The notes below the pieces were generated by a model. The model ran no database searches. It was not told the DNA's origin and worked only from the letters and a program-made list of their open reading frames with translations. The translations under genes were made by a program, and so were the position numbers. DNA of 64,000 bases from Methanosarcinales archaeon (GTDB lineage: Archaea > Halobacteriota > Methanosarcinia > Methanosarcinales > Methanoperedenaceae): the NCBI GenBank assembly GCA_905339155.1, contig CAJPFJ010000037.1, positions 1-64,000 of the forward strand. Reading direction: 5' to 3'. This document shows positions 1-64,000 of this stretch, piece by piece. How positions within the stretch are numbered: the stretch's first letter is position 1; the number at the start of each line of letters is the position of its first letter.

Positions 1-213
1 GGAAGATCAGGAATCAGAGAACAGATTTTGCTCATAAAACCGCAAAAACGCTGGTGGATACCTATGACCTGATCAAGTTTGAAGATTTGCAAATAAGAAA
101 CATGATGCAGAACCATCATCTTGCGAAATCCATATCCGATGCTGGTATCAGTTGATGACCTTAACGAAATCCAAGGCAGGATACGCTGGGAAAGTAGTTG
201 AGTTTGTCAATTA
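1..213 (+). pseudogene. Decayed TnpB (IS200/IS605 OrfB) fragment
   Basis: Reading from base 3 gives the conserved core of a TnpB/OrfB RNA-guided nuclease: NQRTDFAHKTAKTLV, DLIKFEDLQIRNM and HHLAKSISDAG, where the Glu of the ED motif is one RuvC catalytic residue. The frame hits TGA at 153. The next expected block (W-x-L-x-x-L-x-x-K-x-x-x-A-G-K-x-V-x-F-V) continues in another frame through about 213, so one frameshift separates the two. The C-terminal CxxC zinc finger and last RuvC motif are missing. The 5' part lies outside the window. Seen: motifs and frameshift. Inferred: an inactive relic. Confidence 0.75.
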
Positions 214-265
214 CCGGAATTTACGTCCGTCAAGGACTCTCAAGCAGAGAGCCGATGCAGCGGGA

Positions 266-290
266 CGCTCCGTGACTTTATCCCGGAGCG
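266..290 (-). terminator. GC-rich hairpin downstream of the zinc-ribbon gene
   Basis: The arms CGCTCCG (266-272) and CGGAGCG (284-290) pair perfectly around an 11-nt loop. The hairpin begins 3 nt after the stop codon of the minus-strand zinc-ribbon gene, so it could end or stabilise that mRNA. It also sits where the right end of the neighbouring TnpB element would be and may be a remnant of that end. The sequence does not decide between the two. Confidence 0.4.
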
Positions 291-292
291 GT

Positions 293-448
293 TCACTCGA
301 CGCATTTAATGTCTTTTGAAAAGCATTTCGGGCATTTCAAATTAGTGCCAATGCCTTTGAACATCTTGCTGCAGTGATTGCATAAATATTTGTGCGATTC
401 CATGCCGCCTTCGAGTTCTACGCCGAACGAATCACCTACGCTGCACAT
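293..448 (-). CDS. Zinc-ribbon microprotein (51 aa) coupled to flavodoxin
   Basis: A 51-residue protein beginning MCSVGDSFGVE. Its C-terminal half carries two CxxC knuckles (YLCNHC and LKCPKC) and a last Cys in DIKCVE, a rubredoxin/zinc-ribbon-like layout. The ATG lies inside the last codons of the upstream flavodoxin gene (13-nt overlap, different frame) and is preceded by a perfect GGAGG Shine-Dalgarno, so translational coupling is expected. Function is unknown. The pairing suggests a metal-binding or redox partner of the flavodoxin, which is inference. A hairpin follows the stop. Coding status is well supported by the SD and the cysteine pattern. Confidence 0.75.
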   Translation of the reverse strand: MCSVGDSFGVELEGGMESHKYLCNHCSKMFKGIGTNLKCPKCFSKDIKCVE

Positions 449-885
449 TTTACCTCCTTATTGTTTATCTTACAGGCAAGAAACGAGCCAACCCTCCTGC
501 ATATCTCAAGTTCTTCTTCCCCGGGCATCCTTTTTATACACAGATCCTTTATCATCTCAACACCGTATGATGTCAATTGCTTATTGATCGCCTGTATGGC
601 TTCAAGCCCCCATCCATAAGATCCGAAAGCGAGGCCAGTTTTCCCCGACAGGTCAACATCAGCCAATTCATTCAGGAACTTTTGCACAGTTGGCATCATT
701 AAATCCCGGTAATTTGGCGAACCGATGGCGATAGCATCTGCATCACTGAGGTCGTTCTTATCCGCATTAGAAACATTTTCCAGTATGGTTTCAATGCCTT
801 CTGCTCTTGCGCCTTCCTCTATAGCTTCTGCAATCTTCTCTGTGTTATGTGACCCGGTGCCATAGATAATTACGAGTTTTGCCAT
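436..885 (-). CDS. Flavodoxin family protein
   Basis: A 149-residue single-domain flavodoxin. The N-terminus KLVIIYGTGSHNTEKIAEAI is the beta1/FMN-phosphate loop (T/S-x-T-G-x-T class, here GTGSHNT), followed by AIAIGSPNYR and AFGSYGWGLEA, the two FMN ring-binding loops. It resembles the flavodoxin half of A-type flavoproteins but lacks the diiron beta-lactamase-like domain. It should carry electrons at low potential in the cytoplasm. Its 3' end overlaps the start of a zinc-ribbon gene, giving a two-gene operon. Family call is firm; partner and pathway are unknown. Confidence 0.88.
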   Translation of the reverse strand: MAKLVIIYGTGSHNTEKIAEAIEEGARAEGIETILENVSNADKNDLSDADAIAIGSPNYRDLMMPTVQKFLNELADVDLSGKTGLAFGSYGWGLEAIQAINKQLTSYGVEMIKDLCIKRMPGEEELEICRRVGSFLACKINNKEVKCAA

Positions 886-972
886 GTTCCCACAGATTTA
901 TAATTATCATTCGTGGTATTTGTACTTTGCCAATACTATCAAACAAGATCGGTTTATAATTATTGAATTGAA

Positions 973-1407
973 TCATTCAAATGTCATCGGTGAAAATCCG
1001 ATTTTTTCATCATGTACTCTTTCCGCTACAATATCCATCTCAACAATAAATACCTCCAGCACCATGAATGCCTCTGCTGCTTTCCTGATGCAACCCATGG
1101 TCATTCCCTCGCTGCTTCCGGCGGCCCCGTGAAGATGTATCTTCGGAGCCCCATTTTCCCAGAAAATATTGCCTGCGCCTAATATTTCTCGTGCATCGTC
1201 GAATTTTGACCACACTATTGATGGTGGAACAACCTTGTCTTTTGGCCCTGTAACGAGTTCTGCTCTTCCCATTGCGCCAAGCATAATAAAAAAAGCGGAT
1301 CTAATTTCCTCTTTGACCGCAAGCCCTGAAAGCTCTGCAAGCACATCTTCCCCATGGTCAATCCTTACTGCAAATACATGTCCGATCGAACCTTTGCGAT
1401 AATCCAT
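973..1407 (-). CDS. PPC/DUF296 domain protein
   Basis: A 144-residue protein matching the stand-alone PPC (DUF296, AT-hook-associated) domain: a start with RxxxGHVFAVRIDHGEDV, the core SAFFIMLGAMGRAELVTGP and the metal-site-like PKIHLHGAAG with His-x-His. In known structures these proteins form trimers and some bind metal through such histidines. The biological role in archaea is unknown. It is transcribed away from the lipoprotein gene at 1499 and is separated from the flavodoxin by about 90 bp, so it may be the first gene of that operon. Family assignment is good, function open. Confidence 0.8.
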   Translation of the reverse strand: MDYRKGSIGHVFAVRIDHGEDVLAELSGLAVKEEIRSAFFIMLGAMGRAELVTGPKDKVVPPSIVWSKFDDAREILGAGNIFWENGAPKIHLHGAAGSSEGMTMGCIRKAAEAFMVLEVFIVEMDIVAERVHDEKIGFSPMTFE

Positions 1408-1498
1408 GCATGGAGTATATCGACAATGATTTTAAAACTTGTGATTATGACCGTTATCTTTTTTTATCCAAAGGCGTATATGAAGCCCAGGAGAAAAT

Positions 1499-2014
1499 AT
1501 GTTTAAAAAAATTATATTATTAATTATGTTATTAGCCGTGGCTGCTTTTGTTTCCGGTTGTATTGATGATAAAACTGGTAATAATACAGTAAATAAAACT
1601 GATACGATCAAATACGAACAAATCCCCACTGTTAATTTGCCTGCAGGAATCACATTCATAGATGTTACTGAAACTTATGTTGAAATCGGTAACTCTCCGA
1701 GAAAAGCCATAGAAGGAATATATAAGACTGATACCGATGACGTTGATTTAAATATAGATGTTTTCAATACAGAAACGCCGCAGGTACTTATTGACGAGTA
1801 TAAATCACAGTACAAAGATGCTAACTATAATCCATTTACTGAGATTTCCATAAATGGTCATAAAGCAACACAAGTGATACGATATAAAACAAAAAATGGG
1901 ACTCAAATACCTATATATAGTGTTATCTGGACAACCAAAGATTCAATGATCAAAGTCGGGCCATCAACCGATGCCCAAAAAGTGATTAACCTGGCTACAG
2001 CAACCAATAGTTAA
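1499..2014 (+). CDS. Putative secreted lipoprotein
   Basis: A 171-residue protein starting with a typical lipoprotein signal: positive MFKK, a hydrophobic stretch, then the lipobox VSGC with Cys about residue 21, followed by an Asn/Thr-rich linker. The mature part is a compact alpha/beta domain without recognised catalytic motifs; it ends with a motif including VIWTTKDSMIKVGPS, reminiscent of small surface proteins of methanogenic archaea. A Shine-Dalgarno (CAGGAG) precedes the ATG. Its end overlaps the convergent queE stop by 4 nt. Location at the outer face of the membrane is predicted; function unknown. Confidence 0.75.
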   Translation: MFKKIILLIMLLAVAAFVSGCIDDKTGNNTVNKTDTIKYEQIPTVNLPAGITFIDVTETYVEIGNSPRKAIEGIYKTDTDDVDLNIDVFNTETPQVLIDEYKSQYKDANYNPFTEISINGHKATQVIRYKTKNGTQIPIYSVIWTTKDSMIKVGPSTDAQKVINLATATNS

Positions 2015-2739
2015 AGAAGGTTCATCATCTTGTGCGTTTGCCCAATAGCACGCACATCTTTTAATTTTTCGCCGGCAAAATCCATCAGTTCAAACAATAA
2101 TGATGAAGGGACTTTTTTATCTGAAGTTACAGGCTGAAGGATAAAAGGTATATTATCGTCAATTGATTTGACACCTTCGATAGCAAATGATAATGATTGT
2201 TTTGTAGTCTCTGGCATGATTATTACTTTTACAAAGGTCTTTGCAGTCTCATTCAAGATAGAGATCGTCTCAAGCTCATTTTTCAAAAGCTGCGAATAAT
2301 GGTCAGTACAATCATGTTCTGGCAATTTAATGTCGCATGATGCTATTGCGATAATATCCTTTAATTCCCGCGCTTTTTCAGGAAAGCCGGAATTAGTTTC
2401 AAGGTATATGGGATATTCAAGGTCAAGCGTCTTGATAAAATCTGCATGCAGCAGCGGTTCCCCGCCTGTCAGGCTGACATATTTTGTTGAGGATGTCCAC
2501 AATTTCCGGATGTAATCTTCAACATCTTCCCTATGAAGCGGTGTTTGTGCCTGGTCAAATTTTCCGCTTCCTGCATGTGTCTCTATCCTGCAGGAGCCTG
2601 AAATTTCACGTGTTCGTGGTGTGTCGCAGTAAGAACAAAAGAGCTGGCATTTTTCAAACCTGACAAACACCTGGCGCATGCCTGCATAAGGACCTTCACC
2701 CTGTATGGAATTGAATATCTCGTTTATGTATGCAGGCAT
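2011..2739 (-). CDS. queE: 7-carboxy-7-deazaguanine synthase QueE
   Basis: A 242-residue radical SAM enzyme. The N-terminal NEIFNSIQGEGPYAGMR block is the QueE signature, followed by the cluster motif C-x3-C-x2-C (KCQLFCSYCDT) and SLTGGEPLLH. QueE converts 6-carboxytetrahydropterin to 7-carboxy-7-deazaguanine on the route to preQ0, which in archaea feeds archaeosine in tRNA. The gene starts 10 nt after the ftsZ stop, so it is probably the last gene of the PRC-barrel/dtdA/ftsZ transcription unit. Length and motifs fit the family. The other preQ0 genes are not in this window. Confidence 0.92.
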   Translation of the reverse strand: MPAYINEIFNSIQGEGPYAGMRQVFVRFEKCQLFCSYCDTPRTREISGSCRIETHAGSGKFDQAQTPLHREDVEDYIRKLWTSSTKYVSLTGGEPLLHADFIKTLDLEYPIYLETNSGFPEKARELKDIIAIASCDIKLPEHDCTDHYSQLLKNELETISILNETAKTFVKVIIMPETTKQSLSFAIEGVKSIDDNIPFILQPVTSDKKVPSSLLFELMDFAGEKLKDVRAIGQTHKMMNLL

Positions 2740-2749
2740 AGCATTCCAG

Positions 2750-3841
2750 CTATCTTACAAAATCAATCCCATATTTAGCCGTAGCAATATTTCCTTTGGT
2801 ATTCTTACCAAGGATCTGGGGCGATGTAACACCCGTTACTACAACCATTGTCCTTACGACATTTTCAAGGTCAGGATCAACCATTGCGCCCCATATTAAT
2901 CTTGCCTTGGGATCAATGCGTGTGTATAGCTCATTTACAACGCTTTCAGCTTCAGCTATAGTCATATCCGGCCCTCCCACCACATTTACAAGTGCACCTG
3001 ATGCGCCGGATACATCAACATCAAGGAGGGGGCTCCTGAGAGCTTTCTGAACAGATTCGATCGCCTTGTTCTCGCCTTCAGCCTCACCCAGACCTATCAT
3101 GGCTACGCCGCTCTTTTGCATAATAACCCTGACATCAGCAAAATCAAGATTTACAAGACCGGGTTTTGTGATCAATTCGGTTATTCCTTTAACTGAGCGC
3201 ATCAAGACTTCATCGCATACCTTAAAAGCTGTCTGCAAAGGAAGATGAGGGACAACTTCAAGCAATTTGTCATTCGGGACTACGATGACCGTATCCACAG
3301 CATCGCGGAGGCGCTCAAGTCCTGCTTCAGCATTGTCCATGCGGATTTGTCCTTCCACTGAAAATGGAAGTGTTACAACAGCTATTGTCAATGCTCCGGC
3401 ATCACGCGCAAGTTCTGCCACAACAGGGGCTGAACCAGTACCTGTTCCCCCGCCAAGTCCGCAGGTGATAAAAACAAGATCTGCATTCCCCACGGCTTTC
3501 TCTATTGCAGGTTTTGATTCATTAGCTGCATCCTGTCCTATAGAAGGAAGACTTCCTGCGCCAAGCCCCCTGGTCCGGTTTCTCCCGATAAGGATCTTCT
3601 TTTTAACCTGGATACTTAAAAGATGCTGGGCATCCGTATTGATAGCGTAAAGCTCCGCCCCGATTATTCCCTCATCTGAAATCCTCTGGATGGTGTTCGA
3701 GCCTGAACCTCCGCATCCTATGACAACAATATTTGTCTTTAATTCCTTTAATATTTCCAAAAGTTCCCTGTCTGTATCCCCAATCACTGGCATTGGAGAT
3801 TCACCCGCTCTTGATATTGCCTCTTTAATTATTGATTCCAT
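2750..3841 (-). CDS. ftsZ: Cell division protein FtsZ
   Basis: A 363-residue tubulin/FtsZ GTPase. Visible motifs are the nucleotide loop [13 protein letters not shown] (about residues 38-50), the tubulin signature [17 protein letters not shown] (about 125-141), and the T7-loop region NLDFADVR. The C-terminus is short. It resembles archaeal FtsZ1-type sequences, though one copy alone does not settle FtsZ1 versus FtsZ2. It would polymerise at midcell to build the division ring. It follows dtdA by 19 nt and precedes queE by 10 nt, in an operon led by a PRC-barrel gene. Confidence 0.96.
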
Positions 3842-3860
3842 GCTTCTTCTCCATCGTTTA

Positions 3861-5252
3861 TTAATTTAATTTAATGGCTCTTTTATTTGTTTCATATACC
3901 ATCTCTGGATTTATAGTTTTTCCGCCTATTATCACGGATTCACCTCTGGCCAGCCGCCCATAAAGCTGCATATCAGTAATTCCGAGTGATTTTGCAAGTT
4001 TCGGGCTAAATTTCCTGTCAGATATTTGCAGAATTCCTTTATCCAGATAGACATCATAATGTTTTTTTATAATTTCCACGCATTTATCCCTCAATTCTTC
4101 CGCAGCCAGCCTGGCACATGAATCATCAATCCCGATAAGGATATGAGCGAATCTCCCGTCCTCATATTCGATATAGGCTATATTATGTTCACAGAGGAAT
4201 GCCTTAAGACCGTTCTTATCAAGTTTTTCAGCTTCTGATAAAAGCGCGGGATTGATCCTTGCGATTTTAACCCTGGGGCATATGCATGTCTGACAGGAGG
4301 AAAGGGCGCATTTAATCCCTTCTGTGATCACAGGTTTCCCGGATGGGCAGATCTCCTTTACTCTTTTTCGCAGCTGCTCGCAAAATTCCCAGGGTACTCC
4401 ATCCATTTCTCTGATGTCGCTTTCCTTTAGAACTTCAAACCCCCCCGCTTCAATCATCCTGCCCAGCTTCTCACGCTGCTCACCCTTCATGGATTTTCGG
4501 TCAAAATATGCAAAATCAGCTCCACTTCTAACAAAGGCCTGGAGTACCATAGTTTCATCCAGTTCATCCAGGGCATGTGAGGGAAAAATGTGACCAAAAG
4601 TGATATCCGTAGAAAGGATCAACGAAGTTTGTCTTGGAGCATAATGCGTACCTCCAAAACCCACAGCAACGGGTGAATCACTGTCATTTAAAAGAAGTAT
4701 GGCTTCCGCAACTATTCGCCCTGCCACGTCATCAAGCCATTGTGCTTCGCTGCTTCCTACTTCTATAAAAACAGATGGAACATCAAGGTCGCTTGGACCA
4801 TGATGCGTACATTCAAGAGTAACTTCATAATCTTCATTTCCAGAAAGCATTTTCAGTGAGCGAAGCAGCGACCTTACAGCCTGCGGCGCGGCCGCTGATA
4901 GTTTTCGAGGAGTTCCACCGAATTTTGCTTCATTAACATTGCCTGTAGAATGTACAGTAAGAATAGCGCGTAAATCTTTGCTTCTGTGTTTGGAAGCAAA
5001 AATTATAAGGGATGCTGGATAACCCAATCCGGCTACTTTTTTATCCAGACCGTCCTGGAGAATTAGAGATTCACCTATTTCCACTATCCTGAAATCCTTA
5101 TACTCAAAAACAGGGATACTTTCTTCAGAAGATATATAATTCCATTTTCGAAGTGAGAAAAGGCAATTCTTGATATTCTGGCTAGCCCTGTCCTGGGTTG
5201 AACAGACGATCGTGACTTTCGGTTCACCTTTCAAAACACTGCCTTCTGCCAC
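3861..5252 (-). CDS. dtdA: D-aminoacyl-tRNA deacylase (DTD2 type)
   Basis: A 463-residue protein. The N-terminal two thirds match archaeal/plant DTD2, with [23 protein letters not shown] split around the catalytic region and the diagnostic [10 protein letters not shown] near residues 198-207. The enzyme hydrolyses D-aminoacyl-tRNAs and so prevents D-amino acids entering proteins. A Cys-rich stretch ([13 protein letters not shown]) and a C-terminal extension follow, as in the longer methanosarcinal forms; the extension's role is not known to me. It lies between the PRC-barrel gene (18-nt gap) and ftsZ (19-nt gap), so the three are very likely co-transcribed. Confidence 0.9.
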
Positions 5253-5270
5253 TCTGATATAAAAAAAAGA

Positions 5271-5534
5271 TTAATCAAAGTCGCTGCCGGTGATCATCTT
5301 CTTGTCTACAATAGCATAATCCTTGGCGGCCCTTACCGCATCGAATGGTATCAATACATAATTATTTTGTTTCTTGTATTTTGATGTATCTATATTGTTC
5401 GATGGTTTTACGACAAGATATAACAAAGCTCCGCCCTGCATATCCATTACAACATCAGTAGCAAATCCGAGCTCTGACCCGTCAGTAAGCATCACTCTCT
5501 TGTTAGCTAAATTTTTTGCAAGTATTTTTGCCAT
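5271..5534 (-). CDS. PRC-barrel domain protein
   Basis: An 87-residue single PRC-barrel: VMLTDGSELGFATDVVMDMQGG, then a hydrophobic strand LLYLVVKP and YVLIPFDAVRAAKDYAIVDKK. Stand-alone PRC-barrel proteins are abundant in Euryarchaeota; the CdpB proteins of haloarchaea are of this type and work in cell division with SepF (established knowledge). Here the gene leads the dtdA-ftsZ-queE unit, so a division-linked role is a reasonable inference but not shown. It has no membrane segment. Upstream is 55 bp to the cdc48 stop. Confidence 0.85.
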   Translation of the reverse strand: MAKILAKNLANKRVMLTDGSELGFATDVVMDMQGGALLYLVVKPSNNIDTSKYKKQNNYVLIPFDAVRAAKDYAIVDKKMITGSDFD

Positions 5535-5589
5535 AGTAATCCCTCAATGAACGTTTCTCCAATTAAAGTGTTCATTTAATATGCTTTTT

Positions 5590-7821
5590 TCACCTATAAC
5601 CTATATAAGACTTCTGTTCCTGTTTTGTCCCGCCTTTAAATTGCTCCTGGAGTTTCTGGTAATATTCTACCATATCTTCGGCAAGCGCAGGCCTTACTTT
5701 CTTAAGTGCATCACGGAAATGCTTCATTTCCACAATATCTGTCTCGAAATTCTCCCTCAGGGCAAGCATTACCGCCTCCCTGCACAAGGATTCAATATCA
5801 GAACCAACATAATTTTCCGTAAGATCTGCAAGCTCTTCAATATCCACGTTATCGGAAAGATGACTGTCTTTCAAGTTCTTAAGATGGATATTAAATATAT
5901 CGATCCTGCCAGACCTTCCCGGCGGCCCAATAAATACAAGCCGATCAAACCTGCCGGAACGTATCAGGGCAGGGTCTATTATTTCAGGTCTATTGGTCGC
6001 AGCAATTACTACCACATTTTTTAAGACTTCTATCCCGTCAAGTTCTGTGAGCAGCTGGTTTATCACTCTTTCTGATGTTTTTGAACCAAACTCAGTTCCA
6101 CGGATGGGGGCGATAGCATCCAGTTCATCAAGGAAAATTATTGCAGGTGAAACCTGACGCGCTTTCTTGAATACTTCGCGGATAGCTTTCTCTGATTCTC
6201 CCACCCATTTGGATAGAAGCTGCGGGCCCCTGACGCTTATGAAATTGGCAGAGCTCTCATTGGCCACTGCCTTGGCAAGTAGCGTTTTTCCAGTGCCCGG
6301 CGGACCGTATAGGAGTATTCCCCTTGGCGGACGGATGCTCATTTTCAGGAATTTCTCAGGGAATTTTAAAGGCCATTCTACTGCTTCTTTTATTTCCTGC
6401 TTGGCGTCATCAAGCCCGCCAACATCATCCCAGACAACATCAGGCACTTCTATCATTACTTCCCTCATTGCCGAGGGTTCAACTTCCTTTAATGCCTCTT
6501 CAAAGTCGTTAGCTGTTACCTTCATGCTTTCCAGGATTTTGCGGGGAACAACCTCTTTTAGTTTTATCTGGGGGAGGTATCTTCTAAGCGCTTTCATAGC
6601 TGCTTCCTTTGCAAGCGCCGAAATATCTGCGCCTACAAACCCATGCGTCCTGTTGGAGATGTATTCAATGTTAACTTCCTCAGAAAGCGGCATACCTCTT
6701 GTATGGATCTGGAATATCTCGATCCTGTCAAGCCTGTCCGGGACTCCGATCTCTATCTCGCGGTCAAACCTTCCGGGACGGCGAAGCGCAGGGTCAATAG
6801 CGTCAATGCGGTTAGTTGCGCCTATCACAACCACCTGGCCTCTTTCTTCCAGCCCGTCCATCATCGTAAGCAGCTGCGCGACCACACGCCGCTCCACTTC
6901 ACCTGTCACTTCTTCCCTTTTCGGGGCAATGGAGTCCAGTTCGTCAATGAAAATAATGGAAGGCGCAGCTTTATTTGCCTGCTCAAATATCTCTCGAAGC
7001 CGCTGCTCACTCTCTCCGTAATATTTACTCATGATCTCTGGACCCGCGATAGAGAAGAAATTGGCCCCGGATTCATTTGCAACGGCTCTTGCAATGAGTG
7101 TTTTTCCTGTCCCGGGTGGGCCATGCATCAAAACACCCTTGGGTGGCTCGATGCCCAATCTTTCAAATACTTCAGGGTGTTTCATAGGAAGTTCTATCAT
7201 CTCACGCAGGCGCTGGATCTCATCGCCCAGTCCCCCGATGTCTTCATAAGTTATCCCTGTCCCTGTTACATCAAGAACAACAGGTTTCTCCCTGAGTTTT
7301 ATTTCTGTTTTATCAGTAATTAATATGATACCTTCGGGTTCGGCTTCGATCGCGATAAGAGGTATGGCCTGCCCGGTAACGACACGGCCTAAAAATGGAT
7401 GAGCCATGGTACTCATTACAGGGATAATATCCCCTTTTGTTATGGGACGTTTCATTATCTGGCGTTTTACCATTTCTTCAGCGTCCCCGCCAAATTGTAT
7501 GGAAGTGCCTTCAGATGGTGCAAGCACTACCTTTTCCGCAGGCTGTACATTCGCCTTTCTTAGCTTGATGGTATCACCGATGCCAACACCGGCATTCTGC
7601 CGGATGAAACCGTCAATTCTGATTATATTTTCCTCCCAGTCATTCCGGTCAGCGCGCCAGACTTTTGCAGCCGTTGATTTTTTCCCTTCGATCTCAATTA
7701 TGTCTCCGGGTATTAGCTGCAAAACCAAGAGGGTATGCGGATCAAGCCGCGCTATTCCTCTTCCGGAATCGTTCGGATACGCTTTTGCAACCGTGAGCTG
7801 TTTCCCGTCTTTTTCATTCAT
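5590..7821 (-). CDS. Cdc48/VAT-type AAA+ ATPase
   Basis: A 743-residue two-ring AAA ATPase. An N-terminal double-psi-barrel/4-stranded domain (about 1-185, starting [19 protein letters not shown]) is followed by D1 with Walker [15 protein letters not shown] and Walker [15 protein letters not shown], then D2 with [14 protein letters not shown] and [12 protein letters not shown]. These hexamers unfold proteins and feed the proteasome in archaea. The C-terminus ends GYR, close to but not a clean HbYX proteasome-docking motif. The gene is monocistronic or the first of the downstream PRC-barrel cluster (55-bp gap). Highly confident call. Confidence 0.95.
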
Positions 7822-8090
7822 TTTTATATCCCCTCAGATATATTCCTTCTCGATATTTTTTGTTGTTTTCTTCGACATCTTTATATTGTTTTGATACTAT
7901 TTATCGTTATGCATCTCCCCGCTATGCTTTCTCGACAATTGTTTTTTTTCCTCGGTATTATCAAATGCCAGAACGACATCTTGTTTATCAATCTTCTTGT
8001 AGTCGCCTAAATAAGCACCCATTGGATCCTTTTGAATCCGGGCGCAAAACACATACCACCAATCTTATGTTGATGTAGATGATATCATAT

Positions 8091-8255
8091 ATGCAGGTGT
8101 TTGAATCTGCAAAAATACATGCGCAGAATAGAGTTAAAACCCCCGATTTCGGTCTTGCCGATGCAATAATTCTTGCATCAGCCCGGAGCAGAAAAATAAA
8201 GGTATTGACCGGAGATCCTCATTTTAAAAATTTCAAAGATGCTGTTATGTTGTGA
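8091..8255 (+). pseudogene. Remnant of a PIN-domain (VapC) toxin, C-terminal part
   Basis: The frame gives 54 residues including DFGLADAIILASAR and KVLTGDPHFKNFKDAVML, the last two conserved Asp regions of a PIN nuclease, and closely resembles the end of the intact VapC at 28.2 kb (VLTGDPHFRG). The N-terminal half with the first catalytic Asp and Glu is absent; a few upstream residues (YVDVDDIIYAG) sit in another frame, so the relic is also frameshifted. No antitoxin is seen. The surrounding spacer 7822-8339 holds otherwise only the presumed cdc48 promoter on the minus strand; I see no further gene there. Confidence 0.7.
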
Positions 8256-8339
8256 TTATTAAAAGCGAGATACTGCTGATTTCTAATCCAGGATCGTTGA
8301 CATGAAAAAAAAGTAATCACATAACCGTAGTTATGCAAT

Positions 8340-8900
8340 TTACCGCGCTGCTTTTGCGACCCTTTCAATATTGTCTTTCTTGCCCATGGCATATCCTTTT
8401 ACGTCATGGTTGGCTGCAGCAATTATCTCTTCTGCAAGTGCATTTGAAAGGGGCTTCTTTGTGCCGAAAGATGCCTTCTGGGCACCTTCAGCGATCAGGC
8501 GTAGAGCAGTATCTACACGGCGTTGTGGGGCAGTATCAACTGATTTAGGAACAGCTATGCCACCATATTGTAATCTGACGGTTTCCTCTCTTGGCCCGGC
8601 ATTTGTAATAGCATTTATAAGAACCTGTATCGGATTCTGACCGGTTTTCTTATTGATCGTTTCAAATGCTTCCATCATTATCGTAGTAACAGTTATCTTG
8701 GCGCCCGTATTATGCTCTTCGCGCATGACTTTATTTATGAGCCTCTCCACAATGTTCAGGTTCGACTTGGCAAACTGCTTTTTTGAATTCTTGCCTCCCG
8801 AATGTGGAACAACGGCAGGTGTAAGATTAATATAACCCTTAACACTCGGGTCTTTGACCTCAACTTCTGTAAAATCCCATTTTCCGAATAGTTTCTGCAT
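8340..8900 (-). CDS. rpsG: Ribosomal protein uS7
   Basis: A 186-residue uS7 of the archaeal type. Conserved stretches include [47 protein letters not shown] and the positively charged C-terminus. It binds 16S rRNA at the head of the small subunit near the E site. It starts 1 nt beyond the end of uS12 and is the last gene of the polymerase/str-type operon. In many euryarchaea fusA and tuf follow; here the next minus-strand gene is cdc48 after a 518-bp gap. Confidence 0.95.
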
Positions 8901-8901
8901 T

Positions 8902-9330
8902 TTATCTCACCGGTTTTGCCTTTTTGCCAAGTACCATTTGTCTTAGATCAACATTATTTACAGATATTACTTTCCAGCGAACACCCGGAATATCTCCCAT
9001 TGCGCCGCCCATTTTTCCACCGATCCGTTCAACGACCACTTCATCGTGTTCATCTATGAAATTAATTGCTCCGTCCAGGGGACAGAAAGCTGTTACCTGT
9101 TTGCCGTTCTTGATGAGTTGAAGCCTTATACATTTCCTGATACCTGAGTTTGGCTGTTTTGCCTCGATACCGACTTTCTCAAGAGCAATACCCCTTGCCT
9201 GTGGGGAACCTCCGAGTGGATCAGCCTTTACATCCAAATTAAGGGCTCGTCTTGCGAAATCTCCATCGTGCCATCTATTACTCTTGTCAACGCTCTCCAG
9301 TTTACGAGCCGCGTATAATCCTTTTCCCAT
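8902..9330 (-). CDS. rpsL: Ribosomal protein uS12
   Basis: A 142-residue uS12 in its archaeal/eukaryotic form. Motifs: [46 protein letters not shown] and [13 protein letters not shown]. It forms part of the decoding centre and the K-Q-P-N-S loop contains the residues linked to streptomycin response in bacteria. It is followed 1 nt later by uS7 and preceded by nusA (36-nt gap). Length is normal for archaea. Confidence 0.95.
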
Positions 9331-9366
9331 GTAGTTTTTTCCTCCAATATGTATATATAATTTTGA

Positions 9367-9798
9367 TCACTGAATTATTACGTCGTTTATATTATGATGC
9401 CTTAAGGAGAGCTTTTTTACTTTTTCAATGTTTTTGCCTTCTCTCCCGATGGCAAGCCCCTTCTCTTTAGTTGGAACTTCTACATAAGCTATACGCTTGC
9501 CATCATTAATTTTAATATTAATATTTTTTAAAGTAATTGGATGAAATGCATTTTTGATGAATAAAACAGGATCATCAGAATGTTCGATTATTTCTACCGA
9601 TTTACCGATAGCTTTTTTCACATTGTTGATATGTTCCCCGCCTTTTCCTATAGCCAGTCCCATATCTCCGTTCCTGACTACGAAAAGAAGCCTGTTGTTC
9701 TCGGTATCCTCAAAGCAATCTTTTGCTTGCGCCCCGGTTATCTTTTCAAATAACGCGATGTATCTCATTCCATCCATGCTTAACTTGACTTCACTCAT
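9367..9798 (-). CDS. nusA: NusA-like transcription factor (two KH domains)
   Basis: A 143-residue archaeal NusA, which lacks the bacterial N-terminal and S1 domains and consists of two KH folds: GDMGLAIGKGGEHINNVKKAIG (first GxxG) and KGLAIGREGKNIEKVKKLS (second GxxG). It binds RNA and is thought to act in elongation or termination. Its ATG overlaps the eL30 stop by 4 nt, showing coupling within the polymerase operon. Position between eL30 and uS12 is the conserved archaeal order. Confidence 0.93.
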   Translation of the reverse strand: MSEVKLSMDGMRYIALFEKITGAQAKDCFEDTENNRLLFVVRNGDMGLAIGKGGEHINNVKKAIGKSVEIIEHSDDPVLFIKNAFHPITLKNINIKINDGKRIAYVEVPTKEKGLAIGREGKNIEKVKKLSLRHHNINDVIIQ

Positions 9799-10085
9799 TC
9801 ATTCTCCTTTAAAGAGAGTATTCCGGAATCCCCCGGCTCCAGAACCGCAAAAGCTGTAATTGAGAACGGCTTTCCACATGCAATCCCAAGATCATACCCG
9901 TTTCCGGGATAGTTTATCGCAGGTACTCCTTTTAATTCAGTTCTTGTTTTTTCAAGACAATTCGATGATAAAACAACAATCTGCACCTTTCCATTTTTTG
10001 CGGCATCAATGGCCTGCCTTGTGCCTATAACAACTTTTCCTGTTGACAAAACGCTTCTGAATACTTTATTTAGATCAGTTTCCAT
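9795..10085 (-). CDS. rpl30e: Ribosomal protein eL30
   Basis: A 96-residue eL30 of the L7Ae/L30e/S12e/Gadd45 fold. Seen: GKVVIGTRQAIDAAKNGKVQIVVLSSN near the start and the RNA-binding pair of loops with PGNGYDLGIACGKPFSITAFAVLEPGDS. It is a large-subunit protein with kink-turn affinity. It lies 12 nt after rpoA'' and overlaps nusA by 4 nt; the order rpoA''-rpl30e-nusA is standard for archaea. Confidence 0.94.
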   Translation of the reverse strand: METDLNKVFRSVLSTGKVVIGTRQAIDAAKNGKVQIVVLSSNCLEKTRTELKGVPAINYPGNGYDLGIACGKPFSITAFAVLEPGDSGILSLKENE

Positions 10086-10097
10086 ACTTATTCTCCA

Positions 10098-13870
<3,773 letters not shown>

Positions 13871-13879
13871 AATCTTCAC

Positions 13880-15694
13880 CTACACAGCATCTTCTAACTC
13901 AAGCCTTGGCGCTACGCCAAGAGAGATTATTTCATCAAGGAGCAATTTGAAAGCATAGCTCATCTCAACAGGGTGTATATCCGTTTCTGCGCCACAATCA
14001 TGGCAAATAGTAGTATTCCTTCTTTTGTCCAGTGTGGCTATCATGCCGCAATTGGAACATACATATTCCATGACCCTGTCTGATTCATCGAGCAGTCTTT
14101 CCTTAAGCGCCATTGCTGCGCCATGCCCGATAAGAACATCTCTTTCCATTTCTCCAAACCTCAAGCCCCCTTCTCTTGCTCTGCCTTCAGTTGGTTGTCT
14201 GGTCAATACCTGCACAGGTCCGCGCGACCTGGCATGCATTTTTGAAGATACCATATGGTATAGTTTCTGGTACAGGATAACTCCGACAAAGATATCCGCC
14301 TGGATCTTATTACCTGTTATACCATCATAAAAAACTTCTTTGCCGGTGTTCGATAATCCAAATTTCGCAAGTGAGGATGTTAAATTCTCTTCGGATTCTC
14401 CTGAGAAAGCCGTTCCGTCGATCCTTCGTCCTTCAAGTCCCCCTACTTTACCACCTATCATCTCAAGAACGTGACCTACGGTCATTCTTGAAGGGATAGC
14501 ATGTGGGTTAAGTATAAGGTCAGGAACCAGACCATTCTCTGTAAATGGCATATCCTCATAAGGTACTATCAGGCCAATTACCCCTTTCTGGCCATGCCGT
14601 GAGGCGAATTTATCCCCGATCTCGGGTATCCTGTAATCCCGTGTCCTCACTTTTGCAAGCCTTGACCCGTTTTCAGATTCGGTAAGTATCACGGTATCTA
14701 CAATGCCTTTCTCATTTGAACGCATTGTGACAGAACTCTCTCTGCGCTGAACAGGGCTCAAACCTAATTCCGTTGGCTCTTCCAGGAACCTCGGCGGGCT
14801 TGTTTTTCCGATCAGGACATCATTTGGACCGACTGGTATTTCGGGATTAACAAGACCATCGGCATCAAGGTGATTGTAAACTTCTGCAGTTCTGGCCCCC
14901 CTTACTTCCGTATCAGGGATCTCGAATTTATCTTCCTGGCCGCCGGGGTATTTTCTTTCTTCTCCTTCGTTCGTCCTGAAGAAATGACTTCTTCCAAGCC
15001 CGCGTTCGATCGCACCTTTATTTATGACAAGGGCATCTTCAATATTATAACCTTCGTAAGATAATACTGCAACAACGAAATTTTGTCCTGCCGGGCGAGT
15101 ATCAAAACCGATCGCTTCTGCGGTCTGGGTCGAAGTAAGCGCTTTCTGCGGATAATGCAACACATGGGCTCTTGTATCCGGTCTTAATTTCATATTTGGT
15201 GTTGACATGCCAAGACACTGTTTAACCATGCCTGCACCCATTGTGTTCCTTGGCGATGCATTGTGTTCCGGGAAAGGAACCATGCCTGTGCAGATTCCAA
15301 GGATCAAAGATGGGTCCATCTCAAGATGAGTATGCTTGGGGGTCAAATTCTCTTCATCGATCGCTATGAACGCATTTTCTTCTTCTTCAGCATCCAGGTA
15401 CTCGATCAAACCAGCTTCAGAAAGACTATCAAAAGTTATCTCCTTCTTTTTCAGGCGTTCAATATGCTCAGGTGTTACAAGAGGTTTGCCGTTTTCAACA
15501 ATTATTGCCGGTCGTCTTGCTCTTCCCTGGTCCGAATTGATGATGATCTCATTTGTATCCTCATAGAATATGATATTCACCTGTTTCTTGATCTCACCCA
15601 TTCTTCGTTTTTTTCTCAAATTATGGACGAGTTCTTTTGGATTGGCAATAGTACCAATAAGTTCACCGTTTAAAAAAACTCTAGCCTTATTCAA
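13880..15694 (-). CDS. rpoB1: RNA polymerase subunit B' (C-terminal half of B)
   Basis: A 604-residue C-terminal half of the second-largest subunit, equivalent to the C-terminal part of bacterial beta. Seen: [35 protein letters not shown] (hybrid-binding), [21 protein letters not shown], and a C-terminal zinc ribbon CSNCGMI...CHDCGAE. The start overlaps the end of B'' by 8 nt in another frame, which is the typical B''/B' split of methanogens and relatives. No intein is present. Confidence 0.97.
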
Positions 15695-17279
15695 ATGATT
15701 CAGCCTCCTCTTCCGGCATGTTTGTTTTTATGTCTTCAGCTTCCTCGAGCGCTTCTAATTCCGTGGCGTATGTTGTGGGAACTTCTTCTGCAAGAAGCTG
15801 GGGTATGATCGGCGCGGTACCCATATCCAGTAGCATTTTCTTAAGCTGTGCTTCATTACCGGCAGCTGTTGATATCTCCACTAACTGGGCAAAGTTTTTC
15901 ACAAGTCCGCAGTTAGGACCCTCAGGCGTTTCTGACGGGCATATTCTTCCCCACTGGGTGGGATGCAAATCCCTTGCTTCAAAATGCGGTTGCGCTCTTG
16001 ATAAAGGTGAAATGACTCTTCTCAGGTGGGACAGGGTTGCAATATAATCCGTGCGGTCAAGCAATTGTGACACTCCTGTTCTGCCCCCGACCCAGTTACC
16101 GGTAGCCAGTGCATGTACAAGTCGTTCGGTTAAAACATCTGACCTGACAATTGTAGTTACATTCAAATCCCTGTTCCTCATGCTTGCCCTTTCAAGCTGG
16201 TATTTAATATCACGTGTAAGCCTGTTGAAAGATACCCTGAAAAGGTCTTCGATCAATTCTCCAGACAGTTTGAGCCTCTTATTCGCATAATGGTCTTTAT
16301 CATCACTGCCTCTTTTGCCAAGCGCCAGTTCAAAACATGCTTGAGCCATCCGTCCGATAAACTGTGCTTTTACGATCCTGTGAATTTCATCGTTACCCAG
16401 ATGGGGCAATAAATACCTGTCAATAACATAATTAGCCCTTTTGACCTGGTAATCCCTGGATTGGCCTGAAGCCACCCTTAACCCGATCTTTTCCATTGCT
16501 TCGACCTTATTGGCCGCCTCGGCTTCTTCAAGGTTCTCAAGCATGAATTTGATAATCTCAGGATCATCAGACACGGCATTGACAATATCCTGGTCAGTCT
16601 CGATGCCCAGAGCCCTCATTAGTGTGATAAAATTTATCCTTCCGGATATGGATGGGAATGAAACTTCAAGAATCGACTTTTTGTTTCTCTCAACAACTAC
16701 AAGGGCGCGATAACCCCTGCGCTGGGAGAATACTTTGGCAACTTCAATATTTTCACCATATCGTTCTTCCATTTCCACAAGGATCTTATTCGGGGCAAGA
16801 TCTTCAAGGGTGGTTATAACACGTTCCGTCCCGTTCACTATGAAAAATCCACCGGGATCTTGCGGGTCTTCTCCCAGTTCGATCATTTCCTTCTGGGACA
16901 ATCCTACAAGGTTACATGCCTTTGACCAGATCATTATGGGGAGTAAGCCGATCTCCGCTTCTTTTTCTTCCTTTTCACCCTCCGGCGTTACGATTGCCAT
17001 ACTCAGGAAAAGCGGCGCCGCATAAGTAATATTTCGAAGCCTTGCTTCGGTGGGATGAAGTTTATCAACGGCCCCATCGGCCTCTCTCACAACAGGGAAA
17101 CCGACTCTTATCTTTTTGAGTTTTACATATGTTCCCTCAATTTCAGTTTCAATTATCCTCTGCTCCTCAATGACTTTCTGGAGACCATGGTCCAGGAAAT
17201 CATTAAAAGAATCTACATGATGTCTAACAATTTTATCACTTGTAAAATACGCTTTTGATAGTACCCTTCTGTCCAACAT
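15687..17279 (-). CDS. rpoB2: RNA polymerase subunit B'' (N-terminal half of B)
   Basis: A 530-residue N-terminal half of subunit B. Seen: DGLQK-type start region [33 protein letters not shown], the fork region [17 protein letters not shown] and [24 protein letters not shown] near the C-terminus. It overlaps B' by 8 nt and begins 18 nt after the rpoH stop. The split is genuine and not a frameshift: both parts have complete ends and B' has its own start in the overlap. Confidence 0.97.
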
Positions 17280-17297
17280 ATTACCTCTATTTACAAC

Positions 17298-17555
17298 TCA
17301 CGCGATTACCATTCGGTAATAATAAGATCTGCCTGCTGTTTTGCTTTCACGGGTGATTCGTATTACATCTCCGATTTTAGCTTTCGAGGCCACTACAGTA
17401 GGATCTATTACACGGATTTTAGGCAATTGCTCTTTTTCCACATTAAATTCTGTTAATACTTTTTTAACTTCATCCTCAATTAATATTTCGTGATTCGGTA
17501 CCATTATATGTTTTAGGGGATTGAATTCCCTGCCGGTATTCTCTTTCTCTTTCAC
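17298..17555 (-). CDS. rpoH: RNA polymerase subunit H
   Basis: An 85-residue archaeal RpoH (Rpb5 C-terminal domain homologue): HIMVPNHEILIEDEVKKVL, QLPKIRVIDP, GDVIRITRESKTAGRSYYYR. The start is GTG at 17555, with GGAGGTAA spaced 5 nt upstream; a longer in-frame reading runs into the tRNA-Lys gene and must be rejected. It is the first protein gene of the polymerase operon and lies only 20 nt downstream of the tRNA, so the two may be cut from one transcript. Confidence 0.93.
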   Translation of the reverse strand: MKEKENTGREFNPLKHIMVPNHEILIEDEVKKVLTEFNVEKEQLPKIRVIDPTVVASKAKIGDVIRITRESKTAGRSYYYRMVIA

Positions 17556-17575
17556 AAAATTACCTCCCGGGCAGA

Positions 17576-17664
17576 CGGGCTCGGAGGGATTTGAACCCTC
17601 GACCATCGGGTTTCTTCTCATTTGAATAAAAGCCCGGTGCTCTGCCTGACTGAGCTACGAGCCC
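17576..17664 (-). tRNA. tRNA-Lys (UUU) with a 15-nt intron
   Basis: An 89-nt gene folding to a full cloverleaf: acceptor GGGCTCG/CGAGCCC, discriminator G, D stem GCTC/GAGC, T arm GAGGG-TTCAAAT-CCCTC. The anticodon loop reads CTTTTA-A, giving UUU, when a 15-nt intron (17612-17626, TTCAAATGAGAAGAA) is removed at the canonical 37/38 position. Without the intron the mature length is 74 nt. The first anticodon-stem pair (27-43) is a C-A mismatch. CCA is not encoded. Confidence 0.92.
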
Positions 17665-17683
17665 AACAGTATCATCCACGAAT

Positions 17684-17695
17684 CTTAAATAAACG
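17684..17695 (-). promoter_or_regulatory. TATA box of the tRNA-Lys/rpo operon
   Basis: On the minus strand CGTTTATTTAAG is centred about 26 nt upstream of the tRNA-Lys 5' end, the expected distance for an archaeal box A. It is the only clear candidate ahead of the tRNA and rpoH. This suggests that tRNA-Lys and the polymerase genes share a promoter. Confidence 0.5.
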
Positions 17696-18150
17696 CTACC
17701 AATCACGGATGAAAAATATTCCTCAATAAATGGCAATTCTCTTAAAACCTCATAGACGTGCGCCCCTTGTACGATTTTATTAACCTTAAATGTTTCTATC
17801 GAATTTCCGGATTGTAGAATCCGGATATTATTTCGTTCTGCTTCTTCGGAGCCAATGGTCAAGTTGACAGATGTAGACGGAATGCAAACCCAGGATTTTA
17901 TTTGTGGATGACATCGTTCATGCAAATGAGTTGTCGATGTCCAGGGGAAACGGTAAGATTTTCAATGTAGTGGAAAATAAGTAGGAATGCGAGGGGAGGA
18001 AATTTGACCTAACCAACTGTAATACTCATACCTACTTTTTTATATCCCCTGCAACTATAAGGACATTAATCCCTAAGAGTTGCATGTTAAAAATATGATA
18101 CGAAGCGTCATAATTTTGCCTCTAAAAGATATTTAACGTCGCCTCCCTGT
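17696..18150. other. Spacer without a convincing gene
   Basis: About 450 bp between the tRNA-Lys promoter and the decayed tRNA-Leu. A minus-strand reading of about 80 codons runs from 17925 into the tRNA gene, and a plus-strand reading PRILFVDDIVHANELS near 17890-17980 looks protein-like, but neither has a start with Shine-Dalgarno or a recognised family. Both may be remnants. The AT-rich right end carries the TATA-like AAAGATATTTAAC at about 18125-18137. Confidence 0.5.
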
Positions 18151-18193
18151 GCGGAGGATAACCAAGCGGCAGTACAGGACTTAAGATTGTGTC
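18151..18193 (+). pseudogene. 5' half of a decayed tRNA-Leu
   Basis: GCGGAGGATAACCAAGCGGC and GGACTTAAGATT match the acceptor/D arm and the anticodon loop (CTTAAGA, UAA) of the intact tRNA-Leu 139 bp downstream. The anticodon stem no longer pairs and no T arm follows, so the copy stops around 18193. A TATA-like element still lies about 20-25 nt upstream. CCTCC/GGAGG around its first bases can form a small hairpin. Probably a duplication or integration scar. Confidence 0.6.
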
Positions 18194-18289
18194 AAAACAC
18201 TAGCAAGATTTAAGCTAATGTATCATAAAAAGGCAATAAATACCTGGTAAATACAGATATAAACCTTGTGTATAATAAGGTGCAAATGT

Positions 18290-18372
18290 GCGAGGGTATC
18301 CAAGCGGCCAAAGGAGTTGGACTTAAGATCCAATTGCGCAGGCATTCGTGGGTTCAAATCCCATCTCTCGCA
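18290..18372 (+). tRNA. tRNA-Leu (UAA)
   Basis: An 83-nt class II tRNA: acceptor GCGAGGG/CTCTCGC, discriminator A, anticodon stem TTGGA/TCCAA with loop CTTAAGA (anticodon UAA), an extended variable arm and T arm GTGGG-TTCAAAT-CCCAT. No intron, no encoded CCA. A box A candidate AGATATAAAC lies at about 18255-18264, close to 30 nt upstream. A truncated paralogue lies at 18151-18193. Confidence 0.95.
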
Positions 18373-18498
18373 TCAATATATAATAAAATTCTTTAATTCT
18401 CCCCATTGGAGCACTTAATTTTCTTATATACTCCTATTTTTTTTCTTGATTTTCCTGCTTGTTGCTGCAAAGGTATAAATATTAGTACGTATTATAAT

Positions 18499-18693
18499 AT
18501 GTGCGAGATGAAACGCAAAGAATTGAGCGAAGCAAGTGTGCGAAGAAACTATGCATTCAGTCAACGCACGATTGAAAACTTGAAATGGCTCATAGACCAC
18601 AGGATATATAGGAATGAGACCGAAGCCATTGATCTTGCAATTGAACGCATGCGGACTATGTATGAAATGAGTGAAGAGCCGGGCGCGGAATAG
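18499..18693 (+). CDS. Small ribbon-helix-helix-like protein
   Basis: A 64-residue protein beginning MCEMKRKELSEASVRR. After a basic N-terminus (AFSQRTIENLKWLIDH) comes RNETEAIDLAIERMRTMYE, which fits the strand-helix-helix layout of MetJ/Arc-type DNA-binding proteins, although the first strand is weak. Start: a TATA box GGTATAAATA at 18472-18481 puts a leaderless transcript start near the ATG at 18499; ATG 18508 is the alternative. No partner toxin is adjacent. Role as a regulator is inference. Confidence 0.6.
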   Translation: MCEMKRKELSEASVRRNYAFSQRTIENLKWLIDHRIYRNETEAIDLAIERMRTMYEMSEEPGAE

Positions 18694-18800
18694 AGAGAAG
18701 ATGCAAGATTTTGAAAATCAGTCAGCATCTTATTGGTTGCTATATAATTGATTCCCCGTCAATACTTATTCTTAAATATTATGTGACCAGATAATATTTC

Positions 18801-19055
18801 ATGTTCAGGTCGAAATATCCAAGGGATCTTTTCAACGAGATAAAATGGAGATTCGATCTTTCAAAATGCAGAATATATTATATCCATAGGGGCGCGCCGG
18901 GAAATATAAAAATGGTAGATGGGGGCATGATCAAAAATATAGACAAGTCATTTCTTGTTCTTCAAGGCATTTTGGAGGATGTGTATATTCCTTATCATAG
19001 GATAACCAGGATAGAGTATAATAATCAGATAATATTTGATAGAACTCAAAGATGA
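18801..19055 (+). CDS. DUF504 (UPF0248) family protein
   Basis: An 84-residue protein with the DUF504 pattern: YYIHRGAPGNIKMVDGG, FLVLQGILEDVYIPYHRI and RIEYNNQIIFDR at the end. The family is common in archaea and has been linked to RNA repair or RNA end processing by fusions and context, without a firm function. It is a likely monocistronic gene; the following deaminase starts 84 bp later and could be co-transcribed. Length is normal. Confidence 0.82.
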   Translation: MFRSKYPRDLFNEIKWRFDLSKCRIYYIHRGAPGNIKMVDGGMIKNIDKSFLVLQGILEDVYIPYHRITRIEYNNQIIFDRTQR

Positions 19056-19139
19056 ATATACCAGCTCAGTGAAGGTGAAAAAGGCAAACTGATATACATA
19101 TGGAATAAAATTATGGATAATTTATTTGGAAGGTAAAAT

Positions 19140-19574
19140 ATGGATGAATTTATGGAGGCAGCAATCCAAGAGGCTAAAAAAAGTTCCGCTCAGGGAGGAA
19201 TACCGATTGGTTCAGTCCTTGTGAAAGACGGTAAAATAATAGGACGAGGTCACAACCAGAGATTACAGAAGGACGACCCTATGGCTCATGCAGAGATTGA
19301 TTGTTTGAGAAATGCAGGCAGGATTGGGAGTTATAAGGATTCAATCCTTTATTCCACGTTAATGCCATGTTACCTTTGCGGCGGTGCTGTTGTCCAATTC
19401 GGGATTAAGAAAGTGATTATCGGTGAATCCAGGACATTTGAAGGCTCTGAAGAATTTATGGAGCAGCACGGGGTTGAAGTAATAAACCTTGATAATAACG
19501 AATGCATCACCATGATGCAGGACTTTATTGAGAAAAACCATGATCTGTGGTTTGAAGATATCGGTAATACTTGA
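19140..19574 (+). CDS. Cytosine-deaminase-like zinc deaminase (Fcy1 type)
   Basis: A 144-residue cytidine/deoxycytidylate deaminase fold. Zinc and catalytic residues: MAHAEIDC (His, Glu) and LMPCYLCGGAVV (two Cys). The C-terminal GVEVINLDNNECITMMQDF and WFEDIG strongly recall yeast cytosine deaminase Fcy1, which makes uracil from cytosine. Guanine deaminase or tRNA adenosine deaminase are less likely, because the C-terminal W-F-E-D-I-G block is an Fcy1 trait. A GGAAGGT Shine-Dalgarno precedes the ATG. Cytoplasmic pyrimidine salvage is the probable role. Confidence 0.8.
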   Translation: MDEFMEAAIQEAKKSSAQGGIPIGSVLVKDGKIIGRGHNQRLQKDDPMAHAEIDCLRNAGRIGSYKDSILYSTLMPCYLCGGAVVQFGIKKVIIGESRTFEGSEEFMEQHGVEVINLDNNECITMMQDFIEKNHDLWFEDIGNT

Positions 19575-19586
19575 TTAAGCGCAAAA

Positions 19587-20714
19587 TCATGCCTCAAGGG
19601 CTCTCATGAACCTTTTCTTTATTTCATTAGCAGAAAAGGGGATCTCTTTACACTTTACATTAACTGGTTTTACAATTACATGAATGAATTGTGCTTTTAG
19701 CAGCAGGGCTTCTCTTAATTCATCAAGCGAATGCGCTTTTAACGTATGCTTTATCCCGCTAGCTTTTGCGAGCAATTCCAGGTCGATGAGGCTTTGCGTA
19801 CATGTCTGCTGGTTCCCGGTTGAGCCGTATGATGCATTGTCAATTGCAATAATTGTCAGGTTTGGAGCTGGATATTCGCCAATGCTGATCAGGGCATTCG
19901 GATTCATGAGCAGGCTGCCATCCCCGTCAATCACATAAACATGTTTTTTTTGAATGATCGAAAGACCCAAACCGATAGATGAAACAAGCCCCATTGAACC
20001 GAGCATGTAAAAATTGAGTTTCCTGTCCCTTATCTCAAATAATTCCTTTGATGGGATACCCAGGTTGGCGACGATAATATCGCCGGTATCATCAATCGTT
20101 TCCACGATGCTCTTGATCGCTTCGTATCTTGTCAATACCGGTTTTTTAATGGATCTGCTGAATTCCAGATCGACACTCCTTGAACATATTTCCAGAGGTT
20201 CGGGAATTTCACATGCATAACCTTCCCATACAGCAGGAGATACCAGGATAACATGAGGGTGAGAATTACTGAAGGATTCTTTGATGGCTTCATCTAATTT
20301 ATCGATTTCTTTGATCGATTCGATAATCGTGAACTTGATACCTGAGGCTGCCAGGATCTCAGGCAACCTCCTCCCAAGCTGCCATTGCGCTTCTATGGAT
20401 TCTTTATAAACACCGCGCCAGCTTGCAATTACCGGAATGGGGATGTCATAAGTAAGATTGAGTGAACAAAGCGCATTTATCATGTTGCCAATGCCTGTGC
20501 TCTGGATGACCATGACAGGCCGACCCCCACCAAGATAAACACCCGCACAAATCCCGATACCGTTCTCTTCACGAGTGAGCGGGATAGTTCTGATGTTTCT
20601 GGCAATAAGCAAAAGTAACACCTTGATCCGGTCACAAGGAAGTGTGGCTGCAATATCGATATTGTTTTGTTTAAGTATATCGACAACTTTTCGTTCAGGC
20701 GTATCTGCGTTCAT
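19587..20714 (-). CDS. comDE: Sulfopyruvate decarboxylase, fused alpha-beta (ComDE)
   Basis: A 375-residue thiamine-diphosphate enzyme. The N-terminal half (about 1-165) is the ComD/Pyr-domain with the conserved Glu in TREENGIGICAG; the C-terminal half is the ComE/PP domain with GDGSLLMNPNALIS, the TPP-Mg motif, and DNASYGSTGNQQT. It decarboxylates 3-sulfopyruvate to sulfoacetaldehyde in coenzyme M synthesis. The fused form is the methanosarcinal arrangement. It follows the cysteate synthase gene by 28 nt, making a two-gene coenzyme M operon. Confidence 0.92.
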   Translation of the reverse strand: MNADTPERKVVDILKQNNIDIAATLPCDRIKVLLLLIARNIRTIPLTREENGIGICAGVYLGGGRPVMVIQSTGIGNMINALCSLNLTYDIPIPVIASWRGVYKESIEAQWQLGRRLPEILAASGIKFTIIESIKEIDKLDEAIKESFSNSHPHVILVSPAVWEGYACEIPEPLEICSRSVDLEFSRSIKKPVLTRYEAIKSIVETIDDTGDIIVANLGIPSKELFEIRDRKLNFYMLGSMGLVSSIGLGLSIIQKKHVYVIDGDGSLLMNPNALISIGEYPAPNLTIIAIDNASYGSTGNQQTCTQSLIDLELLAKASGIKHTLKAHSLDELREALLLKAQFIHVIVKPVNVKCKEIPFSANEIKKRFMRALEA

Positions 20715-20742
20715 CTGCGGTTTTTCAGGTTTATCTAAAATA

Positions 20743-22050
20743 TTAGATTATCTCATCGAGGGGAACATTCGCATTCTCAGCATGTGCTGATGGTTCGATC
20801 TTATAAAGATGATGATCCTGCTCAACGCGTTTTACTCCACCGCCGGTTATATTTAATAGAATATATTCATCCTTTTTAACTTTTCCGGCATCTATTGCTT
20901 CGATCAATGAGGCAACGGCAACTCCCGCAGGCGGGAATATATCAATGCCTTCAAGCTCTTCAAATAGATTTACACCTTTCTTCGCGTCATTGTTGGAAAT
21001 CGCATACATACTGCCATTCGTTTCACACAAAGCATCATAGACGCCCCCGGGTACTGAATACGGCGGTTCTCTGTTGGAAAGGATATCGGCATACATCTCA
21101 TGAATAAGTTTCTTGGGCTCGGGCATATCAATATCTTTTATAATTTCGCGTCTCCCTGCTTCCCATGCATTGAACATTGGCACAAATGGAAGGTTCTGGG
21201 AAAGATGAAGTTCCGGGAGCGCTGTACCAAATCTTCCGTCTTCAAGCAACCGCAGTGCCGCTTCCCATGCCGCTATCCCTCCTGTTCCGCTTCCTATTGC
21301 CTGGAAATAATGGTCTGGTATCCGTTTCATAAAAACCGATGCATCAAGCATCACTGTTCCCATACCATCTCTTCGTGCAACGTTCCTTGCGCCGCCTTCA
21401 GCCTGCATACCTGGCGCGGCAGAAAGTCTTTCGGCAAGGTGTATGGAATCCGTATAATCGCAATTATTACCCATTTGTATAAAATGAATTGAATCAGTGG
21501 GCTCTTCAGGCAGCCACATCCTTGATATCCCACTTCCCGGAACAACGATATAGACATTTACACCTGTCATCGCAGACACATGAGCAAAAGCTCGCGCCGT
21601 ATTCCCGGCAGAAGCAAGAACAAGGGATTTACCCGATTTCTTGAATTTTGTGAGCGTTGGAAAAGCCTCCAGCTCCTTGAAACTGCATGTTCTTATATTA
21701 GCTCCCCTTTCTGGCCAGTAGCCATTAAAACCAATGAAAAGGTTAGTAAGTCCAAGGTTTCGCGCAAGTTCTGTGCTCCTGTATGTGACCGGACCTGAAT
21801 CAGTGATCATGAGCTCATTAACAGGCAGCCAGTCATGGAATTTCCCAATTCCCGGGACATCTTTTAATTCAAGTTTTTTGTTTCGGTAATTTGTACGCAG
21901 GAGCCCATTGTCAGAATCACATTTCAGGCGATCGTTAAAATAAGCCGTTTTGCAGTTCACACACGCCAGATCATATTTCTGGTTCTCAGGTATTGTAATA
22001 GCAGGACTATGATTAATGCTCTCGCGGCACACGGTTTCACTTATTGTCAT
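20743..22050 (-). CDS. Cysteate synthase
   Basis: A 435-residue PLP enzyme of the threonine-synthase family. N-terminal CVNCKTAYFNDRLKCDSD, then FNGYWPERGANIRTCSFKELEA, SAGNTARAFAHV and a C-terminal LNITGGGVKRV, the phosphate-binding type loop. In Methanosarcinales this enzyme makes L-cysteate from O-phosphoserine and sulfite as entry to coenzyme M. The adjacent comDE gene supports this over threonine synthase. The step between them needs an aminotransferase, not found in this window. Strong context, good sequence match. Confidence 0.9.
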   Translation of the reverse strand: MTISETVCRESINHSPAITIPENQKYDLACVNCKTAYFNDRLKCDSDNGLLRTNYRNKKLELKDVPGIGKFHDWLPVNELMITDSGPVTYRSTELARNLGLTNLFIGFNGYWPERGANIRTCSFKELEAFPTLTKFKKSGKSLVLASAGNTARAFAHVSAMTGVNVYIVVPGSGISRMWLPEEPTDSIHFIQMGNNCDYTDSIHLAERLSAAPGMQAEGGARNVARRDGMGTVMLDASVFMKRIPDHYFQAIGSGTGGIAAWEAALRLLEDGRFGTALPELHLSQNLPFVPMFNAWEAGRREIIKDIDMPEPKKLIHEMYADILSNREPPYSVPGGVYDALCETNGSMYAISNNDAKKGVNLFEELEGIDIFPPAGVAVASLIEAIDAGKVKKDEYILLNITGGGVKRVEQDHHLYKIEPSAHAENANVPLDEII

Positions 22051-22294
22051 AATTAATAGTTTCAGTCAATGAGTATATAGTTTTATCCATTGGAGGAAAG
22101 AAATTGCCCGGATAAGGACATTATTTTATGAAAAAATACGATCGTCCAATAAATAATATACTTACACCAATTATACCGTCTATCATGCCCGAACCACCTA
22201 ATTTGTAAAAGGGCACTGCGGTCACTTTCGGCTTCTTTTCATCTGGAGAGTAAAATAATATATCTACTAAAAAGTACGATATATTAAGCGCAAC

Positions 22295-24244
22295 ATGAAA
22301 AAAAGAGAAAAACCTGAGGCTGACTTAACAACTATAAATGAAAAGTATCGTTTATTATTTGAGGCTGCTCCGGTGGGAATAGGAATAGCAGACCTTGAAG
22401 GCAATGTGCTTGATGCCAATCCGAGTATACAAAAGATGATGGGTTTCACTCTTGAAGAGCTAAGATCAGTAGGTGTTGGGGCTACTTACGCCGAACCTGG
22501 GGAACGCATGGAATTATTTAAAGCTTTGAGGGAGAATGGCATTGTGCGTGACAGGGAAGTCAGGCTCAAACGCAAGGATGGCACAATTTATACTGCCCTG
22601 CTGAATGTGGATATGGTAGAGCTTTGTGGAAGTAAACTACTTCTTACTACAGCGCGCGATATCACAGATCGCAAACAAGCCGAGGAGATGCTGAGGCTAC
22701 TTTCCAGTGCTGTGGAAGAAGCACCTGATGGCGTCCAGATAGTCGACCTGAACGGCTATATTATATATTCCAACAAAGCGGTGGAAAGGATGTATGGCTT
22801 TTCTGGCGAGGAGTTCAGGAGAAAACATGTCAGCGAGATGAATGTAGACCCGAATTTTGCGGCGGATATAATCATACCCTGCATAAAAAAGTATGGATGC
22901 TGGGTCGGGGAACTCCTGGTAAAACACAGGAACGGCTGGGAATTTCCTGTCTGGTTGAACACCTCGCTGGTCAAAAACAGCAAAGGCGAGCCTATAGCCA
23001 TGGTAGGTATAATCAGGAATATGACAGAGCGGCGCTTTTTTGAAGAAACATTAAGAGAAAGCGAAGAAAGATACCGCAATCTTTTTGAGGATTCTCCAAT
23101 CTCCCTCTGGGAAGAAGACAGCTCGGATATCAAAAATCATATCGATGACCTGAGGAGTAAGGGTGTAGAAGATTTCAGAGAATATTTTGAAACAAACATT
23201 GAAGAAGTTATCAGATGCACTGAAATGGTGAAAGTTGTAAATGTGAACAAGGCTACTGTTTCGCTATTCAGGGCGCTTGGCAAAAAAGAACTCATGGAAA
23301 GCCTGGGGCATATATTCACCGAACATTCATATGAACTGTTCAAAGAAGAACTCATAGCCATTGCGCAGGGAAGGACAGAGTTTGAAGGGGAGGACGTTGT
23401 CAAAACCATGGCTGGCGATGCGATTCATGTTTATCTGAAGTGGTCGGTGGCCCCCGGTCATGAGACAGATTATTCCAAAAGACATGTTTCAATGATAGAT
23501 ATCACGGAGCTCAAACGTGCAGAGGAAGAAATTAAAAAATATGCCGGAATGCTTGAAGAATCCAACTGTATGAAGGAACTTTTCATAGATGTAATGAATC
23601 ACGACCTTATGAACCTCCTGGCAACAGCAAACGGTTATATTGAACTTCTGAAGGAAGGCGAGAAACAGCCCGAGAAAAGGGCTTACATCGAGATGGTTGA
23701 GAGAAAACTTGCCAAAGCCACAGAGCTAATAGATAGCGCCACAAAATTCCCTATGATAGAGAGTCTTGAAAGTCTTGAATTCATTAATATGGATTTAAAA
23801 GGGGTAATAGAAGAGGTAATCGAAAATCTCCGTCCTTGCGCTTCAAAGGCAGGAATAGATATTGAGAATAATATAACCAGGAGCATTCCCATCAGGGCAA
23901 ACAAGATTATCAAGGAAGTCTTTGCCAGCCTTATATCGAATGTAATAATAAATGCTCCTGGCAGTAAAAGGATTATCGTGAACAGTGAGGAGGGGGATGT
24001 CTTCTGGAAGATCAGGATTATCGACAGGGAAGGTTTAATGGACACGGATAGAACTATGGTTTTTAACATATTATGCGGGATGGAAAAGAATGGTATAAAA
24101 GGTTCAGGACTGGGTTTGGCAATTGCAAGAAGGATCGTAAGGCTGCACAGGGGCGGTATCGGGATGGAAAAAACTCCGGAAGGTGGGGCTGTTTTTATTG
24201 TGGAACTCCCAAAGCTATTTTCTTCGCAATACGATTTTTCATAA
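22295..24244 (+). CDS. PAS-domain sensor histidine kinase
   Basis: A 649-residue soluble kinase. PAS1 (about 15-130), PAS2 (about 135-250) and a divergent PAS3 (about 260-410, ending MIDITELKRAEEE) precede a HisKA-like helix with FIDVMNHDLMNLLATANGY (phospho-His in N-H-D) and a HATPase domain with ASLISNVIINAP and GSGLGLAIARRIV. No transmembrane segment, so it senses a cytoplasmic cue. The ATP lid is short. No response regulator is adjacent. AT-rich TATA-like ATAATATATC lies about 30-40 nt upstream of the ATG. Confidence 0.9.
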   Translation: MKKREKPEADLTTINEKYRLLFEAAPVGIGIADLEGNVLDANPSIQKMMGFTLEELRSVGVGATYAEPGERMELFKALRENGIVRDREVRLKRKDGTIYTALLNVDMVELCGSKLLLTTARDITDRKQAEEMLRLLSSAVEEAPDGVQIVDLNGYIIYSNKAVERMYGFSGEEFRRKHVSEMNVDPNFAADIIIPCIKKYGCWVGELLVKHRNGWEFPVWLNTSLVKNSKGEPIAMVGIIRNMTERRFFEETLRESEERYRNLFEDSPISLWEEDSSDIKNHIDDLRSKGVEDFREYFETNIEEVIRCTEMVKVVNVNKATVSLFRALGKKELMESLGHIFTEHSYELFKEELIAIAQGRTEFEGEDVVKTMAGDAIHVYLKWSVAPGHETDYSKRHVSMIDITELKRAEEEIKKYAGMLEESNCMKELFIDVMNHDLMNLLATANGYIELLKEGEKQPEKRAYIEMVERKLAKATELIDSATKFPMIESLESLEFINMDLKGVIEEVIENLRPCASKAGIDIENNITRSIPIRANKIIKEVFASLISNVIINAPGSKRIIVNSEEGDVFWKIRIIDREGLMDTDRTMVFNILCGMEKNGIKGSGLGLAIARRIVRLHRGGIGMEKTPEGGAVFIVELPKLFSSQYDFS

Positions 24245-24257
24245 CATGCATCCGGAT

Positions 24258-25601
24258 CTATTTTGATTTATATTTATCACATTGGCGCAGGAACTCATCG
24301 AAGGAATTCGAAGCCGGATGCGTATGCATATAACTTGCCATTGTATTATTCTCCATTAATCCATCCTTGCCTTCAATAATACCTTTTCCGCGCTTTAATT
24401 CATACACAAAACGCGAATCAGTGTCGCATTCCGTTACGGAATAATGGAATTCATGCCCCCTTATTATTTTGCCTTTTTTCGACCTCGGAGAATCCACAAC
24501 AGCTTCAGCTTCGGTATAACCCAACGCCTGGAGCTTCCCTGTCATCCTCGAGTTTGCGCCAAGAACTCCAGCCATTTTATAAGTCCTCTCAGTTTCAAGG
24601 CTGTTACAGAGATACAAAAGCGCGCCGCATTCGCCATATATGGGCATCTCGTCCTGGGCTGCTTTTTTTATCTCATGGCGTGTACCTGAGGCTTCAAGTT
24701 CTTTCGCAAATAATTCAGGATATCCTCCTCCAAGATAGAGTCCATCAACTTCCGGCAGCGCATCGCTCATCGGACTAAAAAAGACAAGCTGGGCTCCCGA
24801 CATTTTCAGGGCATCAAATGCATCCTGATAATAGAAACAGAATGCGCTGTCATTTGCGATACCTATTTTTACGTTGGATCTTACGCCTGATTCCTTAAAA
24901 TCAATATCAATAGCTTTAAAATTCTCTGCGATTGTTTTCACGGAATCTACATCAATATGCTTTTCAATAAAAATAGCCATTTCTGTTATTTCCGGGTTTT
25001 TTTCACCAGCCATATAAAGGCCAAGATGCCTTGACGGGATTGATAAATCTTTATTTCCTGGAAGCGCGCCGATGACAGGTATTTTGATCCCGGAGCTATG
25101 CAATGAATCACTTATGAGTTTAACATGCCTTTCACTTCCTGCATTATTGAGTATTATTCCCTGAATGTTGACACTGCGATCAAATTCAGAAAAACCTTTT
25201 ACAATAGCGGCGATACTTCGCGATACCCCATGTGCATTAATAACAAGCAGAACAGGGACGTTCAGGATTTTTGCGATATGGGCTGAACTTGCGGTCTCGG
25301 TTGAATCAAGACCATCAAATAAGCCCATGACCCCTTCAATTATACAAAAATCCGCACCTCTCGATGCGCGTGCGAATGTTTCCAGAACACCTTTTTCTCC
25401 CATCATGAAGCTGTCAAGATTCCTGGATGGGCGGCCGCAAATCTGCGTATGATGACCGGGATCGATAAAATCAGGACCAACCTTGAAAGGCTGTACTTTG
25501 TGATTCTTGCTAAGGGCAGCCATAAGACCTGTTGCAACCGTGGTTTTTCCAACGCCACTGCCTGTCCCTGCTATTAAAAGCGCCTTTGTTTTATCTGCCA
25601 T
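24258..25601 (-). CDS. cfbB: Cobyrinate/Ni-sirohydrochlorin a,c-diamide synthase
   Basis: A 447-residue two-domain enzyme: N-terminal ATP-binding KALLIAGTGSGVGKTTVATGL and KVGPDFIDPGHH, C-terminal class-I glutaminase-like domain with YLGGGYPELFA, YGECGALLYL (catalytic Cys) and HEFHYS. It amidates the a and c side chains of a tetrapyrrole. CfbB (F430) is preferred because the genome carries coenzyme M genes; the paralogue CbiA/CobB (corrinoid) cannot be excluded. I use ATG 25601 (MADKTKALLIAG), which overlaps hemD by 11 nt; a TTG at 25640 is unlikely. Confidence 0.82.
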   Translation of the reverse strand: MADKTKALLIAGTGSGVGKTTVATGLMAALSKNHKVQPFKVGPDFIDPGHHTQICGRPSRNLDSFMMGEKGVLETFARASRGADFCIIEGVMGLFDGLDSTETASSAHIAKILNVPVLLVINAHGVSRSIAAIVKGFSEFDRSVNIQGIILNNAGSERHVKLISDSLHSSGIKIPVIGALPGNKDLSIPSRHLGLYMAGEKNPEITEMAIFIEKHIDVDSVKTIAENFKAIDIDFKESGVRSNVKIGIANDSAFCFYYQDAFDALKMSGAQLVFFSPMSDALPEVDGLYLGGGYPELFAKELEASGTRHEIKKAAQDEMPIYGECGALLYLCNSLETERTYKMAGVLGANSRMTGKLQALGYTEAEAVVDSPRSKKGKIIRGHEFHYSVTECDTDSRFVYELKRGKGIIEGKDGLMENNTMASYMHTHPASNSFDEFLRQCDKYKSK

Positions 25602-26277
25602 AATAAGAAAGACAATCTTCAAGCGTTCCATTTCCCACAAAATCCGGATGTATCCCGGCTCTCCTCATCGCATCAGCAGTTTTCGGCCCGATCGCTATTG
25701 ATTTGATTTTTATTGCATCTTCCGGCCTGAATCCTGAAAGTTCAAAGGATTTCGCGCTCGTAAAGATCACAGTCTCAACATCATTTATTACTTCGAGAAT
25801 ACTATTCCCGGCTGGCTCTAACCGATATGCTGGGGCTTCGATGATAATAGCGCCTTTTGACTCCAATGATACTACCAATTCAGTATTCGGAACTTCAGCA
25901 CGGGCGATACCTATCGTTTTATCTTTTATCTCGCCAAGGTATTCCACGAAATTCTCAGATGAGAATTTTTCAATGACTTCGCTTTTTAATCCATATTCTT
26001 CTACTTTCTTTGCGGTTTTTGGCCCCACGCTCACGATTTTTATTTCTTGTCCCGGCTTTACCTTATCGAGAAGCTTCTCAACACCAAGTGAGCTTGTGAA
26101 AATAAGAATATCTATCTTTTCTTTTGATATCATATCGCATAACCCCAGAAGCGGCCCCGGGTCAGATGGGTCAACAGCACGCATCGTGGATACTATTACT
26201 GCTTCATGTCCATAGCGCCTGAATAGTTCATGAAGGCCTTCGGATTTTTCTTCAAGTTTTGTAACTGCAATTTTCAC
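25591..26277 (-). CDS. hemD: Uroporphyrinogen-III synthase
   Basis: About 228 residues with two linked Rossmann-like domains: KIAVTKLEEKSEGLHELFRR at the start, IDILIFTSSLGVEKLL, VSVGPKTAKKVEEYG and VIFTSAKSFELSG...AIGPKTADAMRRAG. It closes and inverts ring D of hydroxymethylbilane to make uroporphyrinogen III, precursor of F430, haem and corrinoids. The family starts at the K-I-A-V strand, so I choose GTG 26277; ATG 26304 would add nine residues. It precedes the a,c-diamide synthase with an 11-nt overlap. Confidence 0.87.
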   Translation of the reverse strand: MKIAVTKLEEKSEGLHELFRRYGHEAVIVSTMRAVDPSDPGPLLGLCDMISKEKIDILIFTSSLGVEKLLDKVKPGQEIKIVSVGPKTAKKVEEYGLKSEVIEKFSSENFVEYLGEIKDKTIGIARAEVPNTELVVSLESKGAIIIEAPAYRLEPAGNSILEVINDVETVIFTSAKSFELSGFRPEDAIKIKSIAIGPKTADAMRRAGIHPDFVGNGTLEDCLSYYGR

Positions 26278-26341
26278 AAAAGCTAAAATCACACCTGGAA
26301 ACATAACCCTTTTGTTTAAGAGAGGCTTTCAGGAGAAATCC

Positions 26342-27640
26342 ATGGAAATCTCCCTGACAATCCTGATCATATCAATAATGTTTGGTTTCTTGCTTGGCAT
26401 CATTTCAGGTCTTACCCCGGGGATCCATGTAAATAACTTCGCCTTAATACTTGTTGCAGTTTCACCTTTTCTTTCAACCATGGGCTTTGGGCCATTCTAT
26501 ATTGCGGTAATAATACTTTCTAATTCGATAGCGCACACCTTTCTTGACATTATTCCCTCAATTTTTCTTGGGGCGCCAGAAGCCGATACTGCTCTTGCAG
26601 TTTTACCTGGTCATGTCCTCCTCATGGAAGGAAGAGGCGCTGAGGCAATACGCCTTTCTGCTATCGGAAGCGCCGGGGCGGTCATTGTATCTTTGATAAT
26701 GGCGATTCCCATGGCTTATTTCTTCCTGAAAATATATGGAATTCTCAATGCTTACATCGGATGGATCCTCGTTTTGATAGTCGTTTTGATGATATATACT
26801 GAAAATGGTGAATACGTGGAAGGCCAGGGATCGCTTGTCCATCTAAAATTCAAGTTCTATGCCCTTCTCCTCTTTTTTATTTCAGGGTTCCTCGGAGTAT
26901 TTGCATTTGATAACACCGTGTTGATGCAGCCACTCCTTAAATTCGGTGAGCCATCAATTCTCTTGCCTCTACTTTCGGGATTATTCGGCGCTTCTATGCT
27001 TGTTATAAGCCTGATGACAAAAACCGAATTGCCGCCGCAGCAAAAGAACTGCATGTTCGTTCTTCCCGGGAAGAGAATTATCCGGGGAATGGCGACAGGG
27101 ACAGCAGCAGGTTCTTTCGTTGCATGGCTTCCAGGCGTATCATCAGCGGTTGGCACGCTTCTTGCAAGGCTTTTTGTCCGTGAGGAAAAGGATAGCATGT
27201 CATCTAAGGAATTCATGGTTTCAATAAGCAGCGCAAATACCGCAAATGCGATATTTAGCCTGATCGCTCTTTTCATTATTGGTAAAGCAAGAAGCGGTGC
27301 AATGGTCGCGGTCGACCAGCTGGTGAAGGTCAGTGAATGGGATTATTCGATCATTATTCTCCTGCTGATCGTCATAATCTATGTTTCTGCAATTTCTTAT
27401 TTTACTACTATCTATCTTGGCGACAGGATTTCGGGATTTCTTTCAAGGATCAATTATTCTAAATTGTGTGCAACCGTGTTAGCAGGATTAGCAATTATGG
27501 TCTTCATTTTTACAGGCTGGTTCGGGTTTATCATATTTTTGATATCCACGCCTGTTGGGATGATAGCATCTTATGCAAAAGTAAGGAAAATAAATGCCAT
27601 GGGAGTAATAATGCTGCCTGTGATTTTGTATTTCCTGTGA
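26342..27640 (+). CDS. TctA-like (DUF112) integral membrane transporter
   Basis: A 432-residue very hydrophobic protein with about ten to twelve membrane segments. The repeat-type signature GIISGLTPGIHVNNFALIL and the mid-protein MATGTAAGSFVAWLPGVSSAVG are the two halves of the tripartite tricarboxylate transporter TctA domain as found alone in archaea. Substrate is unknown; no TctB or TctC genes are adjacent. The ATG at 26342 has CAGGAG upstream and is preferred over an upstream in-frame ATG. It is divergent from hemD. Confidence 0.82.
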   Translation: MEISLTILIISIMFGFLLGIISGLTPGIHVNNFALILVAVSPFLSTMGFGPFYIAVIILSNSIAHTFLDIIPSIFLGAPEADTALAVLPGHVLLMEGRGAEAIRLSAIGSAGAVIVSLIMAIPMAYFFLKIYGILNAYIGWILVLIVVLMIYTENGEYVEGQGSLVHLKFKFYALLLFFISGFLGVFAFDNTVLMQPLLKFGEPSILLPLLSGLFGASMLVISLMTKTELPPQQKNCMFVLPGKRIIRGMATGTAAGSFVAWLPGVSSAVGTLLARLFVREEKDSMSSKEFMVSISSANTANAIFSLIALFIIGKARSGAMVAVDQLVKVSEWDYSIIILLLIVIIYVSAISYFTTIYLGDRISGFLSRINYSKLCATVLAGLAIMVFIFTGWFGFIIFLISTPVGMIASYAKVRKINAMGVIMLPVILYFL

Positions 27641-27652
27641 AACAACTAAAAA

Positions 27653-27687
27653 AGTTTATATCTACCCCTAACCTATAGCTCTATAGG
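27653..27687 (+). promoter_or_regulatory. vapB promoter with palindromic operator
   Basis: AGTTTATATC (about 27653-27662) is a TATA box. The expected start of transcription, about 25 nt downstream, falls in the inverted repeat CCTATAG-CT-CTATAGG (27672-27687). The repeat is followed at once by AGGTGA and the ATG of the antitoxin. A dimeric antitoxin binding here would block initiation, the usual autoregulation of VapBC; binding itself is inferred. Confidence 0.65.
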
Positions 27688-27694
27688 TGAAAAA

Positions 27695-27895
27695 ATGGTA
27701 ACCACCATCCAGATGCATGAAGATATCATAAAAGAATTGAACGCTTTAAAGAAGGAATTAAACCTCAAATCCTATGAAGAGGTTATCAGGGAACTTCTGC
27801 GATCAGAAAAGAGGCTTAAGAAATCGTATTTTGGGACGTTCAATGAGCTTCATGAATTTAAGAGGGATGAGGAGGAAGATGAACGTCTTGGTTGA
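27695..27895 (+). CDS. vapB: VapB-type antitoxin
   Basis: A 66-residue protein: MVTTIQMHEDIIKELNALKK, then SYEEVIRELLRSEKR, which is the strand-helix-helix start of a ribbon-helix-helix/DUF7557-like antitoxin, and an acidic tail HEFKRDEEEDERLG that should wrap the toxin. It overlaps the vapC start by 17 nt. A 16-bp palindrome overlies its transcription start, in line with self-repression. Pairing with the PIN toxin makes the call firm. Confidence 0.85.
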   Translation: MVTTIQMHEDIIKELNALKKELNLKSYEEVIRELLRSEKRLKKSYFGTFNELHEFKRDEEEDERLG

Positions 27896-28286
27896 TTCCT
27901 GGGCATGGATTGAGTATTTTAAAGGAACGTGCGCTGGTGAGAAGGTAAAGGAATTATTAGAAAACTCAGAGGATAAGATAATTGTGAGTACGATAAATAT
28001 TGCAGAAGTGTACAACTCATTTCTGAGGGATTATTCTCATCTGGATAACGATCGCTATGCAGAGGCTTCAAGGAAGGCCATGAAACAAAGGTCATATGTT
28101 TGTGACGTAGATGAAAAGATCGCTCTTGATTCTGCAAAAATAAAGCATGAAAAGAAATGGGGTACTGGTGATTCTATAATATATGCAACTGCAAAAAGAG
28201 AAGATGCAAAGGTTCTGACTGGAGACCCGCATTTCAGGGGCTTAAATGATGTCATATTCCTTGAGAGGTCACGGTATGCTCCATGA
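27879..28286 (+). CDS. vapC: VapC-type PIN-domain toxin
   Basis: A 135-residue PIN nuclease. Acidic site: MNVLVDSWAWIEYF (first Asp), STINIAEVY (Glu), GTGDSIIYATAK (Asp) and VLTGDPHF (last Asp). Such toxins cut tRNA or rRNA when free of antitoxin. The ATG at 27879 has GGAGGAAG directly upstream and lies inside vapB, so the two are coupled. All catalytic positions are kept, so it should be active, unlike the PIN relics at 8.1 and 31.5 kb. Confidence 0.9.
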   Translation: MNVLVDSWAWIEYFKGTCAGEKVKELLENSEDKIIVSTINIAEVYNSFLRDYSHLDNDRYAEASRKAMKQRSYVCDVDEKIALDSAKIKHEKKWGTGDSIIYATAKREDAKVLTGDPHFRGLNDVIFLERSRYAP

Positions 28287-28340
28287 CATACGAAACATGT
28301 ATGTAACACATGAAGAAAATAAATGAATGAGGTGATCTGT

Positions 28341-29306
28341 ATGTGGAATTCAAACACCGAACTGGATATCGAAAAGGCAGGAGATGATGCAACTAAGCTT
28401 GTGCTGCTTGGTTCTGCCCTGAAAGCAGGAATATTCCGGGCTCTTGATACGGAAAAAAATCTTGCCACCCTTAAGAAAGAACTTAAAGCGGATGAAAGGG
28501 CTCTTTTCATCGTGCTTGAGGCCCTGTGTTCCATGGGATATATTGAAAAATCGCATGACATGTATGTAATTGCAGATAAATCTCGTCCACTTTTCCTTCT
28601 GCACGGTGAAGAATACGTCGGTGGTTATCTGCCACATCAAATGAATATATTGAAATCATGGCTTTTGCTTCCTGATATCATCAGGGGAGAAAGGCCGGAA
28701 AAAGAACCGGTCCCCCGCGATATCCCTGTTTTCATGGATGCTATGGCATCAAGGCCAGATTCAATAGCAGAGGAAGCAGTAAACAATATCCTGTCGAGGG
28801 CAAAAGATGCGAAGAATGTGCTTGATCTTGGCGGTGGCCCCGGAAAATACTCGAAAGCTTTTGTTAAAAGAGGGTTGAAAGCAGTTCTTTTTGATACAGG
28901 AGAAGTAATAGATCATGTCAGCACCGAATTCAACCTGAACCAGATAGAGAATCTTAGCCTTGTAAAAGGGGATTTCATAAAAGACATTGATCTTAAAGAA
29001 AAATTTGATATTATTTTCCTGGGGAATATCTGCCATATTTATTCTGAAAACAATAACAGGAAACTTATCAAGCAGGTTTGCGATTTATTGAATAAGAACG
29101 GGATTATAGCGATTGAGGATTTCGTGCGTGGAAGAAGCCCGCACGCTGAGATTTTTGCGGTAAATATGCTTGCGAACTCAGAAGAAGGAAATACCTGGTC
29201 TGAGGCGCAATATCGGGAATGGCTCAAGGACGGAGGATTCCATGGGATTGAAGTTATTGACCTTGCAAAGAAGGGAAAGCAGCTTATTCTGGGTTTCAAA
29301 GTTTGA
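28341..29306 (+). CDS. SAM-dependent O-methyltransferase-like protein
   Basis: A 321-residue protein. An N-terminal winged-helix/dimerisation part (about 1-100, TKLVLLGSALKAGIFRALDT) precedes a class I Rossmann domain with motif I NVLDLGGGPGKYSKAF and DIIFLGNICHIY, IAIEDFVRG. The layout is that of the O-methyltransferase/ small-molecule methyltransferase family. Substrate unknown. ATG 28341 is favoured: GAGGTGAT lies 5-12 nt upstream. It is separated from vapC by 54 bp that contain ATGTAACACATG, also found at the broken vapB locus. Confidence 0.82.
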   Translation: MWNSNTELDIEKAGDDATKLVLLGSALKAGIFRALDTEKNLATLKKELKADERALFIVLEALCSMGYIEKSHDMYVIADKSRPLFLLHGEEYVGGYLPHQMNILKSWLLLPDIIRGERPEKEPVPRDIPVFMDAMASRPDSIAEEAVNNILSRAKDAKNVLDLGGGPGKYSKAFVKRGLKAVLFDTGEVIDHVSTEFNLNQIENLSLVKGDFIKDIDLKEKFDIIFLGNICHIYSENNNRKLIKQVCDLLNKNGIIAIEDFVRGRSPHAEIFAVNMLANSEEGNTWSEAQYREWLKDGGFHGIEVIDLAKKGKQLILGFKV

Positions 29307-29316
29307 AATACATGAT

Positions 29317-29327
29317 TTTTTATATAT
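29317..29327 (+). promoter_or_regulatory. TATA box of the MFS gene (leaderless start)
   Basis: TTTTTATATAT ends the spacer after the methyltransferase gene. Counting about 25 nt from its centre places the transcript start at or next to ATG 29350. This supports 29350 over the in-frame ATG 29326, which lies within the box, and suggests a leaderless mRNA. Confidence 0.55.
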
Positions 29328-29349
29328 GAATTTCATTAAAGAATATTGC

Positions 29350-30498
29350 ATGGAAAAAACCATAAAGAACGACACACTATTCTCAAAAAACTTTGTTCTG
29401 ACAAGCTTATCTACATTTGCATTATTTACAAGTTTCTATTTCCTCCTTATCACTCTTCCAATATATATTGAAAAAATTGGCGGTACGGAATCCGAAATAG
29501 GGTTAATAATAGGCGTTTTTACAATCTCGGCGGTGGCGCTTCGCCCATTTATCGGACAGGAAGTTGACAGGCGCGGCAGGAAAATCATTCTCATATCTGG
29601 CATCGTGGTGTTTTTTTTGTCTATGCTGCTTTATGATTATACAAAAAGCGTTACTTCTTTGCTTCTCCTCAGGGTGCTTCATGGGGTAGGCTGGGGCGCT
29701 GCGACCACAGCTGCAACTACACTGATAGCAGATATAGCACCACCAAACAGAAGAGGCGAGGCAATGGGCGTATTTGGCATGGCATCCAATATCGCGATGG
29801 CGATAGGCCCTGCATTGAGCATGATATTGCTTCTAAAATATGATTTCCCCATACTTTTTACAATATGCGCAGGCATTGCAATGGTGTCTTTGCTCCTTGC
29901 ACTTCCTATATCTGAAACAGTGATTGTGCATCCGAAAACTCCTCTTTTCAGCAAGGAAGCATTATTCCCATCAGCACTAATGTTCACTGTCTCATTAACT
30001 TATGGTTCAATAGTTTCGTTTCTTTCACTTTTTGCCCAGAAACAGGGAATAGCAAATCCCGGAGTTTTTTTTACAGTATTTGCAGTTACCCTTATTCTTG
30101 TCAGGGCGCTGGCAGGCAAGTTATCTGATGCAAAAGGGAGAAAATTTGTAATAATTCCCGGTATGGTTTTTATTGCTGCAGGTCTTGGGGTTTTATCAAC
30201 AGCAAGCGCCCTTGAGACTTTTCTTGCGGCTGCGCTTCTTTATGGTCTTGGTTTTGGGCTTGTGCATCCATCGCTTATGGCATTTCTTGTTGACAAAGTG
30301 AGTGACAAGGGCCGCGGAGCTGCCATGGGTACGTTTACAGCATCTTTTGATCTTGGAATAGGTACAGGTTCTATCCTCCTTGGATTAGTCCTGCAATACT
30401 ATGGTTTCCAGCTCATGTATACACTGGGCGGCCTGATAGTGCTAACAGGCGCGGTTTTATTAATAGCCAGTAACGGAAAGGCTTCGAGGCAGATGTAA
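29350..30498 (+). CDS. MFS transporter
   Basis: A 382-residue major facilitator with twelve predicted helices. The loop 2-3 signature GQEVDRRGRKIILISG (G-x-x-x-D-R-x-G-R-R/K) is clear and recurs in degenerate form as GKLSDAKGRKFVIIPG between helices 8 and 9. It resembles drug or small-molecule efflux proteins; substrate unknown. The next gene starts on the last base of its stop codon, so the two are coupled. Start chosen from the promoter spacing. Confidence 0.88.
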   Translation: MEKTIKNDTLFSKNFVLTSLSTFALFTSFYFLLITLPIYIEKIGGTESEIGLIIGVFTISAVALRPFIGQEVDRRGRKIILISGIVVFFLSMLLYDYTKSVTSLLLLRVLHGVGWGAATTAATTLIADIAPPNRRGEAMGVFGMASNIAMAIGPALSMILLLKYDFPILFTICAGIAMVSLLLALPISETVIVHPKTPLFSKEALFPSALMFTVSLTYGSIVSFLSLFAQKQGIANPGVFFTVFAVTLILVRALAGKLSDAKGRKFVIIPGMVFIAAGLGVLSTASALETFLAAALLYGLGFGLVHPSLMAFLVDKVSDKGRGAAMGTFTASFDLGIGTGSILLGLVLQYYGFQLMYTLGGLIVLTGAVLLIASNGKASRQM

Positions 30499-31478
30499 TG
30501 GACCTTTTCTCTCATGCGCTATTTCCTTATTTGCTCGGGAATTACTTCAAAAAAAGGAAAGAGGAGATCACAGCTTTCGTGATCGGTGGCATTGCCCCGG
30601 ATGTTGATATTGTTCTTTTATTGATACAATACCTGTACCCCACTTTTTTCCTGATCACCCATAGGGGTATAACCCATTCGATTTTTTTCGGGTTCTTCAC
30701 CGGGGTTATTGTATTATATCTTGCTTCACGTAACGCAATTAAGAAAATAGTGAAGAAATATATTAGCTTTGAACCGGTTTTCTCGCGCCGGAATATAATA
30801 TATGCTTTCGCAGGGGTTATTATCCACCTGGTCCTTGATTATTCAACAACAAGAGGTGTACCGTTATTTTACCCGTTTGTTGTTACAAGATATTCTGCCG
30901 AATTGTTCTTTTATACGGACATATTTCTAACAATAGTCAGCCTGGTAATGGTAATATATTTATCCAGAAAGCCTTTCCAGTCCCGGACGATCACAAAATT
31001 CCTGATAATTTTACTTCTCATTTCAGGCGGGATGGGCGTCCTGCGATTTGCAGAAAAAAGCAATGCAGAGCAATTTTTTCATGACGGGTCAATAAAATCA
31101 TTTCCTACTATGGATCCCTTCGACTGGTATGCACAGAAAGAAGATGGCATGAAAATAGAAATATACGAATATAATGGCTTGAAGGGAACATCAAAATACA
31201 ATGATACTTTTGCGCGTTTGAATGTGATCTCAGGAGGAGATGGTCTTGATAATGCGCTTCGTCTTGCTGATGAACTCCCGCAGCTAAAAATGTTCAAGTG
31301 GAGGGCGCATTCAGTGGCTGTTAACGCATCTTACGGCAATGAAACATGGTCGTTAGAATTTTATGACCCTATCCAGAGAGCAGAAATGAGGGGTATACCG
31401 GGAGCATTTAGAAGAGCCGGGGGCAGTTTCAGTTCACTTATGATAAACGTGACCGGGAATAAAGCGGTTGCAAGGTAA
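30498..31478 (+). CDS. YdjM-like membrane-bound metal-dependent hydrolase
   Basis: A 326-residue protein. The N-terminal half (about 1-185) has the DUF457/YdjM pattern: MDLFSHALFPYLLG, GGIAPDVDIVLLL and FLITHRGITHSIFFG, with the His and Asp residues proposed to bind metal, plus four or five membrane segments including IIHLVLDYSTTRG. The C-terminal 130 residues are soluble and carry no motif I know. The ATG overlaps the MFS stop by 1 nt (TAATG), so it is translated with the transporter. Substrate unknown; family call good. Confidence 0.85.
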   Translation: MDLFSHALFPYLLGNYFKKRKEEITAFVIGGIAPDVDIVLLLIQYLYPTFFLITHRGITHSIFFGFFTGVIVLYLASRNAIKKIVKKYISFEPVFSRRNIIYAFAGVIIHLVLDYSTTRGVPLFYPFVVTRYSAELFFYTDIFLTIVSLVMVIYLSRKPFQSRTITKFLIILLLISGGMGVLRFAEKSNAEQFFHDGSIKSFPTMDPFDWYAQKEDGMKIEIYEYNGLKGTSKYNDTFARLNVISGGDGLDNALRLADELPQLKMFKWRAHSVAVNASYGNETWSLEFYDPIQRAEMRGIPGAFRRAGGSFSSLMINVTGNKAVAR

Positions 31479-31490
31479 GTGATAATTTTT

Positions 31491-31646
31491 TTACAACCCA
31501 TTTGCAACCTCCACCGCCTTTATCCTCAGAAAATCCTTATCAAAAGTCGCTATCTTCCTTATCCCCCTCTTCTCCATACATGCAAGATTCGAAGCATCCA
31601 CAAAGCTTAGCTCCGTATTCTCCTGATTCGTAAAAATATCCCATGT
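31491..31646 (-). pseudogene. Truncated VapC (C-terminal PIN fragment)
   Basis: The last 51 codons read LSFVDASNLACMEKRGIRKIATFDKDFLRI when split into its parts: the third acidic motif (SFVDAS) and the last one (ATFDKDF) of a PIN nuclease. The first two thirds of the toxin are missing and the frame has no start; it overlaps the last codons of the antitoxin gene in another frame. A deletion fused the antitoxin 3' end to the toxin tail, so the locus cannot make a working toxin. Confidence 0.72.
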
Positions 31647-31867
31647 CCATATAAAACCTCGTCGATCTCTTCACTCAGATTTCTATATTGTTTGCCAAAG
31701 TGCTCAGGCTTGATTTCAATTATGCTTTTCTTCTTTTTCTTGGGAAGTCCAAGCCATTCACTGATAGCCTTCGTGACTGCTTCCCCGATGGATATGCCTT
31801 CTTGCGCAGCCTTTGTTTTCAATTTCTTATAAACGAATGGATCAATATTCCTGATGGTCGTGTCCAT
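31607..31867 (-). CDS. vapB: Orphan VapB-type antitoxin
   Basis: An 86-residue protein: MDTTIRNIDPFVYKKLKTKA is a ribbon-helix-helix strand and first helix, GISIGEAVTKAISEWL the second helix, and the KKKKKS/EIKPEHFGKQY part the toxin-binding tail. The last dozen residues are probably foreign, caused by the deletion that removed most of vapC. Start: a TATA box at 31891-31900 and a 16-bp palindrome point to ATG 31867 with a leaderless mRNA. It may still act as a repressor or neutralise other VapC proteins. Confidence 0.72.
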   Translation of the reverse strand: MDTTIRNIDPFVYKKLKTKAAQEGISIGEAVTKAISEWLGLPKKKKKSIIEIKPEHFGKQYRNLSEEIDEVLYGHGIFLRIRRIRS

Positions 31868-31869
31868 AT

Positions 31870-31900
31870 GTAACACATGTGTTACTATAGAATATAAAAT
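31870..31900 (-). promoter_or_regulatory. Operator palindrome and TATA box of the orphan vapB
   Basis: GTAACACATGTGTTAC (31870-31885) is a perfect 16-bp palindrome immediately upstream of the antitoxin ATG. The TATA box ATTTTATATT (minus strand, 31891-31900) lies next to it, so the palindrome covers the expected transcription start. This is the place expected for an RHH antitoxin to repress itself. ATGTAACACATG, one arm plus flanks, is repeated at 28301-28312. Confidence 0.7.
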
Positions 31901-31954
31901 TAACATAGTTACTGTCCCAACAAAAATGGAGATTTGTTGGGTGTTTTTATTCAC

Positions 31955-32297
31955 ATGTGGATATTAAAATCACTTGCGCCGGTCATGAGCGGCGGTCTGC
32001 CCTGAAAACCAGACGTAGGCGCGCCGACGGTTTTTTGAATGGCTGTGCCTGCGCCTGTTTATATGCGCAGAGGGTCAGGCAACGGAACACGGATCGCAGA
32101 TGAGAAAATCGAGGCTGGTCAAATTAGGGGGTTTTCTAATACCCACAGCCAAATTCTACCTATGGCTTATATATTACTTACGACATTCAAAGGTTACATT
32201 AAATCCGGGGGTTTTCGTAAAAAGCTTTGCATTTTTACCGGACTTACGCATGCCTTTATAGATTTGATCGAAAAATAACATTTTAACGGAGGTTATT
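31955..32297. other. Spacer; probable mobile-element debris
   Basis: No gene can be supported here. A 79-codon reading from 32039 has no Shine-Dalgarno and no family. The GC-rich left part (31976-32110) differs in composition from the AT-rich surroundings and could be the tail of a decayed transposase gene. The right part (about 32220-32297) contains CCTTTATAG and GGAGG and belongs to the thermosome 5' relic. Confidence 0.45.
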
Positions 32298-32345
32298 ATG
32301 TCAGGACAATTAGCAGGACAGCCAATCTATAATCTAGGAGAATAG
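32298..32345 (+). pseudogene. Thermosome (HSP60) 5'-end relic
   Basis: After a good Shine-Dalgarno (CGGAGG) an ATG opens MSGQLAGQPIYNLGE and then stops. M-x-G-Q-L-x-G-Q-P-I-Y is the conserved beginning of archaeal thermosome subunits, which continue I-L-K-E-G-T. A TATA-like CCTTTATAGA lies at about 32250-32260. This looks like a copied thermosome promoter and first codons cut short, now possibly driving the 53-aa reading frame that follows. Identification rests on eleven residues. Confidence 0.5.
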
Positions 32346-32358
32346 AAAAGAGGTTAAA

Positions 32359-32520
32359 ATGGATAAAAATATACAAAAACTAAAAAAAGAAATATTTGAT
32401 AGTGTGATGAACAATATGGAAGAAAAGGACTTTGAGGCTATTATCGAAAGAAGCGTAACAATGACTTTAAAATATGTTGATACGCAAGTTTCCACACATA
32501 AATTTTTCAAAGACTATTAA
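32359..32520 (+). CDS. Small helical protein of unknown function (53 aa)
   Basis: Fifty-three residues beginning MDKNIQKLKKEIFDSVMNN, predicted all-helical and charged, with GAGGTTAAA placed as a Shine-Dalgarno before the ATG. It lies 13 nt after the stop of the thermosome relic, so it would be translated from the same transcript. No family is recognised. It has no Cys and no membrane segment. It could be a small regulator, or chance coding in a mobile-element patch; the SD and the codon use make a real gene slightly more likely. Confidence 0.45.
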   Translation: MDKNIQKLKKEIFDSVMNNMEEKDFEAIIERSVTMTLKYVDTQVSTHKFFKDY

Positions 32521-32604
32521 GTTGCAAAATCCGCTATGGCGATGTAAGGTAAGTCAAATAGTCGTAATATTGGATAATTTTTCGATATTTCAAGGACACA
32601 AGTG

Positions 32605-32657
32605 CAAAGGGTCTAATTCATCCCCTCCCTCTCAGAAGGGGACTTATCAACCCTTTG
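32605..32657. repeat. Nested hairpin, resembles an IS200/IS605 end
   Basis: Outer arms CAAAGGGT (32605-32612) and ACCCTTTG (32650-32657) pair perfectly; inside, CCCCT (32622-32626) pairs with AGGGG (32637-32641). The context AATTCATCCCC...GGGGACTT is similar to the subterminal hairpins of archaeal IS200/IS605 elements. No transposase gene is near, so it may be a solo end. A structured small RNA or a terminator is the alternative. Confidence 0.45.
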
Positions 32658-32738
32658 AACCCACGAGTTAAAATACTGCACCGTGCACGAGGATAATAAA
32701 TAGATCCGTGAAAAAAGATCATGAAAAGCACATGTATA

Positions 32739-33158
32739 TCATCCGCGTTTAATCAAATACTGCGCTATGTATTTACCAAATTGTTCAATATCCCCAATAT
32801 TATTTTGTAAATAATAATGGAGCTTTCCGATATCTATTTTCGCATACATGTGAACAAGCCTGTTTCTAAATCCTGCAGAAGGTGCAAATTTTATAGCAAA
32901 ATTTTTCGGCAAAATTCCTTGCTCCCCAAGGATTAAAAATACCTCCTGGTAAGATTCAGGTCTTTTCAGTTTTTCTCTTGAAATTATCATTTCACCAATG
33001 TCGATGGTACATTCTAACGCAATCTCTAAATATCGTTCTACTGCTCCCTTAAGGGTGTGATCAGCCTGAAGCTCCTCTATTTGATGATGTTGATAGCCTT
33101 TTAATATGATTACATATTCCCTGAGGTGTTCAAGTTTAGATGCAATTTCGTCATTCAT
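32739..33158 (-). CDS. hepT: HepT-like HEPN toxin
   Basis: A 139-residue all-helical HEPN (DUF86) protein with the RNase motif R-x4-H-x-Y seen as RNRLVHMY. HEPN toxins of this type cleave RNA and are controlled by a cognate MNT nucleotidyltransferase that can AMPylate the Tyr of this motif (established for MntA-HepT). The gene overlaps the MNT gene by 4 nt and is last in the pair. Motif residues are complete, so an active toxin is expected. Confidence 0.85.
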   Translation of the reverse strand: MNDEIASKLEHLREYVIILKGYQHHQIEELQADHTLKGAVERYLEIALECTIDIGEMIISREKLKRPESYQEVFLILGEQGILPKNFAIKFAPSAGFRNRLVHMYAKIDIGKLHYYLQNNIGDIEQFGKYIAQYLIKRG

Positions 33159-33616
33159 GTGAAACCAACCTCAGCAATCCTTTTCAAAGTTTCTTCCGTG
33201 TGCCTTTTTATGTAATATTTTTCATCCAGATAAATGGAAAGGATCTTTGTTTCGAACCTTACTTTGTCTGTTTCACTAAATTTTAAAATAATTCCGTCTT
33301 TAATAATATTATATGCCAGAAGCAAAGGAGCTTCGTTTAAAACAACCATATCTATTTTGTTTTTCTTAATTAAATTGGCTATTTCACCCATCAATTTTAA
33401 TTCCAGGTCGAAGCGGTCTTTTTTGGAAAATTTTTCATCCAGAAGGACTCCAATATCAACATCGCTCAACCTGCCTGCATCGCCCCTGACCGTTGAACCA
33501 AAAAGATAAGCAAGTATTACACCATCTTTGCTGCTGAAATATTCTGTCAATTCTTTTTCATATGGTATCATGAATACTTTGTAATTTGTTTTTGATAATA
33601 TATGTTCTTCGCTCAT
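33155..33616 (-). CDS. mntA: MNT-type nucleotidyltransferase antitoxin
   Basis: A 153-residue minimal nucleotidyltransferase. Its motif GSTVRGDAGRLSDVD fits GS-x10-D-x-D exactly, the AMPylating antitoxin signature, with a third acidic residue in KIDMVVLNE. Start could be ATG 33616 or the internal ATG 33571 (MIPYEKELTEYF); the former fits the divergent TATA element at 33644-33653. It overlaps hepT by 4 nt. It neutralises the HEPN toxin by protein modification or binding. Confidence 0.85.
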   Translation of the reverse strand: MSEEHILSKTNYKVFMIPYEKELTEYFSSKDGVILAYLFGSTVRGDAGRLSDVDIGVLLDEKFSKKDRFDLELKLMGEIANLIKKNKIDMVVLNEAPLLLAYNIIKDGIILKFSETDKVRFETKILSIYLDEKYYIKRHTEETLKRIAEVGFT

Positions 33617-33643
33617 TTTGTACTTTTCAAATTCAACAATCCT

Positions 33644-33653
33644 TTTTATATTG
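33644..33653. promoter_or_regulatory. Shared TATA element between divergent genes
   Basis: TTTTTATATTG lies 24-33 nt before the plus-strand ATG at 33677 and 28-37 nt before the minus-strand ATG at 33616. It is AT-rich on both strands and can serve as box A in either direction. The spacer is only 60 bp, so the two promoters must overlap. Confidence 0.4.
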
Positions 33654-33676
33654 CCTCATAACAATATTCCCACACC

Positions 33677-34948
33677 ATGAAAACCGTAATCATCGGCGGC
33701 GGCCTTACAGGTCTTGCCGCAGCATACAAACTCGGCCCACAGGATGAAATAATCCTTATTGAGAAAGAACCTGAACTCGGAGGCATGGCGTCAAGTTACA
33801 AGATCTGTGGCTACACAATCGAAAAATATTATCACCATATCTTTGCAAGCGACAAAGAACTCATTTCATTGATAGAAGAACTCGGCCTCGGAAATCGCCT
33901 TGAATGGTTAAAAGGCACGACTGGCTATTATTTTGATGGCAAAATATACCCGATGAACACTCCTCTTGAGATTTTAAAGGCTTTGCCGCTCATGGATGTT
34001 ATCCGATTAACTTTCCTTGTGCTAAAAGCCAGATCCATAAAAGACAGGACTCCTTTTGATGAGATCACTGCAAAAAAATGGATACTAGATACTGCGGGTG
34101 AATCTGTATATAATAATTTCTTCCTTCCACTGCTTTCGAGCAAATTTGGTGATAATAAAGAAAAAGTGTCGGCAGCGTGGCTTCTGGGGCGGGTACAAAT
34201 TCGCTCCAACAGAGGAACTAAGGGAGAGAGATTGGGTTACATGCGCGGGGGATTTGAGTTGCTCCTTGAGAAAATGGTGGAAAATATCCGCAAAACGGGA
34301 GGAACCATAAAACAGGGCCAAGTATCACGAATTGAGATGGCCGGAGGTTCAATAAAAGGCGTTACTTTGGACGGGAAGCTTATCGAATGTGACAGGATTA
34401 TTTCAACCGTTGCCCCTCATGTCCTTGAAAAATTAATGGAAACAAGTCTTCTGGGACTTGATATGAACATCAACTACCAGGGTACTGCATGTGCACTTTT
34501 CGGATTGAAGGAAAAGATCATGGATGATATCTACTGGCTCAACATCAAAGAGGATGTTCCATTTGGCGCGGTCATAGAACATACTAACTTTATTCCAGAA
34601 TCGGATTATGGAGAACGACTCATGTATGTAACAACATATTTCCAGGATCCGCAAAGCCAGCTATGGAGATCAAGCAATGAAGAGGTGATCGAGCTTTATC
34701 TTCAGGGACTTGAAAAATTGTTCCCTGGATTCCGAGAAAAGGTAAAATGGTGGCGTCTTCGGAGGGATATGGATACTGCGCCTGTTTATGAGGTGGGATA
34801 TGGAAAAAAAGTCCTGCCATACGAAACTAAAATAAAAGGGCTTTATCTTGCCGGGATGTTCTCGGATTCAAATTATCCTGAAAGAAGCATGAACGGCTCG
34901 ATATTGGCAGGATTCAAGTGTGCTGAAGCGGTTTTAAAGCAGGTTTAA
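33677..34948 (+). CDS. FAD-dependent oxidoreductase (amine-oxidase/PPO-like fold)
   Basis: A 423-residue flavoprotein. The N-terminal dinucleotide loop VIIGGGLTGLAAAYKLG is followed by IEKEPELGGMASSYKICGY, and the C-terminus has GLYLAGMFSDSNYPERSMNGSILAG, closing the FAD site. The pattern is that of protoporphyrinogen-oxidase-like or UDP-galactopyranose-mutase-like proteins that often act on isoprenoids or sugars in archaea. Substrate unknown. No membrane segment. Monocistronic; a tRNA-Arg gene follows on the other strand. Confidence 0.82.
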   Translation: MKTVIIGGGLTGLAAAYKLGPQDEIILIEKEPELGGMASSYKICGYTIEKYYHHIFASDKELISLIEELGLGNRLEWLKGTTGYYFDGKIYPMNTPLEILKALPLMDVIRLTFLVLKARSIKDRTPFDEITAKKWILDTAGESVYNNFFLPLLSSKFGDNKEKVSAAWLLGRVQIRSNRGTKGERLGYMRGGFELLLEKMVENIRKTGGTIKQGQVSRIEMAGGSIKGVTLDGKLIECDRIISTVAPHVLEKLMETSLLGLDMNINYQGTACALFGLKEKIMDDIYWLNIKEDVPFGAVIEHTNFIPESDYGERLMYVTTYFQDPQSQLWRSSNEEVIELYLQGLEKLFPGFREKVKWWRLRRDMDTAPVYEVGYGKKVLPYETKIKGLYLAGMFSDSNYPERSMNGSILAGFKCAEAVLKQV

Positions 34949-34990
34949 AAAAGTGTCTTTTTGCTGCTGAGCGTCTAACAAAAATTTGAG

Positions 34991-35062
34991 CGCCCCGGCT
35001 GGGAATTGAACCCAGGTCTTAAGATCCGCAATCTCAAAGGATATCCGCTACCCCATCGGGGC
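34991..35062 (-). tRNA. tRNA-Arg (GCG)
   Basis: A 72-nt cloverleaf: acceptor GCCCCGA/CCGGGGC with one A-C mismatch at 7-66, discriminator G, D stem GGGT/ATCC, anticodon stem TGAGA/TCTTA with loop TTGCGGA (anticodon GCG), T arm CTGGG-TTCAATT-CCCAG. A T-A pair extends the anticodon stem at 26-44. No intron and no encoded CCA. It reads CGC and CGU codons. Confidence 0.85.
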
Positions 35063-35089
35063 TCTGCCCCCACATTCATTTTTGACATA

Positions 35090-35563
35090 TTAAAGGTTAT
35101 TGGCTTTCGTCTGTTCAAGTTCCAGCAATCTGGTTTTAATATCAATTCCTTCTGAGTATCCCCCGATGCCCTTCTTTGATACTACCCTGTGGCAGGGAAT
35201 AACAATGGGGATTGGATTTTTACCAAGTGCGTTCCCGACAGCCCGATATGCCCTACTGCCTATTTTTTCGGCCAGTTCCGAATAGGTAATTGTTTTCCCA
35301 TACTTGATCTTTCTGGTTTCCGTTAGCACTTTTTGCTCAAACGGCGATAGATAGGATATGTCGAAATCCAATAAGAAATCAATTGCTTCTCCATCAAAAT
35401 ATCGCGCTAATTCGTTTGTGAGGTCATGTGTCTTCTTTTCTATAAGTTGTTTTCCAGACCGGACAAACCTGAGTGAACGCAATTTTGTACAATATTCAAT
35501 CTCAATATAACGATCAAGAACTTTTGAATAAATAATATCCATTTCAATTGCCATTTCAGACAT
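35090..35563 (-). CDS. ogt: Methylated-DNA--protein-cysteine methyltransferase
   Basis: A 157-residue alkyltransferase. The active-site block IPIVIPCHRVVSKKGIGGYSEG contains the acceptor Cys (in P-C-H-R-V); the helix-turn-helix RAVGNALGKNP precedes it. The enzyme removes O6-alkyl groups from guanine and is used once. Its start overlaps the end of the acyl-CoA synthetase beta gene by 8 nt, so it is the last gene of the amino-acid-dehydrogenase operon, an unusual place for a repair gene. Confidence 0.93.
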   Translation of the reverse strand: MSEMAIEMDIIYSKVLDRYIEIEYCTKLRSLRFVRSGKQLIEKKTHDLTNELARYFDGEAIDFLLDFDISYLSPFEQKVLTETRKIKYGKTITYSELAEKIGSRAYRAVGNALGKNPIPIVIPCHRVVSKKGIGGYSEGIDIKTRLLELEQTKANNL

Positions 35564-36209
35564 CTATCATCGCTCTTGCATCTACTGCTACCGCCCCTTT
35601 TTCATCCACGATCAGCGGATTGATATCAAGCTCGATAATATTTTCCTTTTGCGCCATCTCGGAAACTGCAACAAGGACACGAGCTATCGCCTCAATATCA
35701 GCAGGTTTCCTTCCCCGGATACCTTTTAATATGGGATATCCCTTGATTTCCGAGATCATAGCCAGGGCTTCATTTCTCTCGATAGGCGCGACCCTGAAAG
35801 AAACATCCTTATAAACTTCAACGAATATCCCGCCAAGGCCGAACATGATAGCATGACCGAACTGCGCATCTTTCTTCAGGCCTACAATTATCTCATGACC
35901 GGGCGGCGCCATCTGCTGGACAAGGATTCCTTCAATTCGTGCATCTGAAGCTACTTTTTTAATTTGCAAAAGGATTTTATCGTAAGTACTCTTTGCATCA
36001 TGCACATTTACATTTAGCGCAACTCCTCCCACATCGCTTTTATGTGAAATATCAGGTGAAGATATTTTCATGGCAACAGGAGTTCCGATTTGCTGCGCTA
36101 TTGCAGATGCTTCATCAGGGCTTTTCGCGATACTCTCTTTCGTAACGGGTATCCCGTACTTTGAAAGGAGCTTTTTTGCTTCATGTTCCGTAAGTATTTT
36201 CATAAGCAC
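35556..36209 (-). CDS. acdB: ADP-forming acyl-CoA synthetase, beta subunit
   Basis: A 217-residue ATP-grasp subunit: LTEHEAKKLLSKYGIPVTKE, TPVAMKISSPDISHKSDVGGV and ARIEGILVQQMAPPGHEIIVG. With the alpha subunit it turns acetyl-CoA (or another acyl-CoA) plus ADP and Pi into the acid, CoA and ATP, a substrate-level phosphorylation typical of archaea. It overlaps the alpha gene by 10 nt and ogt by 8 nt. Separate subunits are the Pyrococcus-type arrangement. Confidence 0.9.
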   Translation of the reverse strand: MLMKILTEHEAKKLLSKYGIPVTKESIAKSPDEASAIAQQIGTPVAMKISSPDISHKSDVGGVALNVNVHDAKSTYDKILLQIKKVASDARIEGILVQQMAPPGHEIIVGLKKDAQFGHAIMFGLGGIFVEVYKDVSFRVAPIERNEALAMISEIKGYPILKGIRGRKPADIEAIARVLVAVSEMAQKENIIELDINPLIVDEKGAVAVDARAMIDV

Positions 36210-37597
36210 TTCCCTGCATTGCCTGTCTTTACCGTTTCCAGGAATTCCTTATGCCTTATAAGAGCAGAAAGAGCCTTCACTGCCCTCTCAGGAACAGGAT
36301 AATTCGGGATACATCCGCTCTTTAAAATATCCACCCCTTCCTCAGTACCGACCCCACCCATCCAGCATGCGATTATGGGCTTTTTTCCAGTTTCTTTGTC
36401 ACAAATTTGTTTCATCTCAACCACTGCTTCAGCAGGAGGCATTGCGTTTGAGATCATTGTATGGACATAGATGACAATGATGGCATCCACGTTTGGATCA
36501 TCATGAAGCGCCTTGATAGAATCATTATATATTTTAAATGAAACAGTTCCTGCCGTATCTATCGGATTTGAAACAGATGCAAATTCCGGGATGACTTTTT
36601 TTATTTTTTCCTTCGTTTCCACGGTCAGGTTTGCGATATTTATACCCTGTATCTCACATTCATCAGCCGCAACTATTGATGCTCCGCCGCCATTTGAAAA
36701 GATGGCAACATTTTTTCCTTGTGGAAGAGGCTGGCACGAGAAGGCAAGGGCGGCATCAAAAAGTTCATCGATCGTATTCATGCGTAATATTCCTGCCTGC
36801 TTGAAAGCCGCTGAATAAACTTCATCCGAGCCGGCAATAGAGCCTGTATGCGAAAAAACTGCTTTTGCCCCCCGCTTTGACCTTCCGGTCTTAATAGCGA
36901 CTATCGGTTTACTGATGTTTCGGGCAGCATCAAGGAACCTCCTCCCGCGCTTTATCCCTTCAATATACATAGCTATGACGCCAGTTGACGGGTCGCTGCT
37001 CAAATATTCTATAAAATCAACGTCGTCTGTCTCGGCCTTATTGCCGGTGCTTATCACTTTGCACAGGCCAAGTTCAGTGGCAATCGTCCACTCGGCCAGG
37101 GCAAGACCAAGCGATCCGCTCTGGGTTATAAAAGATATCGATCCCGGGCGCGGAAGTCTTCCGATGATGCTCGCGTTTAGCCTTGCGCGCTCATTGACAA
37201 TCCCGAGAGTATTAGGCCCTATCATTCGCATACCGTATTTTCGTGCGATTGACACCAGTTCAAGTTCAGCGCCTTCATTTCCCGCCTCACTGAATCCTGC
37301 ACTTATCACCACCAGCCCCTTAATGCCTTTTTTTCCACATTCTTCTGCGATTGAATGAACATATCTGGAAGGCACAACTATGACCCCAAGCTCTACAGTT
37401 CCTGGAATATTAAGAACCGACGGATAGGAATCAAGACCCTGGACAATGGTTTCCATCGGATTGACAGGATATATTTTTCCCTGGAAGCCGCTTAACAGGT
37501 TTTTGAGTATCCGCCCTCCCCATTTTGTCAAATTGTTTGATGCGCCTATTACTGCCACTGACTCCGGTTCAAAGATCGAAGATAACATTACATCCAT
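36200..37597 (-). CDS. acdA: ADP-forming acyl-CoA synthetase, alpha subunit
   Basis: A 465-residue subunit with CoA-binding domain IFEPESVAVIGASNNLTKWG, the phosphohistidine-bearing region VFSHTGSIAGSDEVY and SNGGGASIVAADECE. The succinyl-CoA-synthetase-like fold holds the catalytic His. It overlaps the dehydrogenase gene upstream and the beta gene downstream by 10 nt each. In Pyrococcus the enzyme conserves energy from peptide or sugar breakdown; here it may act on acetyl-CoA or on an acyl-CoA from amino-acid breakdown. Confidence 0.92.
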   Translation of the reverse strand: MDVMLSSIFEPESVAVIGASNNLTKWGGRILKNLLSGFQGKIYPVNPMETIVQGLDSYPSVLNIPGTVELGVIVVPSRYVHSIAEECGKKGIKGLVVISAGFSEAGNEGAELELVSIARKYGMRMIGPNTLGIVNERARLNASIIGRLPRPGSISFITQSGSLGLALAEWTIATELGLCKVISTGNKAETDDVDFIEYLSSDPSTGVIAMYIEGIKRGRRFLDAARNISKPIVAIKTGRSKRGAKAVFSHTGSIAGSDEVYSAAFKQAGILRMNTIDELFDAALAFSCQPLPQGKNVAIFSNGGGASIVAADECEIQGINIANLTVETKEKIKKVIPEFASVSNPIDTAGTVSFKIYNDSIKALHDDPNVDAIIVIYVHTMISNAMPPAEAVVEMKQICDKETGKKPIIACWMGGVGTEEGVDILKSGCIPNYPVPERAVKALSALIRHKEFLETVKTGNAGKCL

Positions 37598-38697
37598 TCC
37601 CTGTATTTCATCGCGCGCATAACACGTTGCTTTGCGATCCCCATCGCAGTCTCACGGGGATATGTTTTGTCGCTATAGACTTTATCAAGGATTTCTTTTG
37701 TGTTCTTTCGGATCGTGCTTTTGATCCTGTCACGCGCGATCATTTCTGTTCCCCCGTGGTACTCAACCGAGGCGGTTATCACACCGCCTGCATTTGCCAC
37801 AAAATCAGGAATTACCAGGATCCCCCTGTCGTGCAGCAATTTTTCTGCGCTTTCGGTGATGGGGATATTTGCACCCTGTATAATCAATTTTGCATCCACT
37901 ACATCAGAGTTTGCATCAGTTATCACATCTGGTCTTGCTGAAGGAATAAAGATATCCGTATTTATCAGCAAAAGGTCTGTTGTTTTTAAAATCTCCCCGT
38001 CTTTATAATTAATTACAGAACCTGTGGATTCCTTAATACGTATCAATTCCTCAACATTCAATCCTTTTGAATTATAGATCGTACCTATTGAGTCACTTGT
38101 TCCGACAAGTACTGCACCTTTTTCGGCAAGAAAACGCGCAGCAGGTTTTCCGACATTCCCGAATCCTTCTATCGTGACGCGCGCCCCATTCAGGTCAAGA
38201 TTGATATAATCTTTTGCCACATCTGCGCATTCAGCTACCCCATACCCTGTTGCGCCAATTTCATCAAGAGGGATGCCTCCAAGCTCTCTTGGAAGTCCCA
38301 CTGCCCGATCAATTTCATCATAAACATAGGCCATGCTTGCTTCATCAGTGCCCATATCTGGCCCTGGAATATATTCCAGGAGATTTTTTATGCCCCGTGC
38401 AAAAGTCCTGATAACCTGCTCTTTGTTCACGGTTTTAGGATCAGCTATTATCCCGGATTTCCCTCCGCCGTGAGGAAGACTCGCCATGACATTTTTATAG
38501 GTCATAGCACGCGCAAGCCTTCTGACCTCATTCATTGTAACATCAGGGGCCATCCTCACACCACCGATAGCAGGGCCTGCCGCTACGTTATCTACCACAA
38601 CTATGGCTTTCATTTTAGTTCGCGGTTCGTATAAATGAATGATCTTTTCAGGACCGATCTCATCTGTAAATTCAAACATTCTAGCATTGAGTTCCAT
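37588..38697 (-). CDS. Glu/Leu/Phe/Val-type amino-acid dehydrogenase
   Basis: A 369-residue dehydrogenase. Catalytic region MTYKNVMASLPHGGGKSG (Lys), the glycine loop VTIEGFGNVGKPAARFLAEKG for NAD(P), and PDFVANAGGVITASVEY. The N-terminal strand KAIVVVDNVAAGPAIGGVRM is nearer to leucine/valine dehydrogenases than to classic glutamate dehydrogenase, and the length is 40-50 residues short of the latter. Deamination of glutamate or a branched-chain amino acid is expected. It overlaps acdA by 10 nt, suggesting a joint oxidative route. Confidence 0.88.
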   Translation of the reverse strand: MELNARMFEFTDEIGPEKIIHLYEPRTKMKAIVVVDNVAAGPAIGGVRMAPDVTMNEVRRLARAMTYKNVMASLPHGGGKSGIIADPKTVNKEQVIRTFARGIKNLLEYIPGPDMGTDEASMAYVYDEIDRAVGLPRELGGIPLDEIGATGYGVAECADVAKDYINLDLNGARVTIEGFGNVGKPAARFLAEKGAVLVGTSDSIGTIYNSKGLNVEELIRIKESTGSVINYKDGEILKTTDLLLINTDIFIPSARPDVITDANSDVVDAKLIIQGANIPITESAEKLLHDRGILVIPDFVANAGGVITASVEYHGGTEMIARDRIKSTIRKNTKEILDKVYSDKTYPRETAMGIAKQRVMRAMKYREWM

Positions 38698-38753
38698 GAT
38701 TTCCTTTCAATATCAATATATATTCTTGTCTGGGATGCAATTAAGATTGCGGT

Positions 38754-39770
38754 TTATATGTTCTTGATTAATCCAAGATCTTTTTTTATAATTTCATTTT
38801 CAATATCGGCAGGTTTTTTCGGAAAATTGAATATTTTTGAAAACGTTTCATTCGCCATCGGTCGGTTACATCCGGAACATCCGGAAGTCTGGAAAGCTTT
38901 TCCATCTTCAATAATGTCAAGAATAACTTCCTCATATACACCATAATCTATGAGCTTTCCATCTTTGAACCTCATATCAGAATAATATGCAAGCTTTTCC
39001 AGGATCAAGTGCCTTGCAAGCTGCACCGTTCGATAATGTCTTATAGTTTCACTCTCTGTTTTATATGGTGGTTTTGATTGTGTCCCGGGTATATGGGTAT
39101 ATGAAAACAGCGCTGTATTAACATTATTATTCCAGAAATCAGAAATTACCTTTATAGCATCTTCATCGCTTTCCCCGAGACCTATTATCAAATGCGTTCC
39201 GACTTTTTCAAATGCCAGGGAAGCAGTTTTTATTCCTTCAATATGTTTTTCCCAGGAATATGGTCCACCCGTTGTTTTTCCTTTTATCTTATCGAATAAT
39301 CCGGGTGTACATGCATCAAGTGGAATAACAAGTTCGTTGACTCCGAGTCTTCTTAAATCGTCATATTTTCCAGTACTCAATGGAAAAACCGATAACGATA
39401 TTGGGATCTGGCTTTCTTCCCGGATTCTCATGATAAGGTAAACCGTGTCCTCCCACCATGTATCATAAAGCGCGGTCTGTATACAGGCGCGCGCAAGATA
39501 CCCGCGTTCGTATGCAATTTTTAGGCGCCCGACCACTGCCTCAAGGTCAAAAGGAATGTACATACCGCGAGCAATATGCATCATATCTGCGGATGAGCCG
39601 GATGCCTGAGCGCAGAACTGGCAATTTGCGTTGCAGCGTTTTTCGGTGTATATCTGAAGATAAGCTGTTGTTGGAGGCGTATCCATCTGTACAAGTTCAA
39701 GCCCGAGTACGCCAAGTGTTCCCATTGAAGCCCTGACCTTTTTCTTCGAGGGAACTATCCGGGAAATCAT
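38754..39770 (-). CDS. Radical SAM protein, biotin-synthase-like (LipS2-like)
   Basis: A 338-residue radical SAM enzyme: TEKRCNANCQFCAQASGSS gives C-x3-C-x2-C at about 46-53, then THLIIGLGESDEDAI, and a C-terminal Cys pair SGCSGCNRPMANE that could hold a second Fe-S cluster. The architecture matches the archaeal 'biotin synthase-related' group to which LipS2 (lipoyl synthase) belongs. I lean to a sulfur-inserting enzyme, perhaps lipoyl synthase; LipS1 is not in the window. A ferredoxin gene lies 12 nt upstream in the same direction. Confidence 0.72.
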   Translation of the reverse strand: MISRIVPSKKKVRASMGTLGVLGLELVQMDTPPTTAYLQIYTEKRCNANCQFCAQASGSSADMMHIARGMYIPFDLEAVVGRLKIAYERGYLARACIQTALYDTWWEDTVYLIMRIREESQIPISLSVFPLSTGKYDDLRRLGVNELVIPLDACTPGLFDKIKGKTTGGPYSWEKHIEGIKTASLAFEKVGTHLIIGLGESDEDAIKVISDFWNNNVNTALFSYTHIPGTQSKPPYKTESETIRHYRTVQLARHLILEKLAYYSDMRFKDGKLIDYGVYEEVILDIIEDGKAFQTSGCSGCNRPMANETFSKIFNFPKKPADIENEIIKKDLGLIKNI

Positions 39771-39782
39771 GCGGCGGGGCCG

Positions 39783-39995
39783 CTAACAAGAATGGTGCTT
39801 GATGGCCTTTGTCGGGCATGCATCCACGCATGCGCAGCATTCGATGCAGTCTGCAATGCGTATGGCTTTTGATTTGCCGTCCACGATTTCAAAAACATTG
39901 GTCGGACAAACATTTACACATTCGCCATCCGCATTACACTTATCTTCATCAATCTCGATTGTTATAGAGCCTTCATTGTATTTCTTAACTGCCAT
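39783..39995 (-). CDS. Ferredoxin, 2[4Fe-4S]
   Basis: A 70-residue protein with two C-x2-C-x2-C-x3-C-P type motifs. The first is altered: CNADGECVNVCP spaces the first two Cys by five residues, which may hold a 3Fe or a variant cluster. The second, CIECCACVDACP, is normal. It starts the transcription unit and is followed by the radical SAM gene after 12 nt, so it may deliver electrons to it. A short basic tail AIKHHSC adds one more Cys. Confidence 0.88.
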   Translation of the reverse strand: MAVKKYNEGSITIEIDEDKCNADGECVNVCPTNVFEIVDGKSKAIRIADCIECCACVDACPTKAIKHHSC

Positions 39996-40073
39996 GATTT
40001 ATGTTCTCCAGTTCGGTTAGTGTTATTATTTAAGATTAAAGGTTTTGGTACTCTCGCAAAAGGTTCACTAATG

Positions 40074-40216
40074 TTAATGTCCACTGACATTTTGGGTAAA
40101 TCCATAGTACAAAATGAAATATTATCTACCAAATTTCACAATGTAGAGAAATAGTTTGTTTTATAACTGTGATGAAATGTTTATCACTTTTAACCCAACA
40201 GGTATCTGGACATTAA
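40074..40216 (+). repeat. Left copy of a 143-bp MITE-like repeat
   Basis: It starts TTAATGTCCA and ends TGGACATTAA, a perfect 10-bp terminal inverted repeat. Internally AATGTC-CACT-GACATT near the left end can form a hairpin. Compared with the right copy there are five substitutions and two length differences (1 and 6 nt). No coding capacity is seen. The AT-rich spacer 39996-40073 before it has nothing else to report. Confidence 0.75.
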
Positions 40217-40381
40217 CCTTAATGCGAGTAGAAAGAAGATAAAAGCCTGTTAAAAAGTGCATATAATTTAGAATTATGTGCAGTTTTGAAATAAAACGAT
40301 ATGCTTTGCCATTGTAAAAGAAGAGATGAAATAATGACCAAATGGAGTTATTTTTATGTGATTGAAAATCAATTATTAAAT

Positions 40382-40585
40382 ATGTCTGAGGCAATAAACT
40401 CCAAAGAAATATTATATGAATTAAAAGCAATTAGAGAAGATCTTGATTATATTAAGGGCCATATGGTAGATATTGACTCAATTCTAACTGAAGAGGATTA
40501 TCTTTCTATACAGGAATACAGAAAAGAAAAAGCTTCTGGCTTACTTACTTCCCATGAGGATCTCAAGAATGAATTGGGAATATGA
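40382..40585 (+). CDS. RelB-like antitoxin
   Basis: A 67-residue acidic helical protein from ATG 40382 (MSEAINSKEILYELKAIRED), ending LTEEDYLSIQEYRKEKASG and HEDLKNELGI. The SxE-x-L tail preceding a RelE-type gene is the usual layout of RelB-like antitoxins. Longer in-frame starts exist upstream at 40334 and 40316. The stop codon overlaps the toxin start (ATATGATG). The gene sits inside the inverted-repeat element. Confidence 0.68.
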   Translation: MSEAINSKEILYELKAIREDLDYIKGHMVDIDSILTEEDYLSIQEYRKEKASGLLTSHEDLKNELGI

Positions 40586-40839
40586 TGTTTGATATTAAAT
40601 ATTCAAGGCAAGCGGTCAAATATCTAAAATCTCTTGATAAGACGCTTGTTTTGAGAATTCTTCACAAAATTGAAAAATTAAAAGAAGAACCAATCCAGCA
40701 CGATTCTAAAACAGTTGAAGGGTATGATGAGAAATTATTTAGAGTGCGGGTAGGAGATTATAGAATATTGTATGAAGTGGATTATAAAAATAATCTGATA
40801 GGAATCGTGAAGATAGAAAAAAGAGGGAGAGCTTACTGA
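40582..40839 (+). CDS. RelE/ParE-family toxin
   Basis: An 85-residue protein: FDIKYSRQAVKYLKSLDKT at the start, then EKLKEEP, KLFRVRVGDYRILYEVDY and VKIEKRGRAY. R-x-G-x-Y-R-I-x-Y and the terminal K-R-x-x-A-Y are hallmarks of RelE-like endoribonucleases that cut mRNA on the ribosome. It follows and overlaps the antitoxin gene. The complete motif set suggests an active toxin that may help keep the surrounding repeat element in the population. Confidence 0.88.
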   Translation: MMFDIKYSRQAVKYLKSLDKTLVLRILHKIEKLKEEPIQHDSKTVEGYDEKLFRVRVGDYRILYEVDYKNNLIGIVKIEKRGRAY

Positions 40840-40969
40840 TGTTTAATTTTTCATGTTTTGGCGTATTTAAAAGTTCCGATGATGGAATTTTAACGGTACA
40901 ACTTGTATCGCAGAAATTGTTAAAGCCCCATATACCTATTCAGGAATTATCCTGATCATTCTTGGACTT

Positions 40970-41275
40970 ATGATGGCTATATGGGCTGATTCTTTATTCA
41001 AAAAGAGCAAAACAACAATAATGCCATATGAAATTCCGACTTCGCTGGTAACTGAAGGTCCTTTTCGCACTAGCCGCCAGCCAATATATTTAGGAATGAC
41101 ACTTATATTATTTGGTGAGGCCATTCTTTTAGATTCATTGATTACATTCATTTTCCCGGTAATTTTCATAATTTTAATGGAAAAAATTTTTATTTCTGTT
41201 GAAGAAAAGAACCTTGAAATGGCCTTTGGAGAAAAATACCTGGATTACAAAAAGAAAGTCAGGCGCTGGATATAA
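40970..41275 (+). CDS. Isoprenylcysteine-methyltransferase-like protein, N-truncated
   Basis: From ATG 40970, 101 residues: SLVTEGPFRTSRQPIYLGM and, near the end, EEKNLEMAFGEKYLDYKKKV, the SAM-binding core of the ICMT/PEMT membrane methyltransferase family, with two or three membrane segments. In-frame coding-like sequence continues upstream to about 40882 (NFNGTTCIAEIVKAPYTYSG) without an ATG, so the original N-terminus is lost. Compared with the usual 150-200 residues it is short. It lies in the inverted-repeat element and is probably a captured or decaying gene. Confidence 0.62.
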   Translation: MMAIWADSLFKKSKTTIMPYEIPTSLVTEGPFRTSRQPIYLGMTLILFGEAILLDSLITFIFPVIFIILMEKIFISVEEKNLEMAFGEKYLDYKKKVRRWI

Positions 41276-41324
41276 TTATTTAACATAGGAGATCAATATT
41301 ATGGAGATGAATAAGTATCTAAAA

Positions 41325-41427
41325 GAGTTGTTCCGATAATAGTGACATATAGGTACTTTGTAAATTCTAACATACTTTACTCGCATGCTGAGACGCTTTC
41401 AAAAACCTTCTTTTATCGGAACAACTC
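41325..41427. repeat. Miniature inverted-repeat element (103 bp)
   Basis: GAGTTGTTCCGATAA (41325-41339) and TTATCGGAACAACTC (41413-41427) are perfect 15-bp inverted repeats around 73 bp. Such a short element without coding capacity is MITE-like and its ends could belong to an IS family not present here. It lies inside the larger composite element, after the methyltransferase frame. The rest of the spacer to 41531 shows nothing I can name. Confidence 0.65.
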
Positions 41428-41531
41428 CCATAGAAATGTCGTGTAGTACCAAACCCATTAAAAAAGCAGTGCTTACGAGTTTGAGGCGAAAATCACTCAA
41501 GACAGAACATCAGTCGGGAAGATCGCTAAGT

Positions 41532-41681
41532 TTAATGTCCAGATACCTGTTGGGTTAAAAGTGATAAACATTTCATCACAGTTATAAAATAAACTATTTC
41601 TCTACATTGTGAAATTTTGTAGATAATATTTCAATTTCATTTTGTACTATGGATTTACCCCAGAATGTCAGTGGACATCAG
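41532..41681 (-). repeat. Right copy of the MITE-like repeat (150 bp)
   Basis: The inverse of 40074-40216. It keeps the inner end TTAATGTCCA but its outer end reads TGGACATCAG with two substitutions. It has a 6-nt duplication (TGAAAT) and one extra G. After it, 41689-41910 contains no convincing gene: a 71-codon reading starting inside the repeat has no family and no Shine-Dalgarno. Confidence 0.75.
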
Positions 41682-41910
41682 CACTAATACACTTCACATC
41701 ATGGCTTTATTGCTTATTACTTACATATCAGTGAATATGGTCAATATAATCGATGTGAATAAGTACATTTTGGAAAAACATAATGAATGTTTTACCGGAG
41801 CACAAATTTGCAAAGTCAAGCTAAAGCGTTTTTTTACATGGGCGGGCAAATCTGAACTCGTAAGCCATCTTAATACGTAAACTATGCAACCCTGAAGGGC
41901 TTGCCTCATC

Positions 41911-43527
41911 ATGTCTTTTCTAAAGTCCACCGAATCAGCAGCCAGGGAAATCATAGAACAACTCCTTCGAAATGAGATCCCTGATGAAAAAGCCCTCAAT
42001 GCAGCAAAAAAATCCGCAAGCATTCGATATAAGCTTTCGTCCCTTCTTGGCAATTCCCAGATCCTTGAAGCTGCTCGTAACGTTGAGGAGAAACAATACG
42101 TCCTTGAACATCTCCAGTTAAAACCCGTAAGAACGATTTCAGGAGTAGCGGTGATAGCAGCTATGACATCCCCCGCGCCATGTCCACACGGTTTATGCGT
42201 TCCCTGCCCGGGAGGCGTTGATTCCAGATTCCACTCACCGCAAAGCTACATGGGAGCTGAACCCGCCGCCAAACGCGCTTTTGAGAATAATTTTGATCCC
42301 TATTTGCAGGTCACATCGCGCTTAAAACAGCTCTCACAAATTGGGCATCCGGTTGAGAAAGCGGAACTTATAGTAATGGGTGGAACATATACTTCCCGGA
42401 TGCTGTGCTACCAGGAATGGTTCGTTAAACGTTGTGTCGAGGCCATGAATGATTTTTATGGAACAGAATGGCGAAAAGACAGGGATTATTTTCCAGTGGA
42501 AGAAGTCCAATCTGCAAATGAGAGCGCTCAGGTACGAAATGTCGGGATAACCATTGAGACAAGACCTGACTGGACAAAACAAGAGCATATCGATACAATT
42601 CTTGAACTGGGTGCGACAAAGGTGGAGATCGGGGTACAGAACACATATGATTTTATCCTCGCAGGCATACAGCGCGGGCATACAGTTGCATCAAGCGCTG
42701 ATGCCAATATGAGATTGAGGGATAGCGGACTGAAGGTGGGATTCCATATGATGCCGGGGCTTCCAGGTGCAACAGTGGACTCCGATCTTCGGATGTTTAA
42801 AAGGTTATTCGAGGATGAGCGCTTCATGCCTGATTATCTCAAGATATACCCCACACTTGTCACTGAAGGAACACGGCTCCACGGAATGTGGGAACTCGGG
42901 GATTATGCGCCTCTTGAAGTTCTTGAGGCTGTCGAGTTGCTTGCCAAAATAAAAGCCCTGCTGCCTAAATGGGTACGCCTGCAAAGGATCCAGCGTGACA
43001 TTCCAGCGTACCAGGTGCTTGCAGGCATAAGGAAAAGCAATATCAGGCAGCTTGCAAAAGAACGGCTCATTGAAATGGGTGGAAAATGCAGGTGCATCAG
43101 GTGCCGTGAAGTTGGGCATAAGGAGCTTTCAGGAATAAAACCTGAGAATATTGAACTGATAAACGAAAAATACAGGACTTGCGGAGGTTTGGAACACTTC
43201 ATTTCATTTGAAGATGCAAGAATGGATGTATTGATCGGCTTCCTCAGGCTGCGCTTCCCGGCAGAGCCTCACCGAACTGAACTTGAAGGCGCAGCGCTTA
43301 TACGTGAACTTCATGTCTATGGCTCGATGGTAGCGCCGGGTGAGGACGCGGGTGAATCACAGTGGCAGCACAAAGGCTATGGTGAAGAACTCCTGACCCA
43401 AGCAGAAGAAACAGCAAGGGTTGCCGGATATGAAAAAATTGCGGCAACAAGCGGTATAGGCGTCAGGGATTATTACAGGAAATTCGGGTATGAGCGAGAA
43501 GGACCATACATGACGAAAAGATTGTGA
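41911..43527 (+). CDS. elp3: Elp3, tRNA U34 acetyltransferase
   Basis: A 538-residue archaeal Elp3. The radical SAM domain has CPHGLCVPCPGG (cluster Cys) and GVQNTYDFILAGIQRGHT; the C-terminal GNAT domain has GEDAGESQWQHKGYGEELL with the acetyl-CoA loop and ATSGIGVRDYYRKFGY. Archaeal Elp3 works alone to start the cm5U34 type modification. A zinc-binding CRCIRC lies between the domains. Forty bp separate it from the dehydratase-like pair downstream, which may be co-transcribed. Confidence 0.95.
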   Translation: MSFLKSTESAAREIIEQLLRNEIPDEKALNAAKKSASIRYKLSSLLGNSQILEAARNVEEKQYVLEHLQLKPVRTISGVAVIAAMTSPAPCPHGLCVPCPGGVDSRFHSPQSYMGAEPAAKRAFENNFDPYLQVTSRLKQLSQIGHPVEKAELIVMGGTYTSRMLCYQEWFVKRCVEAMNDFYGTEWRKDRDYFPVEEVQSANESAQVRNVGITIETRPDWTKQEHIDTILELGATKVEIGVQNTYDFILAGIQRGHTVASSADANMRLRDSGLKVGFHMMPGLPGATVDSDLRMFKRLFEDERFMPDYLKIYPTLVTEGTRLHGMWELGDYAPLEVLEAVELLAKIKALLPKWVRLQRIQRDIPAYQVLAGIRKSNIRQLAKERLIEMGGKCRCIRCREVGHKELSGIKPENIELINEKYRTCGGLEHFISFEDARMDVLIGFLRLRFPAEPHRTELEGAALIRELHVYGSMVAPGEDAGESQWQHKGYGEELLTQAEETARVAGYEKIAATSGIGVRDYYRKFGYEREGPYMTKRL

Positions 43528-43566
43528 AACGCATACAAAAATATAAATTATCTGCAAATACATTGG

Positions 43567-44511
43567 ATGCCTGTGCAAAAAAAGATCGCAATTACTGCTC
43601 TTGTCCCGCCGGAATTGATATTTGCGTGCAGTTGTGAGCCCTTTGATGTCAATAATGTCATCCCCGGATCAAAAAAATACCCGCGTAACAAGTTATGCGC
43701 CTGGACTGCCATCTGGCAGGAGATGCTTTCAAAAAGAGAGATTAATATAGACTCTCTTATTGTGGTTGCAGGCGGGGATTGCCATAATGCGCTCGTAGAT
43801 GGACAGAAAGTTTCAATGAGCGGAATTCCCACTCACTTTTTCTTTTATCCTTTCGATGGGGATCCAGATTATCTGGAATCACAATTGTATAAACTCAGTG
43901 ATTTCCTGGGAAACATAGTATCACCCGAAAAACCAGGACAGATCAGGGAGCTTAAAAAATTAGGGCGAAAAATTGATAAGAAAAGAGCAGATGGAAAGAT
44001 CTCATCCAGTGATGCTTTTCGGATAATGATCTCTTTTTCCGACCTGATGGGTGATCTTGAAAAATGCCGGGAAGCTATTTCCTCTATAAAAAAGCAAAAA
44101 ATTGATCTGCATAATAGGGTTGCATTGATTGGTGTTCCTCCGATATTTCATGATTTCCATGATGTTGCCCAATCTCTGGGCCTTGCTGTTATATTTGATG
44201 AGCTTCCGTTTGAATTTATCAGTCACTCAGGAACCGATATCCATGAAATCGCTTGCGATTATTGCGACTATACCTTTGCCAGGCCGCTTGATTTCAGGAT
44301 AAAATTCCTCCAGGAGGAACTTGAAAAAAGAAAAGTTGAGGGAGTAATACATTATACCCAGTTCGCCTGCCATCACATGCTTGAAGATGATATCCTGAGG
44401 TCAAAGCTTGATTATCCTATGCTGACCATCCAGGGAGACCTTCCGGGGAATACTCCTGAGCAGATAAAATTAAGGCTTGAAGCCTTCAGGGAGGCGCTTG
44501 AAAGGTCATGA
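43567..44511 (+). CDS. 2-hydroxyacyl-CoA dehydratase D-type protein (HgdB-like)
   Basis: A 314-residue protein of the HgdB/BcrB/BcrC fold. Cysteines that can bind an Fe-S cluster: CSCEPFD near residue 19, KLCAWT, GGDCHN, ACDYCDY and QFACHHML. The family receives electrons at very low potential from an ATP-driven activase. It has only one such subunit, shorter than the usual 370-430 residues, so it resembles the single-subunit double-cubane-type relatives rather than a true dehydratase. It overlaps the activase gene by 4 nt. Substrate is not known. Confidence 0.78.
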   Translation: MPVQKKIAITALVPPELIFACSCEPFDVNNVIPGSKKYPRNKLCAWTAIWQEMLSKREINIDSLIVVAGGDCHNALVDGQKVSMSGIPTHFFFYPFDGDPDYLESQLYKLSDFLGNIVSPEKPGQIRELKKLGRKIDKKRADGKISSSDAFRIMISFSDLMGDLEKCREAISSIKKQKIDLHNRVALIGVPPIFHDFHDVAQSLGLAVIFDELPFEFISHSGTDIHEIACDYCDYTFARPLDFRIKFLQEELEKRKVEGVIHYTQFACHHMLEDDILRSKLDYPMLTIQGDLPGNTPEQIKLRLEAFREALERS

Positions 44512-45194
44512 TAGGGCTTGACGTGGGCAGTACTACTGCCAAAAAAGTTTCAATTGAAGATGGCGAAATAAAATATCAGATAACAGGGACACACAATTGG
44601 AAAGACCTGGTAACCGGGATTGACGGGAATGATATTATTTCAACCGGATATTTCCGGAACCTGGTCCCTCATCGCGCCTCTGTTACTGAAATAACAGCTG
44701 CCATTTATGGTGTCCAGCATTATTTTCCTGATGCTGATGTGATCGTTGATATCGGGGGACAGGACACAAAGGTCATCGATGTAAAAAAAAATAATTTCAT
44801 AATAAATGACAAATGCAGCGCAGGCACAGGCGCTTTCCTTGAGTTCGTCGCAAATTATTTCAAGATCGAACTAAAAGAGCTCGGTTCATTCCACAGCAGG
44901 GCTAAACGAATTCCTGCGATAAATAACACATGCGGAGTATTCGCTCTTTCCGAGATGATCTCACAGCTTGTAGCCGGATACGCACAGGAAGAAGTAATTG
45001 CAGGGATGCATTATGCATTTGCGCGGCGAATCTCCTTTATGATACCGGAGGCACAAAACCTTGTTCTTATTGGCGGGACAGTAAAGAATAAAGGAATGTT
45101 ATCAGCGCTTAAGGATATACTCCAAAAAGAAATACTGGTGCCGGATGAACCCCAGATCGTGAATGCCCTGGGCGCGCTAAAGTATTATTGCTAA
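44508..45194 (+). CDS. BadF/HgdC-type ATP-dependent activase
   Basis: A 228-residue ASKHA ATPase: MIGLDVGSTTAKKVSIEDG (phosphate 1), DIGGQDTKVIDV, NDKCSAGTGAFLEFVA and NNTCGVFALSEMISQL. The two Cys in these blocks bridge a [4Fe-4S] cluster between subunits in HgdC. ATP hydrolysis drives one electron to the partner encoded just upstream (4-nt overlap). Length is slightly below the usual 250-270. A hairpin follows at 45208-45221. Confidence 0.88.
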   Translation: MIGLDVGSTTAKKVSIEDGEIKYQITGTHNWKDLVTGIDGNDIISTGYFRNLVPHRASVTEITAAIYGVQHYFPDADVIVDIGGQDTKVIDVKKNNFIINDKCSAGTGAFLEFVANYFKIELKELGSFHSRAKRIPAINNTCGVFALSEMISQLVAGYAQEEVIAGMHYAFARRISFMIPEAQNLVLIGGTVKNKGMLSALKDILQKEILVPDEPQIVNALGALKYYC

Positions 45195-45207
45195 CTGACA
45201 TTCTCCC

Positions 45208-45221
45208 CGCCGTAAACGGCG
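45208..45221. repeat. Hairpin resembling an IS200/IS605 end or terminator
   Basis: CGCCG-TAAA-CGGCG forms a tight hairpin within TTCTCCCCG...GAGGGTTCTC, 13 nt after the activase stop. The context is typical of solo IS200/IS605 ends in archaea, but there is no transposase. It may also end the elp3/hgd transcript. The spacer to 45443 otherwise holds the AT-rich promoter region of the next gene. Confidence 0.45.
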
Positions 45222-45443
45222 AGGGTTCTCTGACCCATACAAACCTCATATGGTTGTTACCTTGGCGTTTTGAAATGATTAGTTTTAATATCACATTTCT
45301 CCAGGCAAATTATGCTTAAGCTGTATGGTTTAATATACTTTTTCGGTCTAAAAGATATACGAAGCCACGAATCTTTCAAGTATATAACCAAAGAATTACC
45401 CACAATTCTTATTAAGTGTTAGAGCAAGTATCGGTGGGATTTT

Positions 45444-46466
45444 ATGCAAAGGTTCAAATCTAGAAATATTCTGGTTGTATTTATAATCGGTGTGATTATT
45501 TTTACAATTTTTGCAAAACAGATAGGATTTGAGAAATTTTTTAGTCTGGTAAATAACGCCAATAAACCTTTACTTCTTCTTGCCGTATTTTTTAATTTAT
45601 TGAATATGATAACCTTCACCCTTTCATGGCGTTTCCTGATACCTGTAAAGATCAGCCTATTTAAATTATTCAAATTCTATATGGCTGGAACATTTATCAA
45701 TAACATTACTCCATCATTCGGGACAGCAGGAGAACCGGTAAAAGCCATGTATCTCGGGAAAGAAACGGGAACGAGCAAATCTGAATGTTTTGCAGGCATC
45801 GTATCAGTGAGGATGCTAAATATGTTCCCATTTTTAACGATCGGGATGTTTGGTATCTGGCTTCTGTTTTCCAATCCCAATATAAAACTGGGGTTCTGGG
45901 AGATAGCTGGATTGATATTCTCTATCGGGCTTGCTCTTTCAATATTCGTTCTTATTATCTATTTTTATATAAGGAAAGATAAATTATCTTCATTTGTTCA
46001 TTCATGTATCCGCTTTTTTGTTCCATTCATTGGACTGGTGAAAAAAGGTTTTGACCATACTTCATACATTGTTGCTGTGGATGAGTCGATTAACTCATTC
46101 CATGGGGGGCTCAGGAATATTCACCATGACAGGAAAGGCCTTGCAAACGTCCTGATATTATCATATCTCGGATGGGTTTTTGACCTGATGGCGATATATA
46201 TGGTATTCCTGTCCATAGATGAAACTAATATCCATATCAGTGTATTGATCATTTCCTATACAATATCTATGGTAAGCGGCTGGCTTCCTCTTTTCCTGCC
46301 CGGGGGGCTTGGAATTGTTGACGGTACAATGGCACTCCTTTTCATCGCAGGAGGCGTGCCCGCTGAGATGGCAATACTTGCAACCCTCCTTTACAGACTT
46401 TCATCCTACTGGTTCAATACTATATTGGGAGCTTTCTATTTCTGGGTTCTTTTAAAGACAAGATAG
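45444..46466 (+). CDS. UPF0104/lysylphosphatidylglycerol-synthase-like membrane protein
   Basis: A 340-residue integral protein with eight or so hydrophobic helices. Signature parts: FYMAGTFINNITPSFGTAGEPVKAMYLGKE near residue 80-105 in two blocks, and SGWLPLFLPGGLGIVDGTMALLF near the C-terminus. The family includes flippase domains of MprF and archaeal AglD-type proteins for lipid-linked sugar work. No synthase domain is attached. Its end overlaps the convergent ATP-grasp gene by 15 nt. Lipid or glycolipid flipping is inferred. Confidence 0.82.
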   Translation: MQRFKSRNILVVFIIGVIIFTIFAKQIGFEKFFSLVNNANKPLLLLAVFFNLLNMITFTLSWRFLIPVKISLFKLFKFYMAGTFINNITPSFGTAGEPVKAMYLGKETGTSKSECFAGIVSVRMLNMFPFLTIGMFGIWLLFSNPNIKLGFWEIAGLIFSIGLALSIFVLIIYFYIRKDKLSSFVHSCIRFFVPFIGLVKKGFDHTSYIVAVDESINSFHGGLRNIHHDRKGLANVLILSYLGWVFDLMAIYMVFLSIDETNIHISVLIISYTISMVSGWLPLFLPGGLGIVDGTMALLFIAGGVPAEMAILATLLYRLSSYWFNTILGAFYFWVLLKTR

Positions 46467-47348
46467 CTGAGCCTTTGTAAAAGTGAAACTGCCTTTTAGA
46501 TTTACATGATCGGGAAGTTCCCCGAATTTTGACTTTATTATCAGGTCAGCTATCTGGGTTTCCATCACTCTTGAAATCCCTATTATGGATGAGGTTGGCC
46601 TTGGGTTAACATCCACCACATATGGTTTATCCCCAAGCACGATATCCACGCCAGCGTATCCGCGGCATCCCAGGATTCTTGCCGTTTTTTTTGCCACATC
46701 TATTATTTCTTCGCTCCTTTCGCAAGGATATGGCACCAGGCTTCCTTTGTAGGAAAAGTTGTCATTTATTTCGATCAACTGCCTGTTTACCGTAAGAGCC
46801 AGCTGTGTCTTCCCCGTTATCAAACTGACACTTATGTGTTCTCCTTCGACAAATCCTGTAGCTATGAAACCTTCTTTTAATTTTCCGCTTTTGCTTCTAT
46901 GTATTCCTTCGGAAGCACAACCAAACCTTGGTTTTATCACGAAATCACCTTTGTATTCACCGCTTTCGATTGTTTCCGGGACAGGTATATTTTCTCGTGA
47001 AAGGGAACGGGTACATTCCAATTTATCTGCACACAAACGCACTGAATCGGATGGACATCCAAGGTTCACGGAATTATTTTCAACGATCCGGGTCATATCC
47101 CCGAGGATTTCATCAGGCGCAATAACTAAAGCAGCGTCACATTCTTTTGACAATTTCGTGAGCGTTACCTCAAATCCGGTCGTCCTGACAGCTTTCCCTG
47201 ATTGAAGTTTTATACCCGCTGTAGGATATAATACAACATGTCCGCATGAAACAAAACTTCTCACAAGGGTATCAAGCATTGCTTTTCCTTCAAGCATGAA
47301 TTCTTCGATGCCAGTTCCCACTGCATATTCTGCCACAAGGATCTTCAT
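46452..47348 (-). CDS. mfnD: ATP-grasp ligase, probable tyramine-glutamate ligase (MfnD)
   Basis: A 298-residue ATP-grasp enzyme. MKILVAEYAVGTGIEEFMLEG at the start, DFVIKPRFGCASEGI for ATP binding, and GVDIVLGDKPYVVDVNPRPTSS with metal-binding Asp and Asn. It resembles MfnD, which joins glutamate to tyramine in methanofuran synthesis. The coenzyme M genes elsewhere in the window make a methanofuran role credible. Another carboxylate-amine ligase of the same family is the alternative. The gene is divergent from the OYE gene. Confidence 0.65.
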   Translation of the reverse strand: MKILVAEYAVGTGIEEFMLEGKAMLDTLVRSFVSCGHVVLYPTAGIKLQSGKAVRTTGFEVTLTKLSKECDAALVIAPDEILGDMTRIVENNSVNLGCPSDSVRLCADKLECTRSLSRENIPVPETIESGEYKGDFVIKPRFGCASEGIHRSKSGKLKEGFIATGFVEGEHISVSLITGKTQLALTVNRQLIEINDNFSYKGSLVPYPCERSEEIIDVAKKTARILGCRGYAGVDIVLGDKPYVVDVNPRPTSSIIGISRVMETQIADLIIKSKFGELPDHVNLKGSFTFTKAQLSCL

Positions 47349-47476
47349 ACTTCACCTGTTGGTTGTTTTTCTTAACCTGAATATTGAATTCTCATTCACC
47401 GTTATAGCATTTTCCGTTAGAGAAGAAAGGTTTTCATGGGAAATCTTTATTTATTGATGTATTCAAGGTGAATATT

Positions 47477-48577
47477 ATGAAAGCTTTTCAAACTCTATTT
47501 ATACCATTAAATATAGGTAACCTCGTTTTAAAAAATCGAATCACTCTCGCCCCTATGTTCCTCTGTTACGGAAATCCAGATGGGACTGTTTCAGAAAAAA
47601 CTATAGAATTTTATGCAAGAAGAGCAAAGGCAGGTGTATCCCTGATCGTAGTTGAAGCATCTGCTGTGGATAGCAAAGGGATGGGCTTATCCAGGATGAT
47701 AAGGGCTGATTCTGACAATTATATTAAAGGGCTGAGCAAGTTGGCAAAAGCAATAAAAGATGCGGGAGGATATGCAGTTCTTCAATTATATCATGGTGGT
47801 CGATATTCACAACAACCAATTGCCCCATCACCAGTGGAAACTTATCTGTCACCTGAAAAGAAAATTATCCCTCAAGCAATGTCAATAGACGAAATAACGG
47901 AATTGATAAATAAGTTCGGTGAAGCAGCAGAAAGAGCAATATATGCCGGGTTTAATGGGGTTGAGCTTCATGGCGCTTCAGGGTATCTCGTTGCGCAATT
48001 TATTTCGCCCAGAACAAATAAGCGTACCGATAAATATGGCGGTTCATTTGAAAATAGGATTAGGTTTCCGCTCGAAGTAGTAGCATCTGTCAGGGAACAT
48101 ATGGGCAAAGAATATCTTTTGGGATATAGATTCTTGCCTGATGAATGGCTTCCTGATGGTTTCAAACTGAACGAAGGGAAGATATTAGCCAGAAGACTTG
48201 AGAAAGCAAGTGTAAATTATCTGTCATGTAATGCCGGGACTTATGAATCATGGTTCCTCCCTGATATAATGAAACGGACTTCAAAACATGGTTATCAGGT
48301 TGACATTACATATGAAATTAAGAAAGAAGTCAAAATTCCAGTATTCGCTAATGGAAGAATAAATACTCCCGACCTTGCCGAAGAAATTATCAGGAAAGGT
48401 AAAGCAGATGCCGTAGCCCTTGCAAGACCACTTTTTGCTGACCCTGAATTTATCCAGAAAATTTTTGAGAATAGAACCGACCAGATTGTAGAGTGTGCAA
48501 ATGACATGCAATGTGGGAGGCTAACCATGCAAGGTTTAGACGCTGTTTGCAGTCAATGGAAAAAAGTGAATGCTTGA
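47477..48577 (+). CDS. Old-yellow-enzyme-family oxidoreductase
   Basis: A 366-residue TIM-barrel flavoenzyme: KNRITLAPMFLCYGNPDGT, VELHGASGYLVAQFISP, NKRTDKYGGSFENRIRF and ADAVALARPLFADPEF. In Fe-S-containing relatives (enoate reductase type) C-x2-C-x3-C-x11-C follows; here CANDMQCGRLTMQGLDAVC has only three Cys, so the cluster may be altered or absent. The protein also stops there, without the extra FAD/NAD domain. ATG 47477 with AAGGTG upstream is preferred over GTG 47468. Substrate unknown. Confidence 0.85.
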   Translation: MKAFQTLFIPLNIGNLVLKNRITLAPMFLCYGNPDGTVSEKTIEFYARRAKAGVSLIVVEASAVDSKGMGLSRMIRADSDNYIKGLSKLAKAIKDAGGYAVLQLYHGGRYSQQPIAPSPVETYLSPEKKIIPQAMSIDEITELINKFGEAAERAIYAGFNGVELHGASGYLVAQFISPRTNKRTDKYGGSFENRIRFPLEVVASVREHMGKEYLLGYRFLPDEWLPDGFKLNEGKILARRLEKASVNYLSCNAGTYESWFLPDIMKRTSKHGYQVDITYEIKKEVKIPVFANGRINTPDLAEEIIRKGKADAVALARPLFADPEFIQKIFENRTDQIVECANDMQCGRLTMQGLDAVCSQWKKVNA

Positions 48578-48604
48578 ATTTGTAGAAAATGGGAGAAAAA
48601 AACT

Positions 48605-49018
48605 ATGATTAAAACAATTGACCATATAGGGATTATTACGAACGACTTACAGAAATCAGTTGAATTCTATACTGATGTTCTTGGCTTTTCTGTCTCCAGG
48701 AAGATAGAGATGGCAGAATCGGGACTATCAGCAGTTTTCGTAGAAAAGGACGGCAGTAAAATAGAACTCATGAAGTGCAGAGGCAAAAATGTTCCGAAGC
48801 GTTCAGAAGTTGCTGAACTCAGAATAGGGGTGAGTTCAATCCCGATAAATGACCATATCACCTTTTCAGTGGATGATATTGAAGCTACAGTAACTCAAAT
48901 TAAAGAAAAAGGGGTTGTATTCAATTTAGAGCCAATACAAATAGAAGGTGGCATGAAACTTGCCTTCTTAAAAGACCCGAACGGGGTGCTAATAGAACTG
49001 GTGGAACATCCCCTATAA
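48605..49018 (+). CDS. VOC (glyoxalase-fold) metalloprotein
   Basis: A 137-residue vicinal-oxygen-chelate protein: IDHIGIITNDLQKSVEFYTDVLGF at the start and FLKDPNGVLIELVEH at the end, with the metal ligands His (DHIG) and Glu (ELVE) of two beta-alpha-beta modules. Possible activities are methylmalonyl-CoA epimerase-like, lactoylglutathione lyase-like or a dioxygenase; nothing in the sequence decides. It follows the OYE gene by 27 nt and is probably co-transcribed. The 3' end overlaps the convergent queH by 6 nt. Confidence 0.85.
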   Translation: MIKTIDHIGIITNDLQKSVEFYTDVLGFSVSRKIEMAESGLSAVFVEKDGSKIELMKCRGKNVPKRSEVAELRIGVSSIPINDHITFSVDDIEATVTQIKEKGVVFNLEPIQIEGGMKLAFLKDPNGVLIELVEHPL

Positions 49019-49543
49019 TTGTGGGAAATACCGCTCTTTTTCACTGAATATACATCCACAATATTTTTGCATATAAAGTCCAAGATCCTTTGAGATATTA
49101 CGGGATTCTTGATACCCTTCCCTGAAATCCTCATAATAGAACTCGATCCCGGATTGTTCAGCTATTTTTTTTCCGATCTGGGCGAGTGTATCGTGCTTCT
49201 GGTATGGCGAAATGAGAAGTGTGGTCGTGAAAGCATCAAATTCCAGTTGTCTTGCCATTTTTGCAGTTTGCTCAAGTCTTCCGGTATAGCAGAATGTGCA
49301 TCGATCTTCTGCGGCAAGAGCTCCCCGGAGATAATTTTCTATATCGTAATTATTATCGTAGAACACTTTTGTTCCTTTTAACTCCACATATTTTTCCACC
49401 GATTCCAGGCGATTTTTATATTCCCGGTAAGGATGAATATTGGGATTGTAAAAATAAGCTGTTACATCATGTCCTTCCTCAAGCATCCTTTTATGAGGAT
49501 ATGTGAAACACGGGGCGCAGCAAACATGTATGAGGATTTTCAT
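49013..49543 (-). CDS. queH: QueH-type epoxyqueuosine reductase
   Basis: A 176-residue DUF208 protein. HVCCAPC at the start, RCTFCYTGRLEQTA in the middle and KYCGCIFSEKERY at the end are the conserved Cys blocks that hold the [4Fe-4S] cluster and a second metal. In bacteria QueH reduces epoxyqueuosine to queuosine. Archaea are not known to make queuosine in general, so the archaeal substrate is open. Length and all family Cys fit. It is transcribed alone. Confidence 0.87.
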   Translation of the reverse strand: MKILIHVCCAPCFTYPHKRMLEEGHDVTAYFYNPNIHPYREYKNRLESVEKYVELKGTKVFYDNNYDIENYLRGALAAEDRCTFCYTGRLEQTAKMARQLEFDAFTTTLLISPYQKHDTLAQIGKKIAEQSGIEFYYEDFREGYQESRNISKDLGLYMQKYCGCIFSEKERYFPQL

Positions 49544-49837
49544 ATAATCTATAATCCTGCGATACTACTTATTCATAATCTCTCATAAAAAAACTATTGT
49601 ACTCAATGCTAAGGGATGCTATGATTTAATTGCAGCATCCCTGAGATAATGAGCCATATAGCATTTATGGGATTGCTGTATGGTTAATTTGCAATAAAAA
49701 TTGTCTATTTACCAAAAACACAATTTATGAACGTTCTTTCATACATAATAAACTTTGAAAACTCAAATAAACAATAAAAATCGTCGATTTATTTATTATC
49801 CAGGATTACTATCCAGAAAAAACGGAGGAATGATTGA
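49544..49837. other. AT-rich spacer with a 20-bp direct repeat
   Basis: CAATAAAAATTGTCTATTTA (49692-49711) and CAATAAAAATCGTCGATTTA (49772-49791) match at 18 of 20 positions and are 80 bp apart. No coding sequence is supported. The repeat pair lies ahead of the small Cys-rich gene and could be regulatory. Confidence 0.5.
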
Positions 49838-49975
49838 GTGGAGATTATAGAAATTAAATGTGAAAATTGTGAAAGAAAGATTTATGTTGAAAAAGATTGT
49901 GCCAGAGAAAAGATGTTCTGTACTCTCAAGTGCATGGATTCGTATCCAAATAAAACAAAATATGAGTTGGAATAA
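49838..49975 (+). CDS. Cys-rich zinc-finger microprotein (45 aa)
   Basis: Forty-five residues from a GTG start with GGAGG nine nt upstream: MEIIEIKCENCERKIY..., DCAREKMFCTLKCMD and a basic tail. CxxC plus C and C-x3-C give five Cys that can bind one zinc, similar to the treble-clef/ribbon heads of small archaeal proteins. No family is recognised. It stands alone between queH and the helicase. The clear SD and Cys pattern make a real gene likely. Confidence 0.68.
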   Translation: MEIIEIKCENCERKIYVEKDCAREKMFCTLKCMDSYPNKTKYELE

Positions 49976-50145
49976 AAAAACAGGCAAATGTATATATTGG
50001 AGTTCATCATTATCAGCGCCAGATAACTTTTAAGTAGAAAATTAATCTGAACTTTTACAAAGTTGTGTTTATAAACTCTTAATTGTTTTAAATATAAATT
50101 AAAGAGGTTAGAAAGAGAAAGCAATTACGCTTTTTCATAAAAATC

Positions 50146-51342
50146 ATGGAAAGTTTTAAAATTCTGGGCATAAGTGAGCCTGTTTTGAGATCAATAAAAG
50201 ATGAGAAATTTGATAGTCCAAGCGAAATTCAGGAAAAATCAATTCCCTTGATCATTGCGGGGAAAGATGTTATAGCGGGATCAGCAACAGGGTCGGGAAA
50301 GACGCTTGCATTTGCTGCCGGTATATTAAAAAATGCGCAAAAAGGAAGGGGTATCCAGGCCCTTGTCCTTACTCCAACAAGAGAACTGGCTGAGCAGGTC
50401 GCCCAGGCTTTGACTAAATTTTCAAAGTATGAACCTTTAGAAATTATTTCAGTCTATGGCGGCGTAGGAATAAATCCGCAGATCAGGGGATTAAAGACAG
50501 CAGATGTTGTTGTAGGAACACCCGGCAGGCTGCTTGACCATATCTCAAGAAATACACTTCGATTAGGCAAAGTAAATACACTTGTCATTGATGAAGCAGA
50601 CCGGATGTTCGATATGGGATTTAAGGATGATGTGGAAAAAATTATAAGAAAATGCCCGGCGCATAGGCAGACTCTTTTGTTCTCGGCAACGATCAATAAA
50701 GAAGTAGTGCAGCTTTCAAGGCGATATATGCACGAACCGCTCCAGGTTTCGGTGGATTCTTTTGTTGACCCCACAAAATTGTTACAGACATATTATGATG
50801 TGGCAGACGAGCTAAAATTCTCATTATTGCTGCATCTTTTAAAGAACGAAGACTCAGACCTTGTTATGGTTTTCTGTAACACAAAAAGAAATACGGACAA
50901 AGTTACAAAAAATCTCAGGTTTTCAGGTATAGATGCCCTCGCCATTCATGGCGGATTGACCCAGTATAAACGAAATGATGTGATGCAGCAATTCCATACA
51001 GGAAAATTCTGCGTCCTTGTTTGCACCGATGTGGCCGCAAGAGGGCTCGATATCCGCGATGTATCACATGTTTACAATTACGATATTCCCCGTGAGAGCA
51101 AGCAGTATATCCACAGGATCGGAAGAACAGCAAGAGCAGGAGCAGAAGGAAAAGCGATTAACATTCTTTCAAGAACTGATTACGATAATTTTGGAAGAGT
51201 ATTGAAAGAAAATGGTGTGCAGATTTCAGAAGAGCCATTGCCTGCATTTGCAAAAGCTGCAATCAGGCAGCCTGAAAGAAGGACGAATAAACCCATTTCC
51301 AGAAAACCGCAGCAGCGTGACAGGAACAGGCCGCGTTTTTAA
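50146..51342 (+). CDS. DEAD-box RNA helicase
   Basis: A 398-residue DEAD-box protein. Q motif FDSPSEIQEKSIPLII, motif I SATGSGKT, motif II VIDEADRMFD, motif III SAT, motif V CTDVAARGLD and motif VI YIHRIGRTARAG are all present, so it should unwind RNA with ATP. A short basic tail (RRTNKPISRKPQQRDRNR) may bind RNA. The AT-rich leader upstream (about 170 bp from 49976) contains an AAAGC/GCTTT hairpin before a T run at about 50120-50140, reminiscent of cold-inducible leaders; that is inference. Confidence 0.93.
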   Translation: MESFKILGISEPVLRSIKDEKFDSPSEIQEKSIPLIIAGKDVIAGSATGSGKTLAFAAGILKNAQKGRGIQALVLTPTRELAEQVAQALTKFSKYEPLEIISVYGGVGINPQIRGLKTADVVVGTPGRLLDHISRNTLRLGKVNTLVIDEADRMFDMGFKDDVEKIIRKCPAHRQTLLFSATINKEVVQLSRRYMHEPLQVSVDSFVDPTKLLQTYYDVADELKFSLLLHLLKNEDSDLVMVFCNTKRNTDKVTKNLRFSGIDALAIHGGLTQYKRNDVMQQFHTGKFCVLVCTDVAARGLDIRDVSHVYNYDIPRESKQYIHRIGRTARAGAEGKAINILSRTDYDNFGRVLKENGVQISEEPLPAFAKAAIRQPERRTNKPISRKPQQRDRNRPRF

Positions 51343-51424
51343 AAGTGTAGCTAAAAAAATAGAAATAAATCCAAAATCAAAAGTGTAATATATACAAAAT
51401 CTCTCTAAGTGGCAGGTGAATATA

Positions 51425-54400
51425 TTGCCCAAACGAGAGGATATCCACAAAATACTGATCATTGGGTCTGGGCCGATCCTTATCGGCCAGGCCGCAGAAT
51501 TCGATTATTCGGGAACACAGGCCTGTAAGGCGCTGCGACAGATGGGTTATGAGATCGTGCTTGTTAATTCCAACCCGGCAACTATAATGACCGATCCTGG
51601 AATGGCGGATAGGACATATATAGAACCTCTCAATGCCCGGATGCTCACGAAGATCATAGAGAAAGAACGTCCGGATGCCGTGCTCCCTAATCTTGGAGGC
51701 CAGAATGGCCTGAACCTGACCTCTGAACTTAATAAATTGGGTGTACTTGAGAAATATGGTGTGAAAATTATTGGAGTCCAGGCAGATGCCATCGAGCGCG
51801 GGGAAGACAGGATTGCCTTTAAGGAAACGATGAACCAGCTTGGCCTGGAAGTGCCGCTAAGTGAGGCAACTTACACGGTAAAAGGCGCTGAAAAGATAGC
51901 TAAAGAAATCGGATATCCGGTTGTGGTCAGGCCTGCATATACCATGGGTGGAACTGGTGGCGGGTTTGCTTATAATATTGAGGAACTTCGAACCATTGCC
52001 GCTCGCGGCATTGCAGCCAGCATCATTGGGCAGATCCTTATCGAAGAATCGGTTCTGGGCTGGGAGGAACTGGAACTTGAAGCCGTGAGGGATGCAGAAA
52101 ATAACAAGATAACAGTCTGCTTCATAGAAAATGTGGACGCTATGGGGGTACACACTGGCGATAGTTTCTGCACCGCGCCTATGCTAACGATCAAGAAGGA
52201 ACTGCAGGAACGATTGCAGGAATACTCATACCGGATAGTTGAAGCGATCGGCGTGATAGGGGGTACGAATATACAGTTCGCCCACGACCCTGTGAGTGAC
52301 CGGGTTGTAGTAATTGAGATCAATCCACGCACATCACGCTCATCAGCCCTTGCCTCCAAAGCAACGGGATTTCCAATTGCCCTTGTGTCCGCAAAACTTG
52401 CAGGAGGCTTGCTGCTGCGTGATATTCCTTATTGGCGCGCTGGTACGCTTGATAAATATACTCCTTCCGGTGACTACATTGTAGTAAAATTTGCCAGGTG
52501 GGCATTTGAGAAATTCCCGGGTTCGATCGACAAACTTGGAACACAGATGAGAGCTGTGGGCGAGGCGATGAGCATCGGGAAAAATTACAAGGAAGCATTC
52601 CAGAAGGCTATCCGCTCACTTGAGACCGGACGCTACGGACTTGGCTTTGCAAAAAATTTCAATAAACTTTCTCTTGAAGAATTGAGAAAGCTTCTGAAAG
52701 AACCTTCGTCTGAGCGCCAGTTCATCATGTACGAAGCGCTGCGAAAGGGAATGCCAATAGAGGAGATGTATAAACTCACACACATTAAATCCTGGTTCAT
52801 AGACCAGATGAAAGAACTTGTTGAACTTGAAACCAGGATCCTTTCATATAAGGGAAAAAAACTGCCTGATGAACTTCTCGCCAACGCCAAAAAGGACGGC
52901 TTTTCTGACAGGTATCTTGGCAAGATTCTCAATATACCTGAAAAGGAGATCCGAAAACATCGTCTTTCTATCGGGTTAAAGCAGGCATGGAATATTGTAC
53001 CAGTCAGCGGCGCAAAGAACGCTGCTTATTACTATTCTACATATAATGCCCCGGACGAGGTGCCTGTATCTGACCGGAAGAAAATCATGATTATCGGTGG
53101 CGGGCCAAACAGGATCGGACAGGGTATCGAGTTTGATTATACTTGCGTACATGCGGCATTTACTCTTCGGGATATTGGTTATGAATCTATAATGATCAAC
53201 TGCAACCCGGAAACGGTTTCTACTGATTATGACACTTCTGATAAGCTTTATTTTGAGCCTATTACGGTGGAGGACGTGCTCAGTATTTATGAAAAGGAAA
53301 AACCTGTTGGAGTAATCGTGCAATTCGGAGGACAGACGCCCCTGAACATCGCGGAAGAACTCAAAGAGGCTGGCGTAAAGATACTCGGGACATCGGTAGA
53401 TAGTATCAACCTTGCAGAAGACAGGGAGCTATTCGCGCAAATTATTGATAAATTGGGAATACCGGCGCCCGAACACGGCACTGCCACTTCACTTTCCCAG
53501 GCGCTTGTCGTTGCCCAGCGCATTGGCTATCCGCTCATGGTCCGGCCTTCTTATGTTCTTGGCGGACGCGGTATGGAAATTGTTTATGATGAGGAAATGC
53601 TCAGGAAATATGTGGCTGGCGCAATTGAGATCACACCTGAGAAACCCATGCTTCTTGACAGGTTCCTTGAAGATGCGCTTGAATGCGAAGTTGATGCAAT
53701 ATCAGATGGCACTGATGTGTTCATACCTTCGATCATGGAACACATCGAACTTGCAGGAATCCATTCCGGAGACAGCGCCTGCGTGTTGCCTCCGATAGGG
53801 ATAAAGGATGAACAACTCAAAACGCTTGAAGAATACACAAGGAAAATAGCGATCGAACTCAAAGTTATCGGGCTTATAAATATCCAGTACGCGATAAAAA
53901 ATGGTAAAGTTTACATTCTTGAAGCAAATCCACGTGCATCGCGCACTGTCCCTCTGGTGTCCAAGGTCACAGGTGTATCAATGGCACGCCTGGCAACGCA
54001 AGTAATGCTCGGGGAAAAACTGGAAAACATGGATACCCGCAAGCGCACATACTCTCATTTCGGGGTCAAGGAGGCTGTTTTTCCGTTCAACATGTTCCCG
54101 GAGGTCGATCCGGTTCTCGGACCTGAGATGCGCTCAACTGGTGAAGTGCTCGGGATGGCGGATTCGTTTGCCATGGCTTTTTATAAATCGCAGGTTGCAG
54201 CAGGGTTTACACTGCCGCTTGAAGGCAGCGCTCTGATCACGGTAGCGCCAGTTGATAGGAAAGGTGCGCTATCTATCGCAAAAGAACTATCCCTTATGGG
54301 CTTTAAGATCATTGCTACAGAAGGTACTGCTGATTTTCTAAGGGAAAATATGATAGACTGCGAATATGTCAAGAAATTGCAGGAAGGGCGGCCTAATATC

Positions 54401-54625
54401 GTAGACCTGATGAAAAACAGGGAAATCCAGTTCGTGCTTAATACACCACTTGGCAAACAGAGCGCCCAGGATGATAGCTACATCCGTAAATCTGCCATTA
54501 AATACAGGATTCCATACTTTACGACAACGGATGCAAGCTGCGCCGCCGCCAAAGGTATCAGGGCTGCACGGGAAAATCGTATCGAAGTGAAATCACTCCA
54601 GGAATACCATAAAGCGTTAAAATAG
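51425..54625 (+). CDS. carB: Carbamoyl-phosphate synthase large subunit
   Basis: A 1066-residue protein with two homologous ATP-grasp halves: PKREDIHKILIIGSGPILIG at the start of the first, KIMIIGGGPNRIGQGIEFDY starting the second (about residue 552), and a C-terminal allosteric MGS-like domain (about 930-1066). It makes carbamoyl phosphate for arginine and pyrimidines. Start: the family begins M-P-K-R, so TTG 51425 with AGGTGAA upstream is favoured over GTG 51416. The small subunit carA is not adjacent. Confidence 0.96.
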   Translation: MPKREDIHKILIIGSGPILIGQAAEFDYSGTQACKALRQMGYEIVLVNSNPATIMTDPGMADRTYIEPLNARMLTKIIEKERPDAVLPNLGGQNGLNLTSELNKLGVLEKYGVKIIGVQADAIERGEDRIAFKETMNQLGLEVPLSEATYTVKGAEKIAKEIGYPVVVRPAYTMGGTGGGFAYNIEELRTIAARGIAASIIGQILIEESVLGWEELELEAVRDAENNKITVCFIENVDAMGVHTGDSFCTAPMLTIKKELQERLQEYSYRIVEAIGVIGGTNIQFAHDPVSDRVVVIEINPRTSRSSALASKATGFPIALVSAKLAGGLLLRDIPYWRAGTLDKYTPSGDYIVVKFARWAFEKFPGSIDKLGTQMRAVGEAMSIGKNYKEAFQKAIRSLETGRYGLGFAKNFNKLSLEELRKLLKEPSSERQFIMYEALRKGMPIEEMYKLTHIKSWFIDQMKELVELETRILSYKGKKLPDELLANAKKDGFSDRYLGKILNIPEKEIRKHRLSIGLKQAWNIVPVSGAKNAAYYYSTYNAPDEVPVSDRKKIMIIGGGPNRIGQGIEFDYTCVHAAFTLRDIGYESIMINCNPETVSTDYDTSDKLYFEPITVEDVLSIYEKEKPVGVIVQFGGQTPLNIAEELKEAGVKILGTSVDSINLAEDRELFAQIIDKLGIPAPEHGTATSLSQALVVAQRIGYPLMVRPSYVLGGRGMEIVYDEEMLRKYVAGAIEITPEKPMLLDRFLEDALECEVDAISDGTDVFIPSIMEHIELAGIHSGDSACVLPPIGIKDEQLKTLEEYTRKIAIELKVIGLINIQYAIKNGKVYILEANPRASRTVPLVSKVTGVSMARLATQVMLGEKLENMDTRKRTYSHFGVKEAVFPFNMFPEVDPVLGPEMRSTGEVLGMADSFAMAFYKSQVAAGFTLPLEGSALITVAPVDRKGALSIAKELSLMGFKIIATEGTADFLRENMIDCEYVKKLQEGRPNIVDLMKNREIQFVLNTPLGKQSAQDDSYIRKSAIKYRIPYFTTTDASCAAAKGIRAARENRIEVKSLQEYHKALK

Positions 54626-54628
54626 GGT

Positions 54629-54639
54629 ATTATATAAAC
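54629..54639 (+). promoter_or_regulatory. TATA box deciding the start of the zinc-finger gene
   Basis: ATTATATAAAC lies about 28 nt before ATG 54662, the distance of a leaderless archaeal mRNA. The earlier in-frame ATG at 54644 is only about 10 nt from the box and would not be on the transcript. Confidence 0.5.
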
Positions 54640-54661
54640 AATAATGTTCATCTTCGGGTAT

Positions 54662-54898
54662 ATGGCGGGTGTAACATGTGAATACTGCGGAAATAAGTTC
54701 GATACACGAGGGTTAGGCAGGCATCGGGCATCATGCCAGAAAAGGAAACTAAAAGAAGAGACAGCAGCGCAGAACCATAATGGGAAAGCTGTCCAGAGCG
54801 CAAAGATCAGGGATATATTCGAAAAGGTAAAAACCCTGGAGACCATGCTCGAAGATCTATCGGACCAACTTGTTAAAATGATCAAAGAAATTGAGTGA
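54662..54898 (+). CDS. C2HC-type zinc-finger/coiled-coil protein
   Basis: A 78-residue protein: MAGVTCEYCGNKFDTRGLGRHRASC gives C-x2-C-x11-H-x4-C over its first 25 residues when read in parts, like a classic small zinc finger, followed by KRKLKEETAAQ and a helical C-terminal part IRDIFEKVKTLETMLEDLSDQ that can form a coiled coil. It could bind DNA, RNA or a protein partner as a dimer. The start is chosen from the TATA box spacing. It stands alone after carB. Function unknown. Confidence 0.72.
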   Translation: MAGVTCEYCGNKFDTRGLGRHRASCQKRKLKEETAAQNHNGKAVQSAKIRDIFEKVKTLETMLEDLSDQLVKMIKEIE

Positions 54899-54990
54899 TG
54901 GGCAGGCAGCGAGTTATTAGAAAAGTTTGACCTGTTCAGAAAATTGATATTGTAGATTTTTATATTTTAGGTATGAGCTTAACGCCATGA

Positions 54991-55020
54991 TGACTTCGAA
55001 GTCAAGTAATATTTAAATAC
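54991..55020 (+). promoter_or_regulatory. 14-bp palindrome next to a TATA box
   Basis: TGACTTCGAAGTCA (54991-55004) is a perfect palindrome immediately upstream of TAATATTTAAATAC (55007-55020), an archaeal TATA-type element. The site would be where an activator or TFB-region regulator binds. The downstream gene is the 68-aa Cys-rich protein at 55116, with an untranslated leader of about 70 nt. Regulator unknown. Confidence 0.5.
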
Positions 55021-55115
55021 TTATGATCATCATGTATTAATGAAACGTATGTCCGGAATATTGTTCTAATTATACTGAAAATAAACACTATAATAATAAG
55101 GAGGGAATACAAATT

Positions 55116-55322
55116 ATGAGAAATAGAAACAAAAATAATGAAGTGTCCCCAAAACATCAAAAACAAATCCATGAAAAGAAAAAACAAAATGTTTTATGGA
55201 TACAAAAAAACATAGGAAATAAATTTATAGAAAAAATAGAAATGGAGTGTCATGTATGTGGAAATCATATCAATGGTGACCCACATAAAAGGATAATATG
55301 CCGAAATTGCGATGTGATATAA
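55116..55322 (+). CDS. Zinc-ribbon-type small basic protein (68 aa)
   Basis: Sixty-eight residues: a very basic N-terminal half (MRNRNKNNEVSPKHQKQIHE, then KKKQNVLW), and a C-terminal CHVCGNHINGDPHKRIICRNC, two CxxC knuckles sixteen residues apart forming a zinc ribbon. AAGGAGGG precedes the ATG by 9 nt. The charge suggests nucleic-acid binding. No family recognised. A palindrome/TATA pair lies about 100 bp upstream, so expression may be regulated. Confidence 0.72.
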   Translation: MRNRNKNNEVSPKHQKQIHEKKKQNVLWIQKNIGNKFIEKIEMECHVCGNHINGDPHKRIICRNCDVI

Positions 55323-55434
55323 TAATCATATTATTTTTCAAATGTTCTTAGAAAAGTATTAATATTAGCCAACCACAATAAAGGCTTGAATTGAGTGTGA
55401 CATTTAAACTAACATTTGAATAAACATCGATTCA

Positions 55435-55447
55435 GGAGAAATTCTCC
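55435..55447 (+). promoter_or_regulatory. Hairpin covering the Shine-Dalgarno of the XRE gene
   Basis: GGAGAA-A-TTCTCC places the SD core GGAG in a self-complementary repeat only 3 nt before the ATG at 55451. In DNA it may serve as an operator, in RNA the tiny loop makes a stable hairpin unlikely. It is a candidate site for autoregulation by the encoded XRE protein. Confidence 0.35.
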
Positions 55448-55450
55448 GTA

Positions 55451-55882
55451 ATGACATCAAAACCCTTGCTGTATACCCCTGAATGGCTTGTATCATTTCA
55501 AAAAGAAATAGCAGGAGCGCTATTTTTAATCCAGGGTACCGGGGAAGTGATATGTGGGTACAGGAAGAGATATGGTATGTCACAGGAGGATTTTGGAGGG
55601 TTGATGGATCTACGCCGTGAATCCATCTCGCGTATTGAAACCGGAAGTGTTACTCCCACATTTGATTTTGCGAAAAAATTCATTAATGCTATGGCACTCA
55701 TTGAAGCGATCAGGGTGGAGAGGGCGCAGCATAAGGAAATCGATGTTCATTTCCTTGAAAACCTGGCAAAAGAACTGGGGTTTAACAGGAAGAAACTCGA
55801 ATTCATGATCAAAATAGCTGTTGAAAGTTATGATAAAAAACTCGTGAAGATCCAAAAATCACTAAAGGAGATAAAAATATGA
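55451..55882 (+). CDS. XRE-type regulator, coupled to PEP synthase
   Basis: A 143-residue protein with a helix-turn-helix at about residues 38-65: YRKRYGMSQEDFGGLMDLRR and SISRIETGSVTPTF. The remaining C-terminal half is helical (HFLENLAKELGFNRKKLEF) and may dimerise. The stop overlaps the ppsA start (ATGA, 4 nt), so the regulator and PEP synthase are one unit. It is probably a repressor or activator of gluconeogenesis; ligand unknown. Confidence 0.82.
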   Translation: MTSKPLLYTPEWLVSFQKEIAGALFLIQGTGEVICGYRKRYGMSQEDFGGLMDLRRESISRIETGSVTPTFDFAKKFINAMALIEAIRVERAQHKEIDVHFLENLAKELGFNRKKLEFMIKIAVESYDKKLVKIQKSLKEIKI

Positions 55883-58158
55883 CAGAAGATTCGGTTGTTT
55901 GGCTTGAAGAAGTTGGAAAAGAAGATATTGCGATCGTTGGCGGAAAAGGTGCAAGTCTCGGCGAGATGCTGCGGGCAGAACTGCCTGTTCCTACAGGTTT
56001 CGCGGTGACGGCGCAGGCTTTTCGCAGATTCATTGATGAAACCGGGATAAATGATGAGCTTTTCGGTTCCCTTGAAGTTGATGTCGATAATGCAGATATA
56101 TTACGGAATGCTGAGAAAAAAGCAAAAAAGATCCTGATGGATGCTAAAATGCCACTGGATATAGAGAACAGCATCCGGTCAAAATATCGGGATATGTGTA
56201 AGAAAGAGGGAGGAGAGGTTTTTGTTGCAGTCCGTTCAAGTGCGACTGCTGAAGATCTTCCTGATGCGAGTTTCGCAGGACAGCAGGATACTTTCCTTAA
56301 TATGAGGGGAGAGCAAAACGTGATCGATGCCGTAAAGAAATGCTGGGCATCTCTTTATGGGGCGCGCGCTATCTATTACCGGGTAAAGCAGGGTTTTGAT
56401 CACAGGAAGGTCAATCTTTGTGCAGTTGTCCAGATGATGGTAGATGCCGAAAAAGCAGGTGTGATGTTCTCGTCACATCCTTCAACAGGAGAGCCCCTGA
56501 CCATCATTGAAGGCGCATGGGGACTTGGCGAGACCGTTGTATCAGGTTCAGTATCTCCGGACTATTATATGGTAGACAGGAATTCAAAAACAATTAAAGA
56601 ACGAAAGATCGCTACCAAGAATATCATGCATACAAAGGATCCCAAAACAGGCAAGACCATGGATATTCCTGTGCCATCCGATAAGAAAAATGCAAGGGTT
56701 CTTGAAGATGATGAAATTTTAAAACTTGTTGAGTTCGGGGAATTGCTGGAAGACCTCTATGGGATACCTCAGGATATTGAATGGGCCATAAAGAACAAAG
56801 AGATTTTTATTCTCCAATCAAGACCAATCACCACTATCAGGAAGAAAGAACCAAAGGAAAAAGTCGCAACCACAGCTATTCTTGAGGGTCTTGGCGCTTC
56901 ACCGGGTATTGCATATGGCGAAGCAAAGCTGATCGTGGATGCAAGCGAACTTGGCAAAGTCAAAGAGGGTGACATTCTTGTGGCTGTCATGACCACGCCC
57001 GATATGGTTCCAGCGATGAAGCGAGCAGGCGCTATCGTTACTGATGAGGGCGGTCTTACATGCCATGCAGCTATCGTATCAAGGGAACTGGGATGTCCGG
57101 CTGTTGTAGGAACGAGAAAAGCGACTGAAATTTTAACAGATGGCATGAAAATAACCGTAGACGGGGAAAAAGGGCTTGTATTTGAAGGCAAGAAAGAAAT
57201 CGCCTCTCCTGAAGCTGCACATAAGGAAAAATCAGTTGTATCATTTGCAAAATCAAAACCTGTAACTGCAACTGAAGTGAAGGTGAATGTTTCAATCCCT
57301 GAAGCCACAGCCCGGGCTGTACAGACCCAGGCAGATGGCGTGGGACTTCTACGTATCGAGCACATGATCCTTGGTCTTCCAAAACACCCCAAACAGTATA
57401 TAAAGGAAGGAAAGTCTGATGAGTATGTGGAGGAGCTTGTTTCGCGCATCCAGACGGTAGTTGATGCTTTCTATCCAAAACCGGTATGGGTAAGGACACT
57501 TGATGCACCAACCGATGAGTTCAGGGCTATGGAGGGAGGTGAGGGCGAACCTATTGAACCGAATCCAATGCTGGGATTCCGCGGTATCAGGCGCGACCTT
57601 ATTGATACGGAACACTTTGAGCTTGAGGTAAGAGCATTCAAAGAATTAATCAAGCGCGGTTACAATAATATGGGCATAATGATCCCTCTTGTCCAGCACC
57701 CATCAGAACTGGGGCGGGCAAAGGAGTTCATGCGAAATAACGGGCTTGACATTGACAATATCGATATCGGTATAATGGTTGAGATCCCTGCGGCGGCGCT
57801 GATTATCGACCAGTTCCTTGCTGAGGGGCTTAATTTCGTGAGCTTTGGCACTAACGACCTGACACAGTATACGCTGGCGGTTGACAGGAATAACGAGCAT
57901 GTGGCGCATCTTTATAATGAACTGCATCCTGCAATTATGAAACTCATCGAGCATGTCATCATCGAGTGCAATAAGGTTGGCGTGAAGACCAGCATCTGCG
58001 GACAGGCAGGCAGCAACCCGAAGGTGGCTAAGAGGCTTGTGGAGCTTGGTATCACGAGCATTTCCGCTAATATTGATGCGGTTGAGGCTGTGCGGGAAAT
58101 GGTTGCAAGGACAGAGATGCAGTTGCTGCTGAAGGGGGCGAGGGAGAAAAGAACTTAA
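55879..58158 (+). CDS. ppsA: Phosphoenolpyruvate synthase
   Basis: A 759-residue enzyme: N-terminal ATP-grasp-like domain (VWLEEVGKEDIAIVGGKGASLGE, RSSATAEDLPDASFAGQQDT), the phosphohistidine domain GGLTCHAAIVSRELGCPAVVG (His in T-C-H-A), and a C-terminal PEP barrel with GIMVEIPAAALI, SFGTNDLTQYTL and TSICGQAGS. It converts pyruvate plus ATP to PEP, AMP and Pi, the entry to gluconeogenesis in autotrophic archaea. The overlap with the XRE gene indicates control together. A partial copy of the gene's 3' end follows. Confidence 0.96.
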   Translation: MTEDSVVWLEEVGKEDIAIVGGKGASLGEMLRAELPVPTGFAVTAQAFRRFIDETGINDELFGSLEVDVDNADILRNAEKKAKKILMDAKMPLDIENSIRSKYRDMCKKEGGEVFVAVRSSATAEDLPDASFAGQQDTFLNMRGEQNVIDAVKKCWASLYGARAIYYRVKQGFDHRKVNLCAVVQMMVDAEKAGVMFSSHPSTGEPLTIIEGAWGLGETVVSGSVSPDYYMVDRNSKTIKERKIATKNIMHTKDPKTGKTMDIPVPSDKKNARVLEDDEILKLVEFGELLEDLYGIPQDIEWAIKNKEIFILQSRPITTIRKKEPKEKVATTAILEGLGASPGIAYGEAKLIVDASELGKVKEGDILVAVMTTPDMVPAMKRAGAIVTDEGGLTCHAAIVSRELGCPAVVGTRKATEILTDGMKITVDGEKGLVFEGKKEIASPEAAHKEKSVVSFAKSKPVTATEVKVNVSIPEATARAVQTQADGVGLLRIEHMILGLPKHPKQYIKEGKSDEYVEELVSRIQTVVDAFYPKPVWVRTLDAPTDEFRAMEGGEGEPIEPNPMLGFRGIRRDLIDTEHFELEVRAFKELIKRGYNNMGIMIPLVQHPSELGRAKEFMRNNGLDIDNIDIGIMVEIPAAALIIDQFLAEGLNFVSFGTNDLTQYTLAVDRNNEHVAHLYNELHPAIMKLIEHVIIECNKVGVKTSICGQAGSNPKVAKRLVELGITSISANIDAVEAVREMVARTEMQLLLKGAREKRT

Positions 58159-58171
58159 ATCATTATCCATA

Positions 58172-58210
58172 AATATTGATGCGGTTGTGCGGATTATGGC
58201 TGCAAGAACG
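58172..58210 (+). repeat. Partial duplication of the ppsA 3' end
   Basis: AATATTGATGCGGTT is repeated exactly from 58069-58083, and the next bases GTGCGG..ATGGCTGCAAG match GTGCGG..ATGGTTGCAAG of ppsA after a 6-nt gap. About 39 nt are similar. It sits just after the ppsA stop and before the next promoter (TTATTTATATTAAG at about 58218-58231). Confidence 0.55.
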
Positions 58211-58278
58211 GTCTCGAAACTTATTTATATTAAGGATTTCAACAATTCATTAGAGTATCTATCTTTGCAGGAGGATTT

Positions 58279-58449
58279 ATGGAAAAAAATGATCACGAAC
58301 ATATTCAATTTGAAAAATGCAACTTCTGTTCAGGAGAAAAATGCACGGCTTCAGACCTTGAATCCTGTGATTTCAAAGGAGACGATTTCCAGAAATGCCT
58401 TCGCTACAAGCTCCATTTCTTAAGACCACAGCTCATGCAACTGCGTTAA
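58279..58449 (+). CDS. Cys-rich microprotein (56 aa)
   Basis: Fifty-six residues: MEKNDHEHIQFEKCNFCSG, EKCTASDLESC and DDFQKCLRYKLHF. Five Cys (CxxC, C, C, C) can bind zinc or a small Fe-S cluster. GCAGGAGG precedes the ATG by 6 nt and a TATA element lies about 55 nt further upstream. A longer reading in another frame over this DNA has no such support. It may be translated with the downstream PAS/GAF sensor (64 bp later). Function unknown. Confidence 0.7.
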   Translation: MEKNDHEHIQFEKCNFCSGEKCTASDLESCDFKGDDFQKCLRYKLHFLRPQLMQLR

Positions 58450-58512
58450 CCTGTGCCACATAATGTTAATATTCAGGGAGAAGAGAATAAAAAGTCTCTT
58501 CAGGTAGTACTT

Positions 58513-60558
58513 ATGAAAGATGAAGTTAAGACAAAAGAAAACCTATTTGCTGAAAAAACAATAAACTCAGAGGTTATGTTCAAGGGTATTTTCGATTTTT
58601 CCCCTGATGCCATTATCATCGTTAACAAGGAAGGAGTAATTTTACAGGCAAATGCAGAGGCAGAGAAGATATTTGGATATGCTGGAAAAGAGCTCATTAA
58701 TAGACCGGTTGATATCCTGATTCCAGAGCGCTTCAGGAAACGTCATGATGAACACCTGAAACACTTTATAGCAAAACCCCATACACGACTTATGGGATCT
58801 GAGCTTGAACTCTATGGTTTGAGAAAGGACGGAACAGAATTCCCTGTTGACATAGCGCTTGGGTTTATAACAACAGAAAGCGGGATTATCGTCTTGAGTA
58901 TAGTCCGCGATATAACCGAACATAAGTTGAGGGATATCGAGATCAATTTGCTTCTTTCGCTTACACAGGCGATCAATGAAGCAGCAGACATGAACACTGC
59001 AATAGATATTTCATTGAAAAAAATTTGCGAAGCTACAGGCTGGAATTATGGGGAAGCCTGGGTTCTTGGAAAAGACAAAAGATCCTATGTTTGCAGCCCC
59101 GTATGGTACACAAACGACAGCAGGCTTACAAAATTTCGAAATGAAAGTGAGAAATGTGTTTTCCCGGCAGCCACAGGGCTTCCAGGGCGCGTATGGTCGT
59201 CTAAAAAAGCAGAATGGATCCCCGATGTTTCAATAATATCCGAAGATATCTACCCCCGCGTAACTGTTGCAAAGGAATGCGGAGTCAGGGCGGGTCTCGG
59301 AGTTCCTATCATTTCAGATAATGAAGTCCTTGCTGTTCTTGTATTTCTCATGTCTGAATGTCAGAAGAAGGATAAACACCTGGTTGATATTGTATCGTCT
59401 GTTGCGACCCAGCTGGGAGCCGTTATGCGAAAAAAGCTCGTTGAAGAAAGATTTCGAGCTGCTTCCCTTTATGCACGAAACCTCATAGAGTCAAGCGTTG
59501 ATCCTCTTGCTACTATTAGTCCGGATGGAAAAATAACAGACGTCAATAAAGCAACAGAAGAAGTCACCGGAGTTTCAAGAGAAAAACTGATAGGTAGCGA
59601 TTTTTCAGAATATTTTACTGAACCTGATAAAGCGCGGGAGGGATACCGCCAGGTATTCGATAAAGGAATTGTCAGGGATTACCTGCTGGCCATCCGCCAT
59701 ATATCCGGAAAAGTGACCGATGTCCTGTATAATGCCATTGTATACCGCAATGAAGCCGGAGAAGTTGAAGGCGTATTCGCGGCGGCACGCGATATCACCA
59801 AGCAAAAACGGATGGAAGAAGCCCTTCGAGCAAGTGAGGCAAAATATCGCGGTATCTTTGAGAATGCAGCGGAAGGAATTTTCCAGACAACAATTGATGG
59901 ACGCATACTTTCAGTAAACCCGGCATGTGTGCGTATTTTGGGCTATGATTCGGCCGAAGAACTTATCGCAAGTGTTACCGATGCCCGTAAGCTATATGCA
60001 GAACCGGGAAGGCGCCTGCATCTGGTGAGATCGGTAAGGTCCAATGGTTCTGTTTCTGATTTTGAAGCTATTATCAAGCGCAAGAATGGAACCAAAATCT
60101 GGGTATTAATAAATGCTCATGCGCTGACAGATTCTACTGGCAGGACAGTGGGTATCGAAGGAATGGTAATTGATATTACCAATCGCAAGCGGGCACAGAA
60201 GAATTTCCAGGTGCTTATTGATGGGTCTCCGGATGCCATCATCGCTGTTGATCGCAATTTCAACATACTACTCATCAATACCCATACTGAGAAATTATTT
60301 GGCTATTCGCGTCTGGAAATGATAGGAAATTCCTATGAAATGCTTTTGCCTGATCGTTTCAAGTTCAAACATGCAAAATATTGTTCAGAGTATTTTGATA
60401 ATCCTTCAACAAGAATAATGGCACTTCATATGAGTGCTTTTGCAAAGCGAAGAACTGGAAGTGAATTTCCTGTTGAGATCAATATGAGTCCGGTTGAAAC
60501 TGATGAAGGAATAGTAATAGTAATAGATATCCGTGATATTACAGAAAAGAAAAAATGA
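58513..60558 (+). CDS. PAS/GAF multi-domain sensor without kinase domain
   Basis: A 681-residue soluble protein. PAS (about 20-140, FDFSPDAIIIVNKEGVIL), GAF (about 150-320, with GLPGRVW and GLGVPI), then PAS (about 330-440), PAS (about 445-570) and PAS (about 575-680, ending IVIVIDIRDITEKKK). It stops where a HisKA/HATPase pair normally begins, so it is either a truncated kinase or a pure sensor that signals through contacts. ATG 58513 has CAGGTAG upstream; GTG 58453 is an alternative start. No transmembrane part. Confidence 0.85.
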   Translation: MKDEVKTKENLFAEKTINSEVMFKGIFDFSPDAIIIVNKEGVILQANAEAEKIFGYAGKELINRPVDILIPERFRKRHDEHLKHFIAKPHTRLMGSELELYGLRKDGTEFPVDIALGFITTESGIIVLSIVRDITEHKLRDIEINLLLSLTQAINEAADMNTAIDISLKKICEATGWNYGEAWVLGKDKRSYVCSPVWYTNDSRLTKFRNESEKCVFPAATGLPGRVWSSKKAEWIPDVSIISEDIYPRVTVAKECGVRAGLGVPIISDNEVLAVLVFLMSECQKKDKHLVDIVSSVATQLGAVMRKKLVEERFRAASLYARNLIESSVDPLATISPDGKITDVNKATEEVTGVSREKLIGSDFSEYFTEPDKAREGYRQVFDKGIVRDYLLAIRHISGKVTDVLYNAIVYRNEAGEVEGVFAAARDITKQKRMEEALRASEAKYRGIFENAAEGIFQTTIDGRILSVNPACVRILGYDSAEELIASVTDARKLYAEPGRRLHLVRSVRSNGSVSDFEAIIKRKNGTKIWVLINAHALTDSTGRTVGIEGMVIDITNRKRAQKNFQVLIDGSPDAIIAVDRNFNILLINTHTEKLFGYSRLEMIGNSYEMLLPDRFKFKHAKYCSEYFDNPSTRIMALHMSAFAKRRTGSEFPVEINMSPVETDEGIVIVIDIRDITEKKK

Positions 60559-60587
60559 TCCAGAGAATTGATTTGCCAGATGTGCTT

Positions 60588-61196
60588 CTATGTCGCACTT
60601 TGAACCGGCATCTCTGCTTCCGGAAACAGCTTTTTTGTTTTCATAAATTCCCTTGCATTCTTGATAGCAGTTGCATATACGAACATCCATCCCTCATTGA
60701 TATAGATCGTCCCATCCCTGATCGTTTCTTTACTGAGTGTCTCAACACTGAATTCCATCAATAACTGGATGGTTGCAACGCATGCAGCGGAATATTCATC
60801 CATATCCTTTGATTCGGTCGTTATATCGTGGAGAAGCATTTTAAAAAGGCTCCTGAATTTATTGGAGGGTATATACTGTTTATCACCAACTTTTGCCAAT
60901 GCATTGATTTCACTAAGGTTTGAAATCAGTTTGTTGACCTTTTCTTCGTTCCATTGTTCTGTGGGAAAATCCGTATGTTCATATTCAGCCCAAACATTCC
61001 TGAGCTGTTCATCAATTGCTTCCTTTTTTTCAACTCTCTTTAAAGCATATTCAGAGGATTTTAATTCCGGGATTGTTGAAACATAAAGCCTGAAAAGATT
61101 CCTGAGTTTCTCCCCGTCTTCCCCTTCGACTACTTTCAGTTTCTTGAGTATCTCATATTCAAGGTCATTCAGGGTCACTATCAAATCTTTTGGCAT
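60588..61196 (-). CDS. Conserved-looking protein of unknown function (202 aa)
   Basis: A 202-residue, mostly helical soluble protein: MPKDLIVTLNDLEYEILKKL, EHTDFPTEQWNEEKVNKLI, DITTESKDMDEYSAACVATI, and a more hydrophobic end GTIYINEGWMFVYATAIKNA. I recognise no domain. It follows the V4R-like gene by 17 nt in the same direction, so it is the second gene of a pair. A role in signalling with its neighbour is a guess. It is convergent with the PAS/GAF sensor. Confidence 0.68.
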   Translation of the reverse strand: MPKDLIVTLNDLEYEILKKLKVVEGEDGEKLRNLFRLYVSTIPELKSSEYALKRVEKKEAIDEQLRNVWAEYEHTDFPTEQWNEEKVNKLISNLSEINALAKVGDKQYIPSNKFRSLFKMLLHDITTESKDMDEYSAACVATIQLLMEFSVETLSKETIRDGTIYINEGWMFVYATAIKNAREFMKTKKLFPEAEMPVQSAT

Positions 61197-61213
61197 TTAT
61201 TCCTCTGAAGCAT

Positions 61214-61591
61214 TCATTCGATCAACTCCGCAATAAAAATACACTCGACTGCGCCCTTAATTATGCATTCTTCGCCTTTTTTGCAATAATATCTCGCATC
61301 TATATGTTTTCTTGATAATCCTCCGAAGAATCCTCTAAAAATATCGCAGTACCTGCATTTATTTCCCACAACAGGCAAACCTTTTACATGAAATATGACT
61401 TTTTTTTCCAATTTTTGGATCGAAATAGTGATACCTTCCTTTTCAAATTCCCAATCAATATCCTCCAGTTTTGAGGTTTTTATACTAAGCGCCGCCTGCT
61501 CCCCTGCTTCAAACATTAATACCGAATTAGCTGCCTCAGTCACAATATTATTGCATACTTCGACATATGATTCCAGGAATCTTCTGAACAA
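61214..61591 (-). CDS. V4R-like small-molecule-binding protein
   Basis: A 125-residue protein: MFRRFLESYVEVCNNIVTEA at the start, and CRYCDIFRGFFGGL, YYCKKGEECIIKGAVECIFIAEL at the end. The C-terminal E-C-x-x-K-G-x-x-x-C-x-F pattern resembles V4R domains, which bind hydrocarbons or other small ligands, often in regulators. It has six Cys, some perhaps metal-binding. It leads a two-gene operon with the 202-residue protein. Family call is tentative. Confidence 0.55.
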   Translation of the reverse strand: MFRRFLESYVEVCNNIVTEAANSVLMFEAGEQAALSIKTSKLEDIDWEFEKEGITISIQKLEKKVIFHVKGLPVVGNKCRYCDIFRGFFGGLSRKHIDARYYCKKGEECIIKGAVECIFIAELIE

Positions 61592-61666
61592 GTATTCACA
61601 CCCTTTATTTCAATATTTACAGTCGAATTCCATTCATATTAAGGCTTTCTCTTGGATCAAGAATAA

Positions 61667-61678
61667 CTTTTAATATCC
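61667..61678 (+). promoter_or_regulatory. TATA box of argB
   Basis: CTTTTAATATCC is centred about 27 nt before the argB ATG at 61700, with no Shine-Dalgarno in between, which fits a leaderless mRNA. Confidence 0.5.
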
Positions 61679-61699
61679 GTATCCCCATTTTAACCTTCG

Positions 61700-62584
61700 A
61701 TGCTCAAACGAGAAGATATCCTCATAGAAGCCCTCCCCTATATCCGCGAGTTCCACGACACGATCATGTTGATAAAGATGGGAGGACATGCTATTGTTGA
61801 TCCTGTAATAATGGAAAAGATCGTCCAGGATATCGTCCTCCTGAAATTTGTAGGGATTCACCCTGTAATAGTGCACGGCGGGGGACCTGAGATCACTGAA
61901 AAAATGGAGCGCATGGGGAAAAAACCCGAATTTGTTGCCGGTTTAAGGGTAACAGATGATGAAACCCTGGAAATTGCAAGGATGGTCCTTGTGGGAAATG
62001 TGAACAGCAAAATAGTCTCGCTTATTAGCAGGCATGGAGGCAAAGGTATAGGCCTCTCAGGAAGTGATGGGAGGCTTATGGTGGCAAAGAAACTGGCTCT
62101 TCAGCGTGTGACCGTGGGCGGTGTGGAGAAAGATGTAGACCTTGGATGGGTTGGTGAAACGGAAGTCATTAATCCTGAAATAGTGATGATACTTGCAGGA
62201 AAAGGTTATATTCCTGTCATTTCACCCATAGCTACGGATGAAAAAGGAAATGACCTTAACGTGAATGCAGATACTGTGGCAGCAGATATTGCATCGGCTA
62301 TTGGTGCAAAAAAACTTATATCTCTCACAGATGTTCCGGGAATTCTTCGAGACCAGAAAGACCCAAAAACACGCATTTCAAGAATAGCATTTAATGAAAT
62401 TGAAACACTTATTGCCAATAACCTCATAAGCGGTGGCATGATACCAAAGGTAAAGTCAAGCGCTGCTGCGCTAAAAGGTGGAGTGAGGCAGGTACATATT
62501 ATTGACGGTGCAAGTCCACATTCCCTGCTCATTGAATTGTTCACAAATGAAGGGATCGGGACTATGATATATAGAAAAGAGTGA
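61700..62584 (+). CDS. argB: Acetylglutamate kinase
   Basis: A 294-residue amino-acid kinase: TIMLIKMGGHAIVD, PVIVHGGGPEITEKMERMG, FVAGLRVTDDETLEIARMVL and DLNVNADTVAADIASAIGAKKLISLTDVPG in blocks. It phosphorylates N-acetylglutamate, the second step of arginine synthesis through acetylated intermediates. No other arg gene is near except carB 7 kb upstream. The next gene, a small membrane protein, starts 6 nt after its stop. Confidence 0.95.
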   Translation: MLKREDILIEALPYIREFHDTIMLIKMGGHAIVDPVIMEKIVQDIVLLKFVGIHPVIVHGGGPEITEKMERMGKKPEFVAGLRVTDDETLEIARMVLVGNVNSKIVSLISRHGGKGIGLSGSDGRLMVAKKLALQRVTVGGVEKDVDLGWVGETEVINPEIVMILAGKGYIPVISPIATDEKGNDLNVNADTVAADIASAIGAKKLISLTDVPGILRDQKDPKTRISRIAFNEIETLIANNLISGGMIPKVKSSAAALKGGVRQVHIIDGASPHSLLIELFTNEGIGTMIYRKE

Positions 62585-62590
62585 ATTATT

Positions 62591-62935
62591 GTGACTGAAA
62601 CAGACAAAAAAGCGAAAATAGTGCCGGTAGCCAGGATCATAACCCCGGATGAAGGAAAGCGAGTATTGATAGAAGGAATTAAAAAGACAGTTATACCAGC
62701 GTTTATAAGCGCATTCTTCGCATTATTATTTTACTTCAAATTCGGTTATGCAAAAGATATTACATGGTTTTCTGCATTCTTACTCGTATTGCTTATTTCT
62801 TATTACATCCAGAGATATGGATATCCTTTAATCGGTGTCAGGGTGAAGGAATTTGAAATTAAGGACTGGCTGTATGTGGAATTTTTGACGATAATATATT
62901 TCTGGGTTTTCTGGACTCTATTATTGAATAATTGA
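62591..62935 (+). CDS. Small membrane protein, EMC6-like candidate
   Basis: A 114-residue protein from a GTG start, with three hydrophobic helices (AFISAFFALLFYFKFG, FSAFLLVLLISYYIQ, LTIIYFWVFWTLLLN) and a conserved-looking loop GYPLIGVRVKEFEIKDW. Size, three helices and the final F-W-x-x-W-T-L-L-L-N are reminiscent of archaeal EMC6-like proteins, which resemble a subunit of the membrane protein insertase. The gene lies between argB and abce1 (11-nt gap), so all three may be co-transcribed. Confidence 0.55.
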   Translation: MTETDKKAKIVPVARIITPDEGKRVLIEGIKKTVIPAFISAFFALLFYFKFGYAKDITWFSAFLLVLLISYYIQRYGYPLIGVRVKEFEIKDWLYVEFLTIIYFWVFWTLLLNN

Positions 62936-62946
62936 ATTGGTGTTTT

Positions 62947-64000
62947 ATGAGACTTGCTGTTCTAGACCGTGATAGGTGCCAGCCAAAGATGTGTGGGCTC
63001 CAGTGTATTAAGTTCTGCCCGGGAGTAAGGACGGGCGATGAGACAATTATACTTGGCGAGGATGAAAAACCCGTCATCTCGGAAGAGTTATGCTCAGGAT
63101 GCGGAATATGTGTCAACCGCTGCCCATTCGGTTCAATTATAATTATCGGGCTTCCGGAAAAACTGGAAGAAGCAACCCACAGGTATGGTAAAAACGGTTT
63201 TGCATTATACGGGCTTCCGGGACCAACGATCGGGAAAGTAACAGGTATCCTTGGGCCTAACGGTATTGGAAAAAGTACTGTAATAAACATCCTTTCGGGA
63301 ACATTGAAGCCAAACCTGGCTCGAGGAAAGATCAGTTGGGAAGAGATCCTGGAATATTACGCTGGTTCTGCACTTCACGATTACCTTGAAGGCGTTTCAC
63401 AGGGAAAAGTCAAGACTTCCCAAAAACCGCAATATGTGGATATGATCCCCAGGAAATTCAAGGGAAAAGTATCCCGGTTATTATCAAAAACAGATGAAAG
63501 AGGAGTACTTAAGGAACTTATATCCAAACTTGATATTTCTGATATTGTAGACCGCAAGATCGATGAGTTAAGCGGCGGTGAACTCCAGAGGGTTGCACTT
63601 GCTGCCTGCGTGGCAAGAGATGCGGATTTCTATTTCATTGATGAAATAAGCCCTTACCTTGATATCTACCAGAGGATAAAGGCAGCACAAATTATCCGGG
63701 AACTTGCAGCTAATAAAGCAGTAATGGTCGTGGAACATGACCTTGCCATCCTGGATCTTCTTGCCGATGTTGTCCATGTTGCATATGGCACACCCGGCGC
63801 TTTTGGTGTCATCACCCATCCAAAAGGAGTACGCATCGGGATAAATGAATACCTGAAAGGATTCTTGCGTGAAGAAAATGTGCGTATCAGGACTGAAGCA
63901 ATAAGGTTCGATGTGCATGCACCCCAGACTACAAAAGAAGTATCATCCCTTATGAAATTCGAACAATTCACCAATAAATATGAAGGAGGGTTTGAACTCA
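62947..64000 (+). CDS. abce1: ABCE1/RLI ribosome-recycling ATPase (5' part)
   Basis: The gene starts at ATG 62947 and runs off the window, giving 351 residues of about 590. The N-terminal Fe-S domain has DRCQPKMCGLQCIKFCPG and CSGCGICVNRCPFGSI for two [4Fe-4S] clusters. NBD1 has Walker A GILGPNGIGKST, signature LSGGELQRVALAA and Walker B DFYFIDEISPYLD. The protein splits post-termination ribosomes in archaea and eukaryotes. The second NBD lies outside. Identification is certain. Confidence 0.96.
   Translation, partial: MRLAVLDRDRCQPKMCGLQCIKFCPGVRTGDETIILGEDEKPVISEELCSGCGICVNRCPFGSIIIIGLPEKLEEATHRYGKNGFALYGLPGPTIGKVTGILGPNGIGKSTVINILSGTLKPNLARGKISWEEILEYYAGSALHDYLEGVSQGKVKTSQKPQYVDMIPRKFKGKVSRLLSKTDERGVLKELISKLDISDIVDRKIDELSGGELQRVALAACVARDADFYFIDEISPYLDIYQRIKAAQIIRELAANKAVMVVEHDLAILDLLADVVHVAYGTPGAFGVITHPKGVRIGINEYLKGFLREENVRIRTEAIRFDVHAPQTTKEVSSLMKFEQFTNKYEGGFEL

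What the first reader, a model, noticed from the sequence alone, without database searches (positions are those of the whole stretch)
40066..41688. Composite element: inverted 143/150-bp repeats carrying RelBE and a truncated methyltransferase
Two nearly identical non-coding repeats (five substitutions, two small indels) lie in inverted orientation 1.3 kb apart. Each has TTAATGTCCA/TGGACATTAA-type ends, and CACTAAT flanks the whole unit on both sides. This is the structure of a non-autonomous composite transposon, here with a toxin-antitoxin pair as cargo that could stabilise it. No transposase is present and I know no named element with these ends.
Basis: partly seen in the sequence, partly recalled or inferred. 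Interest (0 to 1): 0.75.

Follow-up and report, generated by a model that had tools for sequence, protein, structure and literature searches.

The report
Toxin-antitoxin unit between two mini-transposons
In a methane-oxidising archaeon, two copies of a short transposon-like repeat enclose a toxin-antitoxin gene pair, and matching 6-letter marks outside them suggest that the package once jumped as one piece with a transposase borrowed from a related element.

Summary
Two inverted 145/152-bp copies (96% identical) lie 1.3 kb apart around a RelE/ParE-type toxin-antitoxin pair and an N-terminally truncated PEMT-type methyltransferase. The repeat is a MITE (non-autonomous mini-transposon) with ~28-bp terminal repeats, a third copy in this genome, and relatives in Methanoperedenaceae plus one ANME-2 genome. 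The same ends bound ~0.9-kb elements carrying a decayed DDE transposase of IS3/IS481 type, the probable source of mobility. One MITE of the family, absent from the orthologous site in two relatives, had duplicated 6 bp, N-YTAR-N. By that rule the window pair has identical outer duplications (ACTAAT/ACTAAT) while the inner 6-mers differ (CTTAAT, GCTAAG), as a composite that jumped as one unit predicts. By chance 2.6% of end pairs match 6/6. Limits: only one such unit found; relatives' RelBE lacks these ends; 9 of 13 other elements lack matching duplications; no intact transposase found in this genome. MITE-bounded composites are known in bacteria (TIME-COMPs). This one is archaeal, bounded by IS3/IS481-like MITEs, with toxin-antitoxin cargo, and is probably now fossil or dependent on an outside transposase.

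The parts
40067..40072 (.). left outer 6-bp target duplication ACTAAT
   Evidence: identical to 41683-41688; N-YTAR-N rule from empty site
40073..40217 (+). left MITE copy, GTTAATGTCC...GGACATTAAC, 145 bp
40218..40223 (.). inner 6-mer CTTAAT beside the left copy, fits N-YTAR-N but differs from the outer one
40334..40585 (+). antitoxin-position ORF (83 aa from an internal ATG of the listed ORF 40301-40585), no family match
   Evidence: the two-gene block is 93% / 92% identical at DNA level in G024 / G006
40582..40839 (+). RelE/ParE-type toxin (85 aa)
   Evidence: Pfam ParE_toxin 1.9e-11; RelE_StbE below cut-off
40970..41275 (+). N-terminally truncated PEMT-type methyltransferase
   Evidence: Pfam PEMT 1.4e-10; 69% DNA match to a longer paralogue at G000:C40
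41318..41434 (.). imperfect 25-bp inverted repeat inside the cargo, nature unknown
   Evidence: no further copy in the own genome
41525..41530 (.). inner 6-mer GCTAAG beside the right copy
41531..41682 (-). right MITE copy, 152 bp, outer end mutated (CTGATGTCC)
41683..41688 (.). right outer 6-bp target duplication ACTAAT

Best explanation
The unit is a MITE-bounded composite transposon. Two sister copies of a Methanoperedens MITE landed on either side of a toxin-antitoxin pair and a broken methyltransferase gene. A transposase of the related IS3/IS481-like element, supplied in trans, then used the two outermost ends and inserted the whole 1.6-kb block into an ACTAAT target, duplicating it. Shown: the MITE family, ends shared with a transposase-bearing element, the 6-bp N-YTAR-N duplication at one family insertion, the identical outer 6-mers, and differing inner 6-mers. 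Inferred: the transposition event itself and the identity of the enzyme. The unit is probably not mobile now, because only broken transposase pieces were found in the own genome and one outer end is mutated.
For: MITE family: third copy at G000:C46 and copies in 8 of 59 other genomes searched (9 of 60 with the own one); terminal-repeat pattern in 16 of 34 family genomes, own included, none for the reversed control pattern. IS: 884- and 956-bp stretches with these ends hold DDE (rve-type) transposase fragments. Duplication rule: the G004 MITE is flanked by TCTAGT on both sides, and the orthologous sites in G025 and G021 lack the element and have one copy of the place. Target preference: YTAR at the expected place in 63 of 71 distinct ends (59 of 67 without the window's) against 0.8% of window positions. 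Window: outer 6-mers match 6/6, each single copy only 4/6 with its own inner flank; among 2211 pairs of non-window ends 58 (2.6%) match 6/6. The two copies are nearest each other in a tree of 15 copies (85/84) and share the derived GGGTTAAA inner end. The related genome G017 has the ferredoxin gene of the left side and the integrase-like fragment of the right side in the same order without the unit.
Against: Only one such unit was found. In G024, G006 and G033 the RelBE relatives have no such end within the fetched flanks (scan at up to 5 mismatches; flanks are 1.5 kb in G024 but cut by contig ends in G006 and G033). Over the 16 rows (13 sound single elements, the two window copies and one misplaced row) flank matching did not exceed shuffles (P 0.13 for the sum, 0.28 for the number of 6/6); of the 13 non-window single elements only 2 match 6/6 and 2 match 5/6. 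The duplication length thus rests on one locus with two relatives, and two archaeal IS481 members named in PMC10045372 make 15-bp duplications. The G017 site is not a clean empty site: ~300 bp of unrelated DNA stands there, and the Elp3-like gene that follows in the window is on another contig of G017. Chance outer match is 2.6%, not negligible. An intact transposase could be missed in a 79-contig, 97%-complete assembly.
Confidence: 0.68

Rival explanations
1. Two MITEs inserted independently on either side of the cargo and never moved together; the equal outer 6-mers are chance within a strong YTAR preference, and the inner flanks were altered later by recombination or deletion.
For: 9 of 13 other single elements also have flanks matching 4/6 or less; at G020:C51 the left flank agrees with the uninserted G021 site but the right flank is unrelated, so flank loss by rearrangement does occur. 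Outer match by chance 2.6%.
Against: Both copies would have to have lost their own duplication while the outermost pair agrees 6/6.
Confidence: 0.25
2. A resident single MITE was converted into a pair by recombination or intramolecular transposition that brought in the cargo.
For: The two copies are sisters, as a local duplication would give.
Against: By reasoning, inversion-type intramolecular transposition predicts that each inner 6-mer is the reverse complement of an outer one; CTTAAT and GCTAAG are not. A single crossover between copies gives direct, not inverted, repeats.
Confidence: 0.05
3. The repeat is a conserved RNA gene or regulatory element, not a transposon.
For: It is non-coding and conserved over ~145 bp.
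Against: No Rfam match reached its gathering score in 39400-42400. Copies sit beside different flanks, share ends with a transposase-bearing element, and one is absent from orthologous sites with a target duplication.
Confidence: 0.02

Closest known systems
TIME-COMP (composite structures bounded by Tn3-derived MITEs; includes the IMU-bounded units) - PMC13367494, passages read
   Same: two MITEs, inverted or direct, enclose unrelated genes; transposase in trans; past transposition is read from direct repeats outside the outermost ends
   Different: those MITEs derive from Tn3-family transposons with 5-6 bp repeats, and the cases in that paper are Enterobacteriaceae with resistance cargo; here the ends match an IS3/IS481-like element in an archaeon and the cargo is a toxin-antitoxin pair
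IS481 family insertion sequences - PMC10045372 and PMC2516522, passages read
   Same: DDE transposase matched in part by the IS481 model; the majority of IS481 members make 6-bp duplications; ISLxc2 duplicates NCTAGN, as our N-YTAR-N
   Different: match is below the curated cut-off and the C-terminal half scores higher with IS3; the termini are GTTARTGTCC, whereas ISLxc2 starts TGTG; two archaeal members named there (ISMac4, ISA0963-1) make 15-bp duplications
Prokaryotic MITEs, archaeal ones included - PMC10969869, passages read
   Same: 50-500 bp, terminal inverted repeats, no transposase, mobilised in trans
   Different: the passages read name MITEs in Sulfolobus, Halobacterium, Haloquadratum and others; none of those passages mentions Methanoperedens

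Membership tests
MITE | short, non-coding, terminal inverted repeats shared with an autonomous element | tested here: met
   ~145 bp, ~28-bp TIR shared with elements carrying (broken) transposase genes
MITE | several copies at unrelated sites | tested here: met
   3 copies in own genome; matches in 8 of 59 other genomes
MITE | target duplication on insertion | tested here: met
   shown at one site with two uninserted relatives; not significant over all elements
MITE-bounded composite transposon | two MITE copies enclosing other genes | tested here: met
MITE-bounded composite transposon | identical duplication outside the outermost ends | tested here: met
   ACTAAT/ACTAAT 6/6; chance 58 of 2211 pairs, 2.6%
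MITE-bounded composite transposon | movement as a unit (second site, or clean empty site) | tested here: inconclusive
   no second unit in the own genome; G017 lacks the unit but has 300 bp of other DNA at the site
IS481 family | transposase above the NCBIfam IS481 cut-off | tested here: not met
   44.5 and 53.9 bits on two fragments from different copies, cut-off 224; IS3 scores 35.3 and 66, cut-off 160; fragments only. A distant intact relative (G030:C58, 35% identical) scores 75.7 and 98.7
IS481 family | 6-bp duplication with NCTAGN-like target | tested here: met
   TCTAGT at G004; YTAR in 63 of 71 ends
IS481 family | termini starting TGT (as in ISLxc2; as a rule for the family recalled) | tested here: not met
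   TGTCC lies 5 bp inside the terminus GTTARTGTCC set by the empty site
RelBE/ParDE type II toxin-antitoxin | RelE/ParE-family toxin next to a small, overlapping antitoxin gene | tested here: met
   ParE_toxin 44.8 bits, cut-off 23; ORFs overlap by 4 bases; the partner ORF itself has no family match
RelBE/ParDE type II toxin-antitoxin | toxicity neutralised by the antitoxin | not testable with these tools
   needs an experiment

The most novel reading that the evidence does not exclude
The ends of this family may pair promiscuously. Any two nearby ends could mobilise what lies between, so mismatching flanks (9 of 13 single elements) would be the trace of frequent composite jumps, and the element would act as a general gene shuttle among Methanoperedens species. 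Its terminus GTTART itself fits the target N-YTAR-N, as if an old target duplication had been captured as part of the element.
Probability: 0.15. Interest if true: 0.6.

Novelty: new variant of a known kind. Interest (0 to 1): 0.45.

Why it matters
It gives Methanoperedens (ANME-2d; genus inferred from the named records that correspond to its relatives) a defined mobile-element family with ends, target rule and probable transposase. It is also a case of an archaeal MITE pair that probably moved a toxin-antitoxin operon. Such small units are easily missed by annotation because they carry no transposase. If confirmed, it extends the bacterial TIME-COMP principle to archaea and to a different transposase class. 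Five literature searches (listings only, the listed papers were not opened) showed no title on such an element in Methanoperedens; most subscription journals are not in that library.

Tried and rejected
Conserved RNA: Rfam at E<=1 on 39400-42400 gave one hit, SNORD46 at 19.5 bits against a cut-off of 40. 4-bp duplication of the TTAR next to TGTCC: rejected, because the inner TTAR travels with the element (in G029 the left end is TTAATG in 3 of 3 loci and the right end TTAGTG in 5 of 5, beside different flanks; one further G029 end, at C76, belongs to another version) and the empty site lacks it. General test of matching flanks: not significant; told as evidence against. Viral origin: two pattern scans of viral contigs found 0. 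Wider spread: the 0-mismatch pattern is in 16 of 185 genomes of the order, own included, 15 of them in the family and one (G050) outside; in the GTDB collection 32 stretches, one of them titled ANME-2 cluster archaeon HR1. The transposase was found at E<=1e-15 in 6 of 185 order genomes, all of the same genus. Empty site for the window unit: left and right neighbours are together in G017 with ~300 bp of other DNA between, so not clean. RelBE movement with the MITEs: not seen in G024, G006 or G033 (the scan printed no end in them). Inner 25-bp inverted repeat: apart from the window's own two arms, single 1-mismatch hits in 3 of 34 genomes, left open. Whether the distant intact transposase at G030:C58 has ends of this family was not examined. 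A covariance model of the MITE was not built. Folding of the MITEs was not done (one search failed on length).

Full report
Observation. Two copies of a ~145-bp non-coding repeat lie inverted at 40073-40217 and 41531-41682. Aligned end to end they show 139 matches, 6 substitutions and 2 gap runs. Between them are a small ORF plus a RelE/ParE-type toxin (Pfam ParE_toxin, E 1.9e-11; RelE_StbE below its cut-off) and a PEMT-type methyltransferase that lacks its N-terminus. The unit is AT-rich, 32% GC against 42% for the 10 kb to its left and 41% for the 10 kb to its right.

The repeat is a mobile family. The own genome has a third copy at 88%, and 9 of 60 genomes searched have matches, the own one included, that is 8 of 59 others. 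A pattern for the terminal repeat, TTARTGTCCANNNACNNNNNGGGGTAAA with one mismatch, is found in 16 of 34 family genomes, own included, and the reversed control pattern in none. With no mismatch and one base shorter it is in 16 of 185 genomes of the order, 15 of the family and one outside. In the GTDB collection the shorter pattern gives 32 stretches: 24 titled Methanoperedens or Methanoperedenaceae, 5 titled uncultured archaeon LFW, 2 titled Euryarchaeota KR11, and one ANME-2 cluster archaeon HR1. The LFW and KR11 contigs correspond in length or position to contigs of family genomes G004, G010, G011 and G020. Several copies stand at contig ends, as repeats do. Two pattern scans of viral contigs gave none.

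The autonomous partner. In G006:C187 (6846-7801) and G020:C51 (13743-14626) the same ends bound 956- and 884-bp stretches with fragments of one transposase. Two pieces from different copies hit IS481 and IS3 models below both cut-offs; the C-terminal one hits rve_3 in Pfam. The catalytic D, and D with E after 35 residues, can be read in the fragments (counted by eye; the motif is recalled). A search with a query put together from pieces found matches in 16 of 34 family genomes at E<=0.001, weak and IS3-like ones included, and in 6 of 185 order genomes at 1e-15. In the own genome only interrupted or short pieces of this transposase were found (C21, C46), in an assembly of 79 contigs and 97% completeness. 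G030:C58 holds an intact relative at 35% identity; its ends were not examined.

Target rule. Joined flanks of 11 single elements and of the window unit were searched in 34 genomes. For one of the 12, the G004:C61 MITE, the uninserted site exists in G025 and G021. G004 reads TTTCTAGT-C-[TTAATGTCC...GGACATTAA]-C-TCTAGTGATTG, and the relatives have that place once, without element, its sequence diverged. Hence a 6-bp duplication, N-YTAR-N, and termini GTTARTGTCC (first base C at one G004 end). The majority of IS481 members make 6-bp duplications, though two archaeal ones make 15 bp (PMC10045372, passages), and ISLxc2 duplicates NCTAGN (PMC2516522, passages). In 71 distinct ends YTAR stands at the expected place in 63, against 0.8% of window positions.

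The window unit under this rule. Outer 6-mers: ACTAAT and ACTAAT. Inner 6-mers: CTTAAT and GCTAAG. So the outermost ends match 6/6, while each copy matches its own inner flank only 4/6. Of 2211 pairs of non-window ends, 58 (2.6%) match 6/6. A composite that jumped as a unit predicts this pattern; inversion by intramolecular transposition does not. The two copies are sisters in a tree of 15 copies (85/84).

Results against. Over the 16 rows (13 sound single elements, the two window copies, and one misplaced row, L014, that I should have dropped) flank matching does not exceed shuffles (P 0.13 for the sum; 0.28 for the number at 6/6 and at 5/6 or more). Four more elements were set aside there because a contig end cut their flank. 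Of the 13 non-window single elements, 2 match 6/6, 2 match 5/6 and 9 match 4/6 or less. For one of these nine, G020:C51, G021 shows that the left flank is original while the right is unrelated, so rearrangement can explain lost matches; the others are unexplained.

Neighbourhood and cargo. G017:C43 has the same ferredoxin gene on the left and the same integrase-like fragment on the right, without the unit but with ~300 bp of other DNA; the Elp3-like gene that follows in the window is on another G017 contig. The toxin-antitoxin block is 93% identical in G024 (40343-40851), 92% in G006 (40335-40805) and 79% in G033 (40341-40840), while the Elp3-like gene next to the unit is 74%, 71% and 76% identical there over the parts matched. 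This suggests transfer between species. No ends of this family lie in the fetched flanks there (flanks cut by contig ends in G006 and G033), so that transfer did not visibly use these MITEs.

Verdict. A MITE-bounded composite with toxin-antitoxin cargo, probably moved once as a unit by an IS3/IS481-like transposase in trans, now probably fossil. The principle is known in bacteria as TIME-COMP (PMC13367494, passages), where past transposition is likewise inferred from direct repeats outside the outermost ends. What differs here is the archaeal host, the transposase class and the cargo.

Noticed in passing
window 41698-41880: Remnant of an integrase-like N-terminal fragment (identified by eye, no Pfam hit); the piece 41744-41881 has matches in at least 23 other genomes of the 34 (list cut), and a longer version stands in G017:C43.
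   Followed up: partly
window 41318-41434: Imperfect 25-bp inverted repeat (AGAGTTGTTCCGATAA...) inside the cargo, no other copy in the own genome.
   Followed up: partly
window 40874-40909: 37-bp stretch shared (89%) with G000:C40:44767-44803, ~300 bp downstream of the longer PEMT paralogue there.
   Followed up: no
L004 (G030:C79), 1501-1644: A MITE nearer to the window pair than the third copy of the own genome is, although the Elp3-like gene is only 73% identical between the two genomes: likely transfer between species.
   Followed up: partly
L203 (G010:C62): Two MITEs of the family 4.8 kb apart in direct orientation, another possible pair; the outer left flank is cut by the contig end.
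   Followed up: no
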